NCBI RefSeq assembly: GCF_024662215.1
Contig: NZ_CP096115.1
Span: 2,554,935-2,618,934, forward strand
From: Methanoplanus endosymbiosus
GTDB lineage: Archaea; Halobacteriota; Methanomicrobia; Methanomicrobiales; Methanomicrobiaceae
DNA: 64,000 nt
Reading direction: 5' to 3'
Below, piece after piece: positions 1 through 64,000 of this stretch. The translations under genes and the position numbers were made by a program. Position 1 is the stretch's first letter. The number at the start of each line of letters is the position of its first letter. The notes below the pieces were generated by a model that was given only the letters and a program-made list of their open reading frames with translations, was not told the DNA's origin and did no database searches.

Positions 1-436
1 GGATAATCAGTGCTGCTGTGGCACAGAGGTCAGGGACAATCTGGAAAATTCCGATGTAACCCGGAAATCCTCCAAAGAGAGTTATTATTGCCGGGTTTGA
101 GGTTATGGCATACATGCCAAGAGCAAAGATAACAGCCATAAGTCCCAGGGTAAAGGAACTTTTTACCTTCCTGTATATTCCGGCGTAGATCATGAAAAGC
201 GGGAATGTCAGTCCGAGATTCAGGGCTGAAACAAAGGTCTTCAGGTAGATATACATCCCATCTCCCTTCTTATTCATCTCCTCACCTGGATGGTTTTCAC
301 CCGGAATTATGGGCATATTACTGTCCATGTTTTCAGGATTTGCAATCCCGGAAATAATGGGCATGCCAGCACTTCCGGCCAGGATTATGACCTCTGAAAT
401 GAGGATGATTAAAATAATTATGCTGTTATTTTTCAT
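1..436 (-). CDS. Small integral membrane protein, 3' end outside window
   Basis: This open frame starts with ATG at 436 and runs off the left edge, so the last few residues are missing. It reads as a hydrophobic N-terminal segment, a polar stretch of about 45 residues, then three closely spaced hydrophobic segments containing 'YAGIYRKVKSSFTLGLMAV' and 'GGFPGYIGIFQIVPDLCA'. It is a clear paralogue of the complete protein encoded at 1989-2429, which it matches almost to the end, so only about five residues are lost. The function is unknown. Haloarchaeal DUF7521 proteins have a similar size and also sit beside winged-helix regulators, but I cannot confirm membership of that family. The protein should lie in the cytoplasmic membrane. 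Confidence 0.75.
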   Translation of the reverse strand, partial: MKNNSIIILIILISEVIILAGSAGMPIISGIANPENMDSNMPIIPGENHPGEEMNKKGDGMYIYLKTFVSALNLGLTFPLFMIYAGIYRKVKSSFTLGLMAVIFALGMYAITSNPAIITLFGGFPGYIGIFQIVPDLCATAALII

Positions 437-486
437 CCTTTCATCCTTCTGCAACTAACTGTACCACTATTTTCCGGGCTGATCTT

Positions 487-1857
487 TCATCTGACAAGGC
501 GGACGTAGTTGTCAATTCTTATCGCATCGCCCTGTGGGCCGTGGCCCTCCGGATATTCTGATGCGTCGCCCGTCTTTGGATCACTCCTCTGAGCTCCTGC
601 ACCATGCACATCCTGCCACTTACCGTCCAGATATCCCATTGCTCTGCCGAATGAGACATATGACGCATATCCACCTTTTCCATTCGATGTTTCATGGGTT
701 GTTGAGGACCAGAAGTACGGGTAGTCCGTCTCTCCTGCCTCGTTTGTAATCTCTGTGCATTCAAATACCGGGTCGATTGCAGCAGAGTCTGTTGTGTCGG
801 GTGAGCGTGAGTAGTCCACTATGCTCTGGAGCTCTTTTATATCCGGAAGCCTCCAGTCGCTGTATCCGAGATAGTTCTCAGCGTTTTTGGTCTGGACCCA
901 TGCAAGTGCCTCTTCCCAGTTCATGCCTGTGCCACTGTCTGACTGTGACCATGTAAGGCCGGTTGCACTGTCGGTTATGGTGCCGTTGCTATTGTCCGAG
1001 AAGTTATTAATTCCGTAATCGGGGTTGCCCCTTACACAGGTTACAAAGAATGTCTTTGCATTTCTGCCTGATGACACACAGGATGGTCCCGGCATAGTAA
1101 GGCCATAACCCTTTATTCTGCCATCAGCGAAATTGACCCCGAAGAGAAGGCTGTCTTCATATACATACAGTGTATCTGATGCGTACTGGGAGTCAATGAT
1201 ACGCTCACCTGCATCTGTATCTCCGTATGTGAAACTGAAGTAATCTGTATCAATAAATGGTGTCAGTTCTGAGGTGTCCGTTCCTTCAACTCCGCTGGGG
1301 TCAGTTCCGCTGAAGTCTATCAGTGAGTACTGCTCTTTGATTGTCGGAAGTCGCCAGTCGCTGTATCCTCCATAGCTTACCTGATTCAGTTCATCAGGAT
1401 AGGTTTTTGCTTCTTCAAGTGTGAGCTTGTCGTCCGCTGTTATGGAGCCGTCAACATTGTTGTCAGGAGATCTCTGCCATGTCAGTCCTGTATTTAAGTC
1501 ATAGACTGTAAGGCCGTCACTGCTGGTCTCGTAAGCCGGCTGATTGCCTGGATACTGAGAATCCTGGCCGTAGAATGCCTCTCCTTCAGCCGGACAGGTG
1601 ATCTCTTCAATGTTATTGAAGCATTTTGTCTGCCCTGTATCAGCTACAGTGTATGTGGTACTGCCTGTTGCAGCAGTGGTTTTTGTAACTGTGCTCTCAG
1701 AAGCAGAGTCTGATGTTTTTTCATCTCCGGAATCAGCCTCTTCTGCTGATGGTGATTCTGTCTGTCCTGAATCTGTCTGCGATATACATCCGGCAAAGAG
1801 AGCCATTATGGCCATTGCTACTATGATGAGTGCAATAATTCCCTTATGATATTTCAT
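487..1857 (-). CDS. DUF1566-type surface lipoprotein with two repeats
   Basis: A 456-residue protein. The N-terminus has a lysine, a hydrophobic stretch and a lipobox-like 'ALFAGC', so it is probably exported and lipid-anchored through the cysteine near residue 24. A Ser/Thr/Glu-rich linker follows to about residue 70. Two DUF1566-like modules follow, with the signature 'GYSDWRLPTIKE' near residue 160 and 'GYSDWRLPDIKE' near residue 331. DUF1566 domains are known from bacterial and archaeal surface proteins, including Legionella collagen-like protein, and are thought to bind ligands or sugars. The gene lies between two paralogous membrane-protein genes on the same strand, 50 and 131 bases away. 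No enzyme motif is visible, so an adhesive or envelope role is inference. Confidence 0.82.
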   Translation of the reverse strand: MKYHKGIIALIIVAMAIMALFAGCISQTDSGQTESPSAEEADSGDEKTSDSASESTVTKTTAATGSTTYTVADTGQTKCFNNIEEITCPAEGEAFYGQDSQYPGNQPAYETSSDGLTVYDLNTGLTWQRSPDNNVDGSITADDKLTLEEAKTYPDELNQVSYGGYSDWRLPTIKEQYSLIDFSGTDPSGVEGTDTSELTPFIDTDYFSFTYGDTDAGERIIDSQYASDTLYVYEDSLLFGVNFADGRIKGYGLTMPGPSCVSSGRNAKTFFVTCVRGNPDYGINNFSDNSNGTITDSATGLTWSQSDSGTGMNWEEALAWVQTKNAENYLGYSDWRLPDIKELQSIVDYSRSPDTTDSAAIDPVFECTEITNEAGETDYPYFWSSTTHETSNGKGGYASYVSFGRAMGYLDGKWQDVHGAGAQRSDPKTGDASEYPEGHGPQGDAIRIDNYVRLVR

Positions 1858-1988
1858 CTCTCTCTCCCCTCTGCATAGAGTTGTACTTTGGAGTAGTGAT
1901 AAGGAAATGCCGGAATCACTTCCTGATTATACCCAAATTATACCCAAATCTCCGTATGGGGTGATAAAAAAGAACGGCAAAAAAAGGA

Positions 1989-2429
1989 TTATTCAAGGCT
2001 GATTCTGATGAGGATTAAGAGGGCCGCAGTGGCACAGAGGTCCGGGATTATCTGGAATATTCCTACGTAGCCCGGAAATCCGCCAAGGAGGGTTACGATT
2101 ATCGGGTTTGATGTGACAGCATACATGCCAAGTGCGAAGATTACCGCCATCAGTCCAAGCGTGAATGAACTCTTTATTTTTCTGTATATTCCGGCGTAGA
2201 TGATAAAGAGCGGGATTATCAGGCCGAGGTTTATAAATGAGATCAGTGTTTTTATCTGGATATTTTCTTCCTTTATTGGTGGTTCCATGTTTCCGGTGTT
2301 TTGTGGTTGTTCCGGATTATCGTCTGCTTCATGATGGGGCATCTTAACAAATGAAGGAATGGTAAAACCTGCAAACAGAATTGCAATCACTGAGATGGTA
2401 ATTATTAAGATAATACTGTTATTTTTCAT
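1989..2429 (-). CDS. Small integral membrane protein coupled to an HTH regulator
   Basis: A 146-residue protein with a hydrophobic N-terminal segment (about residues 5-28), a charged linker rich in Glu, Asn and Pro (residues 30-55) and three further hydrophobic segments. It is paralogous to the gene at 1-436. The start ATG overlaps the stop of the upstream winged-helix gene by one base (TAATG), so the two are probably translationally coupled. The pairing of an ArsR-like regulator with a small membrane protein is common in archaea, and the membrane protein may sense or transmit a signal to the regulator; that role is inference. No catalytic motif is visible. Confidence 0.8.
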   Translation of the reverse strand: MKNNSIILIITISVIAILFAGFTIPSFVKMPHHEADDNPEQPQNTGNMEPPIKEENIQIKTLISFINLGLIIPLFIIYAGIYRKIKSSFTLGLMAVIFALGMYAVTSNPIIVTLLGGFPGYVGIFQIIPDLCATAALLILIRISLE

Positions 2430-2734
2430 TACTCTGTTTCTCCCTTATTATCATCCGGAATTTCAATCTGTCTCCAGATTTCTATGAATTCATCATATTT
2501 TTTGTTTAATCCTTCTGACAGAAAATACATGGTGCCATATCCCTCTCCTACCTGTGTGATGAGGTTATTTTTTTTCAGGACATCTAAATGGTGGCGGATG
2601 GTCTTATAGTCCAGACTAAGTGTCTGTGTCAGCTGGTTGGCATTGTATGGCCTTTTATGCAGGGCAATGATGATTCTGGCACGGTTTACGCCTCCTTTAG
2701 AACCGGCTATCAGCCACCACAATACCTGTTTCAC
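2429..2734 (-). CDS. ArsR-like winged helix-turn-helix regulator
   Basis: A 101-residue cytoplasmic DNA-binding protein. Residues about 20-75 form a winged helix typical of the ArsR and related archaeal families: a helix containing 'RARIIIALHKRPYNANQL', a recognition helix in 'SLDYKTIRHHLDVLKKNNL' and a wing in 'EGYGTMYFLSEG'. The tail is acidic. It is the first gene of a two-gene unit with the membrane protein downstream. The 250 bases upstream are AT-rich and hold its promoter. It probably represses its own operon and perhaps the nearby lipoprotein gene; targets are not evident from sequence. Confidence 0.85.
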   Translation of the reverse strand: MKQVLWWLIAGSKGGVNRARIIIALHKRPYNANQLTQTLSLDYKTIRHHLDVLKKNNLITQVGEGYGTMYFLSEGLNKKYDEFIEIWRQIEIPDDNKGETE

Positions 2735-2987
2735 TTCAGCACTCCTGAAAAATCCCCGGACAATTTTTTACTGGTTCCTTTTATCCGGTTTTGCTTTATT
2801 TGGTTTTTATTTATTAAATGTTGATTTTTCCGGTTATAACATCTTCTCTATTTTTTGGCAGGACTGATCTGTAAATTTTCCGGCTGAATTTTGTTTTGCT
2901 AAGATTCTGGTCGGTAATAAATAGGTTTTTTGTGCGGTTGTAATTTCTCAGGTGTTCTGTTTCCTGATGGTATAAATGAGTAGTAAT

Positions 2988-3476
2988 TTATATTTTCAGG
3001 CTGACTTTCTGAATTTTCATCAGGTCAAATATTGTTATGTACTCGACATTAAATGTCTCACATATATTCGGTATTTTTACTTTTTTTGTTCCCGGCCCTG
3101 CTTTTGTTTCATGGGTTACAACAGCATAATCGCCGGTCATTGCAGTAGCAATCAGCCAGGGATCGGCCCTTGAGAGGAAGAAGTTTTTGTTCTCGCGGCT
3201 GAATCTCTTGTTGTTTGTTACGTAATTTGTAACTTCTCTCATTTTATCCTGAATCTCCCGGTCTGCTTCAATAAAGCAGTTTAAAGGAAATTCTGAGATC
3301 CATTCCTTCAATTCATCATCATTTTCAGTGATCTCATTTCTGACTTCGCGTATTGTCAGGAAAGACTGTTCTTCTGTAAATATTTCCAGCCAGTTCCAGA
3401 ATCCCGGAGCAATTTTAAATGAATAGTATCTGTTCTTCGCTTCGATGAATACATTTGAATCCAGCAGATACTTCAT
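2988..3476 (-). CDS. PIN-like DUF4411 protein, predicted toxin
   Basis: A protein of about 162 residues that begins 'MKYLLDSNVFIEAKNRYYSF', which matches the start of the DUF4411 family of PIN-fold proteins. The first acidic residue of the nuclease site is the Asp in 'LLDSN'. Further conserved parts are 'FLTIREVRNEI' and the C-terminal 'ADPWLIATAM', which supplies another active-site Asp. PIN proteins of this kind are predicted Mg-dependent RNases. I chose ATG 3476 over a TTG two codons upstream. The gene begins two bases after the stop of the Xre/ImmA gene, so the two are co-transcribed and probably form a toxin-antitoxin pair. Confidence 0.82.
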   Translation of the reverse strand: MKYLLDSNVFIEAKNRYYSFKIAPGFWNWLEIFTEEQSFLTIREVRNEITENDDELKEWISEFPLNCFIEADREIQDKMREVTNYVTNNKRFSRENKNFFLSRADPWLIATAMTGDYAVVTHETKAGPGTKKVKIPNICETFNVEYITIFDLMKIQKVSLKI

Positions 3477-3478
3477 AT

Positions 3479-4642
3479 TCAATATCCCAGCCTTCCTGAA
3501 AATTCCTTAAGGCTCTCTGCATTTCTTATACCGAGCAGCCTGAAGGCATCACGGTAGAGCATCCGGTTGGAATTTACTTCCGATATTACAGCCAGAGCAA
3601 GGTTTCTTCCGGTTTTAAACCTCCTCAGCAGATGGGGATCAGGGCCGCCACGCTCTTTTCTTCTCTTTTCCTTCATTGCCTCAATGCGGGCTATTTCCTC
3701 TGAGTATAACTTCTGTTTCTCGTCACAGCTTATTAAGTTCAGTTGATAAGCACGGTAGACACATACAAGCCTGCTGACTTTAAGCCTGAGCCGTATATTG
3801 TCCAGATTTTTATCTATGCTCTCTTTTTTATTCCAGATGTTTATGAACTGTTCTTTTGGTGTAAGGAACTCAGCAGCAACCTGGTTACACCATCTCTCCT
3901 GTGGGACTGAATGGTTAATTTCGAGTGTATTGTCCAGAACTCCGCTGACTCCTATTAGCAGGTGCGCTATCTCATGGATCAGGGTGAATGTCCGGGCGGG
4001 TTTTGCATCCCTGCCGTTAATGAAGATAATTGGTGCATATCTGTCTGAGAGTACAAATCCCCGGAATTCTTCTTCGTCCAGAGGGCGGCGGGTATTGTTT
4101 TTGAGTGAACTGTTGACGATTACGGTAATTCCTGCATCCTCAGCATGGTTTAGGAGGTAACCAAATGCCCTTTCCCAGTCACGGCACTTCAGATATTCGT
4201 CCTCATCAATTCTGAGAATTTTCTTAATATTCTTTGCAGTTAGTTCTGGATCTGAATTTATGTCATATTTCCCGATATATTTTAGGGGTTCTGAATCTTC
4301 TGCGATTAGGTAATCACGATACCACTCCTGTTTAAGTCTGGCATCGCTTATGGTCTCAAGAAGTTCGGCGCTTGGTTTTATTATGTCTTCCAGACTGTGT
4401 GTCCTGAAATCTGCTATTGGAAGTTCATCTTCCGGGGGATTGTCTGCAAATAGGAGACCATAGGGGACGAGTGATATCTTTGAGAGGGATCTGGCTTTTG
4501 CTACTGTTATTGCAAGCTCTCCGGATTCCCATTTTTTGACTTTTTCTGTGTTCGTTTTAAGTTTCTCTGCCAGTTCTTCTATGGACAGTCCGGCCCTTTC
4601 TCTTGCCCACTTAATCATCTCACCCTTTATAATAGTCTCCAT
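3479..4642 (-). CDS. Xre HTH plus ImmA/IrrE metalloprotease-like protein, predicted antitoxin
   Basis: A protein of about 387 residues. Residues 1-60 form an Xre-type HTH ('ERAGLSIEELAEKLKTNTEK'). The middle holds a zinc-peptidase-like domain with 'TLIHEIAHLLIG' (HExxH) near residue 221 and a downstream 'NQVAAEFLTP' whose Glu can complete the zinc site. This is the COG2856 architecture. Such fused proteins are predicted antitoxins or regulators cleaved or activated on stress, and they are often next to a PIN or other toxin gene. I chose the ATG at 4642 because GAGGAG lies about 5 bases upstream of it; an ATG at 4666 has no such site. The pair lies next to a restriction-modification system. 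Confidence 0.85.
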   Translation of the reverse strand: METIIKGEMIKWARERAGLSIEELAEKLKTNTEKVKKWESGELAITVAKARSLSKISLVPYGLLFADNPPEDELPIADFRTHSLEDIIKPSAELLETISDARLKQEWYRDYLIAEDSEPLKYIGKYDINSDPELTAKNIKKILRIDEDEYLKCRDWERAFGYLLNHAEDAGITVIVNSSLKNNTRRPLDEEEFRGFVLSDRYAPIIFINGRDAKPARTFTLIHEIAHLLIGVSGVLDNTLEINHSVPQERWCNQVAAEFLTPKEQFINIWNKKESIDKNLDNIRLRLKVSRLVCVYRAYQLNLISCDEKQKLYSEEIARIEAMKEKRRKERGGPDPHLLRRFKTGRNLALAVISEVNSNRMLYRDAFRLLGIRNAESLKEFSGRLGY

Positions 4643-4908
4643 TTCTCTCTCCTCATCTGGTTTCATTGTATTTTCGCTGCAAAGTTCTCAGTTTTTGTTG
4701 TGAATTCAACATTGGATATTAATTTATATTAGTATTTCCTGGAGTTTGATCTTTGGTCCGGGCAGTTTTTAATTCAGCAGTCTGATGAGGCAAAACTTAC
4801 CGGAAAGGAATCTCTGTTGTCAGAATGATCATTGTCCAAAGTTAATGGCGGGAAACGGATCATCATGTGGCATTTGTTTTCTGATCTGGTTGTGCCCTGT
4901 GATGAATA

Positions 4909-4919
4909 ATTATATATTA
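4909..4919 (+). promoter_or_regulatory. Candidate TATA box of the 69-residue gene
   Basis: The AT run 'attatatatta' lies about 25-30 bases before the ATG at 4941, which is the spacing expected for an archaeal TATA box and a leaderless or nearly leaderless transcript. No ribosome-binding site is visible before that ATG, which agrees with leaderless translation. The rest of 4643-4940 contains no gene that I can support. Confidence 0.45.
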
Positions 4920-4940
4920 TAGCATGTTTTTGTAATAATT

Positions 4941-5150
4941 ATGGCAACATATAAGCAAATTATGGGTTGGGTTAAAAAAAATTATGGAATTTCCGTTAAA
5001 ACATGTTGGATTGCGAACATTAAAGAGGATGTAGGTTTGAAATTAAGGAAGGCACCAAATAGAATTGACTCAAATAAAAGGAAATATTCATGCCCCCCGG
5101 AAAAAAGAGACTTGATAATTGAAGCTTTTAGACATTTCAGGATGATTTAA
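4941..5150 (+). CDS. Conserved 69-residue basic protein beside R-M genes
   Basis: A small basic protein that begins 'MATYKQIMGWVKKNYGISVK' and contains 'TCWIANIKEDVGLKLRKAPN' and 'CPPEKRDLIIEAFRHFRMI'. I recall a widespread family of bacterial and archaeal proteins with the same start, the same 'KTCWIA' and 'CPPEK...AFRHF' pattern and similar length; these carry inconsistent database labels and no proven function. Two cysteines are conserved in the pattern. The gene stands alone with its own TATA box, 165 bases before the methyltransferase. Its position beside a toxin-antitoxin pair and an R-M system suggests a defence or mobile-DNA association, which is inference. Confidence 0.8.
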   Translation: MATYKQIMGWVKKNYGISVKTCWIANIKEDVGLKLRKAPNRIDSNKRKYSCPPEKRDLIIEAFRHFRMI

Positions 5151-5314
5151 TGTCTGCAATTGCACTGATGAAAATCAATTAATATATTTTTTAGGTGTTG
5201 CTTTGTCAATTTATTTGGTATGCAATATTGTCTGCGTTTTATGCAGTTGTCGAGAATATTTCTTTTTCTCCCGACACCCAATATCTTTAAAAACAGAGTA
5301 CAATATTAATACAG

Positions 5315-6994
5315 ATGTCCTCTCTGAATTCTCCGGCTGAAAATTTAACAGATTCAGGTTTATCGGTTCCGGATGATAATCAGGATTCTTTCAGTCTGAT
5401 TGATCTGGCTATAGATCTATCTTTAAAGCATTCAGCCGGAATTTCAATAGATGAGAGGAAGAAGATAGGGCAGATCTTCACTCCCAAAGAGACGGCAATG
5501 TTCATGGCAGGATTTGTCAATATTAATCCCGGTAAAAGCAATATTTCCGGTTGTGATAACAACTCTGGTATGGCTGAATTTTCTCTTATGGATCCGGGAT
5601 CCGGAACCGGAAACCTGCTCTCAGCAGTATGCCAGAGAATACTAAATGAAGCTTATTCTCCGATGAATATCAGGGTTGATGCCTTTGAGTGTGACACTTT
5701 GGTTATTCCCTCTTTAAAACAGGTTCTTGATAGCTGCCGGAACTCTCTAGAGGCAGAAGGACACAGGTTTCAGTTTAATATCATTGATGAGGATTTTATA
5801 CTTCATAATGAGCAATATCTTGAAAAAGGCTCTTTGTTCCGGGAAGAAAATCTCTTCTACTACGATGCAGTAATCTCTAATCCACCGTATTACAAGATTA
5901 ATAAACAGTCCTCTCAGGCTGCAATAATGAAGGATTTCTTATCCGGTCAGCCGAATATTTATGGCCTTTTCATGGCTCTTTCAGCCCATATGGTGAAAGA
6001 TTCCGGAGATATTATATTTGTCACGCCCAGAAGTTTCTGCTCAGGGTTGTATTACAGAAAGGTCAGGAACTGGTTCATTAAAAATACCTGCATTCACTGG
6101 ATACATAATTTTGAGTCAAGAAAAAACCGGTTTTTAAATGATTCCATTCTTCAGGAGAATGTAATAGTTCATGCAGTTAAAACAAAGGCTGAAATGTGCC
6201 ATTCCTCCCTTATCAGCAGTTCATATGACAATCTCTTCACTGATGTTCATCAGATAGCAGTGCCTTACAAAGATTTGATCTTTAACAGAGATGATGAAAA
6301 CATTATCCGGATTCCAACTTCAGAAACAGAACTGAAGATAATTGAACTTGTGGATTCATGGAAATACACCCTGAGTGATTTTGGGCTTAGGATGTCAACC
6401 GGCCCTGTGGTTGATTTCAGAACAAAGGAGAATCTGAGGGAAAATTATTCCGAAGGGAAAGATGCCCCTCTTCTCTGGATGCAGAACCTTCAGGGCGAAG
6501 AGATAATCTGGCCTGTTGAAGGATTAAAAAAGCCTCAGGCCATTGAAGTAAATCCAACAACTGATAGTATTCTTCTGCCTGTGAAAAATTATGTCCTGAT
6601 TAAGCGTTTTACTTCTAAAGAACAGAAGAGGCGTCTCTCTGCAACATCTTTACTCAAAGAAGATTTCAGTAATTATGGCATGATCGGTTTTGAAAACCAT
6701 CTGAATTATATTCACCGGCCAAAAGGTTCTCTCTCTGAGGATGAGACATTTGGACTAACTGCCTTCCTGAATACAAAATTAATAGATCTCTATTTCAGGG
6801 CAATGAATGGGAATACACAGGTGAATGCGTCAGAAATTAATATTCTTCCCATACCGGAGATCTCTTTTATAACTGATATAGGATCAAAATTCCGGGAGTT
6901 AAAGGAGATTTCACTCGCAAATCCGGATGAGATAGTTGGAAATATCCTTGGAATAGATAATGATCTGATTAAAAGCCTGAAATACAGGAGTTAA
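5315..6994 (+). CDS. Type II DNA adenine methyltransferase (PstI/BsuBI-like)
   Basis: A 559-residue N6-adenine DNA methyltransferase. The AdoMet site (motif I) is 'LMDPGSGTGNLL' at residues 91-102, and the catalytic motif IV is 'ISNPPYYK' at residues 187-194, as in gamma-class enzymes of the Eco57I type. A target-recognition region should lie in the C-terminal half, ending around 'LNTKLIDLYFRAMNGNTQVN'. The length is slightly above the roughly 500 residues of M.PstI and M.BsuBI. The partner endonuclease starts four bases after its stop, so they form one operon. By family it should protect CTGCAG, but specificity is inferred from the partner's family only. A TATA-like 'tctttaaaaac' lies upstream, and no ribosome site is clear. 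Confidence 0.92.
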   Translation: MSSLNSPAENLTDSGLSVPDDNQDSFSLIDLAIDLSLKHSAGISIDERKKIGQIFTPKETAMFMAGFVNINPGKSNISGCDNNSGMAEFSLMDPGSGTGNLLSAVCQRILNEAYSPMNIRVDAFECDTLVIPSLKQVLDSCRNSLEAEGHRFQFNIIDEDFILHNEQYLEKGSLFREENLFYYDAVISNPPYYKINKQSSQAAIMKDFLSGQPNIYGLFMALSAHMVKDSGDIIFVTPRSFCSGLYYRKVRNWFIKNTCIHWIHNFESRKNRFLNDSILQENVIVHAVKTKAEMCHSSLISSSYDNLFTDVHQIAVPYKDLIFNRDDENIIRIPTSETELKIIELVDSWKYTLSDFGLRMSTGPVVDFRTKENLRENYSEGKDAPLLWMQNLQGEEIIWPVEGLKKPQAIEVNPTTDSILLPVKNYVLIKRFTSKEQKRRLSATSLLKEDFSNYGMIGFENHLNYIHRPKGSLSEDETFGLTAFLNTKLIDLYFRAMNGNTQVNASEINILPIPEISFITDIGSKFRELKEISLANPDEIVGNILGIDNDLIKSLKYRS

Positions 6995-6998
6995 TACA

Positions 6999-7928
6999 AT
7001 GGCAAAGACTGATGAAGCACTTGAGATACTGAATAAACTTGGTATTCCAAAGGCACAGTTAAATGATAGATCTGCACTTACCCTTCTTGCAATTGTTGGT
7101 TTGAAAGAGGGATCAGACTGGGGCAAAGCCGTTCAGAGATCAATAATAATTCATGATATTATGAATTTTATCCGGGAAAATTATCATGTGGATTATGCAG
7201 AAAATTCAAGAGAAACTATCAGAAGGCAGACAATCCATCAGTTTGAACAGGCTGGTCTGCTGATTAAAAATATTGATGATCCAAAAAGACCGACAAACAG
7301 CCCAAAGACAGATTATGCCGCAACCAGAGATCTGCTGAATGTTCTTCATAGTTATGGTACAGATGAATTTGAGACTTCTGTGGATGACTTCATCTTAAAT
7401 AATGGCAGGCTTGTTGATGCCTATAATAAAAGAAGACGAAAACATCAGTTAACTGTAAACACTGAGGGTGTGGAACTGAAGTTTTCTCCCGGAAAACACA
7501 ATCAGCTTCAGGCTGACATCATTCAGAAGTTAAAGCCGGAATTTTTCAGCGATGCAGAACTTCTCTATGTCGGTGACACTTCTGATAAAATGCTTTATCT
7601 GAATGAAGATCTGATCCAGAGACTGAAATTCCCTGTAACTAAACATGACAAACTCCCCGATGTCGTATATTATGAAGAGAAGAGGAATCTGTTATTCTTA
7701 ATTGAGGCTGTCACCTCACACGGGCCGATGACACCCAAGCGGATGACTGAGATTGATGAAGCTTTAAAAGATCTTGACAGTCTGAAGATATACATGACTG
7801 CTTTTCCGGATAAGAAGACATTTAAACAGCATATCTCTGATATTGCCTGGGAGACCGAGGTCTGGATCTCTGACAACCCGGAGCATATGGTTCATTTCAA
7901 CGGCCCTAAGTTCCTGACCGGAATTTAA
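6999..7928 (+). CDS. Type II restriction endonuclease, BsuBI/PstI family
   Basis: A 309-residue protein matching the BsuBI/PstI endonuclease family. An N-terminal helical region with a helix-turn-helix-like 'SRETIRRQTIHQFEQAGL' (residues 70-87) is followed by the catalytic part with 'YVGDTSDKMLYLN' (190-202) and 'KLPDVVYYEEKRNLLFLIEA' (218-237). The Asp of 'LPDVV' and the Glu of 'IEAVTSHGP' fit the PD-(D/E)xK-type metal site of this family. Known members cut CTGCAG. It is encoded directly after its methyltransferase with a 4-base gap. The length is normal and no key residue appears lost, so the system is probably active. Confidence 0.9.
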   Translation: MAKTDEALEILNKLGIPKAQLNDRSALTLLAIVGLKEGSDWGKAVQRSIIIHDIMNFIRENYHVDYAENSRETIRRQTIHQFEQAGLLIKNIDDPKRPTNSPKTDYAATRDLLNVLHSYGTDEFETSVDDFILNNGRLVDAYNKRRRKHQLTVNTEGVELKFSPGKHNQLQADIIQKLKPEFFSDAELLYVGDTSDKMLYLNEDLIQRLKFPVTKHDKLPDVVYYEEKRNLLFLIEAVTSHGPMTPKRMTEIDEALKDLDSLKIYMTAFPDKKTFKQHISDIAWETEVWISDNPEHMVHFNGPKFLTGI

Positions 7929-8069
7929 TATTATTCCTTTATCTGAATATTTATTCTTCATGAAGTACTTATATCCCTCTCCGGCAATGACTGGAAAAGT
8001 GAACAGGTACACAACAAATGCCCACGCAATATATATCCCTGTCGTCAATAATATACCATCTCTTATCAT
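7764..8069 (-). pseudogene. Possible truncated membrane-protein gene running into the R-M operon
   Basis: An open frame whose first 46 or so codons (8069 down to about 7930) encode one convincing transmembrane helix ('GIYIAWAFVVYLFTFPVIAG') and a basic loop. The rest is only the antisense of the endonuclease gene's 3' end. This looks like the 5' remnant of a membrane-protein gene cut off where the R-M operon begins, or a spurious ORF. No homologue is recognised. Bases 8070-8279 hold only the promoter region of the DRG GTPase gene, and I see nothing else there. Confidence 0.3.
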
Positions 8070-8279
8070 CAGGATTCATAACGGCGCACCATCATCCTGA
8101 ATATACCACGTAAACCCAAAAGTTATGTTCCCTGCCGGAAAACTTCACTGTGGTTTAATTATGTTGATCTTGAACCGTATCATCTTTATTTACCTTTTGG
8201 CTCCATCAGATTTCCGTGGAATAACTGCATGCTGCATCCATCCTATTAAGTATTTTCCTGTCCCATTATAACCAGAATT

Positions 8280-9392
8280 ATGTCTTCAATTGAGGAGCAG
8301 ATACGGGAAATAGAGGATGAAATTAAAAATACAAAATACAATAAAGCGACATCACACCATATCGGCCGCCTGAAGGCAAAAGTTGCACGGCTCAGGGACG
8401 ATGCCGTTACAAGGGCAATGGCCTCGGCCGGAGGCGGCGAAGGATACAATGTTAAGAAATCAGGTGACGGAACAGTCGTTCTCGTTGGTTTTCCGTCAGT
8501 CGGTAAATCAACACTCCTGAATCAGCTGACAGGTACAGAGAGTGAGACCGCCGGTTACGCCTTCACCACAGTATCCGTAATTCCGGGTGCGATGGACTAT
8601 AAAGGGGCAAATATTCAGATTCTGGATATCCCCGGACTTATCGCCGGTGCAGCAATGGGCAAGGGCCGTGGCAAAGAGGTAATTGCGGTTGTCAGAGGTG
8701 CTGACCTTATCCTTCTTCTGGGCGATGTGTACAACGAAAAGCATGTCAATGTCCTGATTAAGGAACTGCATGATGCAGGTATCAGGCTCAACAAGGAAAA
8801 ACCTGATATTACCATCAAAAGGACATCAAGCGGTGGAATAAGGTTCAACTCAGTTGGCAACTCCGATCTTGACCTTGGAGAGATCAGGGCAATCCTGGCA
8901 GAGAACAAGATAATGAATGCCGATGTTCTGGTCAGGGGCAGTGTCGATCAGGATGACTTCATAGATGCCATGTTTGGCAACCGTGTCTATATCCCCGCCT
9001 TCTTCTCCATCAACAAGATTGATCTCGTTGATGCTGAGACGAGAAAGGAGATCAATGATGATGTCACAGACAGGTTTGGCCGTCCGCCGGTTATGATCTC
9101 AGCCCACAGCGGCTACAATGTTGAGGAGTTAAAGGACTCAATCTATGACAACCTCGGCTTTATCAGGATCTACTTAAAACCTGTCGGGGGCAAGGCAGAT
9201 ATGGAAGAGCCTTTAATCATCAGAAAGCCCGCAACCGTAGAATCGGTATGCAACAAACTTCACAGGGATTTTGTAGAAAAGTTCAGGTATGCCAAGGTAT
9301 GGGGTGACTCAGTAAAGCACGATGCCCAGCGTGTAAGCCTCTCCCATGATTTATGTGACGGCGACATTCTGACAGTTGTGGTAAGGGCATAA
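8280..9392 (+). CDS. DRG-family (Obg-like) GTPase with TGS domain
   Basis: A 370-residue translation-associated GTPase. An N-terminal helical region (1-60, 'HHIGRLKAKVARLRDD') typical of DRG proteins precedes the G domain: P-loop 'GFPSVGKSTLLN' at about 69-80, switch 'TTVSVIPG', G3 'DIPGL' and G4 'NKID' at about 249. The C-terminal 70 residues form a TGS domain that ends 'GDILTVVVRA'. Archaeal DRG proteins are near-universal and act with ribosomes. Monocistronic, with a short 5' region; the start ATG is the first in frame. Length and motifs are those of the family. Confidence 0.93.
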   Translation: MSSIEEQIREIEDEIKNTKYNKATSHHIGRLKAKVARLRDDAVTRAMASAGGGEGYNVKKSGDGTVVLVGFPSVGKSTLLNQLTGTESETAGYAFTTVSVIPGAMDYKGANIQILDIPGLIAGAAMGKGRGKEVIAVVRGADLILLLGDVYNEKHVNVLIKELHDAGIRLNKEKPDITIKRTSSGGIRFNSVGNSDLDLGEIRAILAENKIMNADVLVRGSVDQDDFIDAMFGNRVYIPAFFSINKIDLVDAETRKEINDDVTDRFGRPPVMISAHSGYNVEELKDSIYDNLGFIRIYLKPVGGKADMEEPLIIRKPATVESVCNKLHRDFVEKFRYAKVWGDSVKHDAQRVSLSHDLCDGDILTVVVRA

Positions 9393-9546
9393 ATTCAGAC
9401 ATTCTGAATTTGACCACATAATCATAAGTTAAAAATAATTTTTTTCGCCGGAAATCCAGCCATTTTCTTTTTTAGGTCAGTCCGGTATGTTTTTCATGAC
9501 TAAAATCTCAGGCTTTTCTGCTGCTTTATTTATTTTCAGGAAATGT

Positions 9547-10386
9547 TCAGCGCCTCTTTGAACCTGTAACGTCAATCTCAGCTTTTGATTTGAAGTGAAT
9601 TTTAAAAAGTGTTCCTACCTTATTCCCAAAGGGATCATTGACCACCATTGCTCTCACAGCTGCGTGCCTGTATCCGTTTTTGGTTGTCTTAATTGCAATA
9701 TTTGCTTTTCCGCCAAAGAGTATGCTCTCCCTGACCACATTCATATAGGTGTCCATCACCGGCTCATGCGTCTTTGTGTCATAGAAGAGAATAAATTTAT
9801 TTATTGAATTCATCAGCACCCGGCTCTCGTTCTGATTTATCATATGCTCGGCATAGGGGTTCATAAAGATGATTCTGCCTTTATCGTCCAGCAGAAAATA
9901 GGCATCAAGTTCAGCTATAGACTGGCATGCCAGAATTCCGGTTTTGTTATATACAAAATTATTGGATTTTTTCAGAATTGCATCATTTTTAAGCGCAATC
10001 TCAATATTGACGCAGAGTTCTCCGGCATTGAACGGTTTTGAGAGGAGGCATGCAGCACCTGCCGACGTAACATCGTCCGGCAGTGTCATGATGTTCTCTC
10101 CGGAGATGAAGATAACCGGGATATTGAATAGTGATGTGATATATTTCGTAGCGGTAATTCCGTCTATCTGCCCGTCAAGGTTTACATCCATTATAATTAT
10201 CTTCGGGAGGTGCCTGATCGCTTTTTTAATGGCATCCTCACCCTTTGAAACCTTGTCAATTACCAGGTAATCCTTCTGGTTGAGATATCCTTCAATCAGT
10301 GAGGCAATTACCTCATCGTTCTCAACAATCAATACCTCTTTTAATCCTGTATTGTCTGAATATATTCTGTTTATTGAAATCCCCAT
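9547..10386 (-). CDS. Response regulator with receiver and PAS-like domains
   Basis: A 279-residue cytoplasmic signalling protein. The receiver domain (about residues 17-135) has the acidic pocket in 'VLIVENDEVIA', the phospho-acceptor Asp in 'KIIIMDVNLDGQ', the Ser of 'VIFISGE' and the Lys of 'LLSKPF'. A PAS-like domain follows from about residue 150, recognisable by 'LDAYFLLDDKGRIIFMNPYA', with no kinase domain or DNA-binding domain after it. Such receiver-PAS proteins are common in methanogens and act with separate histidine kinases. No kinase gene is adjacent, so this one is an orphan. Bases 9393-9546 contain only T-rich, terminator-like sequence. Confidence 0.88.
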   Translation of the reverse strand: MGISINRIYSDNTGLKEVLIVENDEVIASLIEGYLNQKDYLVIDKVSKGEDAIKKAIRHLPKIIIMDVNLDGQIDGITATKYITSLFNIPVIFISGENIMTLPDDVTSAGAACLLSKPFNAGELCVNIEIALKNDAILKKSNNFVYNKTGILACQSIAELDAYFLLDDKGRIIFMNPYAEHMINQNESRVLMNSINKFILFYDTKTHEPVMDTYMNVVRESILFGGKANIAIKTTKNGYRHAAVRAMVVNDPFGNKVGTLFKIHFKSKAEIDVTGSKRR

Positions 10387-10561
10387 CCTTAATTTACAGA
10401 ATTTTGATCTGCTTAATATCCGCCCCTCAGGAAAGTGAAGTGTTCAGCCTTCCTGTTTATATGAAGTTAAGCAAAATATTTTGTGTTCCTGTAATGATAT
10501 TGCTGTTTACATTATTATTGAACTGCCTATTTAATGTAAGGATATTTGGATGCCGGAAGTT

Positions 10562-11677
10562 TTAACCCTGGCACAGTATTTCTTTTATCTCCTTTAAAGG
10601 AGCATCTGTTTTAATTCCTGTGCCTGCATAGTGAACCCTTGAGGCTTTCCACCCGGAATTTTTCAGTTCTTCAATGACTAAATCAATGGCCTTTGGCGAT
10701 ACTCTCCAGGTCTTTGCAAGCCTGTGGTAGTCGTAAAATGTTGATGTCGGCAGTTCATTCAGGCATGTGTCAAGCAGCTTTTCTATCCGGTTTTTAGCGC
10801 CCAGCTCGGTCTCCGGCAGAATTTCCGCCATCTGCCTGATAGTTTCGGTATCAGACACTGCTCCGAGCCACAGAGGGCCTGCCGGTGTGAGTTTTGCACC
10901 GCAGTCCGGGCAGGTTCTTCTCTCCGGCAAAACTGCGTGCTCTTCCTCTCTGTACGGACATTTCGGGCACTGGTGGATATATCCCAGATTTTCAAGCGCC
11001 TTATCTGCCCTGCCTGCACCATTTGTCATCTTAAGGTGTATTCTTACAAAATGCTCCCTTGCAAATGAGAATAACGGTTCAATGCCCCTGTCATACTTTG
11101 CAGCCTCCCTTAGTGCATATCCGAGAAGAATTCTGAGGCCCACCTCGCTGTGGTAATCGGTATTCAGCGGCCTTGCGGCATACCTCCTGATTCCGGCTTT
11201 CAGATGTGCACCGCATAACGGTGCAGTATCGGTTGCAGTGGCGAATAAAAACCTTTTTGCACTGCCTGAGGCTGAGTCCAGAAACGGTGCCGGAGAACCA
11301 AATGGATCGACATCAACCGCATCAAACCGTCTCTCATTCATTATGACCTTCGCATCCGAATGAACGACCTCAATATTGCGGCAGTATGTCTCACTGTTAT
11401 ACTTAAGAAGTGCGACTGCATCTGAGTCCTTCTCATTGATGGTGGTCTCAATGCCACATTCGTGAGCTGCGCGAAAACCACGCACACCTGTTGCTCCCAT
11501 CGCGTCAAGGTATGTAACGGGAGAGAGGCATTTCATCAGTAAAACGGTTATGTCTCTGTTAATCTCCATGCGTCTGTTGAAGAAAACAGGCGCAGTTCCG
11601 GGCGGAAATTTCTCAGTATCATCCTGTTTCGGCACCAGAAATCTGGTGGTGCCTTCTGTTACTTCAACAAGATCCAT
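10562..11677 (-). CDS. trm1: tRNA (guanine26-N2)-dimethyltransferase Trm1
   Basis: A 371-residue AdoMet-dependent enzyme that makes m2,2-G26 in tRNA. The start 'MDLVEVTEGTTRFLVP' and 'VFFNRRMEINRDI' are typical of archaeal Trm1. Motif I is in 'YLDAMGATGVRGFRAA', the catalytic region has 'AVDVDPFGSPAPFLDSA', and a zinc-binding CxxC...CxxC set ('CPKCP', 'CPDCG') is present near residues 237-258. Length is that of the family. The gene ends just beyond the promoter region of the response regulator gene, and its start faces the divergent tRNA-Arg gene 83 bases away. Confidence 0.95.
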   Translation of the reverse strand: MDLVEVTEGTTRFLVPKQDDTEKFPPGTAPVFFNRRMEINRDITVLLMKCLSPVTYLDAMGATGVRGFRAAHECGIETTINEKDSDAVALLKYNSETYCRNIEVVHSDAKVIMNERRFDAVDVDPFGSPAPFLDSASGSAKRFLFATATDTAPLCGAHLKAGIRRYAARPLNTDYHSEVGLRILLGYALREAAKYDRGIEPLFSFAREHFVRIHLKMTNGAGRADKALENLGYIHQCPKCPYREEEHAVLPERRTCPDCGAKLTPAGPLWLGAVSDTETIRQMAEILPETELGAKNRIEKLLDTCLNELPTSTFYDYHRLAKTWRVSPKAIDLVIEELKNSGWKASRVHYAGTGIKTDAPLKEIKEILCQG

Positions 11678-11760
11678 TGTATCCTAAAAAGTTATAATTA
11701 GGAAATCTTATACCTTATCCTGTACAATCTATGTAGGCACAGAGCGTGTGTCATTTATGT

Positions 11761-11835
11761 GGGTTTGTGGCCTAGCCTGGATATGGCGTTAGCCTCCTAA
11801 GCTAAAAGTCAGGGGTTCGAATCCCCTCAAGCCCG
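11761..11835 (+). tRNA. tRNA-Arg (CCT)
   Basis: A complete cloverleaf can be folded by eye. The acceptor stem GGGTTTG pairs with CAAGCCC (one G-U pair), the anticodon stem TTAGC pairs with GCTAA around the loop CTCCTAA with anticodon CCT, and the T arm is AGGGG-TTCGAAT-CCCCT. The discriminator base is G. No intron is present and CCA is not encoded. The CCT anticodon reads AGG. Confidence 0.95.
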
Positions 11836-11977
11836 TAACTTTTGTATCTCTGTTTTCACTGTCAGTTATGGCGTTATTTTCCTTTTCATTCACTTGCCGG
11901 ATGATACTCTGTTCTGGTTTTTATGTGAAAAAAGAAGTTACATTAATCTGATTTCTCTCTGATTATTATAAAGTAAT

Positions 11978-12835
11978 ATGAACAGCGGATATATAACGAT
12001 CACAAGGCCGGTAAACTCGCTATTCGCCGGTTTTGCGGTTCTTCTCGGCATAATTATTGCAAAGGGCACAATTCCGGGTGTTAGTCCGGCTGAATACCTC
12101 ATACTGATACCTGTTGTGGCAATGATAACTGCTGCGGGCAATGTCATCAATGACTATTATGACCGTGAGATTGATGCAGTAAACCGCCCTGAAAGGCCGA
12201 TTCCCTCCGGAAGCGTGAGCACAAAGGGCGCTCTTGCATACAGTATAGTTCTCTTTGCAGCAGGTATTACCCTCTCAGTTTTTACAGGTTATCTCTGTCT
12301 GATTATAGCCTCCGTAAATTCTCTTCTTCTTGTGCTCTATGCAATGAAGCTTAAGGGAATTCCGCTTGCAGGCAATATCTCAGTCTCCTACCTCTCTGCA
12401 AGTATATTCCTCTTTGGTGGTGCACTGTACGGACTTTCCGGTCTTCAGAATAACCTTCCTGTAGCTATAATAACCTTCTTTGCAATTCTTTCAAGAGAGA
12501 TATTTAAGGATGCTGAGGATGTCGAGGGTGACAGGGCTGGTGGTGTGAAGACACTTCCGATGTACACCGGAATTTACAGGTCGTCAGTTCTGGCTTTCAT
12601 CTTCGCTCTTATTGCAGTTATAGTCAGTCTGATGCCGGTTTTCAGGTGGTGGGGTGTCTGTTATATTGCCATGATCATAGTTGCCGATGCTGTGATAATG
12701 GCCGGCGCAGTTAAGGGTGTTATGTCAGGGGATGACTCCGGCGCTTTAAAAAGATCTGGCGCAACCGGGATTTTAAAGAGCGGAATGTTTCTTGCAGTGG
12801 TGATTTTCATCATATCTGCCCTCCTGATAGGGTAA
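11978..12835 (+). CDS. UbiA-type prenyltransferase, likely digeranylgeranylglyceryl phosphate synthase
   Basis: A 285-residue polytopic membrane enzyme of the UbiA family. The first Asp-rich motif is 'NDYYDREIDAVNRPERPIPS' near residues 58-77, and the second is 'DAEDVEGDRAGGVKTLP' near residues 180-196. Both bind the prenyl diphosphate through Mg. About eight to nine hydrophobic segments are visible. In euryarchaea this subgroup mostly makes the second ether bond of archaeal membrane lipids (geranylgeranylglyceryl phosphate geranylgeranyltransferase). The substrate is inferred from size and the archaeal context. Followed after 32 bases by a bactofilin-like gene on the same strand. Confidence 0.88.
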   Translation: MNSGYITITRPVNSLFAGFAVLLGIIIAKGTIPGVSPAEYLILIPVVAMITAAGNVINDYYDREIDAVNRPERPIPSGSVSTKGALAYSIVLFAAGITLSVFTGYLCLIIASVNSLLLVLYAMKLKGIPLAGNISVSYLSASIFLFGGALYGLSGLQNNLPVAIITFFAILSREIFKDAEDVEGDRAGGVKTLPMYTGIYRSSVLAFIFALIAVIVSLMPVFRWWGVCYIAMIIVADAVIMAGAVKGVMSGDDSGALKRSGATGILKSGMFLAVVIFIISALLIG

Positions 12836-12867
12836 TATTAATACAAATTGAAAAACCATTTTAATCA

Positions 12868-13326
12868 ATGAAGATTTACCGGGACGGAAATACTTACATT
12901 GCACCAAAAGGGGCATATTTTGAGGGCAATGTTAAGATAGACGGCGATTTTATTGTCCCGCCCTGCACCCATTTCTGGGGGAAGCTTGTTGTGGACGGAA
13001 GGCTTGAGCTTGGCTCTAATTCAAGCGTAGGCTCACGTATAACCTGTCGTGATGCTGTAATCGGCCCTGGCACCGAGATAAAAGGCCCTGTCAATGTCTC
13101 CGGCAGTATTACAGTATGTGACAGGGCTAAACTATCCTCAATATATGCGGGCGGCGATGTGATTTTAAGGCCCGGAATTGAGGTGGGGGATGTAAAATGC
13201 GACGGCACCCTCTTTGTCTATGGGAAGGTTAAATCCGGAAAATTATTCGGCAGGCAGGTAAAGGTGCTGAGGGCTGATGCCATTGCCAATAATGATTTTC
13301 CGGAAGAGATTACTCCTGACTACTGA
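12868..13326 (+). CDS. Bactofilin-like (polymer-forming cytoskeletal) protein
   Basis: A 152-residue protein made almost entirely of short beta repeats with alternating Gly and hydrophobic residues ('GNVKIDGDFIVPP', 'GKLVVDGRLELGSNSSVGSR', 'YAGGDVILRPGIEVGDVKCD', 'GTLFVYGKVKSGKLFGRQVK'), as in the right-handed beta helix of bactofilins. It has no signal peptide or membrane segment. It might form filaments or a scaffold; the role in methanogens is not known. It lies 32 bases after the prenyltransferase gene. Its 3' end overlaps the convergent DUF116 gene by 17 bases. Confidence 0.78.
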   Translation: MKIYRDGNTYIAPKGAYFEGNVKIDGDFIVPPCTHFWGKLVVDGRLELGSNSSVGSRITCRDAVIGPGTEIKGPVNVSGSITVCDRAKLSSIYAGGDVILRPGIEVGDVKCDGTLFVYGKVKSGKLFGRQVKVLRADAIANNDFPEEITPDY

Positions 13327-13975
13327 GAAGAGCAACTTCAAGCAGGTCATTCCAGTTCATGGTTGTCTCAACACACCCGTCTGTTGCAGTTAATACACCC
13401 ATGCCGACAATTGTCATTTTATCGGTAAGTTCAAGCCCCTCTTTGACCTCCATGAGGCATCCTACACCGATTATTCCCTCTGGCCTGTATTTTTTGACCA
13501 TTCTCTTTATAAGGGTTGATCCCGGAGCAATCCATACTCTATAGCCCAGGTTTTCCAGTTCGTCCATATGTGCCCCTATTTCGCACCTGCCACATCTCCG
13601 GCAGACAAGCCCTTCGGGTGTTAAGTGAGCAGGGCACTGTGCATTTCTCAGGCACTGGGGTAGAAATATTGCTCTCTTCTCAAACGGAATTTTGGAGAAG
13701 GGCACTGTATTCATCTTATTATGAAGTCTTATGAAGAAAGTGACAAGCTCCTGGTCGTCAAGCCCGAAAAATCTGCATATTCCTTTTGCAAATCCTTCTG
13801 TCATCACAAGTCCGGGTTTTAGGATAGTGGGAAAATAAAACTGCTCGTTCTTTATTGAATAAAATGAGATTCCCACAACAAGGAACGAGAGGAAGAACAT
13901 TCCGACAATTATTATGATTGTGGCCTCACCTATCATTATCATCAGATTCTGCCATATTGAAATGTCGGATAACAT
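13310..13975 (-). CDS. DUF116 family membrane-anchored Cys-rich protein
   Basis: A 221-residue protein. The N-terminal region holds one long or two short hydrophobic segments (about residues 12-38, 'IIIIVGMFFLSFLVVGISFY'). The soluble part carries a cysteine cluster in 'CLRNAQCPAHLTPEGLVC' followed by 'RRCGRCEIG' (about 108-133), a pattern of the DUF116 family, which suggests a metal site. A later part ends in 'GVLTATDGCVETTMNW'. The function is unknown. It is the last gene of the leftward run carbonic anhydrase - HdrA-like - mtnA - this gene, 27 bases after mtnA. Confidence 0.8.
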   Translation of the reverse strand: MLSDISIWQNLMIMIGEATIIIIVGMFFLSFLVVGISFYSIKNEQFYFPTILKPGLVMTEGFAKGICRFFGLDDQELVTFFIRLHNKMNTVPFSKIPFEKRAIFLPQCLRNAQCPAHLTPEGLVCRRCGRCEIGAHMDELENLGYRVWIAPGSTLIKRMVKKYRPEGIIGVGCLMEVKEGLELTDKMTIVGMGVLTATDGCVETTMNWNDLLEVALLSSQE

Positions 13976-14002
13976 ATTTACAAAAAACTGGTATTTATTG
14001 GT

Positions 14003-15043
14003 TTAAATATCTCTTCGTCCGGGCAGGAGGTCAGTTCTCTCAAAAGGCGGTTTTAATACTCCCTTTTCAGTAATGACTGCTGTAATAAGATTCATCGGTG
14101 TAGGATCAAAAGCGTAGTTTAATGCTTCAACACCATCGGGCATGAGCATCTTATCGCCGCAGAATGCAAGTTCATCCCTTGCCCTCAGTTCTATCTCAAC
14201 ATCAGCTTCTGAGAGTTCTGAGTCAAATGTTGAGTACGGTGCGGCAACGTAGAACGGGATATTGTGGTGCTTTGCACAGACTGCATGCATGTATGTGCCT
14301 ATCTTGTTGAAGACTGCGTCATCGGTTATCCGGTCAGCACCAACGATTACTGCATCAATCACGCCCTTTCTCATAAGCATTGCTGCTGATGAGTCTGTGA
14401 TTGTCTTTACCGGAATGTTGTCCCTTGAGAGTTCAAAGGCTGTCAGGCGTGAACCCTGGTTTAAGGGCCTTGTCTCACATGATATGACTGATACTTCCTT
14501 TCCGGCTTTGCAGGCTGATCTTATCACTCCAAGAGCCGTTCCCCATTCTGAGCATGCCAGTGCTCCGGCATTGCAGTGTGTGAGCACAGTGCATTTATCC
14601 GGGAGAAGTTCTGCACCGTTTTTTCCTATCTCTCTGCACATGGCAGCGTCTTCATCACCGACTGCCTCTGCTTCGCTAAGTGCGGCTTTCTGTATCTCTT
14701 CAGGGGTACTGCATGCTTCTGCTGCCTTAAGCACTCTCTCAATGCCCCATGCAAGGTTTACTGCTGTCGGCCTTGTGGCTTTCAGTATCAGAGCGTCCCG
14801 TCTGAGATCTGCTATAATTCCGGAGGCATCGCTGCTCTCTGATATCGCTGCTGAGAGGGCTATGCCAAGCCCGCCGGCAACACCAAGAGCCGGTGCACCT
14901 CTCACCTCAAGTCTTCTTATCGCTTCTGCAAGCTCCTCAACCGTGCTGCATGATTTTATTCTGTATTCTGCCGGAAGTAGTGTCTGATCTATAAGGGAGA
15001 TGCTTTTGCTCTCATAATCCCAGAATATTGTTCTCTCTGTCAT
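14003..15043 (-). CDS. mtnA: S-methyl-5-thioribose-1-phosphate isomerase-type protein
   Basis: A 346-residue member of the eIF2B-related sugar-phosphate isomerase family. The family motifs 'RLEVRGAPALGVAGG' (about 45-59), 'VLTHCNAGALACSEWGTALG' with the catalytic Cys (about 154-173) and 'VIVGADRITDDAVFNKIGTY' with the catalytic Asp (about 234-253) are all present. It should convert methylthioribose-1-phosphate to the ribulose form in methionine salvage. In methanogens the same fold also occurs as ribose-1,5-bisphosphate isomerase, but that enzyme is shorter and lacks the N-terminal 'RGAPA' domain seen here. The gene follows the HdrA-like gene after 15 bases. Confidence 0.88.
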   Translation of the reverse strand: MTERTIFWDYESKSISLIDQTLLPAEYRIKSCSTVEELAEAIRRLEVRGAPALGVAGGLGIALSAAISESSDASGIIADLRRDALILKATRPTAVNLAWGIERVLKAAEACSTPEEIQKAALSEAEAVGDEDAAMCREIGKNGAELLPDKCTVLTHCNAGALACSEWGTALGVIRSACKAGKEVSVISCETRPLNQGSRLTAFELSRDNIPVKTITDSSAAMLMRKGVIDAVIVGADRITDDAVFNKIGTYMHAVCAKHHNIPFYVAAPYSTFDSELSEADVEIELRARDELAFCGDKMLMPDGVEALNYAFDPTPMNLITAVITEKGVLKPPFERTDLLPGRRDI

Positions 15044-15058
15044 AAATAATCAAAAAAA

Positions 15059-16339
15059 TTATGCCTTTATGGCATCTATGAATGCCTTCATTGCGGCGGC
15101 TTCGCCCTGCATGACGCTGTCAGGTATATCTTTTGGTGAGAGGGCTGTGCCGGCTATGTATATGCCAGGTCTGTTTGATGTCACCGGATTTAACTTTAGA
15201 TCGGGAGATGCAAAGAATCCGCTCTCGTCTTTCTTCAGGCCGAGAATGTCTGCAAGCCTCTCTGCACCCTTTGCAGGCTGCATTCCGACTGAAAGTATTG
15301 CAAGGTCAGGATTTAGGTTTAGGATCTCCCCGGTTTCGGTATTCTCAACCGGAATTGTGATCTCACCTTTTGGGTCGTCGATTATCTCACCCGGAATTCC
15401 GCGTATGAACTCTATGCCAAGTTCCTTTGCCCGTTCATAATACTCTTCATACCCTTTGCCGTAGGCTCTGATGTCCATGTAGAGCATTTTGATGTCAAGT
15501 GAACGGTCCTTCTCTTTCAGAAGAATTGCATTCTTTATGGCATACATGCAGCAGACACATGAACAGTATGGCCTTCTCAGTGGTATGTCCCTCGATCCCA
15601 CACACTGAATGAATACTATGGATTTGGGTGTTTTTCCGTCTGAGAGTTTCTTAAGCTTTCCGCATGTCGGCCCGCTTGCGCAGATCATCCTCTCAAATTC
15701 AAGGCTTGTGATCACATCCGGAATTTTTAGGTACCTGAGTGATCCCTTTTCGATGGGATTGAAGGTCTCAAATCCGGTTGCGACAACGATGGCAGATACA
15801 TTGATGGTGAACTCCTCACGTTTGTCCTCATCTGTGTGAAGGACAGCTTCCGGGCCGCATACATCATAGCACATGCCGCATTCTATGCAGTGTTCAGCGT
15901 CCCTGACTACGATATTCGGGACTGCCTGTGAATGTGGTTTATAGATGGCCTTTCTGACACCAAGTCCTGCATCATAGCGGTTGTAAACCTCAACAGGACA
16001 TGCCTCTATACAGTCGCCGCATCCTGTGCATTTTACAGGGTCTATGTAACGCGGCTGTCTTATCAGGGTGAGGGTGAAATTACCTGCTTCACCATCGAGG
16101 TAATCGACCTCGGTCATGGTATGCAGGATGATATTCTCATTTCTCTCTGCATCCACCATCTTTGGTGAGAGTATGCACATGGAGCAGTCATTTGTCGGAA
16201 ATGTCTTGTCAAGCTGTGCCATGTGGCCGCCGATTGTAGGCTCACGCTCTATGAGGTGGACCGTTATGCCGTGGTTTGCAAGGTCAAGGGCTGCCTGAAT
16301 GCCGGCAACGCCTGCGCCTATTACAGCAACTTCATTCAT
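15059..16339 (-). CDS. HdrA-like FAD and iron-sulfur protein, short form
   Basis: A protein of about 426 residues related to heterodisulfide reductase subunit A. The FAD/NAD site is 'VAVIGAGVAGIQAALDLANH' at the N-terminus. A four-Cys cluster is in 'TFPTNDCSMCILSPKM'. Two ferredoxin-type motifs follow, 'CTGCGDCIEACPVEVYN' and 'CIECGMCYDVCGPEAV'. A later Cys group 'RPYCSCVCCMYAIKNA' also matches HdrA. It is much shorter than catalytic HdrA (about 650 residues) and ends after the FAD domain. I chose ATG 16339; an upstream start would add 16 atypical residues. It overlaps the carbonic anhydrase stop by 8 bases, so the two are coupled. A role in electron transfer is likely, but the partner is not visible here. 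Confidence 0.88.
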   Translation of the reverse strand: MNEVAVIGAGVAGIQAALDLANHGITVHLIEREPTIGGHMAQLDKTFPTNDCSMCILSPKMVDAERNENIILHTMTEVDYLDGEAGNFTLTLIRQPRYIDPVKCTGCGDCIEACPVEVYNRYDAGLGVRKAIYKPHSQAVPNIVVRDAEHCIECGMCYDVCGPEAVLHTDEDKREEFTINVSAIVVATGFETFNPIEKGSLRYLKIPDVITSLEFERMICASGPTCGKLKKLSDGKTPKSIVFIQCVGSRDIPLRRPYCSCVCCMYAIKNAILLKEKDRSLDIKMLYMDIRAYGKGYEEYYERAKELGIEFIRGIPGEIIDDPKGEITIPVENTETGEILNLNPDLAILSVGMQPAKGAERLADILGLKKDESGFFASPDLKLNPVTSNRPGIYIAGTALSPKDIPDSVMQGEAAAMKAFIDAIKA

Positions 16340-16823
16340 TGGCGTACCTCTCTGCAAGGGCGATGTACACCTCTGCATTTCTGACAATGCCTGCCTTTTG
16401 CTCTTCAGTCAGCTCTTTTATCACTTTTCCGGGGACTCCCATCACAAGTGATCCGGGAGGGATTATTTTGTTCTCGGTTATAACCGCACCTGCGCCTATT
16501 ATTGTATCTTCACCTATTTCTGCACCGTTTAGGATTACTGCCCCCATTCCGACAAGTACCCTGTCATTAATCGTGCAGCCGTGCACTATTGCGCCGTGGC
16601 CTATTGTGACGTTTCTTCCTATTATTACGGGGTGTTTATCTGATACATGGACCACGCAGTTGTCCTGTATGTTTGAACCGTCACCGACTGTTATTGAATC
16701 ACTGTCTGCCCTGAGAACTGCGCCGAACCATATTCCGGTATTCTCCCCAAGGGTGACATCTCCTACAATTGTGGCATTGCCTGCCACAAATTCAGCAGAG
16801 TTTTTCGGAGTATCACTACTCAT
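16332..16823 (-). CDS. Gamma-class carbonic anhydrase-like hexapeptide protein
   Basis: A protein of 163 residues with left-handed beta-helix hexapeptide repeats. The gamma carbonic anhydrase signature is in 'IQDNCVVHVSDKHPVIIGRN' and 'VTIGHGAIVHGCTINDRVLV', where the three His ligands for zinc or iron (in VVHVSD, IGHGAIVH) are visible. It is of the YrdA/CamH type, without the acidic loop of methanogen Cam. I chose the ATG at 16823; a TTG ten codons upstream lies inside the coaD-like remnant and is less likely. The gene shares a 142-bp duplicated block with 17626-17767. It leads the leftward operon with the HdrA-like gene. Confidence 0.87.
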   Translation of the reverse strand: MSSDTPKNSAEFVAGNATIVGDVTLGENTGIWFGAVLRADSDSITVGDGSNIQDNCVVHVSDKHPVIIGRNVTIGHGAIVHGCTINDRVLVGMGAVILNGAEIGEDTIIGAGAVITENKIIPPGSLVMGVPGKVIKELTEEQKAGIVRNAEVYIALAERYANE

Positions 16824-16895
16824 AATAGTGTATAAGTTGACCTTATGGTTCAATGAAGGTTATGGTAGGGGGAACTTTTGATCCCCTTCACGATG
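16754..16895. repeat. 142-bp direct repeat, left copy
   Basis: This block is repeated at 17626-17767, exactly 872 bases to the right, with only four visible mismatches, all inside the carbonic anhydrase coding part. It contains the first 23 codons of the carbonic anhydrase gene on the minus strand, the 29-base divergent intergenic region, and the first 14 codons of coaD on the plus strand. In this copy the carbonic anhydrase gene is complete and the coaD gene is a stub. Confidence 0.95.
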
Positions 16896-16903
16896 ATAAT
16901 TAA
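16853..16903 (+). pseudogene. 5' stub of coaD
   Basis: This frame begins exactly like the real coaD at 17725 ('MKVMVGGTFDPLHD') and then ends after two more residues at a TAA. The first 43 bases are identical to the real gene, and the similarity stops at the edge of the 142-bp repeat. It cannot encode a working enzyme because all but the first nucleotide-binding motif is missing. It marks the junction where a 730-bp segment with a Yip1 gene entered the locus. Confidence 0.85.
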
Positions 16904-16940
16904 AAATTAATATTTTTGTGGGATGATGGCCTGATTTTTA

Positions 16941-17510
16941 TCAAAACGCTGTTAGAAATGCAAATAAAAGAAAAAAACCTATAATTATTGTAAGTCCGGT
17001 TATCAGGGTAATTAGCAGTATTGCTGCGAATGCTGCTTTTTTTGTGGAAATTTCATGAAGTTCGCTGATGCCGATTATCTGGACGAAAATTCCGTAGAAA
17101 GCAAAAAATATTCCAATTACAGGTATCCATCCAAGTAAAAATCCCGGTGTTGAGGCATATGCAATAGATTTAAATGTCTGTTCAATACCTTTTCTTCCGC
17201 CTACAATTAAGATGAGGGGGTGTAGTATGATACCTATTAAGAAGAATAAAACAATCCAACCGACAATTCCATAGAAGATGCTTAATATGTCAAAATATGT
17301 TACAGTTTCGACAGGTAATGCTGGGTTGAGTGACTCCCTTACAGGATCCAGTCTGAAGTAGTTTATAATTCCGGATAAAACCGAGTATATCACAATTAAT
17401 ATGATATAGTAGAGAAAGGCATCTCTAAAATTTCCGTCTTTTACATTTTTGAATGCTTCTGCAGGTCTGAGGATGAATGACCTGAGTTTTGCCGGAAAAT
17501 CTTCATGCAT
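16941..17510 (-). CDS. Yip1-domain membrane protein (copy A)
   Basis: A 189-residue integral membrane protein of the Yip1 family with about five hydrophobic segments, a cytoplasmic N-terminus 'MHEDFPAKLRSFILRPAEAF' and the conserved part 'YASTPGFLLGWIPVIGIFFA'. It is about 60 percent identical by eye to copy B at 18234-18815. The Yip1 family is linked to membrane traffic in eukaryotes; its role in prokaryotes is unknown. The gene lies inside the 730 bases between the two copies of the 142-bp repeat, so it seems to have been placed between the carbonic anhydrase gene and coaD. Confidence 0.85.
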   Translation of the reverse strand: MHEDFPAKLRSFILRPAEAFKNVKDGNFRDAFLYYIILIVIYSVLSGIINYFRLDPVRESLNPALPVETVTYFDILSIFYGIVGWIVLFFLIGIILHPLILIVGGRKGIEQTFKSIAYASTPGFLLGWIPVIGIFFAFYGIFVQIIGISELHEISTKKAAFAAILLITLITGLTIIIGFFLLFAFLTAF

Positions 17511-17584
17511 AAAAGGAAAGTGCCTGTATTTTATTTAAATAAGGTGGATTTTCTTTGTCCTCCGGGATTCATCTGATTGCGTGT

Positions 17585-17695
17585 CTAAAATGAATCCGGA
17601 GATTTGGGATATTCTGCGCCGGAGTTGACATCTCCTACAATTGTAGCATTTTTTGCCACAAATTCAGCAGAGTTTTTCGGAGTATCACTACTCAT
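17585..17695 (-). pseudogene. 5' stub of the gamma carbonic anhydrase gene
   Basis: On the minus strand the frame reads 'MSSDTPKNSAEFVAKNATIV' and a few more codons, matching the first 23 residues of the real carbonic anhydrase at 16332-16823, then diverges and stops at 17585. The similarity ends at the border of the 142-bp repeat. The four base differences from the intact gene are all here or in its partner. It is the mirror counterpart of the coaD stub at 16853-16903. Confidence 0.85.
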
Positions 17696-17767
17696 AATAG
17701 TGTATAAGTTGACCTTATGGTTCAATGAAGGTTATGGTAGGGGGAACTTTTGATCCCCTTCACGATG
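17626..17767. repeat. 142-bp direct repeat, right copy
   Basis: Second copy of the block at 16754-16895. Here the coaD gene is complete and the carbonic anhydrase gene is a stub. The copy supplies the full promoter region and start codon of coaD, so the insertion between the repeats left both flanking genes working. Confidence 0.95.
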
Positions 17768-18189
17768 GTCATAAGAAACTGCTGAGTAGATCTTTTGAGA
17801 TCGCCGGAGAGAACGGTTCTGTGACAGTCGGACTTACGGCTGATGGTTTTGCAAACAGAAAGACGCATCCAATAAGGCCGTTTGAGGTGAGGAAGTCTGA
17901 ACTTACGGAGTTTCTGGACTCTGCCGGTTACAGGAGCCGGTATGAGGTTGAGGTCTTAAATGACAGGTTTGGTTCGGCCCTTGTCTCTGACTTTGATGCC
18001 CTTGTTGTCAGTGAGGAGACCTTTAAGACCGGAATGGAGATCAATCAGATCAGAAAGGAGAAGGGTCAGAAGAAGGTGGACATTCACCAGATCACCTGTG
18101 TGCTGGCTGACGACGGCAGGTGGATCTCAAGCACAAGGATATGGAACGGCGAGATTGACAATAAAGGGCACCTTGTAAATAAAAAATAG
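17725..18189 (+). CDS. coaD: Phosphopantetheine adenylyltransferase, archaeal type
   Basis: A 154-residue nucleotidyltransferase of coenzyme A synthesis that joins 4'-phosphopantetheine and ATP to give dephospho-CoA. The start 'MVGGTFDPLHDGHKKLLSRS' carries the HxGH-like motif ('HDGH'), and 'RWISSTRIWNGEID' near the end is the ISSTRI motif. Length and sequence match the archaeal/eukaryotic-type enzyme. The first 14 codons lie in the 142-bp repeat. It is transcribed alone, opposite to its neighbours, from a 29-base divergent region before the stub of the carbonic anhydrase gene. Confidence 0.93.
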   Translation: MKVMVGGTFDPLHDGHKKLLSRSFEIAGENGSVTVGLTADGFANRKTHPIRPFEVRKSELTEFLDSAGYRSRYEVEVLNDRFGSALVSDFDALVVSEETFKTGMEINQIRKEKGQKKVDIHQITCVLADDGRWISSTRIWNGEIDNKGHLVNKK

Positions 18190-18233
18190 ATCTGTTCTGT
18201 GGAGAACAATCCAGATATTTTGCTCTTTTACCT

Positions 18234-18815
18234 TTATGCTGCTATGCCTGTTGCAGCTACAACTGCGAAGACAAAGAAGAGAACTGCAAGTATGATCAGT
18301 CCGAAGAGTATTATCAGCGGAATCATTACCGCAACGGTTGCTCTTCCGGTTGAGACTTCCTGAAGCTCCCTGATACCGATAATCTGGACAATTATTCCGT
18401 AGAATGCGAACAGTATTCCGATTACAGGGATCCATCCGAGTAAAAATCCCGGTGTTGAGGCGTATGCTACGGATTTGAATGTCTGCTCAAGACCCATCTT
18501 TCCGCCAACGATGAGGACGAACAGGTGCAGTACAAGACCTATTATGAAAAATCCTACTATTCCTCCGACAATTCCGTAGATGATGTTCATTATGTCAAAG
18601 ATGGCCACTGTTCCGGCAGGGACACTTGAGTAGAGCACTTTCATTATTGGATCGATTCTGAAGTAGTTTACAATTCCGGATAAAACCGAGTATATTACAA
18701 GCAGTACTACATAATAGACGAGAGCATCTCCGACATCCCCGTTTTTGATATTTCTGAATGCCTCAGTCGGGCTTAGAATAAATGATTTTAACTTTTCTGG
18801 AAAATCTTCTAACAT
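18234..18815 (-). CDS. Yip1-domain membrane protein (copy B)
   Basis: A 193-residue integral membrane protein with about five hydrophobic segments, paralogous to copy A at 16941-17510. Shared blocks include 'YSVLSGIVNYFRIDPI' and 'ASTPGFLLGWIPVIGILFAF'. It is convergent with coaD (44-base gap). The function is unknown. Because it lies on the far side of coaD, it could be the ancestor of copy A or a sister copy. Confidence 0.85.
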   Translation of the reverse strand: MLEDFPEKLKSFILSPTEAFRNIKNGDVGDALVYYVVLLVIYSVLSGIVNYFRIDPIMKVLYSSVPAGTVAIFDIMNIIYGIVGGIVGFFIIGLVLHLFVLIVGGKMGLEQTFKSVAYASTPGFLLGWIPVIGILFAFYGIIVQIIGIRELQEVSTGRATVAVMIPLIILFGLIILAVLFFVFAVVAATGIAA

Positions 18816-18964
18816 AAATTAGAAAGTGTTTGTAATTTATTTAAATTGGGCGGGTGCCTGTTATCCCGTCCTGAGTCTCCATTTAAAGCAGATTATAACC
18901 CCATACTTTAAAGAGAAAAGGTTTAATTCCGGATGATATGTCCTATGGTGAAATAATGCAGGAG

Positions 18965-19378
18965 TTAATGGTTAATTATTTCAGAATGTGGGATTGCTCT
19001 TGCAAAGTCTTTCGTGTTATTGGTAACAATTTTTGCTCCGTGCTGGAGAACAATGGCAGCTACAATTTCATCATATTTCCCAATTGGTGTTCCTCTTTTT
19101 TCAAGTTCCGCAGAAAGTTCTCCAAATCTGACATAGTAATCATCAGAATGATCAAGTACAACAATAATCCTTAATATTTCATTTATTTTGTTTATAGAAT
19201 CCCTAATATTTCTTGTTTTATAGGCGCCCTTATACAGCTCATAGACATTTATGAATGTAGTACTTACAGTTTTATCCCCATTTAGAATTTCATCAAGGAA
19301 TGCCATAGCCCTTTTATGCTTAACACTGTTTTGGCTTCTGATCAAATCAATTAAAAAAGTACTGTCAAGGATGATCAT
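18965..19378 (-). CDS. vapC: VapC-type PIN ribonuclease toxin
   Basis: A 137-residue PIN-domain protein. The active-site acids expected for VapC are Asp5 in 'MIILDSTFLIDLI', Glu in 'FINVYELYKGAYK' (about 47) and Asp in 'PIGKYDEIVAAIVL' near residue 99; the usual second Asp of the 'GDxD' motif is Lys here. The C-terminal 'GAKIVTNNTKDFAR' is typical. VapC enzymes cut tRNA or rRNA. The gene directly follows the antitoxin gene without a gap. The Asp-to-Lys change might alter metal binding, though other VapC members vary there. Confidence 0.9.
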   Translation of the reverse strand: MIILDSTFLIDLIRSQNSVKHKRAMAFLDEILNGDKTVSTTFINVYELYKGAYKTRNIRDSINKINEILRIIVVLDHSDDYYVRFGELSAELEKRGTPIGKYDEIVAAIVLQHGAKIVTNNTKDFARAIPHSEIINH

Positions 19379-19588
19379 TTAATCCTCTTCAACGCTCCTT
19401 GCCATTATATCAGCGTCTTCATCGGAGATTGAACCTATTTTGTCCAGAGCTTTACGGAATTCTTCTGATGTTCTGACTTTTGGAATCAATCGTAAAATAA
19501 CACTTGAATAGCTCTCATCATCAGTTTTTTTCCATTTATTCAATCTCCCATATGCTTCTTCTGAGAGGCTTACAGTTTTAGATGACAT
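19379..19588 (-). CDS. vapB: VapB-type antitoxin
   Basis: A 69-residue protein that begins 'MSSKTVSLSEEAYGRLNKWK', the ribbon-helix-helix-like start of the DUF217 antitoxins common in archaea. The C-terminal half is acidic and should bind the toxin ('DKIGSISDEDADIMARSVEE'). It should bind its own promoter, where a palindrome covers the start codon. It is the first gene of the vapBC pair. Confidence 0.88.
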   Translation of the reverse strand: MSSKTVSLSEEAYGRLNKWKKTDDESYSSVILRLIPKVRTSEEFRKALDKIGSISDEDADIMARSVEED

Positions 19589-19607
19589 ATTATCATATGG
19601 ATATGTC
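19584..19607 (-). promoter_or_regulatory. Candidate VapBC operator, palindrome over the start codon
   Basis: GACATAT and ATATGTC form a perfect 7-bp inverted repeat separated by 10 bases, which is about one helical turn between half-sites. The left half includes the vapB start codon. This position and geometry fit an autoregulatory site for a ribbon-helix-helix antitoxin and suggest a nearly leaderless transcript. Confidence 0.5.
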
Positions 19608-19696
19608 AGAATCGATAAAAGTTTTGGAATAGTTTATCTGATGAATTTCTATTGGTCTTAGTTTAAGCAAGTAGCAAACATTTTTGCGAGAAGCAT

Positions 19697-19903
19697 GCTG
19701 ACAGGGAATTAGCCCGGCAACGGAACTATATTGACTGGGAAAAAATAAGATTTACTGTTAATCGGCTACAGGTCCGGATTGCAAAGGCAACGAAAGATGT
19801 GCCCCCATCAACAGGTGTAGGCATGCGTGAGTGAACTTCTGTGAAATTTGCACGGTGCGTTTTTGGAAGACGGGGTGGGTGCAATCCCACCCTGTTATTT
19901 GAC
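19697..19903 (+). mobile_element. Relic of a group II intron
   Basis: A short frame (19697-19834) reads 'DWEKIRFTVNRLQVRIAKA', which matches the N-terminal domain of group II intron reverse transcriptases, and stops at TGA 19832. The rest of the reverse transcriptase is missing. About 40 bases downstream a hairpin GGGTGGG-tgcaat-CCCACCC (19873-19892) followed by 'TGTTATTTGAC' resembles the 3' end (domain VI) of bacterial-type group II introns, which often end 'CCCGAC'-like. The element therefore looks like an internal deletion that kept both ends. Bases 19589-19696 show no gene. The call rests on pattern recognition only. Confidence 0.5.
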
Positions 19904-19917
19904 TATAATTTCAAGTG

Positions 19918-20385
19918 TTATATAATATAACTGACAATATCCCTTGTAATCACATTGTCACAGTAGTGGCATCTGAGAGTTCCGTTCTCAACCTTAAATT
20001 TGCTTGGTATTGGTTCGTCCGAATTTGATATACATCCGGGATTCGGGCATTTTATAACGCCGGTAAGCCTCTTTGGAATATGCACACTGAGTTTGTCAGC
20101 AACCCTGAAATTCCTTATAATATTTATCGTGGCTTTTGGCGCAATAAGGGCTATCCTGTCAACCTCTTCTTTCTTAAGTTCCCGGTTTGAGATCTTGACT
20201 ATATCCTTGCAGCCCGAAACCTTGCTCTCCACATTGGTCGCAACAGAGAGGCACTCAGATGTTGTGCCGGTTATACCAAGAATCCGTAAGACATGGAAGG
20301 CCTCTCCGGGAGGGATATGATCGATGACAGTCCCGTCACGGATTGGGCGTATCATAAGGCCCTCTTCAGGTATTTTCCCGATCAT
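19918..20385 (-). CDS. pyrI: Aspartate carbamoyltransferase regulatory chain
   Basis: A 155-residue allosteric subunit that binds nucleotides and the catalytic chain. The N-terminal 'IRDGTVIDHIPPGEAFHVLR' is the nucleotide-binding part, and the C-terminal zinc site has four Cys in 'CPNPGCISNSDEPI' and 'RCHYCDN'. Start ATG 20385 overlaps the stop of pyrB by four bases (ATGA); an internal ATG ten codons later matches the usual start of other PyrI proteins. It is expressed with pyrB for pyrimidine synthesis. Confidence 0.95.
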   Translation of the reverse strand: MIGKIPEEGLMIRPIRDGTVIDHIPPGEAFHVLRILGITGTTSECLSVATNVESKVSGCKDIVKISNRELKKEEVDRIALIAPKATINIIRNFRVADKLSVHIPKRLTGVIKCPNPGCISNSDEPIPSKFKVENGTLRCHYCDNVITRDIVSYII

Positions 20386-21278
20386 AATATCGTCTCCTCA
20401 AGCATGGCCATCCTGACCGGAATTCCGTTCTCAGCCTGCCTGAAATATTTCGCATAGGGCAGGTTGTCAACCGCAGGATCAATCTCTCCTGCACGGGGAA
20501 GAGGGTGCATAAGTATGAGATTCTCCCTCACACCTTCAAGAATTTCCGGAGTGATCCGGTATGAATTTGCAATGCTTGAAAAACTTGCCGAATCGGGGAA
20601 TCTCTCACGCTGTATTCGTGTGGCATAGAGTACATCAAGCTCCTTAACAGCAGATTCAAGGCTCTCGTGCTCAATGATCTCAAGTCCCTTCTCTCTCAGG
20701 TCGTTCATCAGGCTTTCAGGCATCTCAAGTCCCGGCGGTGCTATTGTATGCAGGACAGCCTCATAGTTTGTAAGAGCACATGCGAGGGAATGGGCCGTTC
20801 GCCCGTACCTTAAGTCGCCGAGCAGGCCGACATCAATGCCGTCAAGCGGCATATTCTCCCTTATGGTGTAGAGATCCAGAAGAGTCTGTGAGGGATGCTG
20901 CCCTGCTCCGTCACCTGCATTGATGACAGGAACGGATGAGAACTCAGATGCCATCCTTGCCGCCCCCTCCTTTGGATGCCGAAGAATTATCACGTCCACA
21001 TAACTGCTGACGACCCTGATTGTATCTGAGAGCGTCTCCCCCTTTGAGATCGAACTGCCCTCAACGCTGTCAACCGTTATTGCAACCCCGCCAAGGCGGT
21101 TTAACGCTGACGTAAAGGACATTCTTGTTCTTGTACTCGGTTCAAAAAACAGCATTGCGGCAATTTTTCCGTCAAGGGTTCTTTTATAGCTCCCTTTTTT
21201 ATGAATCTCTTCCGCTTTGTCCAGAAGAGAGTCTATATCCTCTCTTCCAAAATCCTTAATTGAGATAATATGATGCAT
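20382..21278 (-). CDS. pyrB: Aspartate carbamoyltransferase catalytic chain
   Basis: A 298-residue enzyme of de novo pyrimidine synthesis that makes N-carbamoyl-aspartate from carbamoyl phosphate and aspartate. The carbamoyl phosphate loop is 'FFEPSTRTRMSFTSALNRLG' near residue 45; 'VINAGDGAGQHPSQTLLDLY' and 'LMHPLPRAGEIDP' are the other family motifs. Length is normal. pyrI follows with a four-base overlap, so the two subunits are coupled. Confidence 0.97.
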   Translation of the reverse strand: MHHIISIKDFGREDIDSLLDKAEEIHKKGSYKRTLDGKIAAMLFFEPSTRTRMSFTSALNRLGGVAITVDSVEGSSISKGETLSDTIRVVSSYVDVIILRHPKEGAARMASEFSSVPVINAGDGAGQHPSQTLLDLYTIRENMPLDGIDVGLLGDLRYGRTAHSLACALTNYEAVLHTIAPPGLEMPESLMNDLREKGLEIIEHESLESAVKELDVLYATRIQRERFPDSASFSSIANSYRITPEILEGVRENLILMHPLPRAGEIDPAVDNLPYAKYFRQAENGIPVRMAMLEETIL

Positions 21279-21447
21279 GCGCCTTTCAGTTATTCGTACA
21301 ACCCCATCGGGTAAATATTGTTCTCAATCACACCGGCATATCCGGAGACCTCCGGGATTGGCAATGCCAAAATAACCCGCAGATATTCCAGGGCATTTTA
21401 TCAGGTAATGCCGGAACAGTTCTTTAAATCGCTTAAAAAAAGTAAAT

Positions 21448-22173
21448 TTACTTCCGGCAGACTGTGATGTAGCCGGAATGGCAGACCCGCGTTGACGGCC
21501 TTGTGCCTCTCTTTGTCCGTGTAAGTTCGCGCCCTATTGTCTCATGGCATATGACTTCAGAGAAGAGACCTTCTGCTGTATCCATCACAGTGAATGTATG
21601 CTCAAGAAACGGCGTATATGCCGCAAGGTAACCGCCCGGTTTTAAACATTCATGGGCATGGACAATATGCTCCGGGGTGATGGTGAGGTCATGATGAACT
21701 ATGTCAAAAACTCCCTTCTCCTCAAGCACATCTCCGGTTTTGACTTCAACATTGCAAAGTCCTGCATCGCTGATGTTCTTTTGGCATACAGAGGCAAACT
21801 CCTCCCTCTGTTCCCATGTAACAACGCTCTCTGCAATGCCGCCAAAGTAGATGGCTGCAATGGCACTGCCTGTGCCTGCATCAAGCACCCGATCCTTATG
21901 GTTCATTCCCGTATATGCGATGACAAGCCCGATATCCTTTGGAAGCATCGGAGCACCTGTCCGTTTTGCATATGAAAAAAAGTCAGTCGGGCGTGGAATC
22001 TTGATCCTGAAGGGATCGCCGAGATGTGTTGTTATTTCATCTCCGGCTTTCTTACCAACAAGTTCGGTAAGTTCCAGAATTCCCTTGTCTGTTGAAAACC
22101 TGCCCTCTCCTGCGGTGACAAAGTACTCTCTCTTCTTTCCGCAGAGAAGTATGCGGTCATTTTCTTCTATCAT
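21448..22173 (-). CDS. trmI: tRNA (adenine-N1)-methyltransferase TrmI
   Basis: A 241-residue AdoMet enzyme of the archaeal TrmI family, which makes m1A at positions 57/58 of tRNA. The N-terminal beta domain precedes the methyltransferase fold with motif I in 'RVLDAGTGSAIAAIYFGGI' near residue 95 and 'FDIVHHDLTITPEHIVH' where bacterial enzymes have an Asp motif. The C-terminal 'RTKRGTRPSTRVCHSGYITV' is a strong TrmI signature. It is last in a leftward run after NAC, 18 bases away. Confidence 0.88.
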   Translation of the reverse strand: MIEENDRILLCGKKREYFVTAGEGRFSTDKGILELTELVGKKAGDEITTHLGDPFRIKIPRPTDFFSYAKRTGAPMLPKDIGLVIAYTGMNHKDRVLDAGTGSAIAAIYFGGIAESVVTWEQREEFASVCQKNISDAGLCNVEVKTGDVLEEKGVFDIVHHDLTITPEHIVHAHECLKPGGYLAAYTPFLEHTFTVMDTAEGLFSEVICHETIGRELTRTKRGTRPSTRVCHSGYITVCRK

Positions 22174-22191
22174 TTAATGTAATATCGGCGT

Positions 22192-22527
22192 TTATTCTGA
22201 GAGTTTGATTATTGCCTCGGCGATGTCGCCGCCTGATGCCTTTAGGGCCTCTTTAGCTTCGTCTTTGCCGACCTGTGCCTGTTCGCTCACAAGTGTGATG
22301 TCTTCCTGTGGAATCTCAACCTCGCCCTCTTCAAATCTTGGATTGCCATTGATCTGGTATGTTGTCATGCCCTGCATGGTGGTTGCAACGATCTCAGCAT
22401 TGTCAAAGACGTAATTGCCTGATTTTGTATAAATGACAACCTTCTCGACATCCTCAATATCTTCGGATTTCATGCCGAGTTTCTTCATCATTGCCTTCAT
22501 CTGTCTTGGATTTACACCTGGAATCAT
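22192..22527 (-). CDS. Nascent polypeptide-associated complex protein
   Basis: A 111-residue archaeal NAC. The start 'MIPGVNPRQMKAMMKKLGMK' and the NAC domain 'VVIYTKSGNYVFDNAEIV' are typical, and a C-terminal UBA domain ('EDITLVSEQAQVGKDEAKEA') is present. It binds nascent chains at the ribosome exit. It starts five bases after the PUA-domain gene, within the same run. Confidence 0.95.
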   Translation of the reverse strand: MIPGVNPRQMKAMMKKLGMKSEDIEDVEKVVIYTKSGNYVFDNAEIVATTMQGMTTYQINGNPRFEEGEVEIPQEDITLVSEQAQVGKDEAKEALKASGGDIAEAIIKLSE

Positions 22528-22532
22528 AATAA

Positions 22533-23006
22533 TCAGCTTCCTTTTCTTATCTGTACGGCAACGCCGTAGTTGAATGCAGCCATCTCTTTTCCGCAGAGTA
22601 TTGCGCTTCCTGTTCCGAGGAATTCACCTTCCTCATTGCAGACGAGCACTTCATCTCCGGACCGTATGCCGGGATCGGCAGATGTCACATGCTTTGCCAT
22701 TGCATTTTTGCCTTTAATGATGAACTCCTCAATTTCAGTGAGGACAGTTACTCTGTAGGAAGGAGCATCGAGAAAGCTGTACATCCTCTTTGCCCCTTCC
22801 CTGCTTAGAGTCAGTCTTCCGTCTCCGGCCCTGACTGTGGCAAGTCTCTCTTTATTCAGCATTATGTAGCGTATTCTCTTCGTTGATGAAAGCTTAAATG
22901 TGCATTCATCAGGAAAAAGCGCTTCTCCTGCGCCCCGTCCAAACTGGAAGGAGGCGATTGCCCTTGCCCTTCTAAGATGACTGTTCTCTGAGGATTCTAT
23001 TGACAT
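22533..23006 (-). CDS. PUA-domain protein
   Basis: A protein of about 157 residues. The N-terminal half ('HLRRARAIASFQFGRGAGEA', 'STKRIRYIMLNKERLATVRA') resembles the N-terminal part of archaeal PUA proteins, and the C-terminal half is a PUA RNA-binding domain ('ITSADPG'-like 'VTSADPGIRSGDEVLVCNEE', 'FLGTGSAILCGKEM'). It probably acts in RNA modification or ribosome assembly. I chose ATG 23006; a GTG start at 23030 is possible. The gene overlaps the end of the recJ-like gene by 35 bases, and the NAC gene follows it closely. Confidence 0.85.
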   Translation of the reverse strand: MSIESSENSHLRRARAIASFQFGRGAGEALFPDECTFKLSSTKRIRYIMLNKERLATVRAGDGRLTLSREGAKRMYSFLDAPSYRVTVLTEIEEFIIKGKNAMAKHVTSADPGIRSGDEVLVCNEEGEFLGTGSAILCGKEMAAFNYGVAVQIRKGS

Positions 23007-24372
23007 TTTCTGCAAATTCCCCTTCTGCACTTCTTGGTATATATGCGCCGGCAGCTATTTTATGCCCTCCGCCTCCGCCGCCGACTTCTTCTGATGCGAT
23101 CTGAAGTGCGGCCTGAAGATCGACTCCTTCCCTCACCATTCTGTCATTGGTGCGCATGGATACCTTTACGACATCGTCGTAATCCTTGCCGTCCTCATTT
23201 TCGTCCCTGAGGTAGCATAGAATCATTATCGGAAGCCGCCAGTTTAGTTTTGAGAGGGCCATTCCCGCACCTATGCCGACAATCGTATCCGGAAATTTGT
23301 CCCCTACATGGAGGTACTGGAGGTGTGAGAGTTCGGTGACTCCGTTGTCGATGATATACTCCATCATCTCGCGGATGATCTTTCTGTGGTGTCTGAGCAT
23401 GTACTCGCTCTCCCTGTATGCCTCCCCCCGGTCACCGCAGCATACTGCACTGCCGGTCTTTGGCTTTACCCACCTTCCGCATGCGTTGAGCATGGTGGCA
23501 AACTCCGAGGCGTTTCTGAGCGGAGAATATCTGAACTCGTCAGGGAATATGTAATGCTCAGCCATCAGCCTGTCTGTCGGTTCACCGGCATCATACAGTC
23601 TCAGTGCAAGCCTTGAAATGATACTTCTCTTCTCTTCCGGATTTAAATCCTCCCAGACTACCCATTTTCCGTTTCTCTTTTTAATATCAATGCCGGCATC
23701 GTACCTGAGCAGGTTTTCAGCCTCACGTGCATTGTTGGTTATGCCCGGAATATAGGGGTCATCTGAGTATGAGAGGCAGAAGTGAAGCGGTCTTGTGGAT
23801 ATTCCATAGCAGTTAAGCTCATTTTCTTTGACAATTATATTGCCACGCATCACTCCGTCTTCGACAATGTCCCTTGCAGGGCCTATGAGTCCGCAGTGTT
23901 CCCTTGCCATCATATCGCCGACATTGCCGACTACTGCAATCTTTGCAAGGTCAGTATTGTTGTCGTCCATCTTCTTTGCAACGAAGTAACCCAGTCCTGC
24001 GGCTGAGAGCTTTTCATAGCCGTAATTTAAGCCGTTCACCTGGAAATATGACGTGTCCACATCCTGTGATATGTGGTGGTCAATGATTATCACTTCATCT
24101 TCAGACAGCCCCCTCTCTTCAAGGAGGTTCTGCTGGCCTGCGCCGAGATCGATGAATACCTTCAGGCTGTCGTCTTCAGGCACATGCTTCATGGTAAGTG
24201 GTTCAAGCTGCCTTACAAAGACTGATTTTACATCAATCGCCTCGCGTGATATCGCCTGGCGCATCACTGCCTCGCTTGCAATGCCGTCAGCGTCTATATG
24301 TGATATTATTGTGGCTGATTCCGCCTCTTTTATTTTTTCTGCCGCTTCCTGTGCATCCCTGTATAGACCCAT
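22972..24372 (-). CDS. RecJ-like DHH phosphoesterase (single-strand exonuclease)
   Basis: A 466-residue protein with the DHH domain ('TIISHIDADGIASEAVMR' at about 20-37, 'DEVIIIDHHIS' at about 93) and a C-terminal DHHA1 domain that ends in 'EEVGGGGGGHKIAAGAYIP'. Archaeal members of this family bind GINS or act as exonucleases (GAN, RecJ-like) in replication and repair. It opens the run recJ - PUA - NAC - trmI. Length matches the archaeal group. Confidence 0.9.
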   Translation of the reverse strand: MGLYRDAQEAAEKIKEAESATIISHIDADGIASEAVMRQAISREAIDVKSVFVRQLEPLTMKHVPEDDSLKVFIDLGAGQQNLLEERGLSEDEVIIIDHHISQDVDTSYFQVNGLNYGYEKLSAAGLGYFVAKKMDDNNTDLAKIAVVGNVGDMMAREHCGLIGPARDIVEDGVMRGNIIVKENELNCYGISTRPLHFCLSYSDDPYIPGITNNAREAENLLRYDAGIDIKKRNGKWVVWEDLNPEEKRSIISRLALRLYDAGEPTDRLMAEHYIFPDEFRYSPLRNASEFATMLNACGRWVKPKTGSAVCCGDRGEAYRESEYMLRHHRKIIREMMEYIIDNGVTELSHLQYLHVGDKFPDTIVGIGAGMALSKLNWRLPIMILCYLRDENEDGKDYDDVVKVSMRTNDRMVREGVDLQAALQIASEEVGGGGGGHKIAAGAYIPRSAEGEFAENVNRILREQSS

Positions 24373-24547
24373 TGTATAATAGTTGATCCGGATGCCGGAA
24401 AAATGGTTGTGATGCAGTAAAAAAAGGCCCTGAGAACGGGGGCTGATGATCTGATTTTATGGTGTTTATCATCATAATCTCCTTGAATTCTGTTAATGCA
24501 GCTTTGGGGTGGTTAATGTGGTGTATAGGAATAAATCCGGAGTAAAT

Positions 24548-25978
24548 ATGACTGATATAAGTAATTCTGAAGGACTGTGCGGCAGTTTAAGGGAGTTCAG
24601 ACGGATCGGGGTAGTCTCCCCCGGAAGAATGAGGGCGGTTGATAAAAATGCCATGGCACTTGGTGTGCCTGGTCTCTCTCTTATGGAGAGTGCCGGAAAG
24701 AGCCTTGCCGGGGTTGTTATGGAATACGATCCCGAAAAAGTGCTGATCCTCTGCGGCAGCGGGAATAATGGGGGGGATGGTTTTGTGGCCGCACGATATC
24801 TCCAGCATCTCTGCGATGTAGATCTGCTGTATTACAGTTCCGGAAATATGACTCCGGATGCAGAGGCCAACTTAAAGGCGCTCGCATACTGTGGTGTGTC
24901 TGTTCACAGGATCAGATGCCCCGGAGATCTGATCCCGGCTGAGTCTCTCTTTGCAAAAGCCGATGTTATTGTCGATGCAATACTTGGTACAGGTGCGAGA
25001 AAGGGCCTTAGTGAGCCTTATCTATCAATGGTCAGGCTGGCGGATTCGGTGGGTGCAGTTAATATCTCTGCCGATGTTCCGACTGAAGGGTTTAATGCTG
25101 ACCGGATAATCGGGTTTCACCTGCCCAAAAGCGCTGAATCAGAATGTGTAAATATAGGCATCCCGCTTGATGCCGAAATATTCACAGGTCCTGGTGATCT
25201 GACTCTGATTCCTGCGAAGAAGAGCAGTGCACATAAAGGTGCAGGCGGGAATGTGCTGGTGATCGGCGGCGGGCCGTACCAGGGTGCGCCGTACCTTGCG
25301 GCGCTATCTGCTCTGAGGGGCGGGGCTGACATTGTCCGTGTCGCAAGCCCCTGCATGATGCAGTATCCTGATCTCATTGTCAGGCCGTTGGGCGGCGGGG
25401 TAATTTCAGGGGAGCATACCGAAGAACTGATCTCCCTTGGTGAAAAATCGGACTGCGTTATCTGCGGCTGTGGGCTTGGTGATAAGAGCCACGATATAAT
25501 CCGGGAGATTGCGCCGTACTTCAGAAAAGTTGTCTTTGATGCCGATGCCTTACATCTCCCGCTGCCTCTGGGCGCAGATACCATAATAACGCCCCATGCC
25601 GGTGAATTTCAGCGGATTTCCGGTCATATCCCTCCGCAGGACCTCTATTCCAGGGCAGTTTCAGTCCGGGATTTTGCCGGAGGTGCAAAGGGCAGACTTA
25701 CAGTCCTTCTAAAGGGCGCGACTGATGTCATCTCTGACGGCGATTCTGTCCGTTTCAGCCGGACCGGCTCTCCGGCTATGACAAAGGGCGGCACGGGTGA
25801 CGTGCTTGCCGGGCTTACAGGCGCTCTCTTCAGCCGTATGGATGCCTTTGACGCGGCATCTGTTTCGGCGTGGATTAACGGAATGGCGGGTGAGGTAGTG
25901 GCCGGACTATATCAAAACGGACTTTTAGCATCGGATATTATTGATAAAATACCGGAAATAATGAATATGGAGATTTAA
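24548..25978 (+). CDS. nnr: Bifunctional NAD(P)H-hydrate epimerase / ADP-dependent dehydratase
   Basis: A protein of about 476 residues that repairs hydrated NAD(P)H. The N-terminal epimerase domain has 'VLILCGSGNNGGDGFVAARY'. The C-terminal ribokinase-like dehydratase domain has 'NVLVIGGGPYQGAPYLAALS', 'IITPHAGEFQRISG' and 'MTKGGTGDVLAGLTGALFSR'. I chose ATG 24548 because GGAG lies five bases upstream; an earlier start at 24509 is not needed by homology. The gene is followed after three bases by moaC, so both are one operon. Confidence 0.92.
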   Translation: MTDISNSEGLCGSLREFRRIGVVSPGRMRAVDKNAMALGVPGLSLMESAGKSLAGVVMEYDPEKVLILCGSGNNGGDGFVAARYLQHLCDVDLLYYSSGNMTPDAEANLKALAYCGVSVHRIRCPGDLIPAESLFAKADVIVDAILGTGARKGLSEPYLSMVRLADSVGAVNISADVPTEGFNADRIIGFHLPKSAESECVNIGIPLDAEIFTGPGDLTLIPAKKSSAHKGAGGNVLVIGGGPYQGAPYLAALSALRGGADIVRVASPCMMQYPDLIVRPLGGGVISGEHTEELISLGEKSDCVICGCGLGDKSHDIIREIAPYFRKVVFDADALHLPLPLGADTIITPHAGEFQRISGHIPPQDLYSRAVSVRDFAGGAKGRLTVLLKGATDVISDGDSVRFSRTGSPAMTKGGTGDVLAGLTGALFSRMDAFDAASVSAWINGMAGEVVAGLYQNGLLASDIIDKIPEIMNMEI

Positions 25979-25981
25979 ACT

Positions 25982-26449
25982 ATGCCTGAATTTACACACA
26001 TAGAAAACGATCGTGCAAGCATGGTCGATATATCAGAGAAGAAGGACGTATCAAGGCAGGCTACAGCCGGCGGCAGGATCTACCTCCGTCCTGAAACGCT
26101 TGATGCGATAAAGAACGGCGCTGTTATCAAGGGCAATGTCCTTTCCACAGCAAGGGTTGCCGGTATTATGGCGGCCAAGCATACCTCAACACTTATTCCT
26201 ATGTGCCACCCGATTCCTGTAAGTTCAGTCTCAATTGACTTTGAATTTGGTGAGGAGAACTGTATTGAGGCGAAGTGCACTGCAAAGACTTTTGGGAGTA
26301 CGGGCATTGAGATGGAAGCGCTCACCGGAGTTTCGGTTGCGCTCCTCACGGTGTGGGATATGGTAAAGTCGGCCGAGAAAGACGAAAACGGCCAGTATCC
26401 TGAAACCGGAATTGAGGATGTTCACGTAATTGAGAAAATTAAGGGATAG
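25982..26449 (+). CDS. moaC: Cyclic pyranopterin monophosphate synthase MoaC
   Basis: A 155-residue enzyme of molybdopterin synthesis. The family motifs 'KHTSTLIPMCHPIPVSSVS' and 'GIEMEALTGVSVALLTVWDM' are complete, including the catalytic Lys in 'DMVKSAEKDE'. The start 'MPEFTHIENDRASMVDIS' is normal. It supports the molybdenum or tungsten cofactor of formate dehydrogenase, which is encoded further right. It starts three bases after nnr. Confidence 0.96.
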   Translation: MPEFTHIENDRASMVDISEKKDVSRQATAGGRIYLRPETLDAIKNGAVIKGNVLSTARVAGIMAAKHTSTLIPMCHPIPVSSVSIDFEFGEENCIEAKCTAKTFGSTGIEMEALTGVSVALLTVWDMVKSAEKDENGQYPETGIEDVHVIEKIKG

Positions 26450-26653
26450 GCTGCCCGGAGAATATCTTCAGATCTGATGATGTCTCATCTGATATTATTC
26501 TCTTTTTCAGGCAGAAACCTATTTCTGATACAGCAATCTGCCCATCACTTTAATACTGTCCCGGACAAACTTGTAAAGAACTGTTGGATTAGTCCCATCA
26601 GGAGAAAGGGATGTGGCCCATTATAATGGGCTGAACCTTCAAGGTGATGACAA

Positions 26654-27244
26654 ATGTCAAAATCTATGTATTCATACGTTCGTGACGCATGGAAGCGTCC
26701 GGACAAATCGGAAGTTAAAGATCTTCTCTGGCACAGGATGCAGGACTGGCGCAGAGAAGGCAGCATCGTTCGTATTAACCGCCCAACCAGGATTGACCGT
26801 GCACGCACACTCGGATACCGTGCAAAGCAGGGTATCATTGTGGTCCGTGTAAAGGTACGCCGTGGTGGCCGCAGAGTTCCACGTTACATCCGCGGAAGAC
26901 GCAGTAACCGTATGGGTATGCGCCGCCGCACTGCCGGAAAGAGCATTCAGAGAATTGCTGAAGAGCGTGCATCAGTCCGGTATGTCAACATGGAAGTTCT
27001 CAACTCCTACTGGGTAGGTCAGGACGGAAGAGCAAAGTGGTATGAAGTCATTCTTGTTGACGGACATCACCCGGCAATCAAAAACGACTCACATCTCTCA
27101 TGGATGGCAGATTCTGTCCACAGGGGACGTGCTGAGCGTGGTCTGACCAGTGCCGGTGTTAAGGGACGTGGAATGGGTAAAAGAGGCAAGGGAACTGAAA
27201 AGACCCGACCAAGTATCCGTTCCAATGAGAACAAAGGGAAATAA
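26654..27244 (+). CDS. rpl15e: Large-subunit ribosomal protein L15e
   Basis: A 196-residue very basic protein with the L15e start '[20 protein letters not shown]', '[20 protein letters not shown]' and '[20 protein letters not shown]'. A site AAGGTGATG lies just before the ATG. It begins the proteasome/RNase P superoperon. A promoter should lie in 26450-26650, where I see no gene. Confidence 0.97.
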
Positions 27245-27274
27245 TTTTTTCTTTTTTTAAGGATCTCTTATTGT

Positions 27275-27922
27275 ATGTTATATTCCGACGCCTGCGTATA
27301 TCCGTACCCTTCCGGAGACACAACCATTCGCAGGCTGGCGCTTGAGGCCCGTTATCTTGGGTACGGGCGTGTGGTCTGTATTGGCTGTGAGACTTCCGGT
27401 GAGTATTATGGCGTATCTGTTCTGAAAGGCTGTCTTATCCATTCTTCCGGGTTTAACGACTTCCGGAAAATCCTGAAGAAGGAGTGCAGGGGTTCTGATG
27501 TCATTGCCGCATATGCCGGTGATGCCTCTTTTAACCGGTCAGTTATCTCATCCGGAAAGGTCAATATTTTAAAAGGAATTGAGAGATGCGACAGGAGAGC
27601 TTTTGATGATGTATCTGCAAGATATGCTGCTGATAAGGGAGTGGCGATGGATATTGATCTCTCTGCAATAATCAGCAAATCCGGGTACCTGAGGCAGAAG
27701 GCACTGACTGTGTATGGAGATATTCTGAAATTTTCACGGAAGTACGGCTTTATGCTGACGATCTCCTCCGGTGCACGGTCATATCCGGAGATGAAAGGTA
27801 TCCGGGAAGTGGAGAATATCTGTTCACTCTTTGGGATGTCTCCGGATGAGGTGAGGCGGTCCCTTACGTCCATTGAACGGATTTTAAATCCGCCGGAGAA
27901 TGTAGAGGTGATCTCAGTATGA
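27275..27922 (+). CDS. rnp3: Ribonuclease P protein component 3 (Rpp30)
   Basis: A 215-residue TIM-barrel-like protein of archaeal RNase P. Its order in the superoperon, start 'MLYSDACVYPYPSGDTTIRR' and the C-terminal part 'RSYPEMKGIREVENICSLFG' match Rpp30. It is a protein subunit for 5' processing of tRNA and pairs with Pop5. Overlaps the next gene by four bases (ATGA). Confidence 0.88.
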   Translation: MLYSDACVYPYPSGDTTIRRLALEARYLGYGRVVCIGCETSGEYYGVSVLKGCLIHSSGFNDFRKILKKECRGSDVIAAYAGDASFNRSVISSGKVNILKGIERCDRRAFDDVSARYAADKGVAMDIDLSAIISKSGYLRQKALTVYGDILKFSRKYGFMLTISSGARSYPEMKGIREVENICSLFGMSPDEVRRSLTSIERILNPPENVEVISV

Positions 27923-28413
27923 AACCTGTTCCTCCGACTATGAGGGAGAAGAAGAGATATATTCTTGCAAGAGTTGTGCCCCATGGCATAATTCCGGATG
28001 GCAAAGCCGTCTATTATCTCCTCCAGGAGACTCTGGCGGGACTCTTCGGGGACGTTGGGGCTGCGGAGATCAATATGTCGGTTGTCTCTTCTGAAGGTAG
28101 CTATATTATTGTAAAATGCCGCAGAGGGATGGAAATAAAGCTTGAGACTGCACTGTCGTTCGTCACCGGAGATTCGGGCGGAGCCTTTGCATTAAGACCT
28201 GTTTTTGTCTCCGGAACGATTGCTGCCCTTAAGAGAAAGATACCTGTGTCTCTTCCTCCGGGAAAAGAGGGTGATGTTACAGTCGGCGGTGAGGAGTACG
28301 GATATTCTTTCCGTTCACAGGAAAAGGTTGATTTACATCAAAAAGGAATTAAACACCAGAAGATATTGTATTTTACAAGAGAAGATATTGAGGAGATATT
28401 ATGCAGCCAATGA
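27919..28413 (+). CDS. rnp2: Ribonuclease P protein component 2 (Pop5)
   Basis: A 164-residue Pop5/Rpp14 protein. The start 'MKPVPPTMREKKRYILARVV' is characteristic, and 'SEGSYIIVKCRRGMEIKLET' is the RNA-binding fold. It has a C-terminal extension of about 40 residues ('GEEYGYSFRSQEKVDLHQKG') compared with short homologues. It overlaps rnp3 by four bases and psmA by 13. Confidence 0.88.
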   Translation: MKPVPPTMREKKRYILARVVPHGIIPDGKAVYYLLQETLAGLFGDVGAAEINMSVVSSEGSYIIVKCRRGMEIKLETALSFVTGDSGGAFALRPVFVSGTIAALKRKIPVSLPPGKEGDVTVGGEEYGYSFRSQEKVDLHQKGIKHQKILYFTREDIEEILCSQ

Positions 28414-29162
28414 ATGCTCAGATGGGTGGATATGACAGGGCAATTACTGTTTTCAGCCCTGACGGAAGGTTATATCAGGTAGAATATGCACGTGAGGCAG
28501 TTAAGAGAGGAACGACTGCTGTGGGTGTCAAATGCTCGGACGGAATCGTACTTATTGTTGACAAGAGAATAAGCTCAAAACTTCTTGAACAGTCTTCAAT
28601 TGAGAAGATTTTCATGATAGATGAGCATATTGCGGTTGCTTCATCGGGACTTGTCGGCGATGCAAGGGCGCTTGTTGACAGGGCAAGAGTTGAATCACAG
28701 ATCAACCGTGTGACATATAACGAATCCATTGACATTGAGACCCTGTCAAAGAAGCTCTGCGATCATATGCAGACACTTACACAGTACGGCGGCGCAAGGC
28801 CGTATGGTACTGCGCTTCTTATTGCAGGCATCAGTGAGGACACTCCAAGGCTTTTTGAGACTGATCCTTCAGGCACTCTCCTTGAGTACAAGGCAACGGC
28901 AATCGGAACCGGACGTCCGGCAGTGATGAAGGTCTTTGAAGATGACTATGATGAGTCAATGACTATTGAGAATGCAATTCCTATGGGCCTTAAGGCGCTT
29001 CATGCCGCAACCGAGGGCCGTTTTGATGTCAATAATGTTGAGATCGGTGTTGTAAGGCTTGAAAATCAGCTCTTTGAGAAGATGGCCAAGGAAGATGTAA
29101 AAATTTATGTTGATGAATTTGAGGCATCTATAGCATCTTCTGAAGAAGAAGCTGAGGAGTGA
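28401..29162 (+). CDS. psmA: 20S proteasome alpha subunit
   Basis: A 253-residue subunit of the outer rings of the archaeal proteasome. The N-terminal signature 'GYDRAITVFSPDGRLYQVE' controls the gate; the later 'TAVGVKCSDGIVLIVDKRIS' and 'ARPYGTALLIAGI' are alpha-type motifs, and the C-terminus is acidic. It lacks the N-terminal Thr of beta subunits. Start ATG 28401 or 28410 are both possible. The gene lies between the RNase P and SBDS genes, as in other euryarchaea. Confidence 0.97.
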   Translation: MQPMNAQMGGYDRAITVFSPDGRLYQVEYAREAVKRGTTAVGVKCSDGIVLIVDKRISSKLLEQSSIEKIFMIDEHIAVASSGLVGDARALVDRARVESQINRVTYNESIDIETLSKKLCDHMQTLTQYGGARPYGTALLIAGISEDTPRLFETDPSGTLLEYKATAIGTGRPAVMKVFEDDYDESMTIENAIPMGLKALHAATEGRFDVNNVEIGVVRLENQLFEKMAKEDVKIYVDEFEASIASSEEEAEE

Positions 29163-29181
29163 TTTAAGGAGTAGTGATGAT

Positions 29182-29883
29182 ATGATCCCTCTTGATAAAG
29201 CAGTTGTGGCCAGGCTTGAGAGCTATGGTGAGAAGTTTGAAATCCTTGTTGATCCTGACCTTGTGGCAGATATCCGGCACGGAAATGATATTGATATTGA
29301 GGATGCAGTTGCTGCCCTTTTTATCTTTGAAAATTCGTCAAAGGCGGAGAAAGCCTCTGAAGATAATCTTAAGAAGGTCTTTGATTCTACAGATTTTGAA
29401 ACTGTTGCAAGAAGGATCATTCAGAAAGGTGAGATCCACCTTACAGCAGAGCAGAGAAAGCAGATGGTCGAGGATAAGAGAAGGCAGATCATCACTTTCA
29501 TCTCACGCAATGCAATAAATCCTCAGAATAAGCTTCCGCATCCACCCAAAAGAATTGAGATGGCTATGGAGGAGGTAAGAATTTCAGTTGACCCCTTTAA
29601 GCATCTCGATGAACAGGTGAAGAGTGTTGTCAAGGCCTTAAGGCCAATTCTTCCGATTAAATTTGCAGAGATTAAGTTTGCTGTAAAAGTCCCTGCCGAT
29701 TATGCGCCCAAAGCGTATGGTGAGATCTCCTCATCCACAACGGTTGAGAGGGATGAGTGGCAGAATGACGGATCGTGGGTATGCGTATGCACGATTCCGG
29801 CAGGAATTCAGGAAGAGTTCTATAATATGATTAACCGGCTGACAAAGGGCGATGGTGAGGTTAAGATCCTTGACCAGGTCTGA
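29182..29883 (+). CDS. Ribosome maturation protein SBDS
   Basis: A 233-residue protein with the three domains of the SBDS family. The N-terminal FYSH domain holds 'FEILVDPDLVADIRHGND', and the middle holds 'IIQKGEIHLTAEQRKQMVED' followed by 'RRQIITFISRNAINPQNKL' and 'PHPPKRIEMAMEEVRISVDP'. It helps release anti-association factor aIF6 from the large subunit. In most euryarchaea the exosome genes rrp4, rrp41 and rrp42 follow; here they are absent and the next gene is rpl37ae, 72 bases on. Confidence 0.95.
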   Translation: MIPLDKAVVARLESYGEKFEILVDPDLVADIRHGNDIDIEDAVAALFIFENSSKAEKASEDNLKKVFDSTDFETVARRIIQKGEIHLTAEQRKQMVEDKRRQIITFISRNAINPQNKLPHPPKRIEMAMEEVRISVDPFKHLDEQVKSVVKALRPILPIKFAEIKFAVKVPADYAPKAYGEISSSTTVERDEWQNDGSWVCVCTIPAGIQEEFYNMINRLTKGDGEVKILDQV

Positions 29884-29955
29884 AACCGATAATGTCAGTA
29901 TTAATAAGGTTGAAAGAGTAATATATACAGACCAAAATTTCAGGGAATTGTAAAT

Positions 29956-30246
29956 ATGGCTAAAGCAGGAAAACAAAGAGCAAAAGGAAGAATCAGTGGT
30001 AGTGCAGGTAGATTTGGACCAAGGTACGGCCGTTTCATCAGAAAGCGTGTCAACCAGATTGAGAAGATCTCAAAGGCAAAGCATGTCTGCCCGAAATGCG
30101 AAACCATTGCAGTAAAGCGCAAAGGAACAGGTATCTGGGAATGCCGCAAGTGCGGAAACAAATTCGCAGGCGGTGCATATGCTCCGCAGACACCTAACCT
30201 TAAAGTGGCACTCCGTACAATTGAGCGCTCACTGATTAAGGAATAA
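29956..30246 (+). CDS. rpl37ae: Large-subunit ribosomal protein L37Ae
   Basis: A 96-residue zinc-ribbon ribosomal protein. The two CxxC pairs are in '[20 protein letters not shown]' and '[16 protein letters not shown]'. The start '[20 protein letters not shown]' is basic. A TATA-like 'gagtaatatatacag' lies about 35 bases upstream, so this gene may have its own promoter as well as read-through from the operon. Confidence 0.97.
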
Positions 30247-30261
30247 AGGTGCTGATATTAC

Positions 30262-30393
30262 ATGGCCGGATATAAGTGCGCCAGATGCAAGCAGAAGGTT
30301 GAGATCGACGTTAATGTCAGATGTCCCTACTGTGGTCACCGCATTCTCTTTAAGGAGCGCGGTGCAGCAATAAAGAAAATAAAAGCCAGATAA
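30262..30393 (+). CDS. rpoP: DNA-directed RNA polymerase subunit P (Rpo12)
   Basis: A 43-residue zinc-ribbon subunit of archaeal RNA polymerase. It reads '[18 protein letters not shown]' and '[16 protein letters not shown]', with the two CxxC pairs of the family. It lies 15 bases after rpl37ae. Its stop TAA overlaps the ATG of the next gene by one base. Confidence 0.96.
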
Positions 30394-30794
30394 TGGAAGT
30401 TACTACCTCCCGGAAACCAAATCCGGGTATCAGGACTTTTTCAAAGGATCTTGCCTTCTCTCTCGGATGTCATTATACTCCGAGAGGGAAGTCAGGAATT
30501 GGCGATATAATTTCAATTGATGAAGACGTTTTGATTGTGTCAGGATCAGGACGAAATTTTTCAATAAATTTTTATTCGGATTCTGAACTGAAAGCAGAGA
30601 TCTTTTTCTCATCTATCAGTAAAGAGGTGAGGGAAGGGGAGCTTGTTTATGGAATCCGGACAGGTAATCGTGCCCTGTATGAGATTCTGAGTCCGCACAT
30701 GAATGTTGTGATCTCTGACTGCACAGAGTCCGGGCTGATTTTTGACGGTCCGCAGAGGAGGAAATATGTCCTTAAAATCAGAGATAGTTCATGA
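30393..30794 (+). CDS. Brix-domain (IMP4-like) rRNA maturation protein
   Basis: A 133-residue archaeal Brix protein. The start '[20 protein letters not shown]' is the typical 'TTSRKPS..TR' pattern, followed by 'SLGCHYTPRGKSGI'. It is related to the eukaryotic Imp4/Brx1 proteins of rRNA processing. It sits between rpoP and pcc1, as in many euryarchaea, and overlaps both. Confidence 0.88.
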   Translation: MEVTTSRKPNPGIRTFSKDLAFSLGCHYTPRGKSGIGDIISIDEDVLIVSGSGRNFSINFYSDSELKAEIFFSSISKEVREGELVYGIRTGNRALYEILSPHMNVVISDCTESGLIFDGPQRRKYVLKIRDSS

Positions 30795-31023
30795 GGCGGT
30801 ATTCTCTTTTCAGACTTCTGATGCAGGTCTGATCTATGAATCTCTCCTGCCTGAAGCGGATGGCGAGTCCGGGAGATCTTTTTCAGAGGTTATTCTTGGT
30901 AGTGATACGGAAATACTTCTGAGGGTCTCTGCAAGGGATATACACGCTATGAGAGCGGCTCTTAATACATGGCTGAGACTAATTAATATTGCGAACGAGA
31001 TGAAAGAGGTAATTGATTCATGA
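30766..31023 (+). CDS. pcc1: KEOPS complex subunit Pcc1
   Basis: An 85-residue protein beginning 'MSLKSEIVHEAVFSFQTSDA' and ending with the typical helix 'DIHAMRAALNTWLRLINIAN'. Pcc1 is the dimerisation subunit of KEOPS, which makes t6A37 in tRNA. I chose ATG 30766 because GAGGAGG lies about five bases before it; this start lies inside the Brix gene (29-base overlap). The kae1/bud32 genes are not in this window. Confidence 0.9.
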   Translation: MSLKSEIVHEAVFSFQTSDAGLIYESLLPEADGESGRSFSEVILGSDTEILLRVSARDIHAMRAALNTWLRLINIANEMKEVIDS

Positions 31024-31379
31024 ATAATATTTCACCAAAGATGCAGAATCAGATTGCAATGCTCCAGCAGGTGCAGCAGCAGCTCCAGACAATCATGCAG
31101 CAGAAGATGAACTATGAGATGTCTGTAAAGGAAGCAAAGAAAGCTGAAGAGGAACTTAAGACTGTCTCCGATGATGCGGAAGTCTTTGTTATGGTAGGCT
31201 CTGTTATGATGCAGAAGGATAAGCCCAAAGTAACTGAGGATCTTGCTGACAAGGTTGAAACTCTGGAACTGAGGGTAAAATCACTTGAGAAGCAGGAGAA
31301 GGCCCTTCAGACAAAGTTTGAACAGCTTCAGGCACAGATTAAATCAGCATTTGAAGGCGGCCAGGAGATGGCCATCTGA
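31020..31379 (+). CDS. pfdB: Prefoldin beta subunit
   Basis: A 119-residue protein with two long coiled coils (about residues 8-50 and 75-115) joined by the beta-hairpin region 'DDAEVFVMVGSVMMQKDKP', as in beta prefoldins. Six subunits hold unfolded proteins for the thermosome. The ATG overlaps the pcc1 stop by four bases. It ends the superoperon. Confidence 0.95.
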   Translation: MNNISPKMQNQIAMLQQVQQQLQTIMQQKMNYEMSVKEAKKAEEELKTVSDDAEVFVMVGSVMMQKDKPKVTEDLADKVETLELRVKSLEKQEKALQTKFEQLQAQIKSAFEGGQEMAI

Positions 31380-31524
31380 ATATCTTTTTTTAATAATTTC
31401 ATTTCCGGAAAATCCGGTTTATCGTTGGTTTATCATTCACTCTCTCAGTTGCAACTCTGAATCTGCTTCAGATGCCGGGTAGTTTCTGCCATTATTTTCT
31501 GTCAGCCGGAGAATTATGTTTTCA

Positions 31525-31582
31525 TCTTTTTTTCTCTTTCCCTTTCCTTTTCTCTTCCCCCCTCCCTCCTCCTCTTCCTTTT
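31525..31582 (+). other. 58-nt uninterrupted pyrimidine tract
   Basis: From 31525 to 31582 the plus strand contains only C and T, first T-rich, then C-rich. It lies about 145 bases after the prefoldin gene. T-rich stretches on the coding strand end transcription in archaea, so this may terminate the superoperon transcript. A mirror or H-DNA structure is also possible but is not shown. The rest of 31380-32098 has no gene I can support apart from the tandem repeat. Confidence 0.7.
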
Positions 31583-31693
31583 ATCCTGTCAGGAAGGCCT
31601 TTTCAGTATTGTTTTTTATGAACTTTGGTGATTTTACAGCTTCTCCAGACGATGAAAGGGCGGCTCTCCTGTTGTTTCTGATCTATGTTTGTT

Positions 31694-31808
31694 ATTTACT
31701 GTTTCTCCGGGTCAAACTGTCCTGAAGGTGCTTTCTGATCTCTCTGTGGTTCCATTTACTGTTTCTCCGGGTCAAACTGTCCTGAAGGTGCTTTCTGATC
31801 TCTCTGTG
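31694..31808 (+). repeat. Two-copy tandem repeat, 60-bp period
   Basis: A 55-base sequence beginning ATTTACTGTTTCTCCGG and ending TCTCTCTGTG occurs at 31694-31748 and again, without change, at 31754-31808. The five-base spacer differs from what follows the second copy. The perfect identity shows a recent duplication. The frame across it is open on the plus strand, giving a 20-residue peptide repeat, but nothing suggests it is translated. Confidence 0.95.
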
Positions 31809-32098
31809 CTCATTTCATGGTGTGGGTGTCTGTTGCTGCACCTCAGTTTCTGCTCTTCCGGAAGTCTGTGCCGGACGGCCGGACTGTCTGTTGGTCATGA
31901 TCCCGTCTCTGCGCTTTTGGGTTTTTTGCGTTTTTCTCTGAAGATCTGATCCTGGTCAGTTCTGATAATTGAGTGGTTTATTTTTCAGTGTTCTCTCCAT
32001 AAATGGATTTATTTGTGATTTTTGTCGTGCTGTGCTCTTCTTTTGATAATTTTTGTTCTGAATTTCAGGCCGTTATTGTGTAGATCAAAAAAGAAACA

Positions 32099-32107
32099 TT
32101 TATATCT
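32099..32107 (+). promoter_or_regulatory. TATA box of tRNA-Tyr
   Basis: The sequence 'tttatatct' ends 30 bases before the mature 5' end of tRNA-Tyr, with a purine-rich element 'aaaaaagaaac' just before it, which fits an archaeal BRE/TATA pair. Confidence 0.6.
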
Positions 32108-32136
32108 GCGACAAGCCTATTTTGTAGAGCACAATG

Positions 32137-32247
32137 CCCGCCTTAACTCAGACTGGTAGAGTGCGCGGCTGTAGTTTGGTTTACTCTGACGAAAGGAGTA
32201 ACTGCGCGGTTACCGCGATGTCCCCGGTTCGAATCCGGGAGGCGGGA
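32137..32247 (+). tRNA. tRNA-Tyr (GTA) with a 37-nt intron
   Basis: The acceptor stem CCCGCCT pairs with AGGCGGG, with C1-G72 as in archaeal tRNA-Tyr, and the discriminator is A. The D stem is ACTC/GAGT. The anticodon stem CGCGG pairs with CCGCG and the loop is CTGTAG plus A after splicing, anticodon GTA. The intron at 32175-32211 lies after position 37, the canonical archaeal site. It folds into a hairpin TTTACTC...GAGTAA that should form the bulge-helix-bulge motif. The T arm is CCCGG-TTCGAAT-CCGGG. Confidence 0.95.
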
Positions 32248-32282
32248 CTCACCTTTTTGGTGAGTCAAAGAGTCTGAATTTT

Positions 32283-32355
32283 GCCCAGTTAGTGTAGTGG
32301 CCTATCATGCAGCCCTGTCACGGCTGCGACACGGATTCGAATTCCGTACTGGGCG
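32283..32355 (+). tRNA. tRNA-Asp (GTC), copy 1
   Basis: A 73-base tRNA gene. The acceptor GCCCAGT pairs with ACTGGGC, the anticodon stem CAGCC pairs with GGCTG around the loop CTGTCAC (anticodon GTC), and the T arm is ACGGATTCGAATTCCGT. The discriminator is G and no CCA is encoded. It follows tRNA-Tyr after 35 bases and is probably co-transcribed with it. Identical copies lie at 33015 and 34460. Confidence 0.95.
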
Positions 32356-32524
32356 TAACATCCTTTTTGTTTTTTTATCTTACTTATTATTATCCGGAAA
32401 GTTATCTTCTGTCAAATCTCCCGTTTTAAAAGCAGAATTACTGTCAGGCAGTTGGTGGATTATCTCATGAATATCTCTGAAAAATGAATTGTAAGTTTTT
32501 AACCAGGTTTTATTTGATCTTATC

Positions 32525-32803
32525 TCAGTTCTTCTTCTCTTTTTCCATGTATTCCTTTATCTTTTTATCTTCCCAGTTTTTATCGAGGATTTTCCGGTGA
32601 CCAAAGGTATTCCATGCGTGGATCAGGAGGCCTATTCCCCAGAAGAGGGTTATCCAGTAAAACCAGAGTGACTGAGGTGATGTAACCAGATTTATCAGGG
32701 CAAGTATGATATTTACGAGAATGTATGCAGAGAGGTGCGAGTAGAAACCTTTCAGCTCCTGTACCTTCTCCTTTGCGCGCCTGTATGATTCGTCATCTTC
32801 CAT
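32525..32803 (-). CDS. 2TM-domain protein
   Basis: A 92-residue protein with the 2TM domain: a basic N-terminal helix 'YRRAKEKVQELKGFYSHLSA', a first membrane helix 'YILVNIILALINLVTSP', a second 'WFYWITLFWGIGLLIHAW' and a basic tail 'FGHRKILDKNWEDKKIKEYM'. Small 2TM proteins are often joined to histidine kinases in bacteria; alone their role is unknown. It lies between two tRNA-Asp genes, on the opposite strand. Confidence 0.85.
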   Translation of the reverse strand: MEDDESYRRAKEKVQELKGFYSHLSAYILVNIILALINLVTSPQSLWFYWITLFWGIGLLIHAWNTFGHRKILDKNWEDKKIKEYMEKEKKN

Positions 32804-33014
32804 AATGCAGTATTCTTAGTTTTTATTATATTATACTGTCTGAAATTTCCGGTGATCTTTTTCAGTTCATTATTTGATTATTTATTCCTGAATGCTCCTT
32901 TATTTGTTATTTTGTCCGGGTTCATGCCCAAAATTTACCTGGATTGTTTCAAAGTCCGGATCAAAGCATTAAAATGTTTATTGAGATTATCTAATATGGT
33001 AAAATTACTTCAAT

Positions 33015-33087
33015 GCCCAGTTAGTGTAGTGGCCTATCATGCAGCCCTGTCACGGCTGCGACACGGATTCGAATTCCGTACTGGGCG
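33015..33087 (+). tRNA. tRNA-Asp (GTC), copy 2
   Basis: Identical over all 73 bases to the copy at 32283-32355. Upstream and downstream sequences differ from the other copies, apart from a shared TA after the tRNA. A weak TATA-like 'gattatctaatatgg' lies about 25-35 bases upstream, so it may be transcribed on its own. A T-rich stretch follows. Confidence 0.95.
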
Positions 33088-33287
33088 TAATCCTTTTAAT
33101 TTTAAGATTTCATTATTATCTTCTGAACTTATGTTCTCTGTCTGTTCTCTTTTTCTGTCACAGTTTTACTGAATTATCCTTTTCTGATCTTCTTTTCCGT
33201 ATTTTGCATTCTGTTTTAAGTCCTTTGTTCCTTTTTGGGTGCTTTAAATTAGGTGCACAGTAAATATTGATCCCTGTTGGCGAAAGC

Positions 33288-34244
33288 ATGAATAATAATA
33301 AAAATTACAGGCATCTCTTCGGCCCTGTTCCTTCACGGAGGCTTGGAATCTCCCTTGGAATAGATCTTGTGCCGCTGAAGACATGCAGCTATAACTGCAT
33401 ATACTGCGAATGCGGGAGAACAACCCTCCTTACTACAGAGAGGCATGAGTATGTCCCCATCGCAGAGGTTAAAGAAGAGCTTTATTCGTACCTTTCAGGC
33501 TCTCCCACGCTCGATTTCATCACATTTTCAGGTTCCGGTGAGCCGACGCTTCACAGCGGAACGGGTGAGATCTGCCGTTATATTAAGAGTTCATTCCCTG
33601 GTTACAGGGTGGCTCTTCTCACCAACGGAAGTCTCTTCTATGATAAGGGTGTCAGGGATGAGGTCCTGGATATGGATGTGATCGTCCCGTCACTTGATTC
33701 TGCAACAGAAGCCGGGTTTATGAAGATTGACCGTCCATGCAGTTCACTGAATGTGGATGAGATCATCACCGGGCTTGTGGACCTGAGAAAGGAGTTTTCC
33801 GGAGAAATATGGCTTGAGATATTTGTTGTTCCGGGGATAAACGATACAGAGGAGGAGATCTCCGCCCTTTCAGAGGCAGTGCAGAAAATCGCGCCGGAGA
33901 GGGTTCAGCTCAATACACTCGACCGCCCCGGAGTGGTTGGCTGGATCAGGGCGGCAACGGACGTGGAGATGGAGAAGTTTGCGGCAGGTCTTGATTACGA
34001 AGGAACGGAGATCACAGGCAGGCCCTCGTCACGATCGGGTATAGGCAGTTTTTCGGGTGATGCAATGGAGAGCATAATGCAGACAGTAAGCCGCAGACCC
34101 TGCACTGTTGAGGATCTGGCTTCTGTCCTTGAACTCCATCCAAATGAGATAAATAAGTATATCCAGCTCCTTATCGAGGAGGGAAAAATCCGGGATAAAA
34201 GAGGAGATCGCGGGATTTTTTTCATGAGTTCTGAAGATAACTGA
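33288..34244 (+). CDS. Radical SAM protein with C-terminal winged helix
   Basis: A protein of 318 residues. The [4Fe-4S] motif CxxxCxxC is in 'LKTCSYNCIYCECGRTT' near residue 30, after the family start 'HLFGPVPSRRLGISLGIDLV'. 'ITFSGSGEPTLHSGTGEI' is the glycine-rich AdoMet part. The last 70 residues form a winged helix ('RRPCTVEDLASVLELHPNEI'). This is the COG0731-like group of archaeal and bacterial radical SAM proteins of unknown substrate. I chose ATG 33288; the frame also has a TTG seven codons earlier. A run of T follows the gene. Confidence 0.88.
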   Translation: MNNNKNYRHLFGPVPSRRLGISLGIDLVPLKTCSYNCIYCECGRTTLLTTERHEYVPIAEVKEELYSYLSGSPTLDFITFSGSGEPTLHSGTGEICRYIKSSFPGYRVALLTNGSLFYDKGVRDEVLDMDVIVPSLDSATEAGFMKIDRPCSSLNVDEIITGLVDLRKEFSGEIWLEIFVVPGINDTEEEISALSEAVQKIAPERVQLNTLDRPGVVGWIRAATDVEMEKFAAGLDYEGTEITGRPSSRSGIGSFSGDAMESIMQTVSRRPCTVEDLASVLELHPNEINKYIQLLIEEGKIRDKRGDRGIFFMSSEDN

Positions 34245-34459
34245 AATATTTTTTTAAATATCATCTCCCATGAAACATTATCATCAAACGTCCTGATGTT
34301 TCATCCATTATCTGTGTGCAGGCAGAAATGCCGGCACATGGGGTGGGTGACTTTTTTGGGATGGCTTATCTGTGTAATGTCTGAGCGCAGCGGACTGCAA
34401 ATGCAATGCTTAAATAATCAGAACCTCCAATATGTGATGCTGATTTACAGCATACATCT

Positions 34460-34532
34460 GCCCAGTTAGTGTAGTGGCCTATCATGCAGCCCTGTCACGG
34501 CTGCGACACGGATTCGAATTCCGTACTGGGCG
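34460..34532 (+). tRNA. tRNA-Asp (GTC), copy 3
   Basis: Identical over 73 bases to the copies at 32283 and 33015. A TATA-like 'tgcttaaataatcag' lies at 34407-34421, and further AT-rich sequence follows. The condensation-domain gene begins 51 bases after its end. Confidence 0.95.
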
Positions 34533-34583
34533 TATTTCTTTTTGATAATCTCTTTATCTGATATAGTCCATTATCTTCTGTAT

Positions 34584-35957
34584 ATGCCAGATACACATAA
34601 TTCCGGTTTTAATCAGAATTTTAACTATGATCCAGCTTCCGGACATAAATGTCGTTTTACCGCAGAACCGTTTGATATATTCAATGTATTCTTTGAGAGA
34701 ATATATGACCCGACAATGCACCTCATGGTGCATTACTCCGGCAGGGTGGATGAGGAAATTCTCAGGAGATCAGTTCTCCTCACACTTGAGTCCATACCTT
34801 TCCTCTCAACTGCATTTGTAGAGTCAGATAAGGAGTGCTTCTGGGAGAGGATAGATCCTGAAAGACTCCCTGAGGCATTTGTACTTCACAGGGGCTGTTC
34901 CTCTGAAGAAATTCCGCCCGGAAAACCCCCAAAACCTCTTGATGTACGATCCGGTCCACAAATCAGGGTTGATCTTTTCAGACCGGAAAAATCAGGAGGT
35001 GACCTGATAACCATAACCTGCCACCACGGCGCAATGGATGCACGTGGTCTGGCCGATATATCCGGATACATATTTACGGTTTACAGGGAGTTATGCAGGG
35101 ACTCCGGGTTCAGACCGGAAATTATGACTCCTGATCGTTCTCTGGCCCGGATCTATGAAATATATCCGGATTCCGTTTTAAAAGATGCACTCTCAGAAGA
35201 AGAGACGATAACCGACACCTGGAATTTCCCCTTTCTGTACCATGGACGCGGTGAGAGGAGAATTGCAAGGAGGGACTTTAGCCCGGAGAGGCTCTCAGAG
35301 GCAAAGGAGGTATGCAGGAGGTGCGGCGGTACAGTAAACGACCTTCTGATTGCAGTCTTCTTTCTGGCATTCTTCAGGGCCAGGGATGACCCTTCAGACG
35401 AAAACCGGACGAATGCCCTGCTGACCTCTGCTGACCTCCGGAGATATATTCCGGATATTGAAGACTGCTCACCGGCAAACCTCTCGGTGGCATATGAGAT
35501 TTCAGTGATAACCGGGAGTAATTCCGGCATTGAAGAAATTCTGCCCGGAATAATTGCAGTGACAAAGGAGAGGAAGGAAAATTATGTCGGGCTTGGTTCA
35601 GTCCTCTTCTACAGAAATCTCTATGACAAAGGTATTCCCCGGATAAAAGAGTTCTTTGACGGTATGATCTCGTCATACCATGAGTCAGAACTCAAAAATC
35701 CGGTTCTATCCAATATCGGTGTAATTTCCGGGGAAAAATTCAGCAGTATTCCGGGAATCAATGGTGAGCTTCTCAGCCCTTATGACGTATGCTTTCTTCC
35801 GGTTGTCTGCTATCCTCCCGGATTTCTTCTTACCGCTTCAACATTCAACGGCACTCTCTCTGTACTGACCGGCTATGAATCCGGCCCGTACGTGGAGGCT
35901 GACATAAACCGGTTCATGGAGGCATTTGATGATTTATTTCCGGGGTCACAAAAATAA
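34584..35957 (+). CDS. Condensation-domain / acyltransferase-like protein
   Basis: A protein of about 457 residues of the chloramphenicol acetyltransferase-like superfamily. The catalytic HHxxxDG motif of condensation domains is present as 'TCHHGAMDARGL' near residue 155, with Ala replacing the usual Gly after Asp. 'VNDLLIAVFFLAFFRAR' and a DFGWG-like C-terminal region ('SPYDVCFLPVVCYPPGFLLT') fit the fold. It is a stand-alone enzyme without carrier or adenylation domains, so the acyl donor and acceptor are unknown. I chose ATG 34584; the longer frame would use TTG within the tRNA terminator. It resembles the alcohol acetyltransferase/PapA group. Confidence 0.78.
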   Translation: MPDTHNSGFNQNFNYDPASGHKCRFTAEPFDIFNVFFERIYDPTMHLMVHYSGRVDEEILRRSVLLTLESIPFLSTAFVESDKECFWERIDPERLPEAFVLHRGCSSEEIPPGKPPKPLDVRSGPQIRVDLFRPEKSGGDLITITCHHGAMDARGLADISGYIFTVYRELCRDSGFRPEIMTPDRSLARIYEIYPDSVLKDALSEEETITDTWNFPFLYHGRGERRIARRDFSPERLSEAKEVCRRCGGTVNDLLIAVFFLAFFRARDDPSDENRTNALLTSADLRRYIPDIEDCSPANLSVAYEISVITGSNSGIEEILPGIIAVTKERKENYVGLGSVLFYRNLYDKGIPRIKEFFDGMISSYHESELKNPVLSNIGVISGEKFSSIPGINGELLSPYDVCFLPVVCYPPGFLLTASTFNGTLSVLTGYESGPYVEADINRFMEAFDDLFPGSQK

Positions 35958-36148
35958 GGTCTGAATGTCCGGAATTATCTGAAATCTGGATATAATATAT
36001 TAAAATAATTGTAATTGGCAGAATAATTCACATATGTTTTTATTGTGATGTGCAGAAATGATTGCCATATGTGTGAGGAATCGTGATGATTTGCCCCAAT
36101 CCGGCCTTAACAGGATAATTTTATATTCCACAGTTCAATACTAATACA

Positions 36149-36616
36149 ATGTCAGTACAGGATCAGATAATTCTCAATGTTGAGCTTCTCAGGAATCCTT
36201 CAAAGGATACAAGAAAAAGGGCGGCTGAAAATCTTGCCGGATTTGGATCAAAGTCAGTTATAAGTCTGATCCCTCTTCTTGACGACAAAGACTGGATTGT
36301 CAGATATCGTGCAGCTGAGGCCCTTGGCATGATTGCCGATGACAGATCAATAAGCCCTCTGCTCGCCTGCCTCAGGGATGAAAAGGATCATGTGCGGTAT
36401 ATGTCTGCAAAAAGCCTGGGGGAATTTGGAATTCCTGAGATTGGGATAGCCTTAATTCCGCTTTTAAAAGACGAAAATGACTATGTCAGAAAGATTACCG
36501 CTGCTTCCATAAAGAAATCCGGCAGCCCTACAGCGACAGAAGAGATAAGAAAAGCGCTTTCTGTGGAGAGAGATCCTGCTGTCGCTGAAAAATTCCGCGA
36601 AATTCTTTCTGAGTAA
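36149..36616 (+). CDS. HEAT-repeat (PBS-lyase type) protein
   Basis: A 155-residue protein made of about four to five HEAT-like repeats of 30-31 residues, for example 'VISLIPLLDDKDWIVRYRAA' and 'ISPLLACLRDEKDHVRYMSA'. Such scaffolds bind other proteins. There is no catalytic motif. A TATA-like 'aattttatattcc' precedes it. It stands alone, and the partner is unknown. Confidence 0.88.
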   Translation: MSVQDQIILNVELLRNPSKDTRKRAAENLAGFGSKSVISLIPLLDDKDWIVRYRAAEALGMIADDRSISPLLACLRDEKDHVRYMSAKSLGEFGIPEIGIALIPLLKDENDYVRKITAASIKKSGSPTATEEIRKALSVERDPAVAEKFREILSE

Positions 36617-36649
36617 AATAATAAATTTCCTTTTTTCCGGCAAAAAAAA

Positions 36650-37432
36650 TTATAATATAAAATTATTTTTCATATCTTCCATACTTTTGTATGATGTGCA
36701 GTCAAGTGTGAGCGGAGTTACTGATATATTTCCTTTTGACACAGCATTAACATCCGTTCCTTCCTCTGCCACTTCATACAGCGGGCCGTTTATCCAGAAA
36801 TAGGGTTTTCCCCTTGGATCAAGTCTCTTCTCAACTCCGGTCTCAAAGAGCTTCTCTGCAAGCCTTGTAATTTCATATCCACCTTTGATCACGCTTGGGA
36901 TATTGACGTTGATTACATCCGCGCCTTTTGGGAACCCCTCAGAGATCAGTTTTTTGCAGACCGTTTTTATGACATCCTTTGCATTTTCAAAGTTCTTTGA
37001 ATAAAATCCGGGGTCGTCAAATTTGTCTGCCTGATCCTCAACCTGAAGTGAGAAGGCAACCGCAGGATAGTTGTGGTTTGCCGCCTCAAGTGCAGCACCT
37101 ACTGTTCCTGAGGTCATTACCGACTCAAAGGAGAGGTTTTCACCTATGTTAACTCCGGATACAACCAGGTCTGGTTTTATTTCCAGTGCATACAGTCCTA
37201 TTATAACCGAATCGGTCGGTTTACCACCGACAGAATATGCCTCATTTCCGTTTATTGTAATACGGTTGACCCTGATTGGTTCAAATATTGATATTGATCT
37301 GCCGACAGCACTCTGCTGTGTTGACGGTGCGACAACGATCACCTCGGCGAATTCAGAGAGGGCATCATATGCTGCCCACAGTCCTGTTGATGTAACTCCG
37401 TCATCGTTTGTAAGTAAAATTTTCGGCTTCAT
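36650..37432 (-). CDS. surE: 5'/3'-nucleotidase SurE
   Basis: A 260-residue Mg-dependent phosphatase. The start 'MKPKILLTNDDGVTSTGLWA' holds the DD metal site; 'VVAPSTQQSAVGRSISIFEP' and 'DLVVSGVNIGENLSFESVMT' are the further SurE motifs. It removes phosphate from nucleoside monophosphates, perhaps under stress. It converges with the HEAT-repeat gene 33 bases away. Confidence 0.95.
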   Translation of the reverse strand: MKPKILLTNDDGVTSTGLWAAYDALSEFAEVIVVAPSTQQSAVGRSISIFEPIRVNRITINGNEAYSVGGKPTDSVIIGLYALEIKPDLVVSGVNIGENLSFESVMTSGTVGAALEAANHNYPAVAFSLQVEDQADKFDDPGFYSKNFENAKDVIKTVCKKLISEGFPKGADVINVNIPSVIKGGYEITRLAEKLFETGVEKRLDPRGKPYFWINGPLYEVAEEGTDVNAVSKGNISVTPLTLDCTSYKSMEDMKNNFIL

Positions 37433-37664
37433 AACCCGTTTTTAGTTGTGACCTCAGAAATATTAAATGGGTGGTTTTTACGGGTTTTTTCCTCCTCCGG
37501 ATAACCGGACATTCAGAATCAGCTGGCAGCATAAAATCCTGACAGCATTCCGGAGTACAGCGGCGGTGCCACAACTTCATCGCGGCTCTTTGTTTGTAAT
37601 AATGCCGGCAAAATTCCGGTAAGGATCGTCATCCTAATTTCATTTTAGCCGGAATAATTATTCA

Positions 37665-38552
37665 ATGAAGGCCCTCGTTGCCGAATATACGGTATTCAAT
37701 GAACCTGATCTTGCACCTGAGGGTGCGGCTATGCTTAAGGTACTCTCAGAAAGTTTTGAGAGATGCGGATATGAGGTTCTATCCCCTGAAAAGGGCGATT
37801 TTTCCGAAGAATTAAAGCGCCTTGCGCCGCTCTGCGATGTTGGTATTGTGGTTGCCCCAGATGATATCTTAGGCAGATTTACAAAAATTGTTGAGGATAA
37901 TACCCGAAGTCTCGGCTGCGGCAGCCTCAATATTGCCATATGCTCCAATAAGCAAAGAACAGGGGATATACTTACAATGCACGGTATAGCTGTCCCGCGT
38001 GAGCTTGATTTCGGGATGCGCATCATAAAGAAGGTCAAAGGTGTGGACGGGCAGAATATGCGCCTTTCAGACGGTGTTTCCGGTGAGGATGAATTCGGGC
38101 AGGAGTACATCGAGGGTGAGCATATCAGCGTCAGCCTTGTCGGAAGCCGGGTTGTCGGAGATACCTGCAATTCATACAGCGGAAGGCCGCCGCTTCTCCT
38201 TGCGCTGAACAGGCAGTACATTGAGAGAACAGAGGACGGACATTACAGATACCTCGGCGGTGAGACACCTGTGGAGCATCCAAGGGCGGATGAGATCACG
38301 GAAACGGCGGTAAAAGCGCTCAATGTCCTCGGATGTCAGGGCTATACCGGAGTTGACGTTGTGGTTGCCGATAAGATCTATGTTGTCGATGTGAACCCCC
38401 GGCCCACCACAAGCCTTGTCGGCATAGCTGAGGTTATGGAGGAGGAGATAGCCGATATTCTTGTCGAGTCATCCAGAGGAAATATCCCTGCTGAGGTTCA
38501 CCTCAGCGGCAGAGTCTCCTTCAACACAACAGGTGAGGTGAAGAGACTTTGA
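37665..38552 (+). CDS. mfnD: Tyramine--L-glutamate ligase of methanofuran synthesis
   Basis: A 295-residue ATP-grasp enzyme that joins tyramine to glutamate in methanofuran synthesis. The start 'MKALVAEYTVFNEPDLAPEG' and the ATP-grasp core 'GQEYIEGEHISVSLVGSRVV' and 'DVVVADKIYVVDVNPRPTTS' (metal-binding Asp/Asn) match MfnD. It is followed directly by mfnF, and both form an operon. The tyramine comes from MfnA, not found in this window. Confidence 0.9.
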   Translation: MKALVAEYTVFNEPDLAPEGAAMLKVLSESFERCGYEVLSPEKGDFSEELKRLAPLCDVGIVVAPDDILGRFTKIVEDNTRSLGCGSLNIAICSNKQRTGDILTMHGIAVPRELDFGMRIIKKVKGVDGQNMRLSDGVSGEDEFGQEYIEGEHISVSLVGSRVVGDTCNSYSGRPPLLLALNRQYIERTEDGHYRYLGGETPVEHPRADEITETAVKALNVLGCQGYTGVDVVVADKIYVVDVNPRPTTSLVGIAEVMEEEIADILVESSRGNIPAEVHLSGRVSFNTTGEVKRL

Positions 38553-38560
38553 AAGGCGGT

Positions 38561-39502
38561 ATGAGTCCGGAGTCTGTCATTGGTATAGATGTCGGCGGTG
38601 CAAACCTCAAGATTGTGGACGGCAGGGATGTTGTCATTCACTACTGCCCCATGTGGCAGGACTCTCCCTTAACTGAACTTCTGAGCATCTATTCGGATAA
38701 GACTGCGGCGGTTGTGATGAGCGGTGAGCTTGCAGACGGATTTCCGGATAAAAACGCAGGGATAGAATATATCGTAAAATCTGTCAGAGACGCAGTGCCT
38801 GACTCATATTTCTACGGCATGGACGGGGAATTTCATACCTCTCCTGACCGCTCTCTTGCGGCTGCGAACTGGCTTGCATCTGCTGATTATCTGAGGAATG
38901 AATACCCTTCATCCCTGCTTGTGGATATGGGCAGCACGACTGTCGATATAATTCCCTTAAATTCCTTTGAAAATCTTAAAGGGATGACTGATCTTGACCG
39001 GCTCAGAGAAGGTTACCTTGTATATTCAGGCACACTCCGGACAACAGTTCCGGCAGTGATCAGGTCAGCCTCCGTAAACGGCATCTGTACGCCTGTGAGC
39101 AGCGAATATTTCGCACAGAGTGCTGATGTACATCTTGTCCTTGGTAACATCTCTGAGAGCGACTATACATCTCCTGCGGCAGATGGTGCGGGCACAGACT
39201 GCAACTCCTCGCTCAGAAGGCTTGCAAGGGTTGTATGTTCAGATCTCTGTGAGATTGGAGAGGATGGTGCGCTTGATATTGCACGTGATTTCTATAAGAA
39301 GCAGATGGAGATCATAGGCGTGGCAGTCAGGGATGCTATGGACAGTACAGGATGTGACTCAATAATTTCAGGCGGGATCGGCTCACATATCATTGTAAAT
39401 GAGTTTGGCGGGCTTGATCTCCGGAAAGAGTCCAGAAAACTATCTGATGCACTGCCTGCCTTTGCTGTCAGGGAGGTGGCGCTACGCAGAGGGGAGTTTT
39501 AA
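38561..39502 (+). CDS. mfnF: Methanofuran synthesis protein MfnF
   Basis: A protein of about 313 residues of the sugar-kinase/hydantoinase-like ASKHA fold (COG1548). 'VIGIDVGGANLKIVDGRDVV' is the first phosphate loop, 'SLLVDMGSTTVDIIPLN' the second, and 'SIISGGIGSHIIVNEFGG' the adenosine motif. MfnF joins the furan and the gamma-glutamyltyramine parts of methanofuran. I chose ATG 38561 with a GGCGG site close upstream; a TTG at 38549 overlaps the mfnD stop. It is the second gene of the mfnD operon. Confidence 0.9.
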   Translation: MSPESVIGIDVGGANLKIVDGRDVVIHYCPMWQDSPLTELLSIYSDKTAAVVMSGELADGFPDKNAGIEYIVKSVRDAVPDSYFYGMDGEFHTSPDRSLAAANWLASADYLRNEYPSSLLVDMGSTTVDIIPLNSFENLKGMTDLDRLREGYLVYSGTLRTTVPAVIRSASVNGICTPVSSEYFAQSADVHLVLGNISESDYTSPAADGAGTDCNSSLRRLARVVCSDLCEIGEDGALDIARDFYKKQMEIIGVAVRDAMDSTGCDSIISGGIGSHIIVNEFGGLDLRKESRKLSDALPAFAVREVALRRGEF

Positions 39503-39516
39503 GCTTCATACTCCTG

Positions 39517-39711
39517 GTGGGATCACTGGGCATCAGTATTTTACTGCTGTACCTCGGATTTCCATTTTTTTTCATGTTCCTCTTTATTCCGCTGATTCCG
39601 CTATTCGGCAGGGAAAAAAGAGAAGAGAAAATCTGCCCCCTCTGTGGTTACCGGACATCCGGTGATGAAATATTCTGCCCGTATGATGCGGAGCCGCTGA
39701 AGGAGTCCTGA
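39517..39711 (+). CDS. Small membrane protein with a C-terminal zinc ribbon
   Basis: A 64-residue protein with one strongly hydrophobic N-terminal segment (about residues 4-30, 'LLLYLGFPFFFMFLFIPLIP') and a C-terminal zinc ribbon 'KICPLCGYRTSGDEIFCPYD'. The start used is GTG 39517, 15 bases after mfnF, on the same strand. It may be a membrane-bound adaptor. The function is unknown. Confidence 0.7.
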   Translation: MGSLGISILLLYLGFPFFFMFLFIPLIPLFGREKREEKICPLCGYRTSGDEIFCPYDAEPLKES

Positions 39712-39737
39712 GGATGATGAAGGATAACTTTCGTTTT

Positions 39738-40274
39738 TTAAAAATGCCTCTCTGAAATCATCTGCATAATTGCCGGCATTCCCATCCCCGAATTGTCGGG
39801 AAATCCGACATTTGCAAGATTTAACAGTGATGCCGGGAAGAAAATGCCGTGCATCTCGACCGCGGGAGGCATATTCAGATCTGCGGATGCGTAATTTCCC
39901 ACAGATGAAGGGCTGAGATATATGTGCAGATGCTTAAGAATTCTTGAAATGTGGGTGTATGAATACCTGTCCCGGTTTGCAAGGCAGAAATCCACAACCG
40001 GTGCACCCACCCTTATCTCCGGATAAAAAGGTTCATCGGCGTAAACCAGCCTGCCGCATTCCCTGCACCTGAACCGTTTAACTTTGACATAGACCGGGAT
40101 TCTGTTATCTCTGTAAATTCTTGTTGCAAATTTCTTTCTTTTGAAGTCATGCGTGATCAGTTTTCCTGCACAATACGGACACATGTCAGCATTCTCAAAA
40201 ATTTTCCCGTCAATGCCGGATATTCCTGAATCTATGAGCTGAATGAGCATTGGTGGAATCTTTACATCCTTCAT
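39738..40274 (-). CDS. Zinc-ribbon protein of unknown function
   Basis: A 178-residue protein. The N-terminal half holds two CxxC pairs ('ADMCPYCAGKLITHDFKRKK' and 'VKRFRCRECGRLVYADEPFY'), and 'KKFATRIYRDNRIPVYVKVK' between them resembles the N-terminal zinc and linker region of ISL3-like or archaeal transposases. The next part 'RYSYTHISRILKHLHIYLSP' may be a helix-turn-helix. It has no DDE catalytic domain, so it could be a domesticated fragment of a transposase, or a regulator. It ends in Met- and Gly-rich residues. The upstream region is AT-rich. Confidence 0.65.
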   Translation of the reverse strand: MKDVKIPPMLIQLIDSGISGIDGKIFENADMCPYCAGKLITHDFKRKKFATRIYRDNRIPVYVKVKRFRCRECGRLVYADEPFYPEIRVGAPVVDFCLANRDRYSYTHISRILKHLHIYLSPSSVGNYASADLNMPPAVEMHGIFFPASLLNLANVGFPDNSGMGMPAIMQMISERHF

Positions 40275-40548
40275 ATTATGATGTTGTTTATATGGTTTTG
40301 ATATATAAACTCATTTTGCTGTTAATTTTTGAAGAATAGAGCGCCCCGGTTATCCGGGTGGGAATCAGATCTAAGTTTCATATCCGGCAAAATGATCTCT
40401 TTTACCATTATAATTGATGTAAATTCATTTTTTTAAAGATCCTGAATATGTTAATTTTTACCTGCCATCCTGTTTTTTGTTTATCACCACCCGTACTTTT
40501 TTATCTGAAATATTTGTATGAAAGTGCGTGTTTCATTTTTTAGTTAAT

Positions 40549-40588
40549 CAAACATGGTTTATATATTTAAATGGTTAACCTATGTTTG
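40549..40588 (+). promoter_or_regulatory. Inverted repeat around a TATA box upstream of fdhC
   Basis: CAAACATGG (40549-40557) and CCTATGTTTG (40579-40588) form an imperfect inverted repeat that encloses the AT-rich 'tttatatatttaaat', a strong archaeal TATA box. A factor bound here would control access of the basal factors. The promoter is about 165-205 bases before the fdhC ATG, giving a leader of about 160 bases. Bases 40275-40548 are otherwise AT-rich with no gene that I can support. Confidence 0.5.
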
Positions 40589-40657
40589 TTTTGGGTCGGG
40601 TTCGTTCAATATGCTGATTTGGACATTATACCTCAAATACTCCGGATAAATTGGAAA

Positions 40658-40669
40658 GATATTAATATC
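40658..40669 (+). promoter_or_regulatory. Perfect palindrome GATATTAATATC, second candidate fdhC promoter
   Basis: This 12-bp perfect palindrome is AT-rich and could be a second TATA box or an operator; it lies about 85 bases before the fdhC start, so a transcript from it would have a leader of about 60 bases. It may be a regulatory site. Confidence 0.4.
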
Positions 40670-40752
40670 ATCCTAAATTGATTCTTATCTGCCTACGAAA
40701 TGTGAGGTACGTTTGTTATTTCAATCAGGCATAACAATTTGGAGGAAATGTA

Positions 40753-41622
40753 ATGGTTTTTCATCCCCCAGCAACTATAATTGCTAAAACAGGAGATGCA
40801 GGAAAGGCTAAAGTTGGTCTTTCCATGCAGAATATGCTTCTTCGTGGCTTTATGGCCGGAGCATATATCGCAATGGGTGGAGCACTCGCAACAGTATGTG
40901 TTACTGGAACTGCAGCTTTCTTAGGTGCAGGTATGGCCAAGTTAATTCTTGGTGCTGTGTTCCCCGTCGGACTTATTATCATCGTGCTTACCGGTGCAGA
41001 ACTCTTTACCGGAGATGCAATGTTTGCACCAATGGCAGCTTTCATACACAGAGTCAGTTGGGCATCAGTGCTTAATTTGTGGGTATGGGTTTACATAGGA
41101 AACCTTATCGGATCTATTGTATTCGCTTATCTTATGACCTACGGTCCTCTCACTTCATGGAGTGCAGCAGGTGCAGGTACCGCAACAGCATTTGGTGTGA
41201 CTGCAGTAAGTATTGCAGCAGGAAAGACAAGTTACATCGGAATTGCAGCTCTATGGTCATGTTTCTGTAAAGCTATCTGCTGTAACTGGCTCGTTAACCT
41301 CGCAATTCTTCTTGCAATCTGTGCAGACGATGCAGTCGGCAAGTTCTTTGGAATCTGGTTCCCGATCATGGCTTTCGTTGCAACAGGATTTGAGCACTGT
41401 GTAGCAAATATGTACTTCATTCCAGCAGGTATTATGACATCATCCTACCTCACAGCAGATCAGGTAGCAGCAATCGGTCCTAAACTTGCAAACCTTAGCT
41501 GGATAACAATGTGGACAAACAACATCATAGTCGTTACAATCGGAAACATTGTCGGCGGTATGCTCTTTGTTGGTGTTCTCTACTGGATTGCATTCAGAAA
41601 AGATATTGAAGCAGCTAAGTAA
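40753..41622 (+). CDS. fdhC: Formate transporter FdhC
   Basis: A 289-residue integral membrane protein of the formate/nitrite transporter family with about six to seven hydrophobic segments. The family part 'GAELFTGDAMFAPMAAFIHR' near residue 77 and 'CNWLVNLAILLAICADDAVG' near residue 181 are clear. It imports formate for the fdhAB enzyme encoded 1.2 kb downstream. A strong ribosome site GGAGG (40741) lies seven bases before ATG. Two of the four CTGCAG sites seen in the window lie in this gene. Confidence 0.96.
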   Translation: MVFHPPATIIAKTGDAGKAKVGLSMQNMLLRGFMAGAYIAMGGALATVCVTGTAAFLGAGMAKLILGAVFPVGLIIIVLTGAELFTGDAMFAPMAAFIHRVSWASVLNLWVWVYIGNLIGSIVFAYLMTYGPLTSWSAAGAGTATAFGVTAVSIAAGKTSYIGIAALWSCFCKAICCNWLVNLAILLAICADDAVGKFFGIWFPIMAFVATGFEHCVANMYFIPAGIMTSSYLTADQVAAIGPKLANLSWITMWTNNIIVVTIGNIVGGMLFVGVLYWIAFRKDIEAAK

Positions 41623-41632
41623 ACGATTATAA

Positions 41633-42142
41633 ATGAAAATTAAAAATACGAATGTAAATATCTCGGCCATCAATATCGGGGTGGTGGGATTTTTTGCATT
41701 CTTTTTTTTGGTCTATGTAATCTTATCCGGGGAGTATATGTCGCTTTTATGGGGAATCCCGATTCTTGCGGCTTTGTTTGTTATCCCTATCATTCTGAGT
41801 TATATGAGTGCCTCAGAGTACAATGACCTTGCGCCCATATATGAGGCAGAAGCAAAACCTGTCAGAATTAAGATGATCAATGAGTCCTCAATTGGAAACA
41901 TCGTAAAAATTGAAGGTGTTGTCGAGAAGGCGATGTTTAAGTCACTCAACAGGCCCCAGTTTCATGTGGCTGACAGATCAGGTCTGATCTCGGTCAAGAT
42001 GTTCACCGGAATTTCGGAGGATATAAACAAGGATGATATTGTTGAAGTTTACGGACAGGTCATCAAGAGATATGTCATGGTAGGAGAACCTGTAATCAAT
42101 GCAGTAATAATTCGCAAAACCGAAAAGAGAGATGCGAATTAA
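41633..42142 (+). CDS. Membrane protein with OB-fold domain
   Basis: A 169-residue protein. Two hydrophobic segments lie at about residues 14-33 and 37-58 ('GVVGFFAFFFLVYVILSG' and 'LLWGIPILAALFVIPIILSY'). The soluble C-terminal part (about 75-165) has an OB-fold-like pattern 'IGNIVKIEGVVEKAMFKSLN' followed by 'DIVEVYGQVIKRYVMVGEPV'. It may bind nucleic acid or protein on the cytoplasmic face. It starts 10 bases after fdhC, so it is probably co-transcribed. Confidence 0.78.
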   Translation: MKIKNTNVNISAINIGVVGFFAFFFLVYVILSGEYMSLLWGIPILAALFVIPIILSYMSASEYNDLAPIYEAEAKPVRIKMINESSIGNIVKIEGVVEKAMFKSLNRPQFHVADRSGLISVKMFTGISEDINKDDIVEVYGQVIKRYVMVGEPVINAVIIRKTEKRDAN

Positions 42143-42236
42143 CCTAAGGACAAAATTTTAATTTTCTGTATGTTTTCATTTTTTCAGATCTGTTTCCGGT
42201 TAACTTTTAGCTTATCTCTCTAAATATAATGTAATT

Positions 42237-42572
42237 ATGATAGAGAAACTGAAAAATGCTGTAAATACTTATTTTAATTATACTGTCCCGGTTGTTGCGG
42301 GGCTTTCTTTTATAGGAATTGTATTGTCCCTGGTTGTTGAAGCGGGCAGTATGCTCTCATATTCAGGAGTTGCCGGGTGTGTCATTGCCTCATTCATAAT
42401 TGGGATTGTTGCTTTTCTGAGAGAAAAAAAAGATCTTGTCTCTATTCTGGCACCACTCTATGCAGTGCTGATCTTCAATCCTTATAGTGAGTTCACAACC
42501 GGGATTATTATGCAGATTATGTATGCGGCAACAATATCTGTTATAGCAATACGCTTAATTAAAAAATTTTGA
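42237..42572 (+). CDS. Small integral membrane protein
   Basis: A 111-residue protein with about four hydrophobic segments ('VPVVAGLSFIGIVLSLVVEA', 'GVAGCVIASFIIGIVAFL', 'LVSILAPLYAVLIFNP', 'IIMQIMYAATISVIAIRLIK'). Its family is not recognised. A possible TATA 'ctctaaatataat' lies just upstream, and it lies between the fdhC pair and fdhAB. Confidence 0.72.
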   Translation: MIEKLKNAVNTYFNYTVPVVAGLSFIGIVLSLVVEAGSMLSYSGVAGCVIASFIIGIVAFLREKKDLVSILAPLYAVLIFNPYSEFTTGIIMQIMYAATISVIAIRLIKKF

Positions 42573-42717
42573 TTTTTCATACATATTTCATTTTTTTAGG
42601 ATTCAGTCATTTTTAGGGCGCGGATTGTGTATTTGTCTTAGGTTCGGGTATAATTCAGTGGATCTGTGCTGTTGTGTTAAGATCAATTGGTTTCCATCTG
42701 ATTGTGGTTAAATGCGC

Positions 42718-42740
42718 TTGTAATATTTTTAAAATTACAA
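42718..42740 (+). promoter_or_regulatory. Inverted repeat TTGTAAT-N9-ATTACAA upstream of fdhA
   Basis: The half-sites TTGTAAT (42718-42724) and ATTACAA (42734-42740) are perfect inverted repeats separated by the T/A-rich ATTTTTAAA. The site lies about 100 bases before fdhA and about 40 bases before the TATA palindrome at 42775, a typical position for an activator or repressor site. Confidence 0.45.
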
Positions 42741-42774
42741 TCTCGTTTTTGACCCACCAATAATGCTCATTTGT

Positions 42775-42786
42775 CATTTATAAATG
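42775..42786 (+). promoter_or_regulatory. Palindromic TATA box of fdhAB
   Basis: CATTTATAAATG is a perfect 12-bp palindrome and holds a good archaeal TATA (tttataaat), 50-60 bases before fdhA. It would place the start of transcription near 42808, with a leader of about 30 bases that contains the ribosome site AGAGGT. Bases 42573-42837 contain no gene. Confidence 0.5.
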
Positions 42787-42837
42787 AAAATACATTAATA
42801 CTTAGATTCCAACTCTTTCATTGTAAGAGGTTAAATT

Positions 42838-44904
42838 ATGGATCTCAAGTTTGTTCAGACAACATGTCCCTACTGTGGAACAGGTTGTACTTTCAATCTT
42901 GTCGTTAAGGACGGCAAGGTAGTGGGTTCAACAGCGTATCAGCGTTCACCCGTAAATATGGGTAAAACCTGTCCAAAGGGCACATATGCATATGAGTTTG
43001 TAAACAGTCCAAAAAGGCTGACAACACCGCTCATTAAGAAAGACGGCGAATTCGTTGAAGCTACTTGGGATGAGGCATACAAGCTCATTGCAGAGAAGTT
43101 TAAGGGCTACAAAGCTGAAGAGATGGCATGCCTTTCATCAGCACGTACTTCAAACGAAGATAACTATGCTCTGATGAAGTTTGCACGTGGTGCACTCAAG
43201 ACAAAGCACATTGATCACTGTGCACGTCTCTGCCACTCTTCAACAGTTGCAGGACTTGCAGCAGTATTCGGATCAGGTGCAATGACCAACTCTATTCCTG
43301 ATATTGAGGAATCAAAGTGTATCTTCATTATTGGAAGTAACACATTTGAGCAGCACCCGCTTATCGGACGCAGAGTGATGATGGCAAAGAAGAAGGGTGC
43401 AAAGCTCATCTACGCAGATCCAAGGTACACCCCTACTGCAAAGCAGGCTGACATCTACATGCAGTTTAAGTCTGGTGGAGATGTTGCAATTCTCAACTGC
43501 TTCATGCACGAGATCATCAAGAACGGATGGGAAGACAAAGAGTTCATCGCAAACAGGACTAAAGGCTATGAAGAGCTTAAGGCCCTTGTAATGAAGGACG
43601 ATTACTCACCTGAGAATGTTGAGAAGATTACCGGTATTCCGGCAGCTACACTCCGTGAAGCAGCAGAACTCTATGGTAAGGCAGAGAGCGGAGCACTTCT
43701 CTACTCAATGGGTATCACACAGCACACAGTTGGTGTTGACAACGTTAAGTCAACTGCACACCTTCAGATGGTTACAGGAAACCTTGGAAGACCTGGAACC
43801 GGTGTAAACGCACTCCGTGGACAGAACAATGTTCAGGGTGCATGTGATATGGGAGCACTTCCTGTAGTATTTACAGGATACCAGAAGGTAATTGACCCTG
43901 TGGCACACAAGAAATTCGAGGACGCATGGGGATTCCCAGACGGAATTGCGCCTGCTGAGAACGGATATGAAGTTACCACCATGGTCAATGTCATGTCTGA
44001 CAACCCCGGAGAACTCAAGGCAATGTACATCATGGGTGAGAACCCGCTTCTCTCAGATCCAAACATTGACCATGCAAAACATGCATTCGAGTCCCTTGAA
44101 TTCCTCGTTGTTCAGGATATCTTCCTTACAGAGACAGCACAGATCGCTGATGTTGTCCTGCCGGCAACCTGCTACGCAGAAAAAGACGGTACCCAGACCT
44201 CAACCGAACGCCGTGTCCAGAAATGGAGAAAGGCACAGGATCCACCTGGAGTTGCAAAACTTGACTGGAAGATTCTTGCAGAGGTTGCAGGAGCAATGGG
44301 CTATGCAGATCAGTTCGCATGGGAGACCTCAGAGGATGTCTTCAATGAGATTGCAGCAGTCACACCTTCATACCACGGTATGAACTACGAAAGACTTGAT
44401 AAACCAGAGGCACTTCACTGGCCATGCCCTGAAGTTGACCATCCGGGAACACCAATCCTGCACACCCAGAAGTTTGCAACAGCTGACGGACTTGGAGTTC
44501 TCTCAGCAATTGAGTGGAAGGCACCGGCAGAAGTTCCTGATGAGGAATATCCGTATATCTTCACAACCGGAAGGACAATCTGGCACTGGCATACCGGTAC
44601 AATGACCAGAAACTCACCAACACTTGACCATGAAGTTCCAACCGGATGGATTGAGATCAACCCTGATGATGCAAAGGAACTTGGAATTGCATACGGCGAG
44701 AAGGTACGTGCAATCACAAGACGTGGTGAAGTTGAGGTAACTGCAAAGGTAACGAGAGACATTATGAAAGGTGTAATGTTCATGCCGTTCCACTTCGCAG
44801 AATGCCCGGCAAACAGGCTTACAAACGATGCACTTGACCCAGTTTCCAAGATTCCGGAGTACAAGGCATGTGCTATAAAGATTGAAAAGATTCAGGAGGC
44901 CTGA
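42838..44904 (+). CDS. fdhA: Formate dehydrogenase alpha subunit
   Basis: A 688-residue molybdopterin (Mo or W) enzyme that oxidises formate to CO2. The N-terminal [4Fe-4S] site uses Cys10, Cys13, Cys17 and Cys45 ('TTCPYCGTGCTF', 'GKTCPKG'). The active-site residue is Cys132 in 'HCARLCHSSTVAGLAAVFGS', encoded TGC; thus this is the cysteine and not the selenocysteine form. Later motifs ('VTGNLGRPGTGVNALRGQNN', 'ENPLLSDPNIDHAKH', 'IFTTGRTIWHWHTGTMTRNS') bind the cofactor. Two-base gap to fdhB. It has its own promoter. Confidence 0.98.
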   Translation: MDLKFVQTTCPYCGTGCTFNLVVKDGKVVGSTAYQRSPVNMGKTCPKGTYAYEFVNSPKRLTTPLIKKDGEFVEATWDEAYKLIAEKFKGYKAEEMACLSSARTSNEDNYALMKFARGALKTKHIDHCARLCHSSTVAGLAAVFGSGAMTNSIPDIEESKCIFIIGSNTFEQHPLIGRRVMMAKKKGAKLIYADPRYTPTAKQADIYMQFKSGGDVAILNCFMHEIIKNGWEDKEFIANRTKGYEELKALVMKDDYSPENVEKITGIPAATLREAAELYGKAESGALLYSMGITQHTVGVDNVKSTAHLQMVTGNLGRPGTGVNALRGQNNVQGACDMGALPVVFTGYQKVIDPVAHKKFEDAWGFPDGIAPAENGYEVTTMVNVMSDNPGELKAMYIMGENPLLSDPNIDHAKHAFESLEFLVVQDIFLTETAQIADVVLPATCYAEKDGTQTSTERRVQKWRKAQDPPGVAKLDWKILAEVAGAMGYADQFAWETSEDVFNEIAAVTPSYHGMNYERLDKPEALHWPCPEVDHPGTPILHTQKFATADGLGVLSAIEWKAPAEVPDEEYPYIFTTGRTIWHWHTGTMTRNSPTLDHEVPTGWIEINPDDAKELGIAYGEKVRAITRRGEVEVTAKVTRDIMKGVMFMPFHFAECPANRLTNDALDPVSKIPEYKACAIKIEKIQEA

Positions 44905-44906
44905 AA

Positions 44907-46139
44907 ATGGTAGCAAATGGAGATATGTTACTTGCATGGGCAAAGGACGCCGAATACCTTAAAAAGGGAGAATGCGGCGGTGCAGTAACAGCAATACTTA
45001 AGAATGCCCTTGAAACCGGTCTTGTTGATGCAGTATTTGCAGTCGAGAAAGGCTACGATATTTATGATGCAAAACCTGCGTTCATCACAAATCCGGAAGA
45101 CATCGACAGACTCAGCGGTTCACTTCACTGTGGTACCCTTCTGCTGCCAAAAATGATCAAGAAGTTCCTTGACGGTGCAAAGGACATGAAGCTTGCAGTA
45201 ACCCTGAAGGGTTGCGATGCAAAAGCACTCTATGAACTTGCAAAGAGGCAGCAGATCAATCTTGACAACATCTACTCAATCGGTCTGAACTGTGGTGGTT
45301 CAATCAGTCCCGTTGCAGGAAGAAAGATGATCGAGGAGAAGTTTGGAGTAAGTCCGGACGATGTTGTAAAGGAAGAGATCGACAAAGGCCAGTTCATCAT
45401 CGAAACAAAAGACGGTGAACACAAGGGCATAAAGATCGATGAACTTGAGGAAGAAGGATACGGCCGCCGTGCAAACTGCCAGCGCTGTAAGACCAAAATC
45501 CCACGCCAGTGTGATATTGCATGCGGAAACTGGGGTGTACCTGCTGATAAAGCCGGCAAGGCAACCTTCATTGAAGTATGCTCAGACAAGGGTGCAGAAC
45601 TTATCGAGAAGACTTCAGGTGCAATCGAGACCGCACCAACGGATCCAAAATTCGTTGCAATTCGCGGAAAGATTGAGCAGGCAATGTACAAACTTGCTGA
45701 TAAAGCAAGGGCAGAACAGTTCGCAGCAATGGGTGAGGGCCAGGACCGCCTGAGCTTCATTATGAAGGAGACCTCACGCTGTATCAAATGCTACCAGTGC
45801 ATTGAGAACTGCCCAATCTGCTACTGTGTTGAATGCTCAACAAAGAAACCATACCTTGTAACACCCGGCCAGGTTCCGCCTCCCTTCATGTTCCACATGA
45901 TAAGATACGTCCATGTTTCAGATTCATGTATCAACTGTGGTCAGTGCGAAGAGCTTTGTGCAATGGATATTCCAAATGCACTCTACATGCACGCACTCCA
46001 GATTGAAATGCAGGAGATGTTCGGATATGAACCTGGTGTAAACCTTGATCTTCCGGTTCTTGCACTCGTTGAGGAACCGACAGAAAGGAAGCGCCTGAGC
46101 GATACAGGTGACGACCAGATTTTCAATATATTTACTTAA
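44907..46139 (+). CDS. fdhB: Formate dehydrogenase beta subunit
   Basis: A 410-residue flavoprotein that passes electrons from FdhA to coenzyme F420 or, through a complex, to heterodisulfide reductase. Two ferredoxin motifs are seen near residue 291 ('CIKCYQCIENCPICYCVEC') and residue 341 ('CINCGQCEELCAMDIPNA'). The N-terminal half is the FrhB/FdhB-type F420 and FAD domain with 'GECGGAVTAILKNALETGL' and 'LKGCDAKALYEL'. The start is coupled to fdhA (two-base gap), with GGAGG inside the fdhA end. Confidence 0.97.
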   Translation: MVANGDMLLAWAKDAEYLKKGECGGAVTAILKNALETGLVDAVFAVEKGYDIYDAKPAFITNPEDIDRLSGSLHCGTLLLPKMIKKFLDGAKDMKLAVTLKGCDAKALYELAKRQQINLDNIYSIGLNCGGSISPVAGRKMIEEKFGVSPDDVVKEEIDKGQFIIETKDGEHKGIKIDELEEEGYGRRANCQRCKTKIPRQCDIACGNWGVPADKAGKATFIEVCSDKGAELIEKTSGAIETAPTDPKFVAIRGKIEQAMYKLADKARAEQFAAMGEGQDRLSFIMKETSRCIKCYQCIENCPICYCVECSTKKPYLVTPGQVPPPFMFHMIRYVHVSDSCINCGQCEELCAMDIPNALYMHALQIEMQEMFGYEPGVNLDLPVLALVEEPTERKRLSDTGDDQIFNIFT

Positions 46140-46154
46140 ATAAATGGTGATGAG

Positions 46155-46186
46155 AATAGGGTCGGAAAATCCCCCCGGCTCTTATT
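46155..46186 (+). terminator. Hairpin after fdhB
   Basis: AATAGGGTCGG (46155-46165) pairs with CCGGCTCTTATT (46175-46186), with G-U pairs and one bulged T, forming a stem of about 11 base pairs with a nine-base loop. It lies 16 bases after the fdhB stop, and TT-rich sequence follows. It could end the transcript or stabilise its 3' end. Confidence 0.5.
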
Positions 46187-46330
46187 ATCATTTCTATAAT
46201 CCAAATTATATTTTTGGGTCGGCTCAGTTATTCTGTCCGGAAATATTATTAAAAAAGCATTATGCTGGTGAAAAAAGGGTTAGGGAAACCCCTGATTTAT
46301 TTTATTCTTTTTTTTAGATTGTATCTGTGA

Positions 46331-48148
46331 TCACTTGTGTTTGTGGCATTTTACCTGGATATTTTCTTTCATTCTGGAAGTGTACGCCTGCATAATGTCG
46401 GTTGATGTAATAAATCCCTTAAGTTCTTTTTTATTCTTCTCATCCACCACAAGTATATGATGTATGCTGTTCTTCATCATCAGGTATAGGGCGCTGTCAA
46501 GTGTGGAATTCTCACTTATGGTTATAAGATTCTCTTTCATCCTCTCCCTGACTTTTATGCAGGGGATTTTACCGTTCTCAAGATAGGTATCCCTGTGGGT
46601 TATTATCCCTATGAGCATGCCATTGTCAATCACCGGAAATCCGGTATGCTTCGTTTCATTCATCATACTGTAAACTTCATTGCAGGGGTCATCCGGATGA
46701 ACGGTTATAAGATCCTCAGGCTTTACCATTGCACTGGACGCTTTTATTTCCTGAAGGATCTCTATCTGATATTCCTCTCTGTGTGCTTCTGATTCTGCCT
46801 TTGTCCTGACCTGTTCCTTAAATATAGTGTCCTCACCTGTCAGAATGGTGGATATTGCAACAGCTCCCATTGCCGGCACAAGTATGGAGAAGTCACTGGT
46901 CATCTCGGTTACCATTATCATAACTGCGATTGGGGCATTTGCAATACTGCCAAAGAGTGCAATCATACCAACTATCACAAATGCCGGAACGGATGTCAGA
47001 GGGACAATCTCAGGGAATGCCAGATTCAGCAGAAGACCAAATGCCCCTCCTGCCGCGCCACCTATTGCAAGTCCGGGGGCGAATACTCCTCCGCTCCCGC
47101 CTGAGCCAATTGTAAGCGATGTCGTAATGATCTTTGTAAACGGAAGGATGAGAAGAACCGAGAGAGGCAGAATGTTGTACATTGCAATCTGGAGGAAGCC
47201 ATATCCTGTTCCCAGACTTGCAAGTCCGGTTATCATCGCCTCCGGAGAGATATGCGCCATTGCAATGACAAGCAATGCAATAATGAGTGCCCCTGAAACC
47301 GGCTTTAAGTATGGCGGCAGATTATATTTTATGAAAAAATCGGCAAATATTCTCCTTGTTCCGTAAAAAGTTCTGATATATGCAATTCCAAATGCTGCGC
47401 AGATTACTCCCAGGATGATGAAGAGGGGTATCTGAGAAGGTTCCCAGAATAGTTCTGTCTCGCCGAAGACCGGGCCATAACCTTCAAAAAATCCGAATAT
47501 GGTATATCCTGTTATTGATGCTATGAATGCCGGAAGTATGGCATCTGCCTCAAAGTCCCTTCTGTACAGGATTTCGGCGGCCAGAATTGCACCGCCTAAC
47601 GGTGCTTTGAATATTGTCCCGATACCTGCGCCAATGCCCGTGGCAATGGCAATTCTTCTCTCCCTCTCTGAGAGGTTCAGGAAATCAGCGGCAATTGATC
47701 CAAAACCGGCGGATATCTGTGCTGTCGGCCCTTCTCTTCCTGCACTTCCGCCGCTTGATATGGTGATTATTGAGGCGATGGCCTTTACAACCGGAACGCG
47801 CCACCTGATTTTGCTTCCTTTGTGAAATGCCTTAATTGCTGCATCAGTGCCATGCCCTTCTGCCTCAGGCGCGAAACGATATACAATATATCCTGAAATC
47901 AGCGCACCTGTGCATATAATTGGCAGAATTAACCATATTGCCGCCGGAGGCGACCATTGTGATATTATCTGAATGGTCTCGCCTTCATGTGGCATATGAT
48001 AACCGAGAAGATATTCCGAAACAAATAATGAACCGTATTTTAATCCCTGAAAGAAGATATATGCTCCTATTCCTGAAATGATTCCGATTATTATTCCTAT
48101 CAGTATAGTTCTGTTAATTGAAGCATATTTTTCAAATCCGGGAATCAT
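46331..48148 (-). CDS. CLC-type chloride channel/antiporter with CBS pair
   Basis: A 605-residue membrane protein. The CLC pore motifs are present: 'GSAGREGPTAQISAGFGSIA' with the gating Glu near residue 143 and 'GSGGSGGVFAPGLAIGGAAG' near residue 348. About 10-12 hydrophobic helices extend to residue about 440. The cytoplasmic C-terminus (about 475-600) has two CBS domains ('VYSMMNETKHTGFPVIDNGM' and 'ALYLMMKNSIHHILVVDEKN') that may sense adenine nucleotides. It exports or exchanges chloride. Confidence 0.93.
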   Translation of the reverse strand: MIPGFEKYASINRTILIGIIIGIISGIGAYIFFQGLKYGSLFVSEYLLGYHMPHEGETIQIISQWSPPAAIWLILPIICTGALISGYIVYRFAPEAEGHGTDAAIKAFHKGSKIRWRVPVVKAIASIITISSGGSAGREGPTAQISAGFGSIAADFLNLSERERRIAIATGIGAGIGTIFKAPLGGAILAAEILYRRDFEADAILPAFIASITGYTIFGFFEGYGPVFGETELFWEPSQIPLFIILGVICAAFGIAYIRTFYGTRRIFADFFIKYNLPPYLKPVSGALIIALLVIAMAHISPEAMITGLASLGTGYGFLQIAMYNILPLSVLLILPFTKIITTSLTIGSGGSGGVFAPGLAIGGAAGGAFGLLLNLAFPEIVPLTSVPAFVIVGMIALFGSIANAPIAVMIMVTEMTSDFSILVPAMGAVAISTILTGEDTIFKEQVRTKAESEAHREEYQIEILQEIKASSAMVKPEDLITVHPDDPCNEVYSMMNETKHTGFPVIDNGMLIGIITHRDTYLENGKIPCIKVRERMKENLITISENSTLDSALYLMMKNSIHHILVVDEKNKKELKGFITSTDIMQAYTSRMKENIQVKCHKHK

Positions 48149-48283
48149 TTATTAAAAATATGTCTTTTACAGTATTTCATCTTTTTATTTTGGTACATAA
48201 ATTTTCTTATTGTATCTATCATAAGGCCAGTTTTTTAATTGACAAAATACAATTATATGCAGTTAGTTTAACAAGGTGGATTT

Positions 48284-48466
48284 ATGTCGCAGAGGGCCGT
48301 TGATGCATTATTTCAGGCTCTGTTTCTTCTGACAGATATCAGATCTCTTTTCAGGAGAACAGCTCCTGATCACGAATTCGATGAGGAAGAGAAACAGAAA
48401 GCCGAAAAAACGATAGAAAAGCTGAAAAAACAGGTTTCAATTCTTGAGCAGGAGATCTTAAAATGA
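48284..48466 (+). CDS. Coiled-coil small protein coupled to pscS
   Basis: A 60-residue protein. An N-terminal helix 'AVDALFQALFLLTDIRSLFR' is followed by a highly charged coiled coil 'EEEKQKAEKTIEKLKKQVSI'. A strong ribosome site AAGGTGG lies just before its ATG. Its stop overlaps the ATG of pscS by four bases (ATGA). In class I methanogens the bridge protein SepCysE binds SepCysS and SepRS by a helical N-terminal domain; this protein could be a related short partner, which is inference. It is not recognised as any other family. Confidence 0.82.
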   Translation: MSQRAVDALFQALFLLTDIRSLFRRTAPDHEFDEEEKQKAEKTIEKLKKQVSILEQEILK

Positions 48467-49641
48467 AGTGCACAGGCAATATTGATACGCGGGAGGTTGA
48501 GGAGTTATATATCAATATAGACCCCATTCAGGCAGGTGGAAGGCTCACAAACGAAGCGCAGAAGGCCGTTATTGCCTACTCTGACGGCTATTCTGTATGT
48601 GACAACTGCTTAAAACCCTTCAGGCTTGATTATATCAGAAAGCCTCCTATTGCAGAGTTTCATGAGGACTGTGCGAAGTGGCTCAATATGGATCAGTTAA
48701 GGGTTGTTCCGGGGGCAAGGCGCGGGTTTCAGGCGGTTGCAAACTCGCTGGTGCAGAAAGGCGACCCTGTGATTCTTACAGCACTCTCCCATTATACTGA
48801 ATTTGTGTCGGTTGAGCAGTCCGGCGGTATCCCGTGTGAGATTCCGGCAGATGAGAACAATCATATCACAGGCGAAAATGCGGCAGAGAAGATTGAGGAG
48901 GTAATTGCAAAATTTGGTAAGACTCCCCCTCTGCTATATCTTGAGCATGTGGACTATCAGTACGGCAATATTCACGACATAAAGGGTGTTGTAAAGGCCG
49001 CACACCAGTATGACATTCCTGTCCTGCTGAATGGCGCGTACTCTGTCGGAATTATGCCCGTTGACGGTAAGGAACTCGGTGTTGATTTCATAGTCGGGTC
49101 AGGGCACAAGAGTATGGCAGCACCTGCACCGTCAGGTGTCCTTGCGGCAAATGAGGAGTATGCTGATGTAGTATTCCGGACAATCACTGCCAAAGGTGAT
49201 GTGACCGGCCGGACATTTGGCATAAAAGAAGTTGAGATGATGGGCTGCACCCTTATGGGCGTGACAGTCATGGGCCTTATAGCCTCTTTCCCGGAGGTGA
49301 AAAAGCGCGTCCTTGAGTGGGACCGTGAGATTGAGCAGAGCCGGATAATAACAGATGCACTGCTTTCGATAGAGGGCACAGTCTGCCAGAGCGACAGTCC
49401 AAGGGAGCATACCCTTACAAGAATCAACACCATAGAATCGTTTGACAAAGTAGCAAAGACCCATAAGAAGAGGGGCTACTTCTTATCCAGTGATCTGAAG
49501 AAGAGAGGCATTACAGGTGTAATTCCGGGTTCGACAAGGGTCTGGAAGTATAATACATATGGTCTTACCCGGAAACAGGCCGATCATGTGGCGTTATCGT
49601 TCAGAAAAATTGCAGAGGAGAATGATCTCTCAGTTGCCTGA
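48463..49641 (+). CDS. pscS: O-phospho-L-seryl-tRNA:Cys-tRNA synthase (SepCysS)
   Basis: A 392-residue PLP enzyme that turns Sep-tRNA(Cys) into Cys-tRNA(Cys). The PLP-binding Lys is in 'VDFIVGSGHKSMAAPAPSGV' near residue 210. Three cysteines known to be important in the family lie in the N-terminal part ('YSVCDNCLKPF' and 'EFHEDCAKWLN'), and 'VVPGARRGFQAVANSLVQKG' and 'TRVWKYNTYGLTRKQADHVA' are also typical. It is the second gene of a pair with the 60-residue protein. It converges with thiI and overlaps it by 12 bases. Confidence 0.95.
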   Translation: MKCTGNIDTREVEELYINIDPIQAGGRLTNEAQKAVIAYSDGYSVCDNCLKPFRLDYIRKPPIAEFHEDCAKWLNMDQLRVVPGARRGFQAVANSLVQKGDPVILTALSHYTEFVSVEQSGGIPCEIPADENNHITGENAAEKIEEVIAKFGKTPPLLYLEHVDYQYGNIHDIKGVVKAAHQYDIPVLLNGAYSVGIMPVDGKELGVDFIVGSGHKSMAAPAPSGVLAANEEYADVVFRTITAKGDVTGRTFGIKEVEMMGCTLMGVTVMGLIASFPEVKKRVLEWDREIEQSRIITDALLSIEGTVCQSDSPREHTLTRINTIESFDKVAKTHKKRGYFLSSDLKKRGITGVIPGSTRVWKYNTYGLTRKQADHVALSFRKIAEENDLSVA

Positions 49642-50820
49642 TTCGATAACCTCTCCATTTAATATTTTAATATAATCTAAGGTTTCCAGACATTTTCCGG
49701 TCAGCAATTCATAGTCAAGTTTCTCTTCTTCTGCTTTAAGGTCAGCAATCGTGGCTGATACTGCCGGATGCTTTGGAACGACTGTGCAGTCAAGATCGCC
49801 TGCAAATTCCCTGAATGTGCCGATCTTTCTTGCAAGGTCAACAATCTCTCCCTTGTCCCATGTTAAGAGCGGCTGAAGGAGCGGCAGTCCGGGTGGGATG
49901 ACCTCCTCTGTAACCGCCATATTGGCAAGTGTCTGTGAGGCAACCTGCCCGAGGTTGTTGCCCATGACAATGCCGGACATTCCCTTTCCTATAGCAATCT
50001 CTGCTGAGAGGTGCATCATAAACCTCTTGCATACAAGGCAGAGGTATCGTGGTGTAATCTTATCCAGAATTTCGGTGTAGAAATCCTCAAGATCTATGGA
50101 GTAAAGTCTGATCTTTCTGCCCGGAGACCACAGTGAGAGGTTTTTCATATTTTCAAGCACTGCATCTTCGGTGTCTTTACCAAAGTAGCCTTTACCCCTG
50201 AAGAATATGAACGAGGATGTGCACCCTCTTCTCATGACAAGCCATGCGGCAACCGGGGAGTCGATTCCGGCAGAGATGAGCGAGAGAACTTCTCCCTGTG
50301 TCCCCACCGGAAGTCCGCCCGGCCCTTTTGTTCTTCTGTCGTATATGAGGCCGCCTTCTGTTCTTGCCTCGACAAATATCTCGTAATCCGGATCTTTAAG
50401 GTTCACTGTCAGGCCGGGGACCATCTCCCAGATTCTGTCACCTGTTGATGCCCCAAGCTCCTGGCTTGTGAAGCCTTTCATATTGGATCTCTTTGGCCGT
50501 ACTGCAAAGCTCATTCCCGGTTTTAGTGATTTTGCAGCGATTTCGGCAGCTTTTTTCTCGATGATCTCCCTGTCAGATTCAGTGACTTCAGCAATGCAGG
50601 CATCAAGGATACCGAATATTTTTGTGACAATGCTGACTATTCCTTCCGGATTATCTCCATAGATTAGAATCCTGCCCCTGTGTCTCTCTATCCTGTGTTC
50701 GATTCCACCTGTATTCAGGGCGTTTTTTATATTATTGTCAAGTATTCTGAGGTAATGCCTCTGAACTGATTCACTTTTGAGGAATATCTCCCCATATCTG
50801 ATCATTACAGCTTTATTCAT
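49630..50820 (-). CDS. thiI: tRNA sulfurtransferase ThiI (methanogen type)
   Basis: A 396-residue enzyme for 4-thiouridine at U8 of tRNA. An N-terminal ferredoxin-like and THUMP domain (residues 1-165) precedes the PP-loop 'VLSLISAGIDSPVAAWLVMR' near residue 180. There is no C-terminal rhodanese domain; instead a CxxC pair is in 'RYLCLVCKRFM' near residues 261-264, as in other methanogen ThiI, where it takes part in persulfide sulfur transfer. Convergent overlap with pscS. The shared sulfur source makes this pairing plausible. Confidence 0.95.
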   Translation of the reverse strand: MNKAVMIRYGEIFLKSESVQRHYLRILDNNIKNALNTGGIEHRIERHRGRILIYGDNPEGIVSIVTKIFGILDACIAEVTESDREIIEKKAAEIAAKSLKPGMSFAVRPKRSNMKGFTSQELGASTGDRIWEMVPGLTVNLKDPDYEIFVEARTEGGLIYDRRTKGPGGLPVGTQGEVLSLISAGIDSPVAAWLVMRRGCTSSFIFFRGKGYFGKDTEDAVLENMKNLSLWSPGRKIRLYSIDLEDFYTEILDKITPRYLCLVCKRFMMHLSAEIAIGKGMSGIVMGNNLGQVASQTLANMAVTEEVIPPGLPLLQPLLTWDKGEIVDLARKIGTFREFAGDLDCTVVPKHPAVSATIADLKAEEEKLDYELLTGKCLETLDYIKILNGEVIESGN

Positions 50821-50999
50821 TTTGCACGCTGTACTTATGTTTCAGGTAATTTAATGATTCCCGGCAGAGTGTCGCCCTGCTTAAACCGGCAGTTGTTCAC
50901 AGTAGCTTTTGGACTGGTTTATCTGTCAGTCTGCCTCTTCAGAAACATGTGGAAATAGAAATAACTTTTATGATATGAATCAGAAATAGTGAAGTAATT

Positions 51000-51632
51000 A
51001 TGGCAGGGAAAAAGAAGGGTAAAGACAAAAGTGAGCCGCAGTCAGTTCTCTATTATTTTTATACACAGGAGAGATGGGACAACTGGATTCTTACTTTAAA
51101 GGAGATGGATTTTGAAGGGGATCCTGAGAGCGAGGAGATGCCTGAAGGGCTTGCATCACTTGACAACTTCACAAAGGACCTCAATGTATCTGCGTTAAAA
51201 ATAATCAAGCTGGTCGATAACGGGAGTTATAACCAGGAGATGGCCCTTGCAAAGTTAAATGAGGTTGAGGAGATCATTATGGCAGATCTGCCGGAGGATG
51301 AACTTACAGATATTCTCGGCGGTGTTCAGATGCGCTTCCTTGTTCTCTTCATGTCATGCAAGAATTATATCAGAGGTGAGATCGGAGAAGGCGAAATTAA
51401 GAACCTTGTAAAGGAGGGGCGTGCCATATCTGATGAAGATCCTGAGGCTGCACTTAAAATTGCCGCTGATATTGGTGCAAAAGTTCTTGACGGCGGCTCA
51501 TGCTGCGGCAAGTATCTCCGTGGTGACTTTGAAAACCCAACCATGTTCGACGACTGGCTTATTGAGGTTGATGAGATGGGCGAGTCTTTAAAGACACTCA
51601 AAAACTTTGATGAGCAGTTCGGAGAAGCATAA
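51000..51632 (+). CDS. DUF2150 family protein
   Basis: A 210-residue acidic cytoplasmic protein with the DUF2150 pattern: 'SVLYYFYTQERWDNWILTLK' near residue 17, 'LDNFTKDLNVSALKIIKLVD', and 'GSCCGKYLRGDFENPTMFDD' near residue 164 with a Cys pair. The family is confined mainly to methanogens and relatives, with unknown function. An AT-rich promoter 'ataacttttatgatatg' precedes it. A cysteine-cluster gene follows 20 bases downstream. Confidence 0.85.
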   Translation: MAGKKKGKDKSEPQSVLYYFYTQERWDNWILTLKEMDFEGDPESEEMPEGLASLDNFTKDLNVSALKIIKLVDNGSYNQEMALAKLNEVEEIIMADLPEDELTDILGGVQMRFLVLFMSCKNYIRGEIGEGEIKNLVKEGRAISDEDPEAALKIAADIGAKVLDGGSCCGKYLRGDFENPTMFDDWLIEVDEMGESLKTLKNFDEQFGEA

Positions 51633-51652
51633 TATATATCAAATAATTTTTT

Positions 51653-52105
51653 ATGATTGCACGAAAGGCCCGTTTCAGAAGGGCCAAAAAACTTCAGAAT
51701 ATTGTCGGTTACAGAGTGCCTGAATCTGTATTCAGCGGCCCTTTTCTTGAGGCTGTTACATCCTGTATGAATTTCCAGAGGATGGACAAAAGGCTGAGAG
51801 AACAGCTGTTAAATATCTTCAGGGATTTTATGGACTGCAACTGCAAAGGCAGCCCTTTATGCGGATGTCCGGAGAAGAAGTTTGCAAAGACAGTTCTTGA
51901 GCTGAGAATGACCGGACTTGACCATCGCCAGATCGGTGATGTTTTGCAGGATGAGTACGGCATTGATCTCTATCCGGCTGACATTCTCGGATTTTTAGAA
52001 GAGTCTGTGCATGTGCTTGAGGCAATTAAGTCAGTTGCTGACATCGGGAAGAAGACTGAACTTTCGGCTCTGTCAGCACAATGTATTGCCGGTATTGAGC
52101 ATTAG
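51653..52105 (+). CDS. Cys-cluster protein similar to DUF5814-type helicase-associated domains
   Basis: A 150-residue protein with a basic N-terminus ('MIARKARFRRAKKLQNIVGY'), a four-Cys cluster 'CNCKGSPLCGCPEKKFAKTV' near residues 62-72 and a helical C-terminal part 'GLDHRQIGDVLQDEYGIDLY' and 'PADILGFLEESVHVLEAI'. I recall similar sequence beside or inside DEAD-box helicases of methanogens (DUF5814). Here it is a free protein. It is probably co-transcribed with the DUF2150 gene, so a common pathway is likely but unknown. Confidence 0.72.
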   Translation: MIARKARFRRAKKLQNIVGYRVPESVFSGPFLEAVTSCMNFQRMDKRLREQLLNIFRDFMDCNCKGSPLCGCPEKKFAKTVLELRMTGLDHRQIGDVLQDEYGIDLYPADILGFLEESVHVLEAIKSVADIGKKTELSALSAQCIAGIEH

Positions 52106-52180
52106 GTCAGTTTTCCGGTCCGGGGCTTAGATTCATCTGCGGATATTTTTTTCATGTCCCGGATATCTTTCCGGTAATTT

Positions 52181-53656
52181 TTAGTTTTTAATCATCCCTG
52201 ATTTTTTCAGGATCTCCTGAATATCCTCTCTTAACATCCGGTTTTTCTTATAGAGTATTGCAAAGTACAGCAATGCACCTGATATTACCACTGTGAAGAG
52301 AACCGGCCATGAATCCGTTGCAGAAACTCCCCTCAGCGCCAGAATAAATACTGCCATCAGGGCGGAGGCTGTGATTATGTCTTTCATCACCGGAATTTCA
52401 GGTTTTAATGAGATGGTGTCTTTCAGTAATCCTGCGCAGTATGTTGCTGAAAATGCCATTGTTGCCAGAAATGCCAGTGCAGAGCCGTTTATTCCGAAAA
52501 CAGGTATGAGCAGGAGATTTAAGCAGACATTCAGAACTGCCGATGATACCGTAATCCGGAAACTTTCCTTTGGCCGGTTAAAGGCATTTAGGCACATGAT
52601 TCCGGTCAGAAAAAATATACTGAATAGCTGTGCGGGGAGTATTATCTGAAGTGCTGCTGTGCCCTTTGCAAAGTCTGCACCATAGAGGAAGTAGAGAATG
52701 TTATCTCCGAGTATAATGCCGCCGATGACTGCCGGAACTGCCGGTATAAGGGCGTATGCCAGTGACTTTCCCACTGCATTCTGAATCATGCCGTATTCGC
52801 CTTCCTTGTGCCAATAGCTTACCTGCGGGAAGAGGGCATTTATCATTGCAGCGGCGGCAAGTGTTGCTATCGCTGAAAACTGCAGGGCAATGCCGTAAAT
52901 TCCAACCTCGTAATTTGTCAGGAAATACCCGACAAGGATGGTATCTGCGTAAGCGATTACAGTAGTGCCTGCACCTGAGAGGAATGACCATTGGGCATAG
53001 GTGCAGATTGATCTGATCTCTTCCATGCCAAAGCGTGCCAGGCGGACAGTTCTGTAGCGGAATGCAAAAGATGCACCGATGATAAATCCTGCTATATGCC
53101 CTGCTGCAAGCCCGGCGGATTTAAATCCGGAAAAAACTGTTATGACCTGGGTTGTTATCCTGGTAGTCTCATTCAGAAGGGCAGAGATCTGGCTGATGCC
53201 CACCTTTCCTGATCCGTACACGGCTGAGATTATGATGTTGTACATGCCTCCTGCAATTACAGTCAGGATGAGCAGATGATACAGCCCTGAGGATGTTAAG
53301 TCTATGAATGCCGGTTTTGCGATTATAATTCCGGCTATAACAGCTGTTAACAGAACGGCCCTCAGGAAGACTGATGACGAGTAGTATGAGGCGGAATCAC
53401 CGCCTTCACTTATTTTTTTAATCATCGCTGCTGATATGCCGCCTTCGGCCAGGAGGGAGAATACTGCAAGGTAGGCAAGGAATATTTTGTAGCCGCCAAG
53501 TGTCTCTGCGCCGAGCAGATGGGCGAAGTACATTGTGGATATAAATCCGGTTAATGTGAGGATTAAAAGGGATGTTAAGGATATTATGCTCTGTCTCTGA
53601 AGCTTTCCTATGCAGAGAATCCGGGATATTACCTCCTTTAGTGCCGGAATTCTCAT
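52181..53656 (-). CDS. Polysaccharide flippase (Wzx/MVF-type)
   Basis: A 491-residue protein with about 13-14 hydrophobic segments, typical of the MATE/MVF flippase superfamily. The start is cytoplasmic and basic, 'QRQSIISLTSLLILTLTGFI' is the first helix, and 'LFPQVSYWHKEGEYGMIQNA' is the loop typical of Wzx proteins. It moves lipid-linked sugars, probably for S-layer glycosylation or surface polysaccharide. No glycosyltransferase gene is adjacent. Bases 53657-53799 are without a gene. Confidence 0.9.
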   Translation of the reverse strand: MRIPALKEVISRILCIGKLQRQSIISLTSLLILTLTGFISTMYFAHLLGAETLGGYKIFLAYLAVFSLLAEGGISAAMIKKISEGGDSASYYSSSVFLRAVLLTAVIAGIIIAKPAFIDLTSSGLYHLLILTVIAGGMYNIIISAVYGSGKVGISQISALLNETTRITTQVITVFSGFKSAGLAAGHIAGFIIGASFAFRYRTVRLARFGMEEIRSICTYAQWSFLSGAGTTVIAYADTILVGYFLTNYEVGIYGIALQFSAIATLAAAAMINALFPQVSYWHKEGEYGMIQNAVGKSLAYALIPAVPAVIGGIILGDNILYFLYGADFAKGTAALQIILPAQLFSIFFLTGIMCLNAFNRPKESFRITVSSAVLNVCLNLLLIPVFGINGSALAFLATMAFSATYCAGLLKDTISLKPEIPVMKDIITASALMAVFILALRGVSATDSWPVLFTVVISGALLYFAILYKKNRMLREDIQEILKKSGMIKN

Positions 53657-53799
53657 CAGGTTATTCTGGTGCTCTGATTACTGAAAAAAGATTATGATGC
53701 CATGGGGCAGATGGCCTTATAGGTGCCCGGAGTTCTGTTTATCTTCATTTTGGTATTTCTGTGCGGTTTTCTCTTCAAAAATCGGGTTTATCCCTGTAA

Positions 53800-54894
53800 T
53801 TATGACATCACTTCAGATTCCTGCATGCAGCTGTCACCACTGCATGAGGCTGAAGATTCTGACATTCTGCTGCTTACAGCCGGGACTGTTCCGTCTCCGG
53901 AAGTTTTAAACTTTGCATATACCGGATAATGGTCAGATACCTTCAGTGATTCATCCTGGCTCAGTCCGTAGATGCTGTCAAATCTGAATACTCCTGAATT
54001 GCCTGTATAGTACTCCTCTCCGCCGTTTAAGATGATTCTGTCATATGTGCAGACTGTATTTCCGGTGGTGGTGTCCTCACTGTTGCCAATCAGCCACTGG
54101 TATTCACCGGATTTCAGTGTGATATATGAGTCCTCGTCAAAGTATGTGCAGTCGGCATTGAGGTCGCCCATCAGGATTAATGTGTCATCTCCGGGCAGTA
54201 CTCCTTCCATGTATTCCATGACATTAGTCAGCGCCGGAATCTCTTCTTTCGCTTCATCCGGATCAGTATGGATTACTGCATAGGTTGCTGTGAAATCCCC
54301 GCCTGTGGTCTCAAAGGGCATTATGTACGGCTCTCTGTGGAACATATCGTATTCACTGTCAGGATAGGTGACAGGGTCTCCTGCCGGCCTGATGGTATCT
54401 GTATTGTATATGAAGGCGTACTGCTCTTTGCTTGTTGTCCTGCCAAGCCGTTCGCCTACGTACATATCGTAGTCTGATCCGTCAGCGTTTACATACTGTA
54501 AGAGGAGGGGTGCTGCTGTCTCTGAACTGTCCCGTATCTCCTGAATGGCAATGATGTCAAAATTCCGGATGATATTGGCAAGTGTGGTCATCACTTCATC
54601 GTCTGATGCTTTACTCTGCCCGAATACCTGAATGTTAAAAGATCCCACGGTTATTGTATCTGTTACTTCAGCATTATTCCCGTTTACGGTATCTCCTATG
54701 AAGGAGATTATTATATTGATATATCTCTCAAATTCTGAGATTTCCGGAATATTTTCGTCTATATATCCGGAATCTGCTGTATTTGTTTCTGTTCTGGCTC
54801 CGATTCCGGTGAGGACCGCAAGCGCCAGAAGCAGCATTACAATTGCAATGATAAATTTTGGCAGGGGTGACTTTTTCGACTTTTTTCTGGCCAT
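53800..54894 (-). CDS. Membrane-anchored endonuclease/exonuclease/phosphatase-fold protein
   Basis: A 364-residue protein. A basic start and one hydrophobic segment (residues 11-32, 'LPKFIIAIVMLLLALAVLTG') suggest export with an N-terminal anchor. The DNase I-like fold is seen by 'ITVGSFNIQVFGQSK' near residue 81, 'DIIAIQEIRDSSETAAPLLL' with the metal-binding Glu, 'LILMGDLNADCTYFDEDSYI' near residue 245 and 'LKVSDHYPVYAKFKTS' with the catalytic His near residue 322. It could cleave extracellular DNA or phosphoesters. The tail is Ser-rich with two Cys. Confidence 0.86.
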   Translation of the reverse strand: MARKKSKKSPLPKFIIAIVMLLLALAVLTGIGARTETNTADSGYIDENIPEISEFERYINIIISFIGDTVNGNNAEVTDTITVGSFNIQVFGQSKASDDEVMTTLANIIRNFDIIAIQEIRDSSETAAPLLLQYVNADGSDYDMYVGERLGRTTSKEQYAFIYNTDTIRPAGDPVTYPDSEYDMFHREPYIMPFETTGGDFTATYAVIHTDPDEAKEEIPALTNVMEYMEGVLPGDDTLILMGDLNADCTYFDEDSYITLKSGEYQWLIGNSEDTTTGNTVCTYDRIILNGGEEYYTGNSGVFRFDSIYGLSQDESLKVSDHYPVYAKFKTSGDGTVPAVSSRMSESSASCSGDSCMQESEVMS

Positions 54895-55051
54895 TGGGTA
54901 ATTTAATTGTCCTTTGGGTTAATTATCCTGTCTCTGACATTCATAAGAACGTAGCAGGAAATTCCTGTGTCTTTAGCTCAGGGGTAGTTGACCTCTCATG
55001 GGATTTTTGTCTGCTTTCTTCGTAAATCCTGACCCTGTAAGCATCTCTGCA

Positions 55052-55777
55052 TCAGGTTTTGGATATGTAATCTGACTTTTTAACGGTATTTCTCTCAAAA
55101 TTTCCTTTGCTGAATACATAGACTGTGACCGGAAGATCGGCACTGAATTCCCTCATCTTCCTGTCATATATCCTTCGTACTGGTTTTAAGCCGTTCTCCT
55201 CAAATAGCTTAAGTACTGCGCTGTAAAAAGCGATCTCTTTTTCAAGAAACTCCTTCTCATAGGCTGTTGTTCTCTCTGCTATCTCCTCTGCATCTTTCTT
55301 CTCTACCGGATGGTTGTACTCACCGTGCAGGTTTAAGCCTGAGATCTGCCTGAAGTCCTTCACTCCGTCTTCGTCCTCTTCCCTGTGCAGCATGAAGGGA
55401 TATACTCTGCATATGGAAAATCTGTCACTGTAGATTGTGCACCTGTTATCCTTTAAAAATATGCAGTCTCCGTTCTTTTGGCATCTGAGTGAATATCCGG
55501 ATACGTAGAAGTTCCCGTCCTGATCGCAGAGTTCAAAATAGGGCGCAGGGACTATTGAGGATGGATCTATTCTCTTTGCCCGGTCAATGTCGGAGTCGAG
55601 GAGGAAGACATGGTCATTGAACTCCTTTGTGCAGCATTTTCCGCATAATGTGCATTTAAATCCCACATCCTCAATTATCTCTGCAAGTTTTCCGTCCGGA
55701 AATTCTGTCAGCAGAGAATATTCTGACTCAAGCTCTTCTCTCTTTGCTCTGATGTTTTTTATTGATAATATCTGCAA
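55052..55777 (-). CDS. YkgJ-type zinc/iron-chelating cysteine cluster protein
   Basis: A 241-residue protein. The YkgJ-like Cys cluster is 'KCTLCGKCCTKEFND' near residue 40, 'LRCQKNGDCIFLKDNRCTIY' near residue 97 and 'RFSICRVYPFM' near residue 122, in total about eight Cys. It is of the CxxCxxCC family that may bind metal; the exact function is unknown. The remaining C-terminal part is helical and charged. The gene is monocistronic. Confidence 0.85.
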   Translation of the reverse strand: MQILSIKNIRAKREELESEYSLLTEFPDGKLAEIIEDVGFKCTLCGKCCTKEFNDHVFLLDSDIDRAKRIDPSSIVPAPYFELCDQDGNFYVSGYSLRCQKNGDCIFLKDNRCTIYSDRFSICRVYPFMLHREEDEDGVKDFRQISGLNLHGEYNHPVEKKDAEEIAERTTAYEKEFLEKEIAFYSAVLKLFEENGLKPVRRIYDRKMREFSADLPVTVYVFSKGNFERNTVKKSDYISKT

Positions 55778-55968
55778 TTATTTGCTCTCCGGAATTTATG
55801 TTATTGGTTATATGTGGTTATTTTTCTGTTCACTGTCCTTGTTACTGCCTGCCTTTCAGGGAGTATTATATTATTTTCAGTTCACTCTGAGGGCAGTTAT
55901 TCTGTTTTACAGTTATGAAGGTCAACCAGAAAAATATTATCTGATATGATAGAAATACTGTATTAACT

Positions 55969-56304
55969 ATGGAGATTGAAAATAAAATATCCGGCTCAGT
56001 AAATATCATTCTGGTACATGGCCGTATTGATGCCAGAAACTCCTCTCTTCTTGATGATAAGCTTAAAACTCTCATTGAGGCGGGTTCGGACAGATTTATT
56101 GTGAATATGGAAGGTGTGGATTATATCAGCAGTTCAGGGCTTCGGGTTCTTCTTGCGGCATTAAAAAAGGTAAAACCTTCGGGGGGGGATGTCAAACTTT
56201 CCGGGCTGAAGCCTTTTGTCTCTGATGTCTTCAGGATATCAGGTTTTGACAGTATCTTTGATATCTGTGGTTCTGAGAAAGAGGCCCTGCTGAATTTTGA
56301 ATAA
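55969..56304 (+). CDS. STAS-domain protein (RsbV-like anti-anti-sigma type)
   Basis: A 111-residue single STAS domain with the family pattern 'VNIILVHGRIDARNSSLLDD' near residue 11 and 'VDYISSSGLRVLLAALKKVK' near residue 50; the Ser of 'SSSG' is the site that would be phosphorylated by a HATPase kinase and dephosphorylated by SpoIIE-type phosphatases. It is followed after 20 bases by the phosphatase gene. There are no sigma factors in archaea, so the target is another protein. Confidence 0.92.
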   Translation: MEIENKISGSVNIILVHGRIDARNSSLLDDKLKTLIEAGSDRFIVNMEGVDYISSSGLRVLLAALKKVKPSGGDVKLSGLKPFVSDVFRISGFDSIFDICGSEKEALLNFE

Positions 56305-56324
56305 TTCAGCCTGGTATTTTTTTT

Positions 56325-57686
56325 ATGCCCGGAGAACTGAGCCTGTTTCTTGACCTTTTTGGTCTTATATGTGTAATTGTAGTATTCTCTATATTTGTCA
56401 CCCGTTCGCACTGGTTTACTGAGGCGCTTGAGAGACGGTTTACCTGGAAGAACCGGACTGTTCTGATCCTCTCCTTTGGCCTGCTGTCTGTGTACGGCAC
56501 CCTTGGCGGGGTTGAGGTGCTTGGTGCACCGCTTAATGTCCGTGATATCGGGCCTATGGCCGCCGGACTCTTCTGTGGTCCTTATGTCGGCATTGGTGCG
56601 GGGATTATCGGTGGTGTGCAGAGGTTTGCTATGGGAGGGCCGACCTGCCTGCCGTGCAGTCTTGCGACTCTCTTAAGCGGAATCTTTGCCGGAATTTTGT
56701 ATATACTCCTTAAAGACCGTTTTGCCGGTGTCAGAATTGCGGTTGCCTTTGCGGTAGCGATGGAGTCTTTTCATATGCTGATTACCATCCTTCTCGTAAG
56801 CCCGCCTGAGGTTGCATATGAGATTGTAAGCCGTGCGGCACTCCCTATGATCCTTGCCAATGCAATAGGGATGTTCATCTTCTCATATCTGGTCAATAAT
56901 ATTCTTACTGAGAGAAAGACTGAAGGGGAGAGGGATCTCTACCGGAGTGAGATTGCCAGAAATAAGGCCGAACTTGATATCGCCTCTGAGATTCAGAATG
57001 ATTTTCTCCCCAAAAAGATGCCCGATATTCCGGGTTTTGACCTCTATGCCATGAACACTCCTGCAAAGGAGGTGGGTGGGGATTTCTACGACTTTGTGGA
57101 CTGCGCCGACGGCAAAACCGGCATTGTGATAGCCGATGTTTCCGGGAAAGGTGTGCCTGCGGCACTGTTCATGATGCTGTCAAAGACCCTTATGCATGCA
57201 GGCGCAGGGTGGCACAGGTCAGTAAAGCAGGCTGTGGAGAGTGCCAATAATATGATCTCAGGTGAGTCTGAGTCCGGTATGTTTGTGACGCTCTGTTACT
57301 CGGTTGTTGACCCGGATTCAGGCAGTATTGTCTATGCAAATGCCGGGCACTGCCCTCCGTTTTTCCTTAAAGCCTCCGGGGATGAATTTCTGCGCCTCAA
57401 CCCGACCGGCATGGCCCTTGGTGTCATTGAGGACAATGAATATGGCACAGGTGAGGTGGCTGTATCATCCGGAGATCTGATAGTTTACTTTACTGATGGA
57501 ATTACCGAGGCAATAAACGGTGATGATGAAGAGTTTGGAGAGGAAAGGTTAAAAGAGGTCATTCTAAATAACAGATATAATACTTCTGAGAGGATTGTGG
57601 GTTCAATTACTGAATCTGTCAGTACCCATTCGTCCGGAGAGTTGCAGTTTGATGATATCACGCTTGTTGTTCTGAAGGTGTTATAA
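56325..57686 (+). CDS. LytS-like 5TM sensor fused to SpoIIE/RsbU PP2C phosphatase
   Basis: A 453-residue protein. The N-terminal 200 residues have about six hydrophobic helices with the 5TMR-LYT features 'GTLGGVEVLGAPLNVRDIGP' and 'AGLFCGPYVGIGAGIIGGVQ'. A short coiled coil ('IARNKAELDIASEIQNDFLP') leads to the PP2C-like domain with the Asp metal site in 'EVGGDFYDFVDCADGKTGIV' and 'IADVSGKGVPAALFM', and 'VYFTDGITEAINGDDEEFGE' near the end. It probably senses a membrane or extracellular signal and removes phosphate from the STAS protein. It lies between the STAS and HATPase genes. Confidence 0.9.
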   Translation: MPGELSLFLDLFGLICVIVVFSIFVTRSHWFTEALERRFTWKNRTVLILSFGLLSVYGTLGGVEVLGAPLNVRDIGPMAAGLFCGPYVGIGAGIIGGVQRFAMGGPTCLPCSLATLLSGIFAGILYILLKDRFAGVRIAVAFAVAMESFHMLITILLVSPPEVAYEIVSRAALPMILANAIGMFIFSYLVNNILTERKTEGERDLYRSEIARNKAELDIASEIQNDFLPKKMPDIPGFDLYAMNTPAKEVGGDFYDFVDCADGKTGIVIADVSGKGVPAALFMMLSKTLMHAGAGWHRSVKQAVESANNMISGESESGMFVTLCYSVVDPDSGSIVYANAGHCPPFFLKASGDEFLRLNPTGMALGVIEDNEYGTGEVAVSSGDLIVYFTDGITEAINGDDEEFGEERLKEVILNNRYNTSERIVGSITESVSTHSSGELQFDDITLVVLKVL

Positions 57687-57753
57687 GGCATCCGGATAAT
57701 ACAGTGTATCATTGCAGTAATACTGAATATACGACCTGAGAGGTGAATATGAT

Positions 57754-58176
57754 ATGAGCAGAATTTTTTATTACAGAACAGATTCCCTGACAGTGGATAA
57801 GCTGTCCACTCTGTCAGAGGCATTTTCAGATTATCTTCTGATGCTTCTGGTGCCTGAAAAGGTATCTATGAAGGCAGAGCTTATCTTTGAGGAGATTACC
57901 CAGAATATTGTGAACCACGGTTATATCCTGGGCGGTTTTTTCTCATTCAGGTGCACATTTAACGGAGAGGTGATTGAGATGGAGTTTCGTGACAGGGGAA
58001 AAGTGTTTAATCCGCTTAAGGATGCGCCTCTGCCGGATATGGACTCACCTGTTGAAGAGAGGGATATTGGCGGGCTTGGTGTTCATCTTGTAAAGGAGTT
58101 CTCAGACGATATGATATATACGAGGGATGGCACTGAGAATGTTCTGATGCTCAACAAAATAATCAGGAATTTCTGA
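57754..58176 (+). CDS. HATPase-fold serine kinase (RsbW-like)
   Basis: A 140-residue ATP-binding protein of the HATPase_c_2 group. The N box is in 'ELIFEEITQNIVNHGYILGG' near residue 44 and the G1/G2 boxes are in 'FRDRGKVFNPL' near 78 and 'ERDIGGLGVHLVKEFSDDMI' near 103. There is no H box, as in RsbW/SpoIIAB. It would phosphorylate and bind the STAS protein. It follows the phosphatase gene after 67 bases with ATG preceded by GAGAGGTG. The three genes form a complete cassette. Confidence 0.92.
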   Translation: MSRIFYYRTDSLTVDKLSTLSEAFSDYLLMLLVPEKVSMKAELIFEEITQNIVNHGYILGGFFSFRCTFNGEVIEMEFRDRGKVFNPLKDAPLPDMDSPVEERDIGGLGVHLVKEFSDDMIYTRDGTENVLMLNKIIRNF

Positions 58177-58255
58177 TGGTTGCCTAATCCGGATTTTTTC
58201 CGAAATATACGGGCGGATCTGTTTTAAAAAATTTTTGCGGGTCTTCAGATGAATC

Positions 58256-58927
58256 TCATCTTCCTGACTTTTCTTCAAGAAGTTTTCTGATCTCCTTAAG
58301 TTCAGTCAGCATCTGCATGTTTAGATCTCTGCCACTGTAACCGGTACTATCCCCGGAATATCTGCCGGTTGTGCTGCTGCCTGTATTGTAATCTGTATTT
58401 TTGTCTTCGTTTTCATCTCCTCCTGTAACTGAGGCCTGCGGTTTTCTGTTTCTGACATAGTCAAGGATAAGGTCGCGTATCTCTTCCGGGTTGTCTATGC
58501 CTTTGATGGCTATCTCTGAATTTTTCTGCCCGGAATAACCTGCGGTCTGGATCTTGAGATCAGAGATCTTATAATATCTCATCAGCGGCCCCTGTACAAT
58601 ATCAACATTGGTTATCCGGTTGTACGGCACTATGCCTGTCTGCCTGAACCATACGCCTCTCTTCCAGGACATCTCCTCACTGTCAAGTCTGTACACAATT
58701 GACCTGTAGTACAGCGGGTTCCAGTATATGATGAATGCAAGGGGCAGGATGATTATTGCCGCGATGTATATCATTGCCATTTCCGGCAGGAACTCCGATA
58801 TTGGAAATATAAACCATACCGTACAGAGCAGGATTATAGATATCACAGTCAGTGACGTGAATATCAGGTTGTAGCTTTTAAACTGAATTTCCGGTTTGAA
58901 CTCTTTTCCGGTCTTTACATTTGCCAT
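58256..58927 (-). CDS. PH-like (bPH2) domain membrane protein
   Basis: A protein of about 223 residues. Two hydrophobic helices near the start ('NLIFTSLTVISIILLCTVWF' and 'EMAMIYIAAIIILPLAFIIY') are followed by a YdbT-like bPH2 domain ('YYRSIVYRLDSEEMSWKRGV', 'VPYNRITNVDIVQGPLMRYY'). The C-terminal 50 residues are Ser/Gly-rich with a coiled-coil end 'QMLTELKEIRKLLEEKSG'. I chose ATG 58927 because a TATA 'tatatatttattt' lies about 25-40 bases upstream of it; the longer frame to 58993 would start inside that promoter. Confidence 0.85.
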   Translation of the reverse strand: MANVKTGKEFKPEIQFKSYNLIFTSLTVISIILLCTVWFIFPISEFLPEMAMIYIAAIIILPLAFIIYWNPLYYRSIVYRLDSEEMSWKRGVWFRQTGIVPYNRITNVDIVQGPLMRYYKISDLKIQTAGYSGQKNSEIAIKGIDNPEEIRDLILDYVRNRKPQASVTGGDENEDKNTDYNTGSSTTGRYSGDSTGYSGRDLNMQMLTELKEIRKLLEEKSGR

Positions 58928-58952
58928 GCTGTCATGTTTTCCGGTCTCAAAT

Positions 58953-58966
58953 AAATATATACCTGA
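58953..58966 (-). promoter_or_regulatory. TATA box of the bPH2 gene
   Basis: On the minus strand the AT-rich 'tatatatttatttg' lies about 25-40 bases before the ATG at 58927. This fits an archaeal core promoter and supports the shorter start with little or no leader. Confidence 0.5.
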
Positions 58967-59080
58967 TCTTTTCATTCCCGGAAAAACACTCATCTTTCAG
59001 GTTCAGTTTTGGGAATTTTGCTTTTTATGTGATGATCTTTTGGTTTTATTATAATTCTGAATTATCTTCGGGGCTCTTTT

Positions 59081-59221
59081 ATGCCGGCCAAAGAAGAGAG
59101 AATTATTTACAGAAATAACAGGAGGTGGAGCATGATTAACAGAAAGCCTGCAAGGCAGTTGTCTGATGATGATTACAGAAGAGTATCTCAGATGCTGAAG
59201 TACCGCAGTAAAAAAATATGA
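59081..59221 (+). CDS. Small basic protein, 46 residues
   Basis: An open frame that begins ATG 59081 and contains a second ATG at 59132 which is preceded by AGGAGGTGGAGC, a very strong ribosome site. From 59132 the peptide is 'MINRKPARQLSDDDYRRVSQ' and nine more residues, basic and predicted helical. Either start gives a small basic protein. No family is recognised. The strong ribosome site is the best evidence that it is translated. Bases 59222-59428 contain nothing further that I can support. Confidence 0.5.
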   Translation: MPAKEERIIYRNNRRWSMINRKPARQLSDDDYRRVSQMLKYRSKKI

Positions 59222-59428
59222 TCTGTGCATACAGTACACAGGTTAAAATATCTTCTCAGGTCAGTAATCGTCCTGATGTATGGGTGAAATTTATCTCTTT
59301 TCTTAACTGCCGGAATTATTGGTGCAATCTGTTTTCAGACTTTGATCTCAGTGTATTCCGGTGTGTCTTTCAGTACAGGCTGCCCTGAATGCCTTTTTGA
59401 TTTTCAGGTTGCATGCTGCTTATCAGAG

Positions 59429-61540
59429 TTATTTCAGTGATGCAATCACCCGTATATCACATCTGCCGCCGTTTGATCGTACAGTTATTCTTCCGGTCTG
59501 GATGGCTTTACTGCTCATATATTCCGGAATTATGCTGACATCAATCTTCTGCTTTCCCTGTATGGAGAAGTTTTCTGGTTCTGCTTTAATCCATCTGTTA
59601 TCAGATGTTATCTCACCGTTAAGCGTTCTCTCTCCTGAATTGGTTATTTCAATACTCTGTACAGTTTTCTGTGCATCATTGTCTGCCCTGTTTATATCCG
59701 GTTTTTTTATGCCCCTGAATAGCAGCCTTTTATCCGGAATTACGGTTAGTATGGGTTCTTTCTGTAATGATACATTTATCTCAGTCTTTTCAGAGCCTGC
59801 CGGGGTTTTGAACTGTATCCATGATTTGTATTTTATGCCCGCAGGTCTGCTTTCAAAGTATGATCTCTCAACCGTTATCTCAATTATTTTTTTATCTCTG
59901 ACACTGAAATTCTTCTCCGGGAGAAGAATCCATCTGTGAAGGGGTTCTGCTGTGATTTCAAGGGGGTCCTGATTTCTGTTTATGATCTCTATCTCTGCCT
60001 TATTGTCACAGTCAGGGTCAAACTTCAGATCAATTATTTGTGGTCTGATCTCCGGTTTTAACAGGATAATTTCTCTATTTTCCGGCTTTTCCTCTATTAT
60101 TTCAGGTTTTTCCGGAATAACTCTTTGTCTTTCCGGAATTATTCCAGGTTTTTTAGTCTCAGTATTCTGAGCCTTAATCCCGGCATCTGCTACAGGGTCT
60201 GTGGTTTTTACTGCACTATTTTTCAGTGCCGGTTCTCTTCTCTGAGCTGTATCGGTTTTTATATCCGTTTTTATTGCAGCTGAACTTTTTTCTGTATCCG
60301 GTAGGGTTTTAGTATCTTTTTGATGGTGTTTACTCTGGTATTTGCTTTGATATTTATTCAGTCCCTGAATGCCTGTACTGTTGTTGTCTGCCGGAATTTC
60401 CGGAGGGGTTCTGGCATCCGGAGATGTAATTTTTGCATTTGGTACTTTGGTTTTTGGTTTTACAGTCTTAGGGCCGTTGTATGGGAAATACTCCTTCTTT
60501 TTGATCTTCAGGATTTCACACCAGGGGCATATCTGAAGATGTCCTGAATGCCAGTGGTTTGGATTATTGTCGCACTGTTTTAACCCGGAAAGTTCATCCT
60601 GCAATACTGTTACCCATTCGTCTGCATCCGGGCGCATATATGGCTTATCTATGCCTTTAACAAAGCATCTCTCAAAGAGTGCTCTTATCTCAGGTGAGAG
60701 TATGGCATAAGGCGGAGCATAGAGGGGCGGATAGATCTGCCTGACATTTCTTAGGTAGGGGAATATTCCGTTCTTTATCTTATGCTCGGTTGTCGGGTAG
60801 TCCTCAACCCCCTTTCCTCTTGCCTGGAAGGGATGCACCCCGTTCATCAGGAATTTGAATATCAGAATGGAGAGTGAAAATAGGTCAGAGTAATACCTGT
60901 CAATATTTTCTGTCCGGAAATTTATGCCCATCAGTTCGGGAGCAAGATAATCTCCGGTTGCGACTTTGGTGAAGTATTTTTTGCCGGTCTTTTTATTCTC
61001 TATCTGGAAAGAGTCGCAGTCAATGATTGATATCGCAGCAGTCCTTGCAACAAGGATATTGCTGCCGCTCATATCCCCTATGCAGTGCCCGCTTCTGTGA
61101 ATTGCAGAGACTGTGTAGGCGATATTATAGGCTGTTGTAAGGAGGTATTTCCATGTAAATGAACCACTCAGGTATTTATTCCGGTCCTGAGGGTCATAAT
61201 ACATATGTGCCTCTCTGAAGAGTTCTGTGTCAATGACCGGCATTAAAAAGCCGCAGAAATCTTTCCGCCCCGGATATTTGTACAGTTCGCTCACCGGCCA
61301 TGCTATTGATGCCGAACGGGTATTCTTATTGTGTTCGGTAAGATCGCAGGCAGGAGGGTTGTCAGTCATTGAGGTTATCTTATCGCGAATCTCCTCTGTA
61401 ATTATATTTCTGTAGTATATCTTTGCACAGAGAGCAGGATTTTCAGATAACTTAAATACCTCACCCTCCCCGCCTTTTTTTGGGGGGTGTATGAGGGTGT
61501 ATTTTACCCCTGTGCGATCATATACGCAGGTATTATCCAT
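59429..61540 (-). CDS. Protein kinase-like protein of TerY-P type with zinc ribbon and Ig-like domains
   Basis: A 703-residue protein. Residues about 1-310 are a protein-kinase-like domain: 'GEVFKLSENPALCAKIYY' holds the ATP Lys, 'GHCIGDMSGSNILVARTA' the catalytic loop (GD instead of RD) and 'SIIDCDSFQI' a DFG-like DCD, then 'DYLAPELMG'. A Cys/His cluster 'NPNHWHSGHLQICPWCE' (about 333-349) is like that in YegI-type kinases. A low-complexity linker rich in Lys, Thr and Pro follows to about 500. The last 200 residues contain two Ig-like modules with 'NRDPLEITAEPLHRWILLP'-like and 'DNRWIKAEPENFSIQGKQK' parts. It ends the leftward triad after the PP2C gene. Confidence 0.85.
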   Translation of the reverse strand: MDNTCVYDRTGVKYTLIHPPKKGGEGEVFKLSENPALCAKIYYRNIITEEIRDKITSMTDNPPACDLTEHNKNTRSASIAWPVSELYKYPGRKDFCGFLMPVIDTELFREAHMYYDPQDRNKYLSGSFTWKYLLTTAYNIAYTVSAIHRSGHCIGDMSGSNILVARTAAISIIDCDSFQIENKKTGKKYFTKVATGDYLAPELMGINFRTENIDRYYSDLFSLSILIFKFLMNGVHPFQARGKGVEDYPTTEHKIKNGIFPYLRNVRQIYPPLYAPPYAILSPEIRALFERCFVKGIDKPYMRPDADEWVTVLQDELSGLKQCDNNPNHWHSGHLQICPWCEILKIKKKEYFPYNGPKTVKPKTKVPNAKITSPDARTPPEIPADNNSTGIQGLNKYQSKYQSKHHQKDTKTLPDTEKSSAAIKTDIKTDTAQRREPALKNSAVKTTDPVADAGIKAQNTETKKPGIIPERQRVIPEKPEIIEEKPENREIILLKPEIRPQIIDLKFDPDCDNKAEIEIINRNQDPLEITAEPLHRWILLPEKNFSVRDKKIIEITVERSYFESRPAGIKYKSWIQFKTPAGSEKTEINVSLQKEPILTVIPDKRLLFRGIKKPDINRADNDAQKTVQSIEITNSGERTLNGEITSDNRWIKAEPENFSIQGKQKIDVSIIPEYMSSKAIQTGRITVRSNGGRCDIRVIASLK

Positions 61541-62362
61541 TTAAGGTGCCTTTTGGCCGGTTTTCCGGTTGATAACCCCGACAACAAATGTCTTGTCGTC
61601 CTCGGAGTTTTCTGCCATCATTCCGGATGATAGAAGATTTTTCAGGTCTTCTGACGCTTCATCAGGGTCAGTTATACTGTTGATATATCTGTTAAAGGGG
61701 TTGAAAAAAGGGATGTGGGGCTGGTACTTCCCGCCCGGTTTTGTGAGGACGGCCCTCTGGCATCCATCGGTGAAGACAGATACTGAGTCAATGTCTGGGA
61801 TATTTTCCTTTATTCTGAGATCACTTCTCCACTTATCTGAGGTTATCGGTGTTGTCTCGTTGATGTACTCCGAATATCCGGGGTCTGATATGATTATCGG
61901 CTCTCCTCCTGATATGCCTACAATGCCGCCGTCTCCGACATGTCCGCATGATACATAATTCCGGTCAATAAGAACGACCATCAGGGTGCAGGCGAGCTGC
62001 TCTGTCTGTATATCATTCTCATCTGCATATCTCTGTATGGACTCTCTCGCATGCAGGAAGGAATTTTCAATAATCTCCCTGTTTTTTGTAATATCTGCCA
62101 GGACTGTATCGCCAATCTTCTCCCTGAAGAGGTCTGTTATCATCCTGCTTGCAGATCTGACCGCAATTTCTGACCCGATCCCGGAGTACTCTGCACTGCC
62201 AAGGCCGTCTGAGACTGCTATTACGGCGGTTGACTTCCTTATGGCTTCAAATGCCATTGCGTCCTGGCACGGTATGCCCTTTTTTATATGCGACGGGCCG
62301 GTCACTCTTGCACCGAAAACAGAGGGTATATTATTCCGGAGCATATTGTCTTTGTTATTCAT
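61541..62362 (-). CDS. PP2C-type protein phosphatase of TerY-P triad
   Basis: A 273-residue phosphatase. The Asp/Gly metal motifs of PP2C are in 'HIKKGIPCQDAMAFEAI' near residue 26, 'AVIAVSDGLGSAEYSGIGSE' near residue 47 and 'YVSCGHVGDGGIVGISGGEP' near residue 137, and 'SVSVFTDGCQRAVL' near 199. It should reverse the kinase's action on the VWA protein or other targets. Its stop TAA (61541) directly adjoins the kinase ATG (61540), and the VWA gene lies six bases upstream, so all three are one operon. Confidence 0.88.
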   Translation of the reverse strand: MNNKDNMLRNNIPSVFGARVTGPSHIKKGIPCQDAMAFEAIRKSTAVIAVSDGLGSAEYSGIGSEIAVRSASRMITDLFREKIGDTVLADITKNREIIENSFLHARESIQRYADENDIQTEQLACTLMVVLIDRNYVSCGHVGDGGIVGISGGEPIIISDPGYSEYINETTPITSDKWRSDLRIKENIPDIDSVSVFTDGCQRAVLTKPGGKYQPHIPFFNPFNRYINSITDPDEASEDLKNLLSSGMMAENSEDDKTFVVGVINRKTGQKAP

Positions 62363-62368
62363 GACTGG

Positions 62369-63070
62369 TTATATTGTGGGAATCTCTCCCCATCCTCCAA
62401 GCATGTCAAAGGGGTCTTCAAGTACTACCTGTTCTCCTACTTTTGAGGCCGAAACTTTGGTCTGGCTTCTTGACAGCCATATGAACATCTCATTGAAGTG
62501 GTTCTCCTTAAGTTTGATCGGTGCCCTGTTTGGAGGGGAGATCAGTTTTAATGTCTCCATATCAGCTTCATCAACACCGACTGTAAAGAAGAGGAATTTC
62601 CCGTTTTTCTCTCCTCTGTGGACCGTACTTACAGTTTCATTCCAGAGTTCATCGCCCTCTTTCATGTCAGTAGGCTCACCGTCTGTTATCATAAATATCC
62701 AGGGGCGGTAGTAATCAATGCCTTCCTTTTTGTACTCTTCCTTTCTTGCTTCAAGCATATCAACGGCTTTTTTTATTGCGTTTCCCATCGGGGTTAAGCC
62801 GTCTGCTATGAGTTCTTCTGGTTCAAACTCCTCAATTGACTTAAAGTCAGAAACCACCTGAACTGACTGTCCGAATGCCACCACTGCAAGATCAATTCTC
62901 TTCCTTGCAAGGTCATCCTTCTCTATCTCTTCCTTGAAGGTTTTAATTCCGGAATTTAAGTCATCAATTTTGCCACTGATGTTCATTGAGCCTGATGTGT
63001 CCAGGAGAAGTATTGTTGGACAGTGCGGCTGCTGCGGGTATGCTATCTCGACCATTTCCTCAAGCGTCAT
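62369..63070 (-). CDS. VWA-domain protein, TerY-like
   Basis: A 233-residue von Willebrand A protein. The metal-ion-dependent adhesion site is 'TILLLDTSGSMNISGKIDDL' (DxSxS at residues 24-28), with the Thr region in 'DLAVVAFGQSVQVVSD' and 'RPWIFMITDGEPTDMKEGDE' (TDGxPTD) near residue 132. It resembles TerY of the tellurite-resistance (ter) clusters. It is the first gene of the triad VWA - PP2C - kinase. A promoter should lie in 63071-63244, which has AT-rich sequence but no gene. Confidence 0.9.
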   Translation of the reverse strand: MTLEEMVEIAYPQQPHCPTILLLDTSGSMNISGKIDDLNSGIKTFKEEIEKDDLARKRIDLAVVAFGQSVQVVSDFKSIEEFEPEELIADGLTPMGNAIKKAVDMLEARKEEYKKEGIDYYRPWIFMITDGEPTDMKEGDELWNETVSTVHRGEKNGKFLFFTVGVDEADMETLKLISPPNRAPIKLKENHFNEMFIWLSRSQTKVSASKVGEQVVLEDPFDMLGGWGEIPTI

Positions 63071-63244
63071 CTCATTAACCTCATAAAAATTGTATAATTG
63101 TTTAATTTATTACTGTATATCTGCCTCTAATCTGATATTTGGACGATGGCATAAATATACATTCGGTTTTGGCCGGATTTATTCCTGAAATATTATACGC
63201 CTGAGAGAGGTATGCTGAATTTCCGGTTGTAAAAAAAGGCAGTA

Positions 63245-64000
63245 TTATGCTGTTTCGCATAATCCATCTGTTCTGTTTTTCTCAATGATTTGGGCTGCAA
63301 AGAGTGCAATTGCTGATATAGGTAGGGCAATTACGATTGGATTTACAACTCCCCACGGCATCGGAAGAACAGACTGAACTCCAAAGAGTGCATCTGACAT
63401 CCCAAGAACGGATGACTCCTTTACATGGACAAATGCGGTCCAGAGAAACCATGAGAGGGCACCTGCTGTAATGCTTATCTTTGCGGCATAGACTGAGGGT
63501 TTTTCCGAGTACAGTGCGTGGGCAAATGCCGGAATGAATGCTGCCGCACAGAGGCCCATGAATATGACAGTTGCCCTTGCTATGATGTTCTCCGGAAGTG
63601 CATATGCAACAATTGTGCTTACAATAATCATTGCCAGTGTTCCGATCTGAATTGCCTTCATTGAAGGTTTGTTCTCTTTTACAAGGGGGTTTAGGTCATA
63701 TCCTATTGTTGTTCCCATTGTATGGAAGAGCGAGCTTAATGTTGACATTGCCGCTGCCAGCAGTGCGAGCATGAAGATTACAATGAAGAGATCGGGCATT
63801 GCGGAGTTGATGTACAGCGGAATTATGCTGTCAACATTTCCTCCGGCAGCATCAACCGCAAGCATGCCGGAATTTCTCATAAACCAGACGTTTGTCAGAG
63901 GGCCTACGGTGAATGCAACGCCTGTCATCATAAGTACAAACGGCCCCCCGATCATCACAGCCCTGTGAATTGAACGGTTGTCTTTTACAGTCATAAACCG
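63245..64000 (-). CDS. Sodium:solute symporter family protein, 5' end outside window
   Basis: The C-terminal 252 residues of a transporter; the frame is open to the right edge. About six hydrophobic segments are visible. 'LALLAAAMSTLSSLFHTMGT' is the family's conserved sodium-site helix, and 'GYDLNPLVKENKPSMKAIQI' the following loop. It belongs to the SSS family (PanF/PutP-like). The substrate cannot be told from this part. Confidence 0.88.
   Translation of the reverse strand, partial: RFMTVKDNRSIHRAVMIGGPFVLMMTGVAFTVGPLTNVWFMRNSGMLAVDAAGGNVDSIIPLYINSAMPDLFIVIFMLALLAAAMSTLSSLFHTMGTTIGYDLNPLVKENKPSMKAIQIGTLAMIIVSTIVAYALPENIIARATVIFMGLCAAAFIPAFAHALYSEKPSVYAAKISITAGALSWFLWTAFVHVKESSVLGMSDALFGVQSVLPMPWGVVNPIVIALPISAIALFAAQIIEKNRTDGLCETA

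Follow-up and report, generated by a model that had tools for sequence, protein, structure and literature searches.

Given that the start of the SepCysS gene (pscS) of Methanoplanus endosymbiosus is overlapped by a separate gene of only 60 codons, the question arises of what such a small protein contributes to SepCysS, the methanogen enzyme that converts tRNA-bound phosphoserine into cysteine. The window analyzed here (the whole stretch of DNA, 64,000 nucleotides in length) lies in a genome assembled as a single contig of 3.16 Mb. The initial annotation had described a 60-codon gene overlapping pscS by ATGA and encoding a hydrophobic helix and a charged coiled coil. The gene and its overlap were confirmed (Table 1) and the product is helical, although it is better put as a two-helix hairpin with helices at residues 3-26 and 34-59. 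Its frame opens with ATG, as does that of SepCysS at the overlap, and a purine-rich AAGGTGG stands just 5' of the start codon, where many relatives carry GGTGAT. SepCysS itself was identified with TIGR02539 (396.6 bits; cut-off, 365.25), and its nearest solved relatives are the enzymes of M. jannaschii and A. fulgidus. The genome encodes SepRS (659 bits) and yielded no CysRS above the cut-off, so that Cys-tRNA(Cys) is probably made by this pathway alone. On the 3' side, the ends of ThiI and SepCysS overlap by 12 bases, and ThiI is outside the pair proper. The succession of ThiI, DUF2150 and DUF5814 genes (49630-52105) next to SepCysSn and SepCysS recurs in many genomes of the order.

Table 1. 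Coordinates of the genes and sequence elements discussed in the text; positions refer to the window unless another locus is named.
Feature	Position	Strand	Remark
SepCysSn, 60-residue two-helix hairpin protein	48284..48466	+	Probable homologue of the SepCysS-binding N-terminal domain of SepCysE
SepCysS gene (pscS)	48463..49641	+	SVCDNC, GCT and SGHKSM motifs kept
ATGA stop/start overlap, SepCysSn/SepCysS	48463..48466	+	Read from the sequence; putative translational coupling
AAGGTGG, probable ribosome-binding site of the SepCysSn gene	48273..48279	+	Sequence and matching positions in relatives
ThiI, convergent neighbour	49630..50820	-	Near SepCysS on the opposite strand in many relatives
SepCysSn relative, locus L138	1987-2193	+	Example of the head-to-head loci L137-L146
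SepCysS, locus L138	445-1680	-	Same locus
SepCysSn-like gene of f31, locus L155	1627-1833	-	First of two genomes
SepCysSn-like gene of f31, locus L156	1574-1777	-	Second of two genomes

The small gene, for which we use the name SepCysSn (see below), is real, conserved and under purifying selection. At E<=1 the 60-residue query matched every one of the 38 genera sampled and 188 of the order's 199 genomes; SepCysS was found in 187 of the 199. Both genes occur together in 186 genomes and both are missing from 10, which are mostly incomplete, as expected for linked genes; SepCysS lacks a SepCysSn match in a single genome (G117) and a SepCysSn match occurs without SepCysS in two (G044 and G185). 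Conservation beside pscS in related Methanomicrobiales, on which the initial annotation had made its proposal depend, extends to the junction itself: in all 30 loci read in detail SepCysS starts between -4 and +3 from the end of the SepCysSn stop codon. The offset is -4 in 20 loci, which is the same four-base overlap as in the window, -1 in six, 0 in one, +2 in two and +3 in one. For SepCysSn, dN/dS comes to about 0.09 between members of the genus and to a median of about 0.12 over 31 pairs; variation is greatest at the third codon position.

Searches of Pfam and NCBIfam returned no family match for the 60-residue protein. When SepCysSn alone was searched against the PDB, the SepCysE of M. jannaschii (MJ1481, 3wks_C) ranked first with an E-value of 0.058, and a profile of 21 mostly split sequences (A1) retrieved 3wkr_C at 0.0014. 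A wider profile of split and fused forms matched SepCysE more weakly (0.061, against 0.0014 with A1), and shuffled controls were therefore relied on as well. In the profile comparison proposed in the initial annotation, performed with hhalign against the SepCysE N-terminal domain (comparison sequences from Methanocaldococcus and Methanothermococcus), the SepCysSn profile scored 27.96, higher than all of 200 column shuffles (maximum 17.8) and all of 200 shuffles that kept the hydrophobic pattern (maximum 24.0). Residues A12, L16 and P28 of SepCysSn are common to all aligned SepCysE sequences. R20 and R24, invariant across the aligned split and fused forms, stand opposite D63 and Y67 of SepCysE, and the chemistry of the interface may thus differ.

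AlphaFold2, run with the window and locus sequences, predicts SepCysSn to be a two-helix hairpin with a mean pLDDT of 95.3. Foldseek placed SepCysE chains at ranks 1-5, all with a probability of 1.00, followed by an unrelated chain at 0.93, and 59 residues of the model align with residues 42-100 of SepCysE (MJ1481) at 1.9 A and 24% identity. Two-helix hairpins are common and unrelated chains tie at a structural Z of about 8, so this value is not discriminating, and the sequence and context evidence was accordingly given equal weight. A natural SepCysSn-SepCysS fusion, folded as a proxy for the pair, gave a moderate model (pLDDT 68.9). The profile results and the confidently predicted fold agree in pointing to SepCysSn as a homologue of the SepCysS-binding domain of SepCysE. 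The hairpin is the part that the two proteins have in common; SepCysE (PDB 3WKR, 3WKS, 5X6B and 5X6C), known from class I methanogens and from some archaea that use Sec, differs in having an N-terminal helix for SepRS and a Toprim-like C-terminal domain for tRNA.

A peptide of this kind was named SepCysSn, and SepCysSN when fused, by Mukai et al. in 2017 (PMC5424206), and the first name is also used in a follow-up of 2022 (PMC8762117). In the accessible text of both papers SepCysSn is described by sequence, without experiment. Like the published peptides, the protein of the window is devoid of the SepRS-binding helix and of the C-terminal domain, and we found no difference from them as they are described there. 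SepCysSn is a separate gene directly 5' of SepCysS, as in the window, and the N-terminal fusion SepCysSN was also found in this study, both phylum-wide and in the same genus. Methanomicrobiales are not named in the accessible main text of the 2017 paper. The window gene is therefore a further well-supported example of the family named in 2017 and not a new kind. The initial annotation had offered two alternatives, a minimal SepCysE-like partner or an N-terminal domain of SepCysS that stands free; the main idea was largely right, if already published, and both wordings are supported, the first by the match in fold and sequence to the SepCysS-binding domain and the second by the homologue fused to SepCysS elsewhere.

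In M. jannaschii, SepCysE contacts SepRS through its N-terminal helix (1-24), tRNA through its C-terminal domain (111-213) and the dimer of SepCysS through its N-terminal domain (residues 35-101), which is itself dimeric (PMC5688128). We contend that SepCysSn is probably a stoichiometric docking subunit on the SepCysS dimer and not a bridge. From the homology, from the fusion and by analogy with the structures of the SepCysE N-terminal domain on SepCysS (PMC5688128), we infer a contact between SepCysSn and SepCysS. SepCysSn would bind the SepCysS homodimer in a 2:2 arrangement with aligned two-fold axes, in the manner of the dimeric SepCysE domain, and the ATGA overlap or the fusion would hold the ratio of the two proteins near 1:1. 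In this position it would stabilise SepCysS or adapt its shape to Sep-tRNA(Cys), without tethering the enzyme to SepRS and without carrying tRNA.

The initial annotation went further and let the small protein channel Sep-tRNA. Given that SepCysSn possesses the SepCysS-binding domain of SepCysE and that SepRS is encoded in the genome, a minimal bridge between SepCysS and SepRS might be conceived, with contacts unlike those of SepCysE, but we consider it unlikely. The alignment begins at SepCysE residue 42 with nothing before the hairpin, leaving no counterpart of the SepRS-binding helix, and the protein ends after its second helix, leaving none of the tRNA-binding domain. Deletion of the former in M. 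jannaschii abolished SepRS binding, and deletion of the latter left the SepCysS complex with no detectable affinity for tRNA (PMC5688128). On the side of SepRS, two of the three loops that grip the helix have lost most of their residues in the aligned sequence of this genome (loop 1 from ILDEF to approximately STQEG, loop 3 from ALVSN to approximately SSLTG), while loop 2 is partly kept. A search of the genome with full-length SepCysE gave no match, and the same search also missed SepCysSn. Since SepCysSn keeps only the SepCysS-binding part, loops 1 and 3 of SepRS retain few of their residues and the pathway is likely the sole one, a docking subunit is favoured over a bridge; the proposed channelling is not supported.

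Equally improbable in our judgment is that SepCysSn acts as an accessory of SepCysS, either tRNA-facing or regulatory, which on binding would alter the discrimination between tRNA(Cys) and tRNA(Sec) or the delivery of sulfur, with the neighbouring ThiI acting in the same process. The recurrence of ThiI on the opposite strand 3' of SepCysS in many relatives and the high conservation of the basic residues R4, R20, R24 and K46 in the split forms are consistent with such a role, but no known tRNA-binding domain was found in SepCysSn with Pfam and NCBIfam, and the proximity of ThiI is lost in several loci that keep the SepCysSn-SepCysS pair. That SepCysSn is an unrelated coiled-coil protein merely situated in the operon, its likeness to SepCysE a chance resemblance of helical hairpins, agrees with the weak single-sequence match and with how common this fold is, yet we regard it as very improbable: SepCysE heads both the sequence and the Foldseek lists, the scores lie above those of every shuffle and the same domain is fused to SepCysS, and chance would hardly bring such a partner and such a match together.

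Across the phylum, many genomes carry the hairpin domain as an N-terminal fusion to SepCysS, in frames of 445-466 amino acids counted from ATG, and in one genome of the same genus (L081) it is carried by a second copy of SepCysS. An open reading frame that follows the fused SepCysS paralogue in four loci (L039, L041, L043 and L044) resembles, by eye, a PLP-dependent Cys/Met sulfhydrylase. Another wide profile, A6, matched in 135 of 295 genomes; since it included sequences of family f31 (see below), one of them having entered at an E-value of 0.047, the f31 matches call for caution. Among the phylum matches listed, SepCysS proteins with a fused or split hairpin score about 380-438 bits with TIGR02539, and those above about 490 bits are mostly without it. 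Twenty stretches of 1 kb located 5' of high-scoring SepCysS genes were scanned for a hairpin gene, and a clear profile match was obtained in one only (L136), from which the head-to-head arrangement described below was recognised. Many SepCysS genes of the phylum have no detectable hairpin partner, so that SepCysS in general does not require one to be active.

Divergent forms were encountered as well. In all 10 genomes examined of families f8 and f30, a distant SepCysSn relative and a second-clade SepCysS (about 495-515 bits) stand head-to-head on opposite strands, their open frames separated by about 305-385 bases. Together with two f31 sequences, these relatives reached an hhalign score of 35.8 against the SepCysSn profile (shuffled maximum 15.6) and of 30.1 against the SepCysE N-terminal domain (shuffled maximum 17.3). 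In the two f31 genomes the SepCysSn-like gene is away from SepCysS and adjoins an open reading frame that by eye is gyrB-like. The SepCysS genes of two genomes (L157 and L158) have an in-frame TAG at residue 105 (VGOEG), where two congeneric relatives have Gln (VAQEG or MAQEG); a pyrrolysine site or a codon reassignment is possible.

It can be speculated, though with more doubt than confidence, that the hairpin of the SepCysE N-terminal domain is an ancient and mobile accessory subunit of SepCysS that took at least four layouts (as an overlapping upstream gene, as an N-terminal fusion, as a head-to-head divergent gene beside the second SepCysS clade, and as an unlinked gene near the gyrB-like frame), that its core role would lie on SepCysS and not in bridging to SepRS, and that full-length SepCysE may be an elaboration of it. 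A compact co-translated partner in a genome apparently without CysRS makes its function testable, namely whether the SepCysS of class II methanogens needs the hairpin and for what, and it bears on whether the transsulfursome bridge arose from a simpler subunit of SepCysS.
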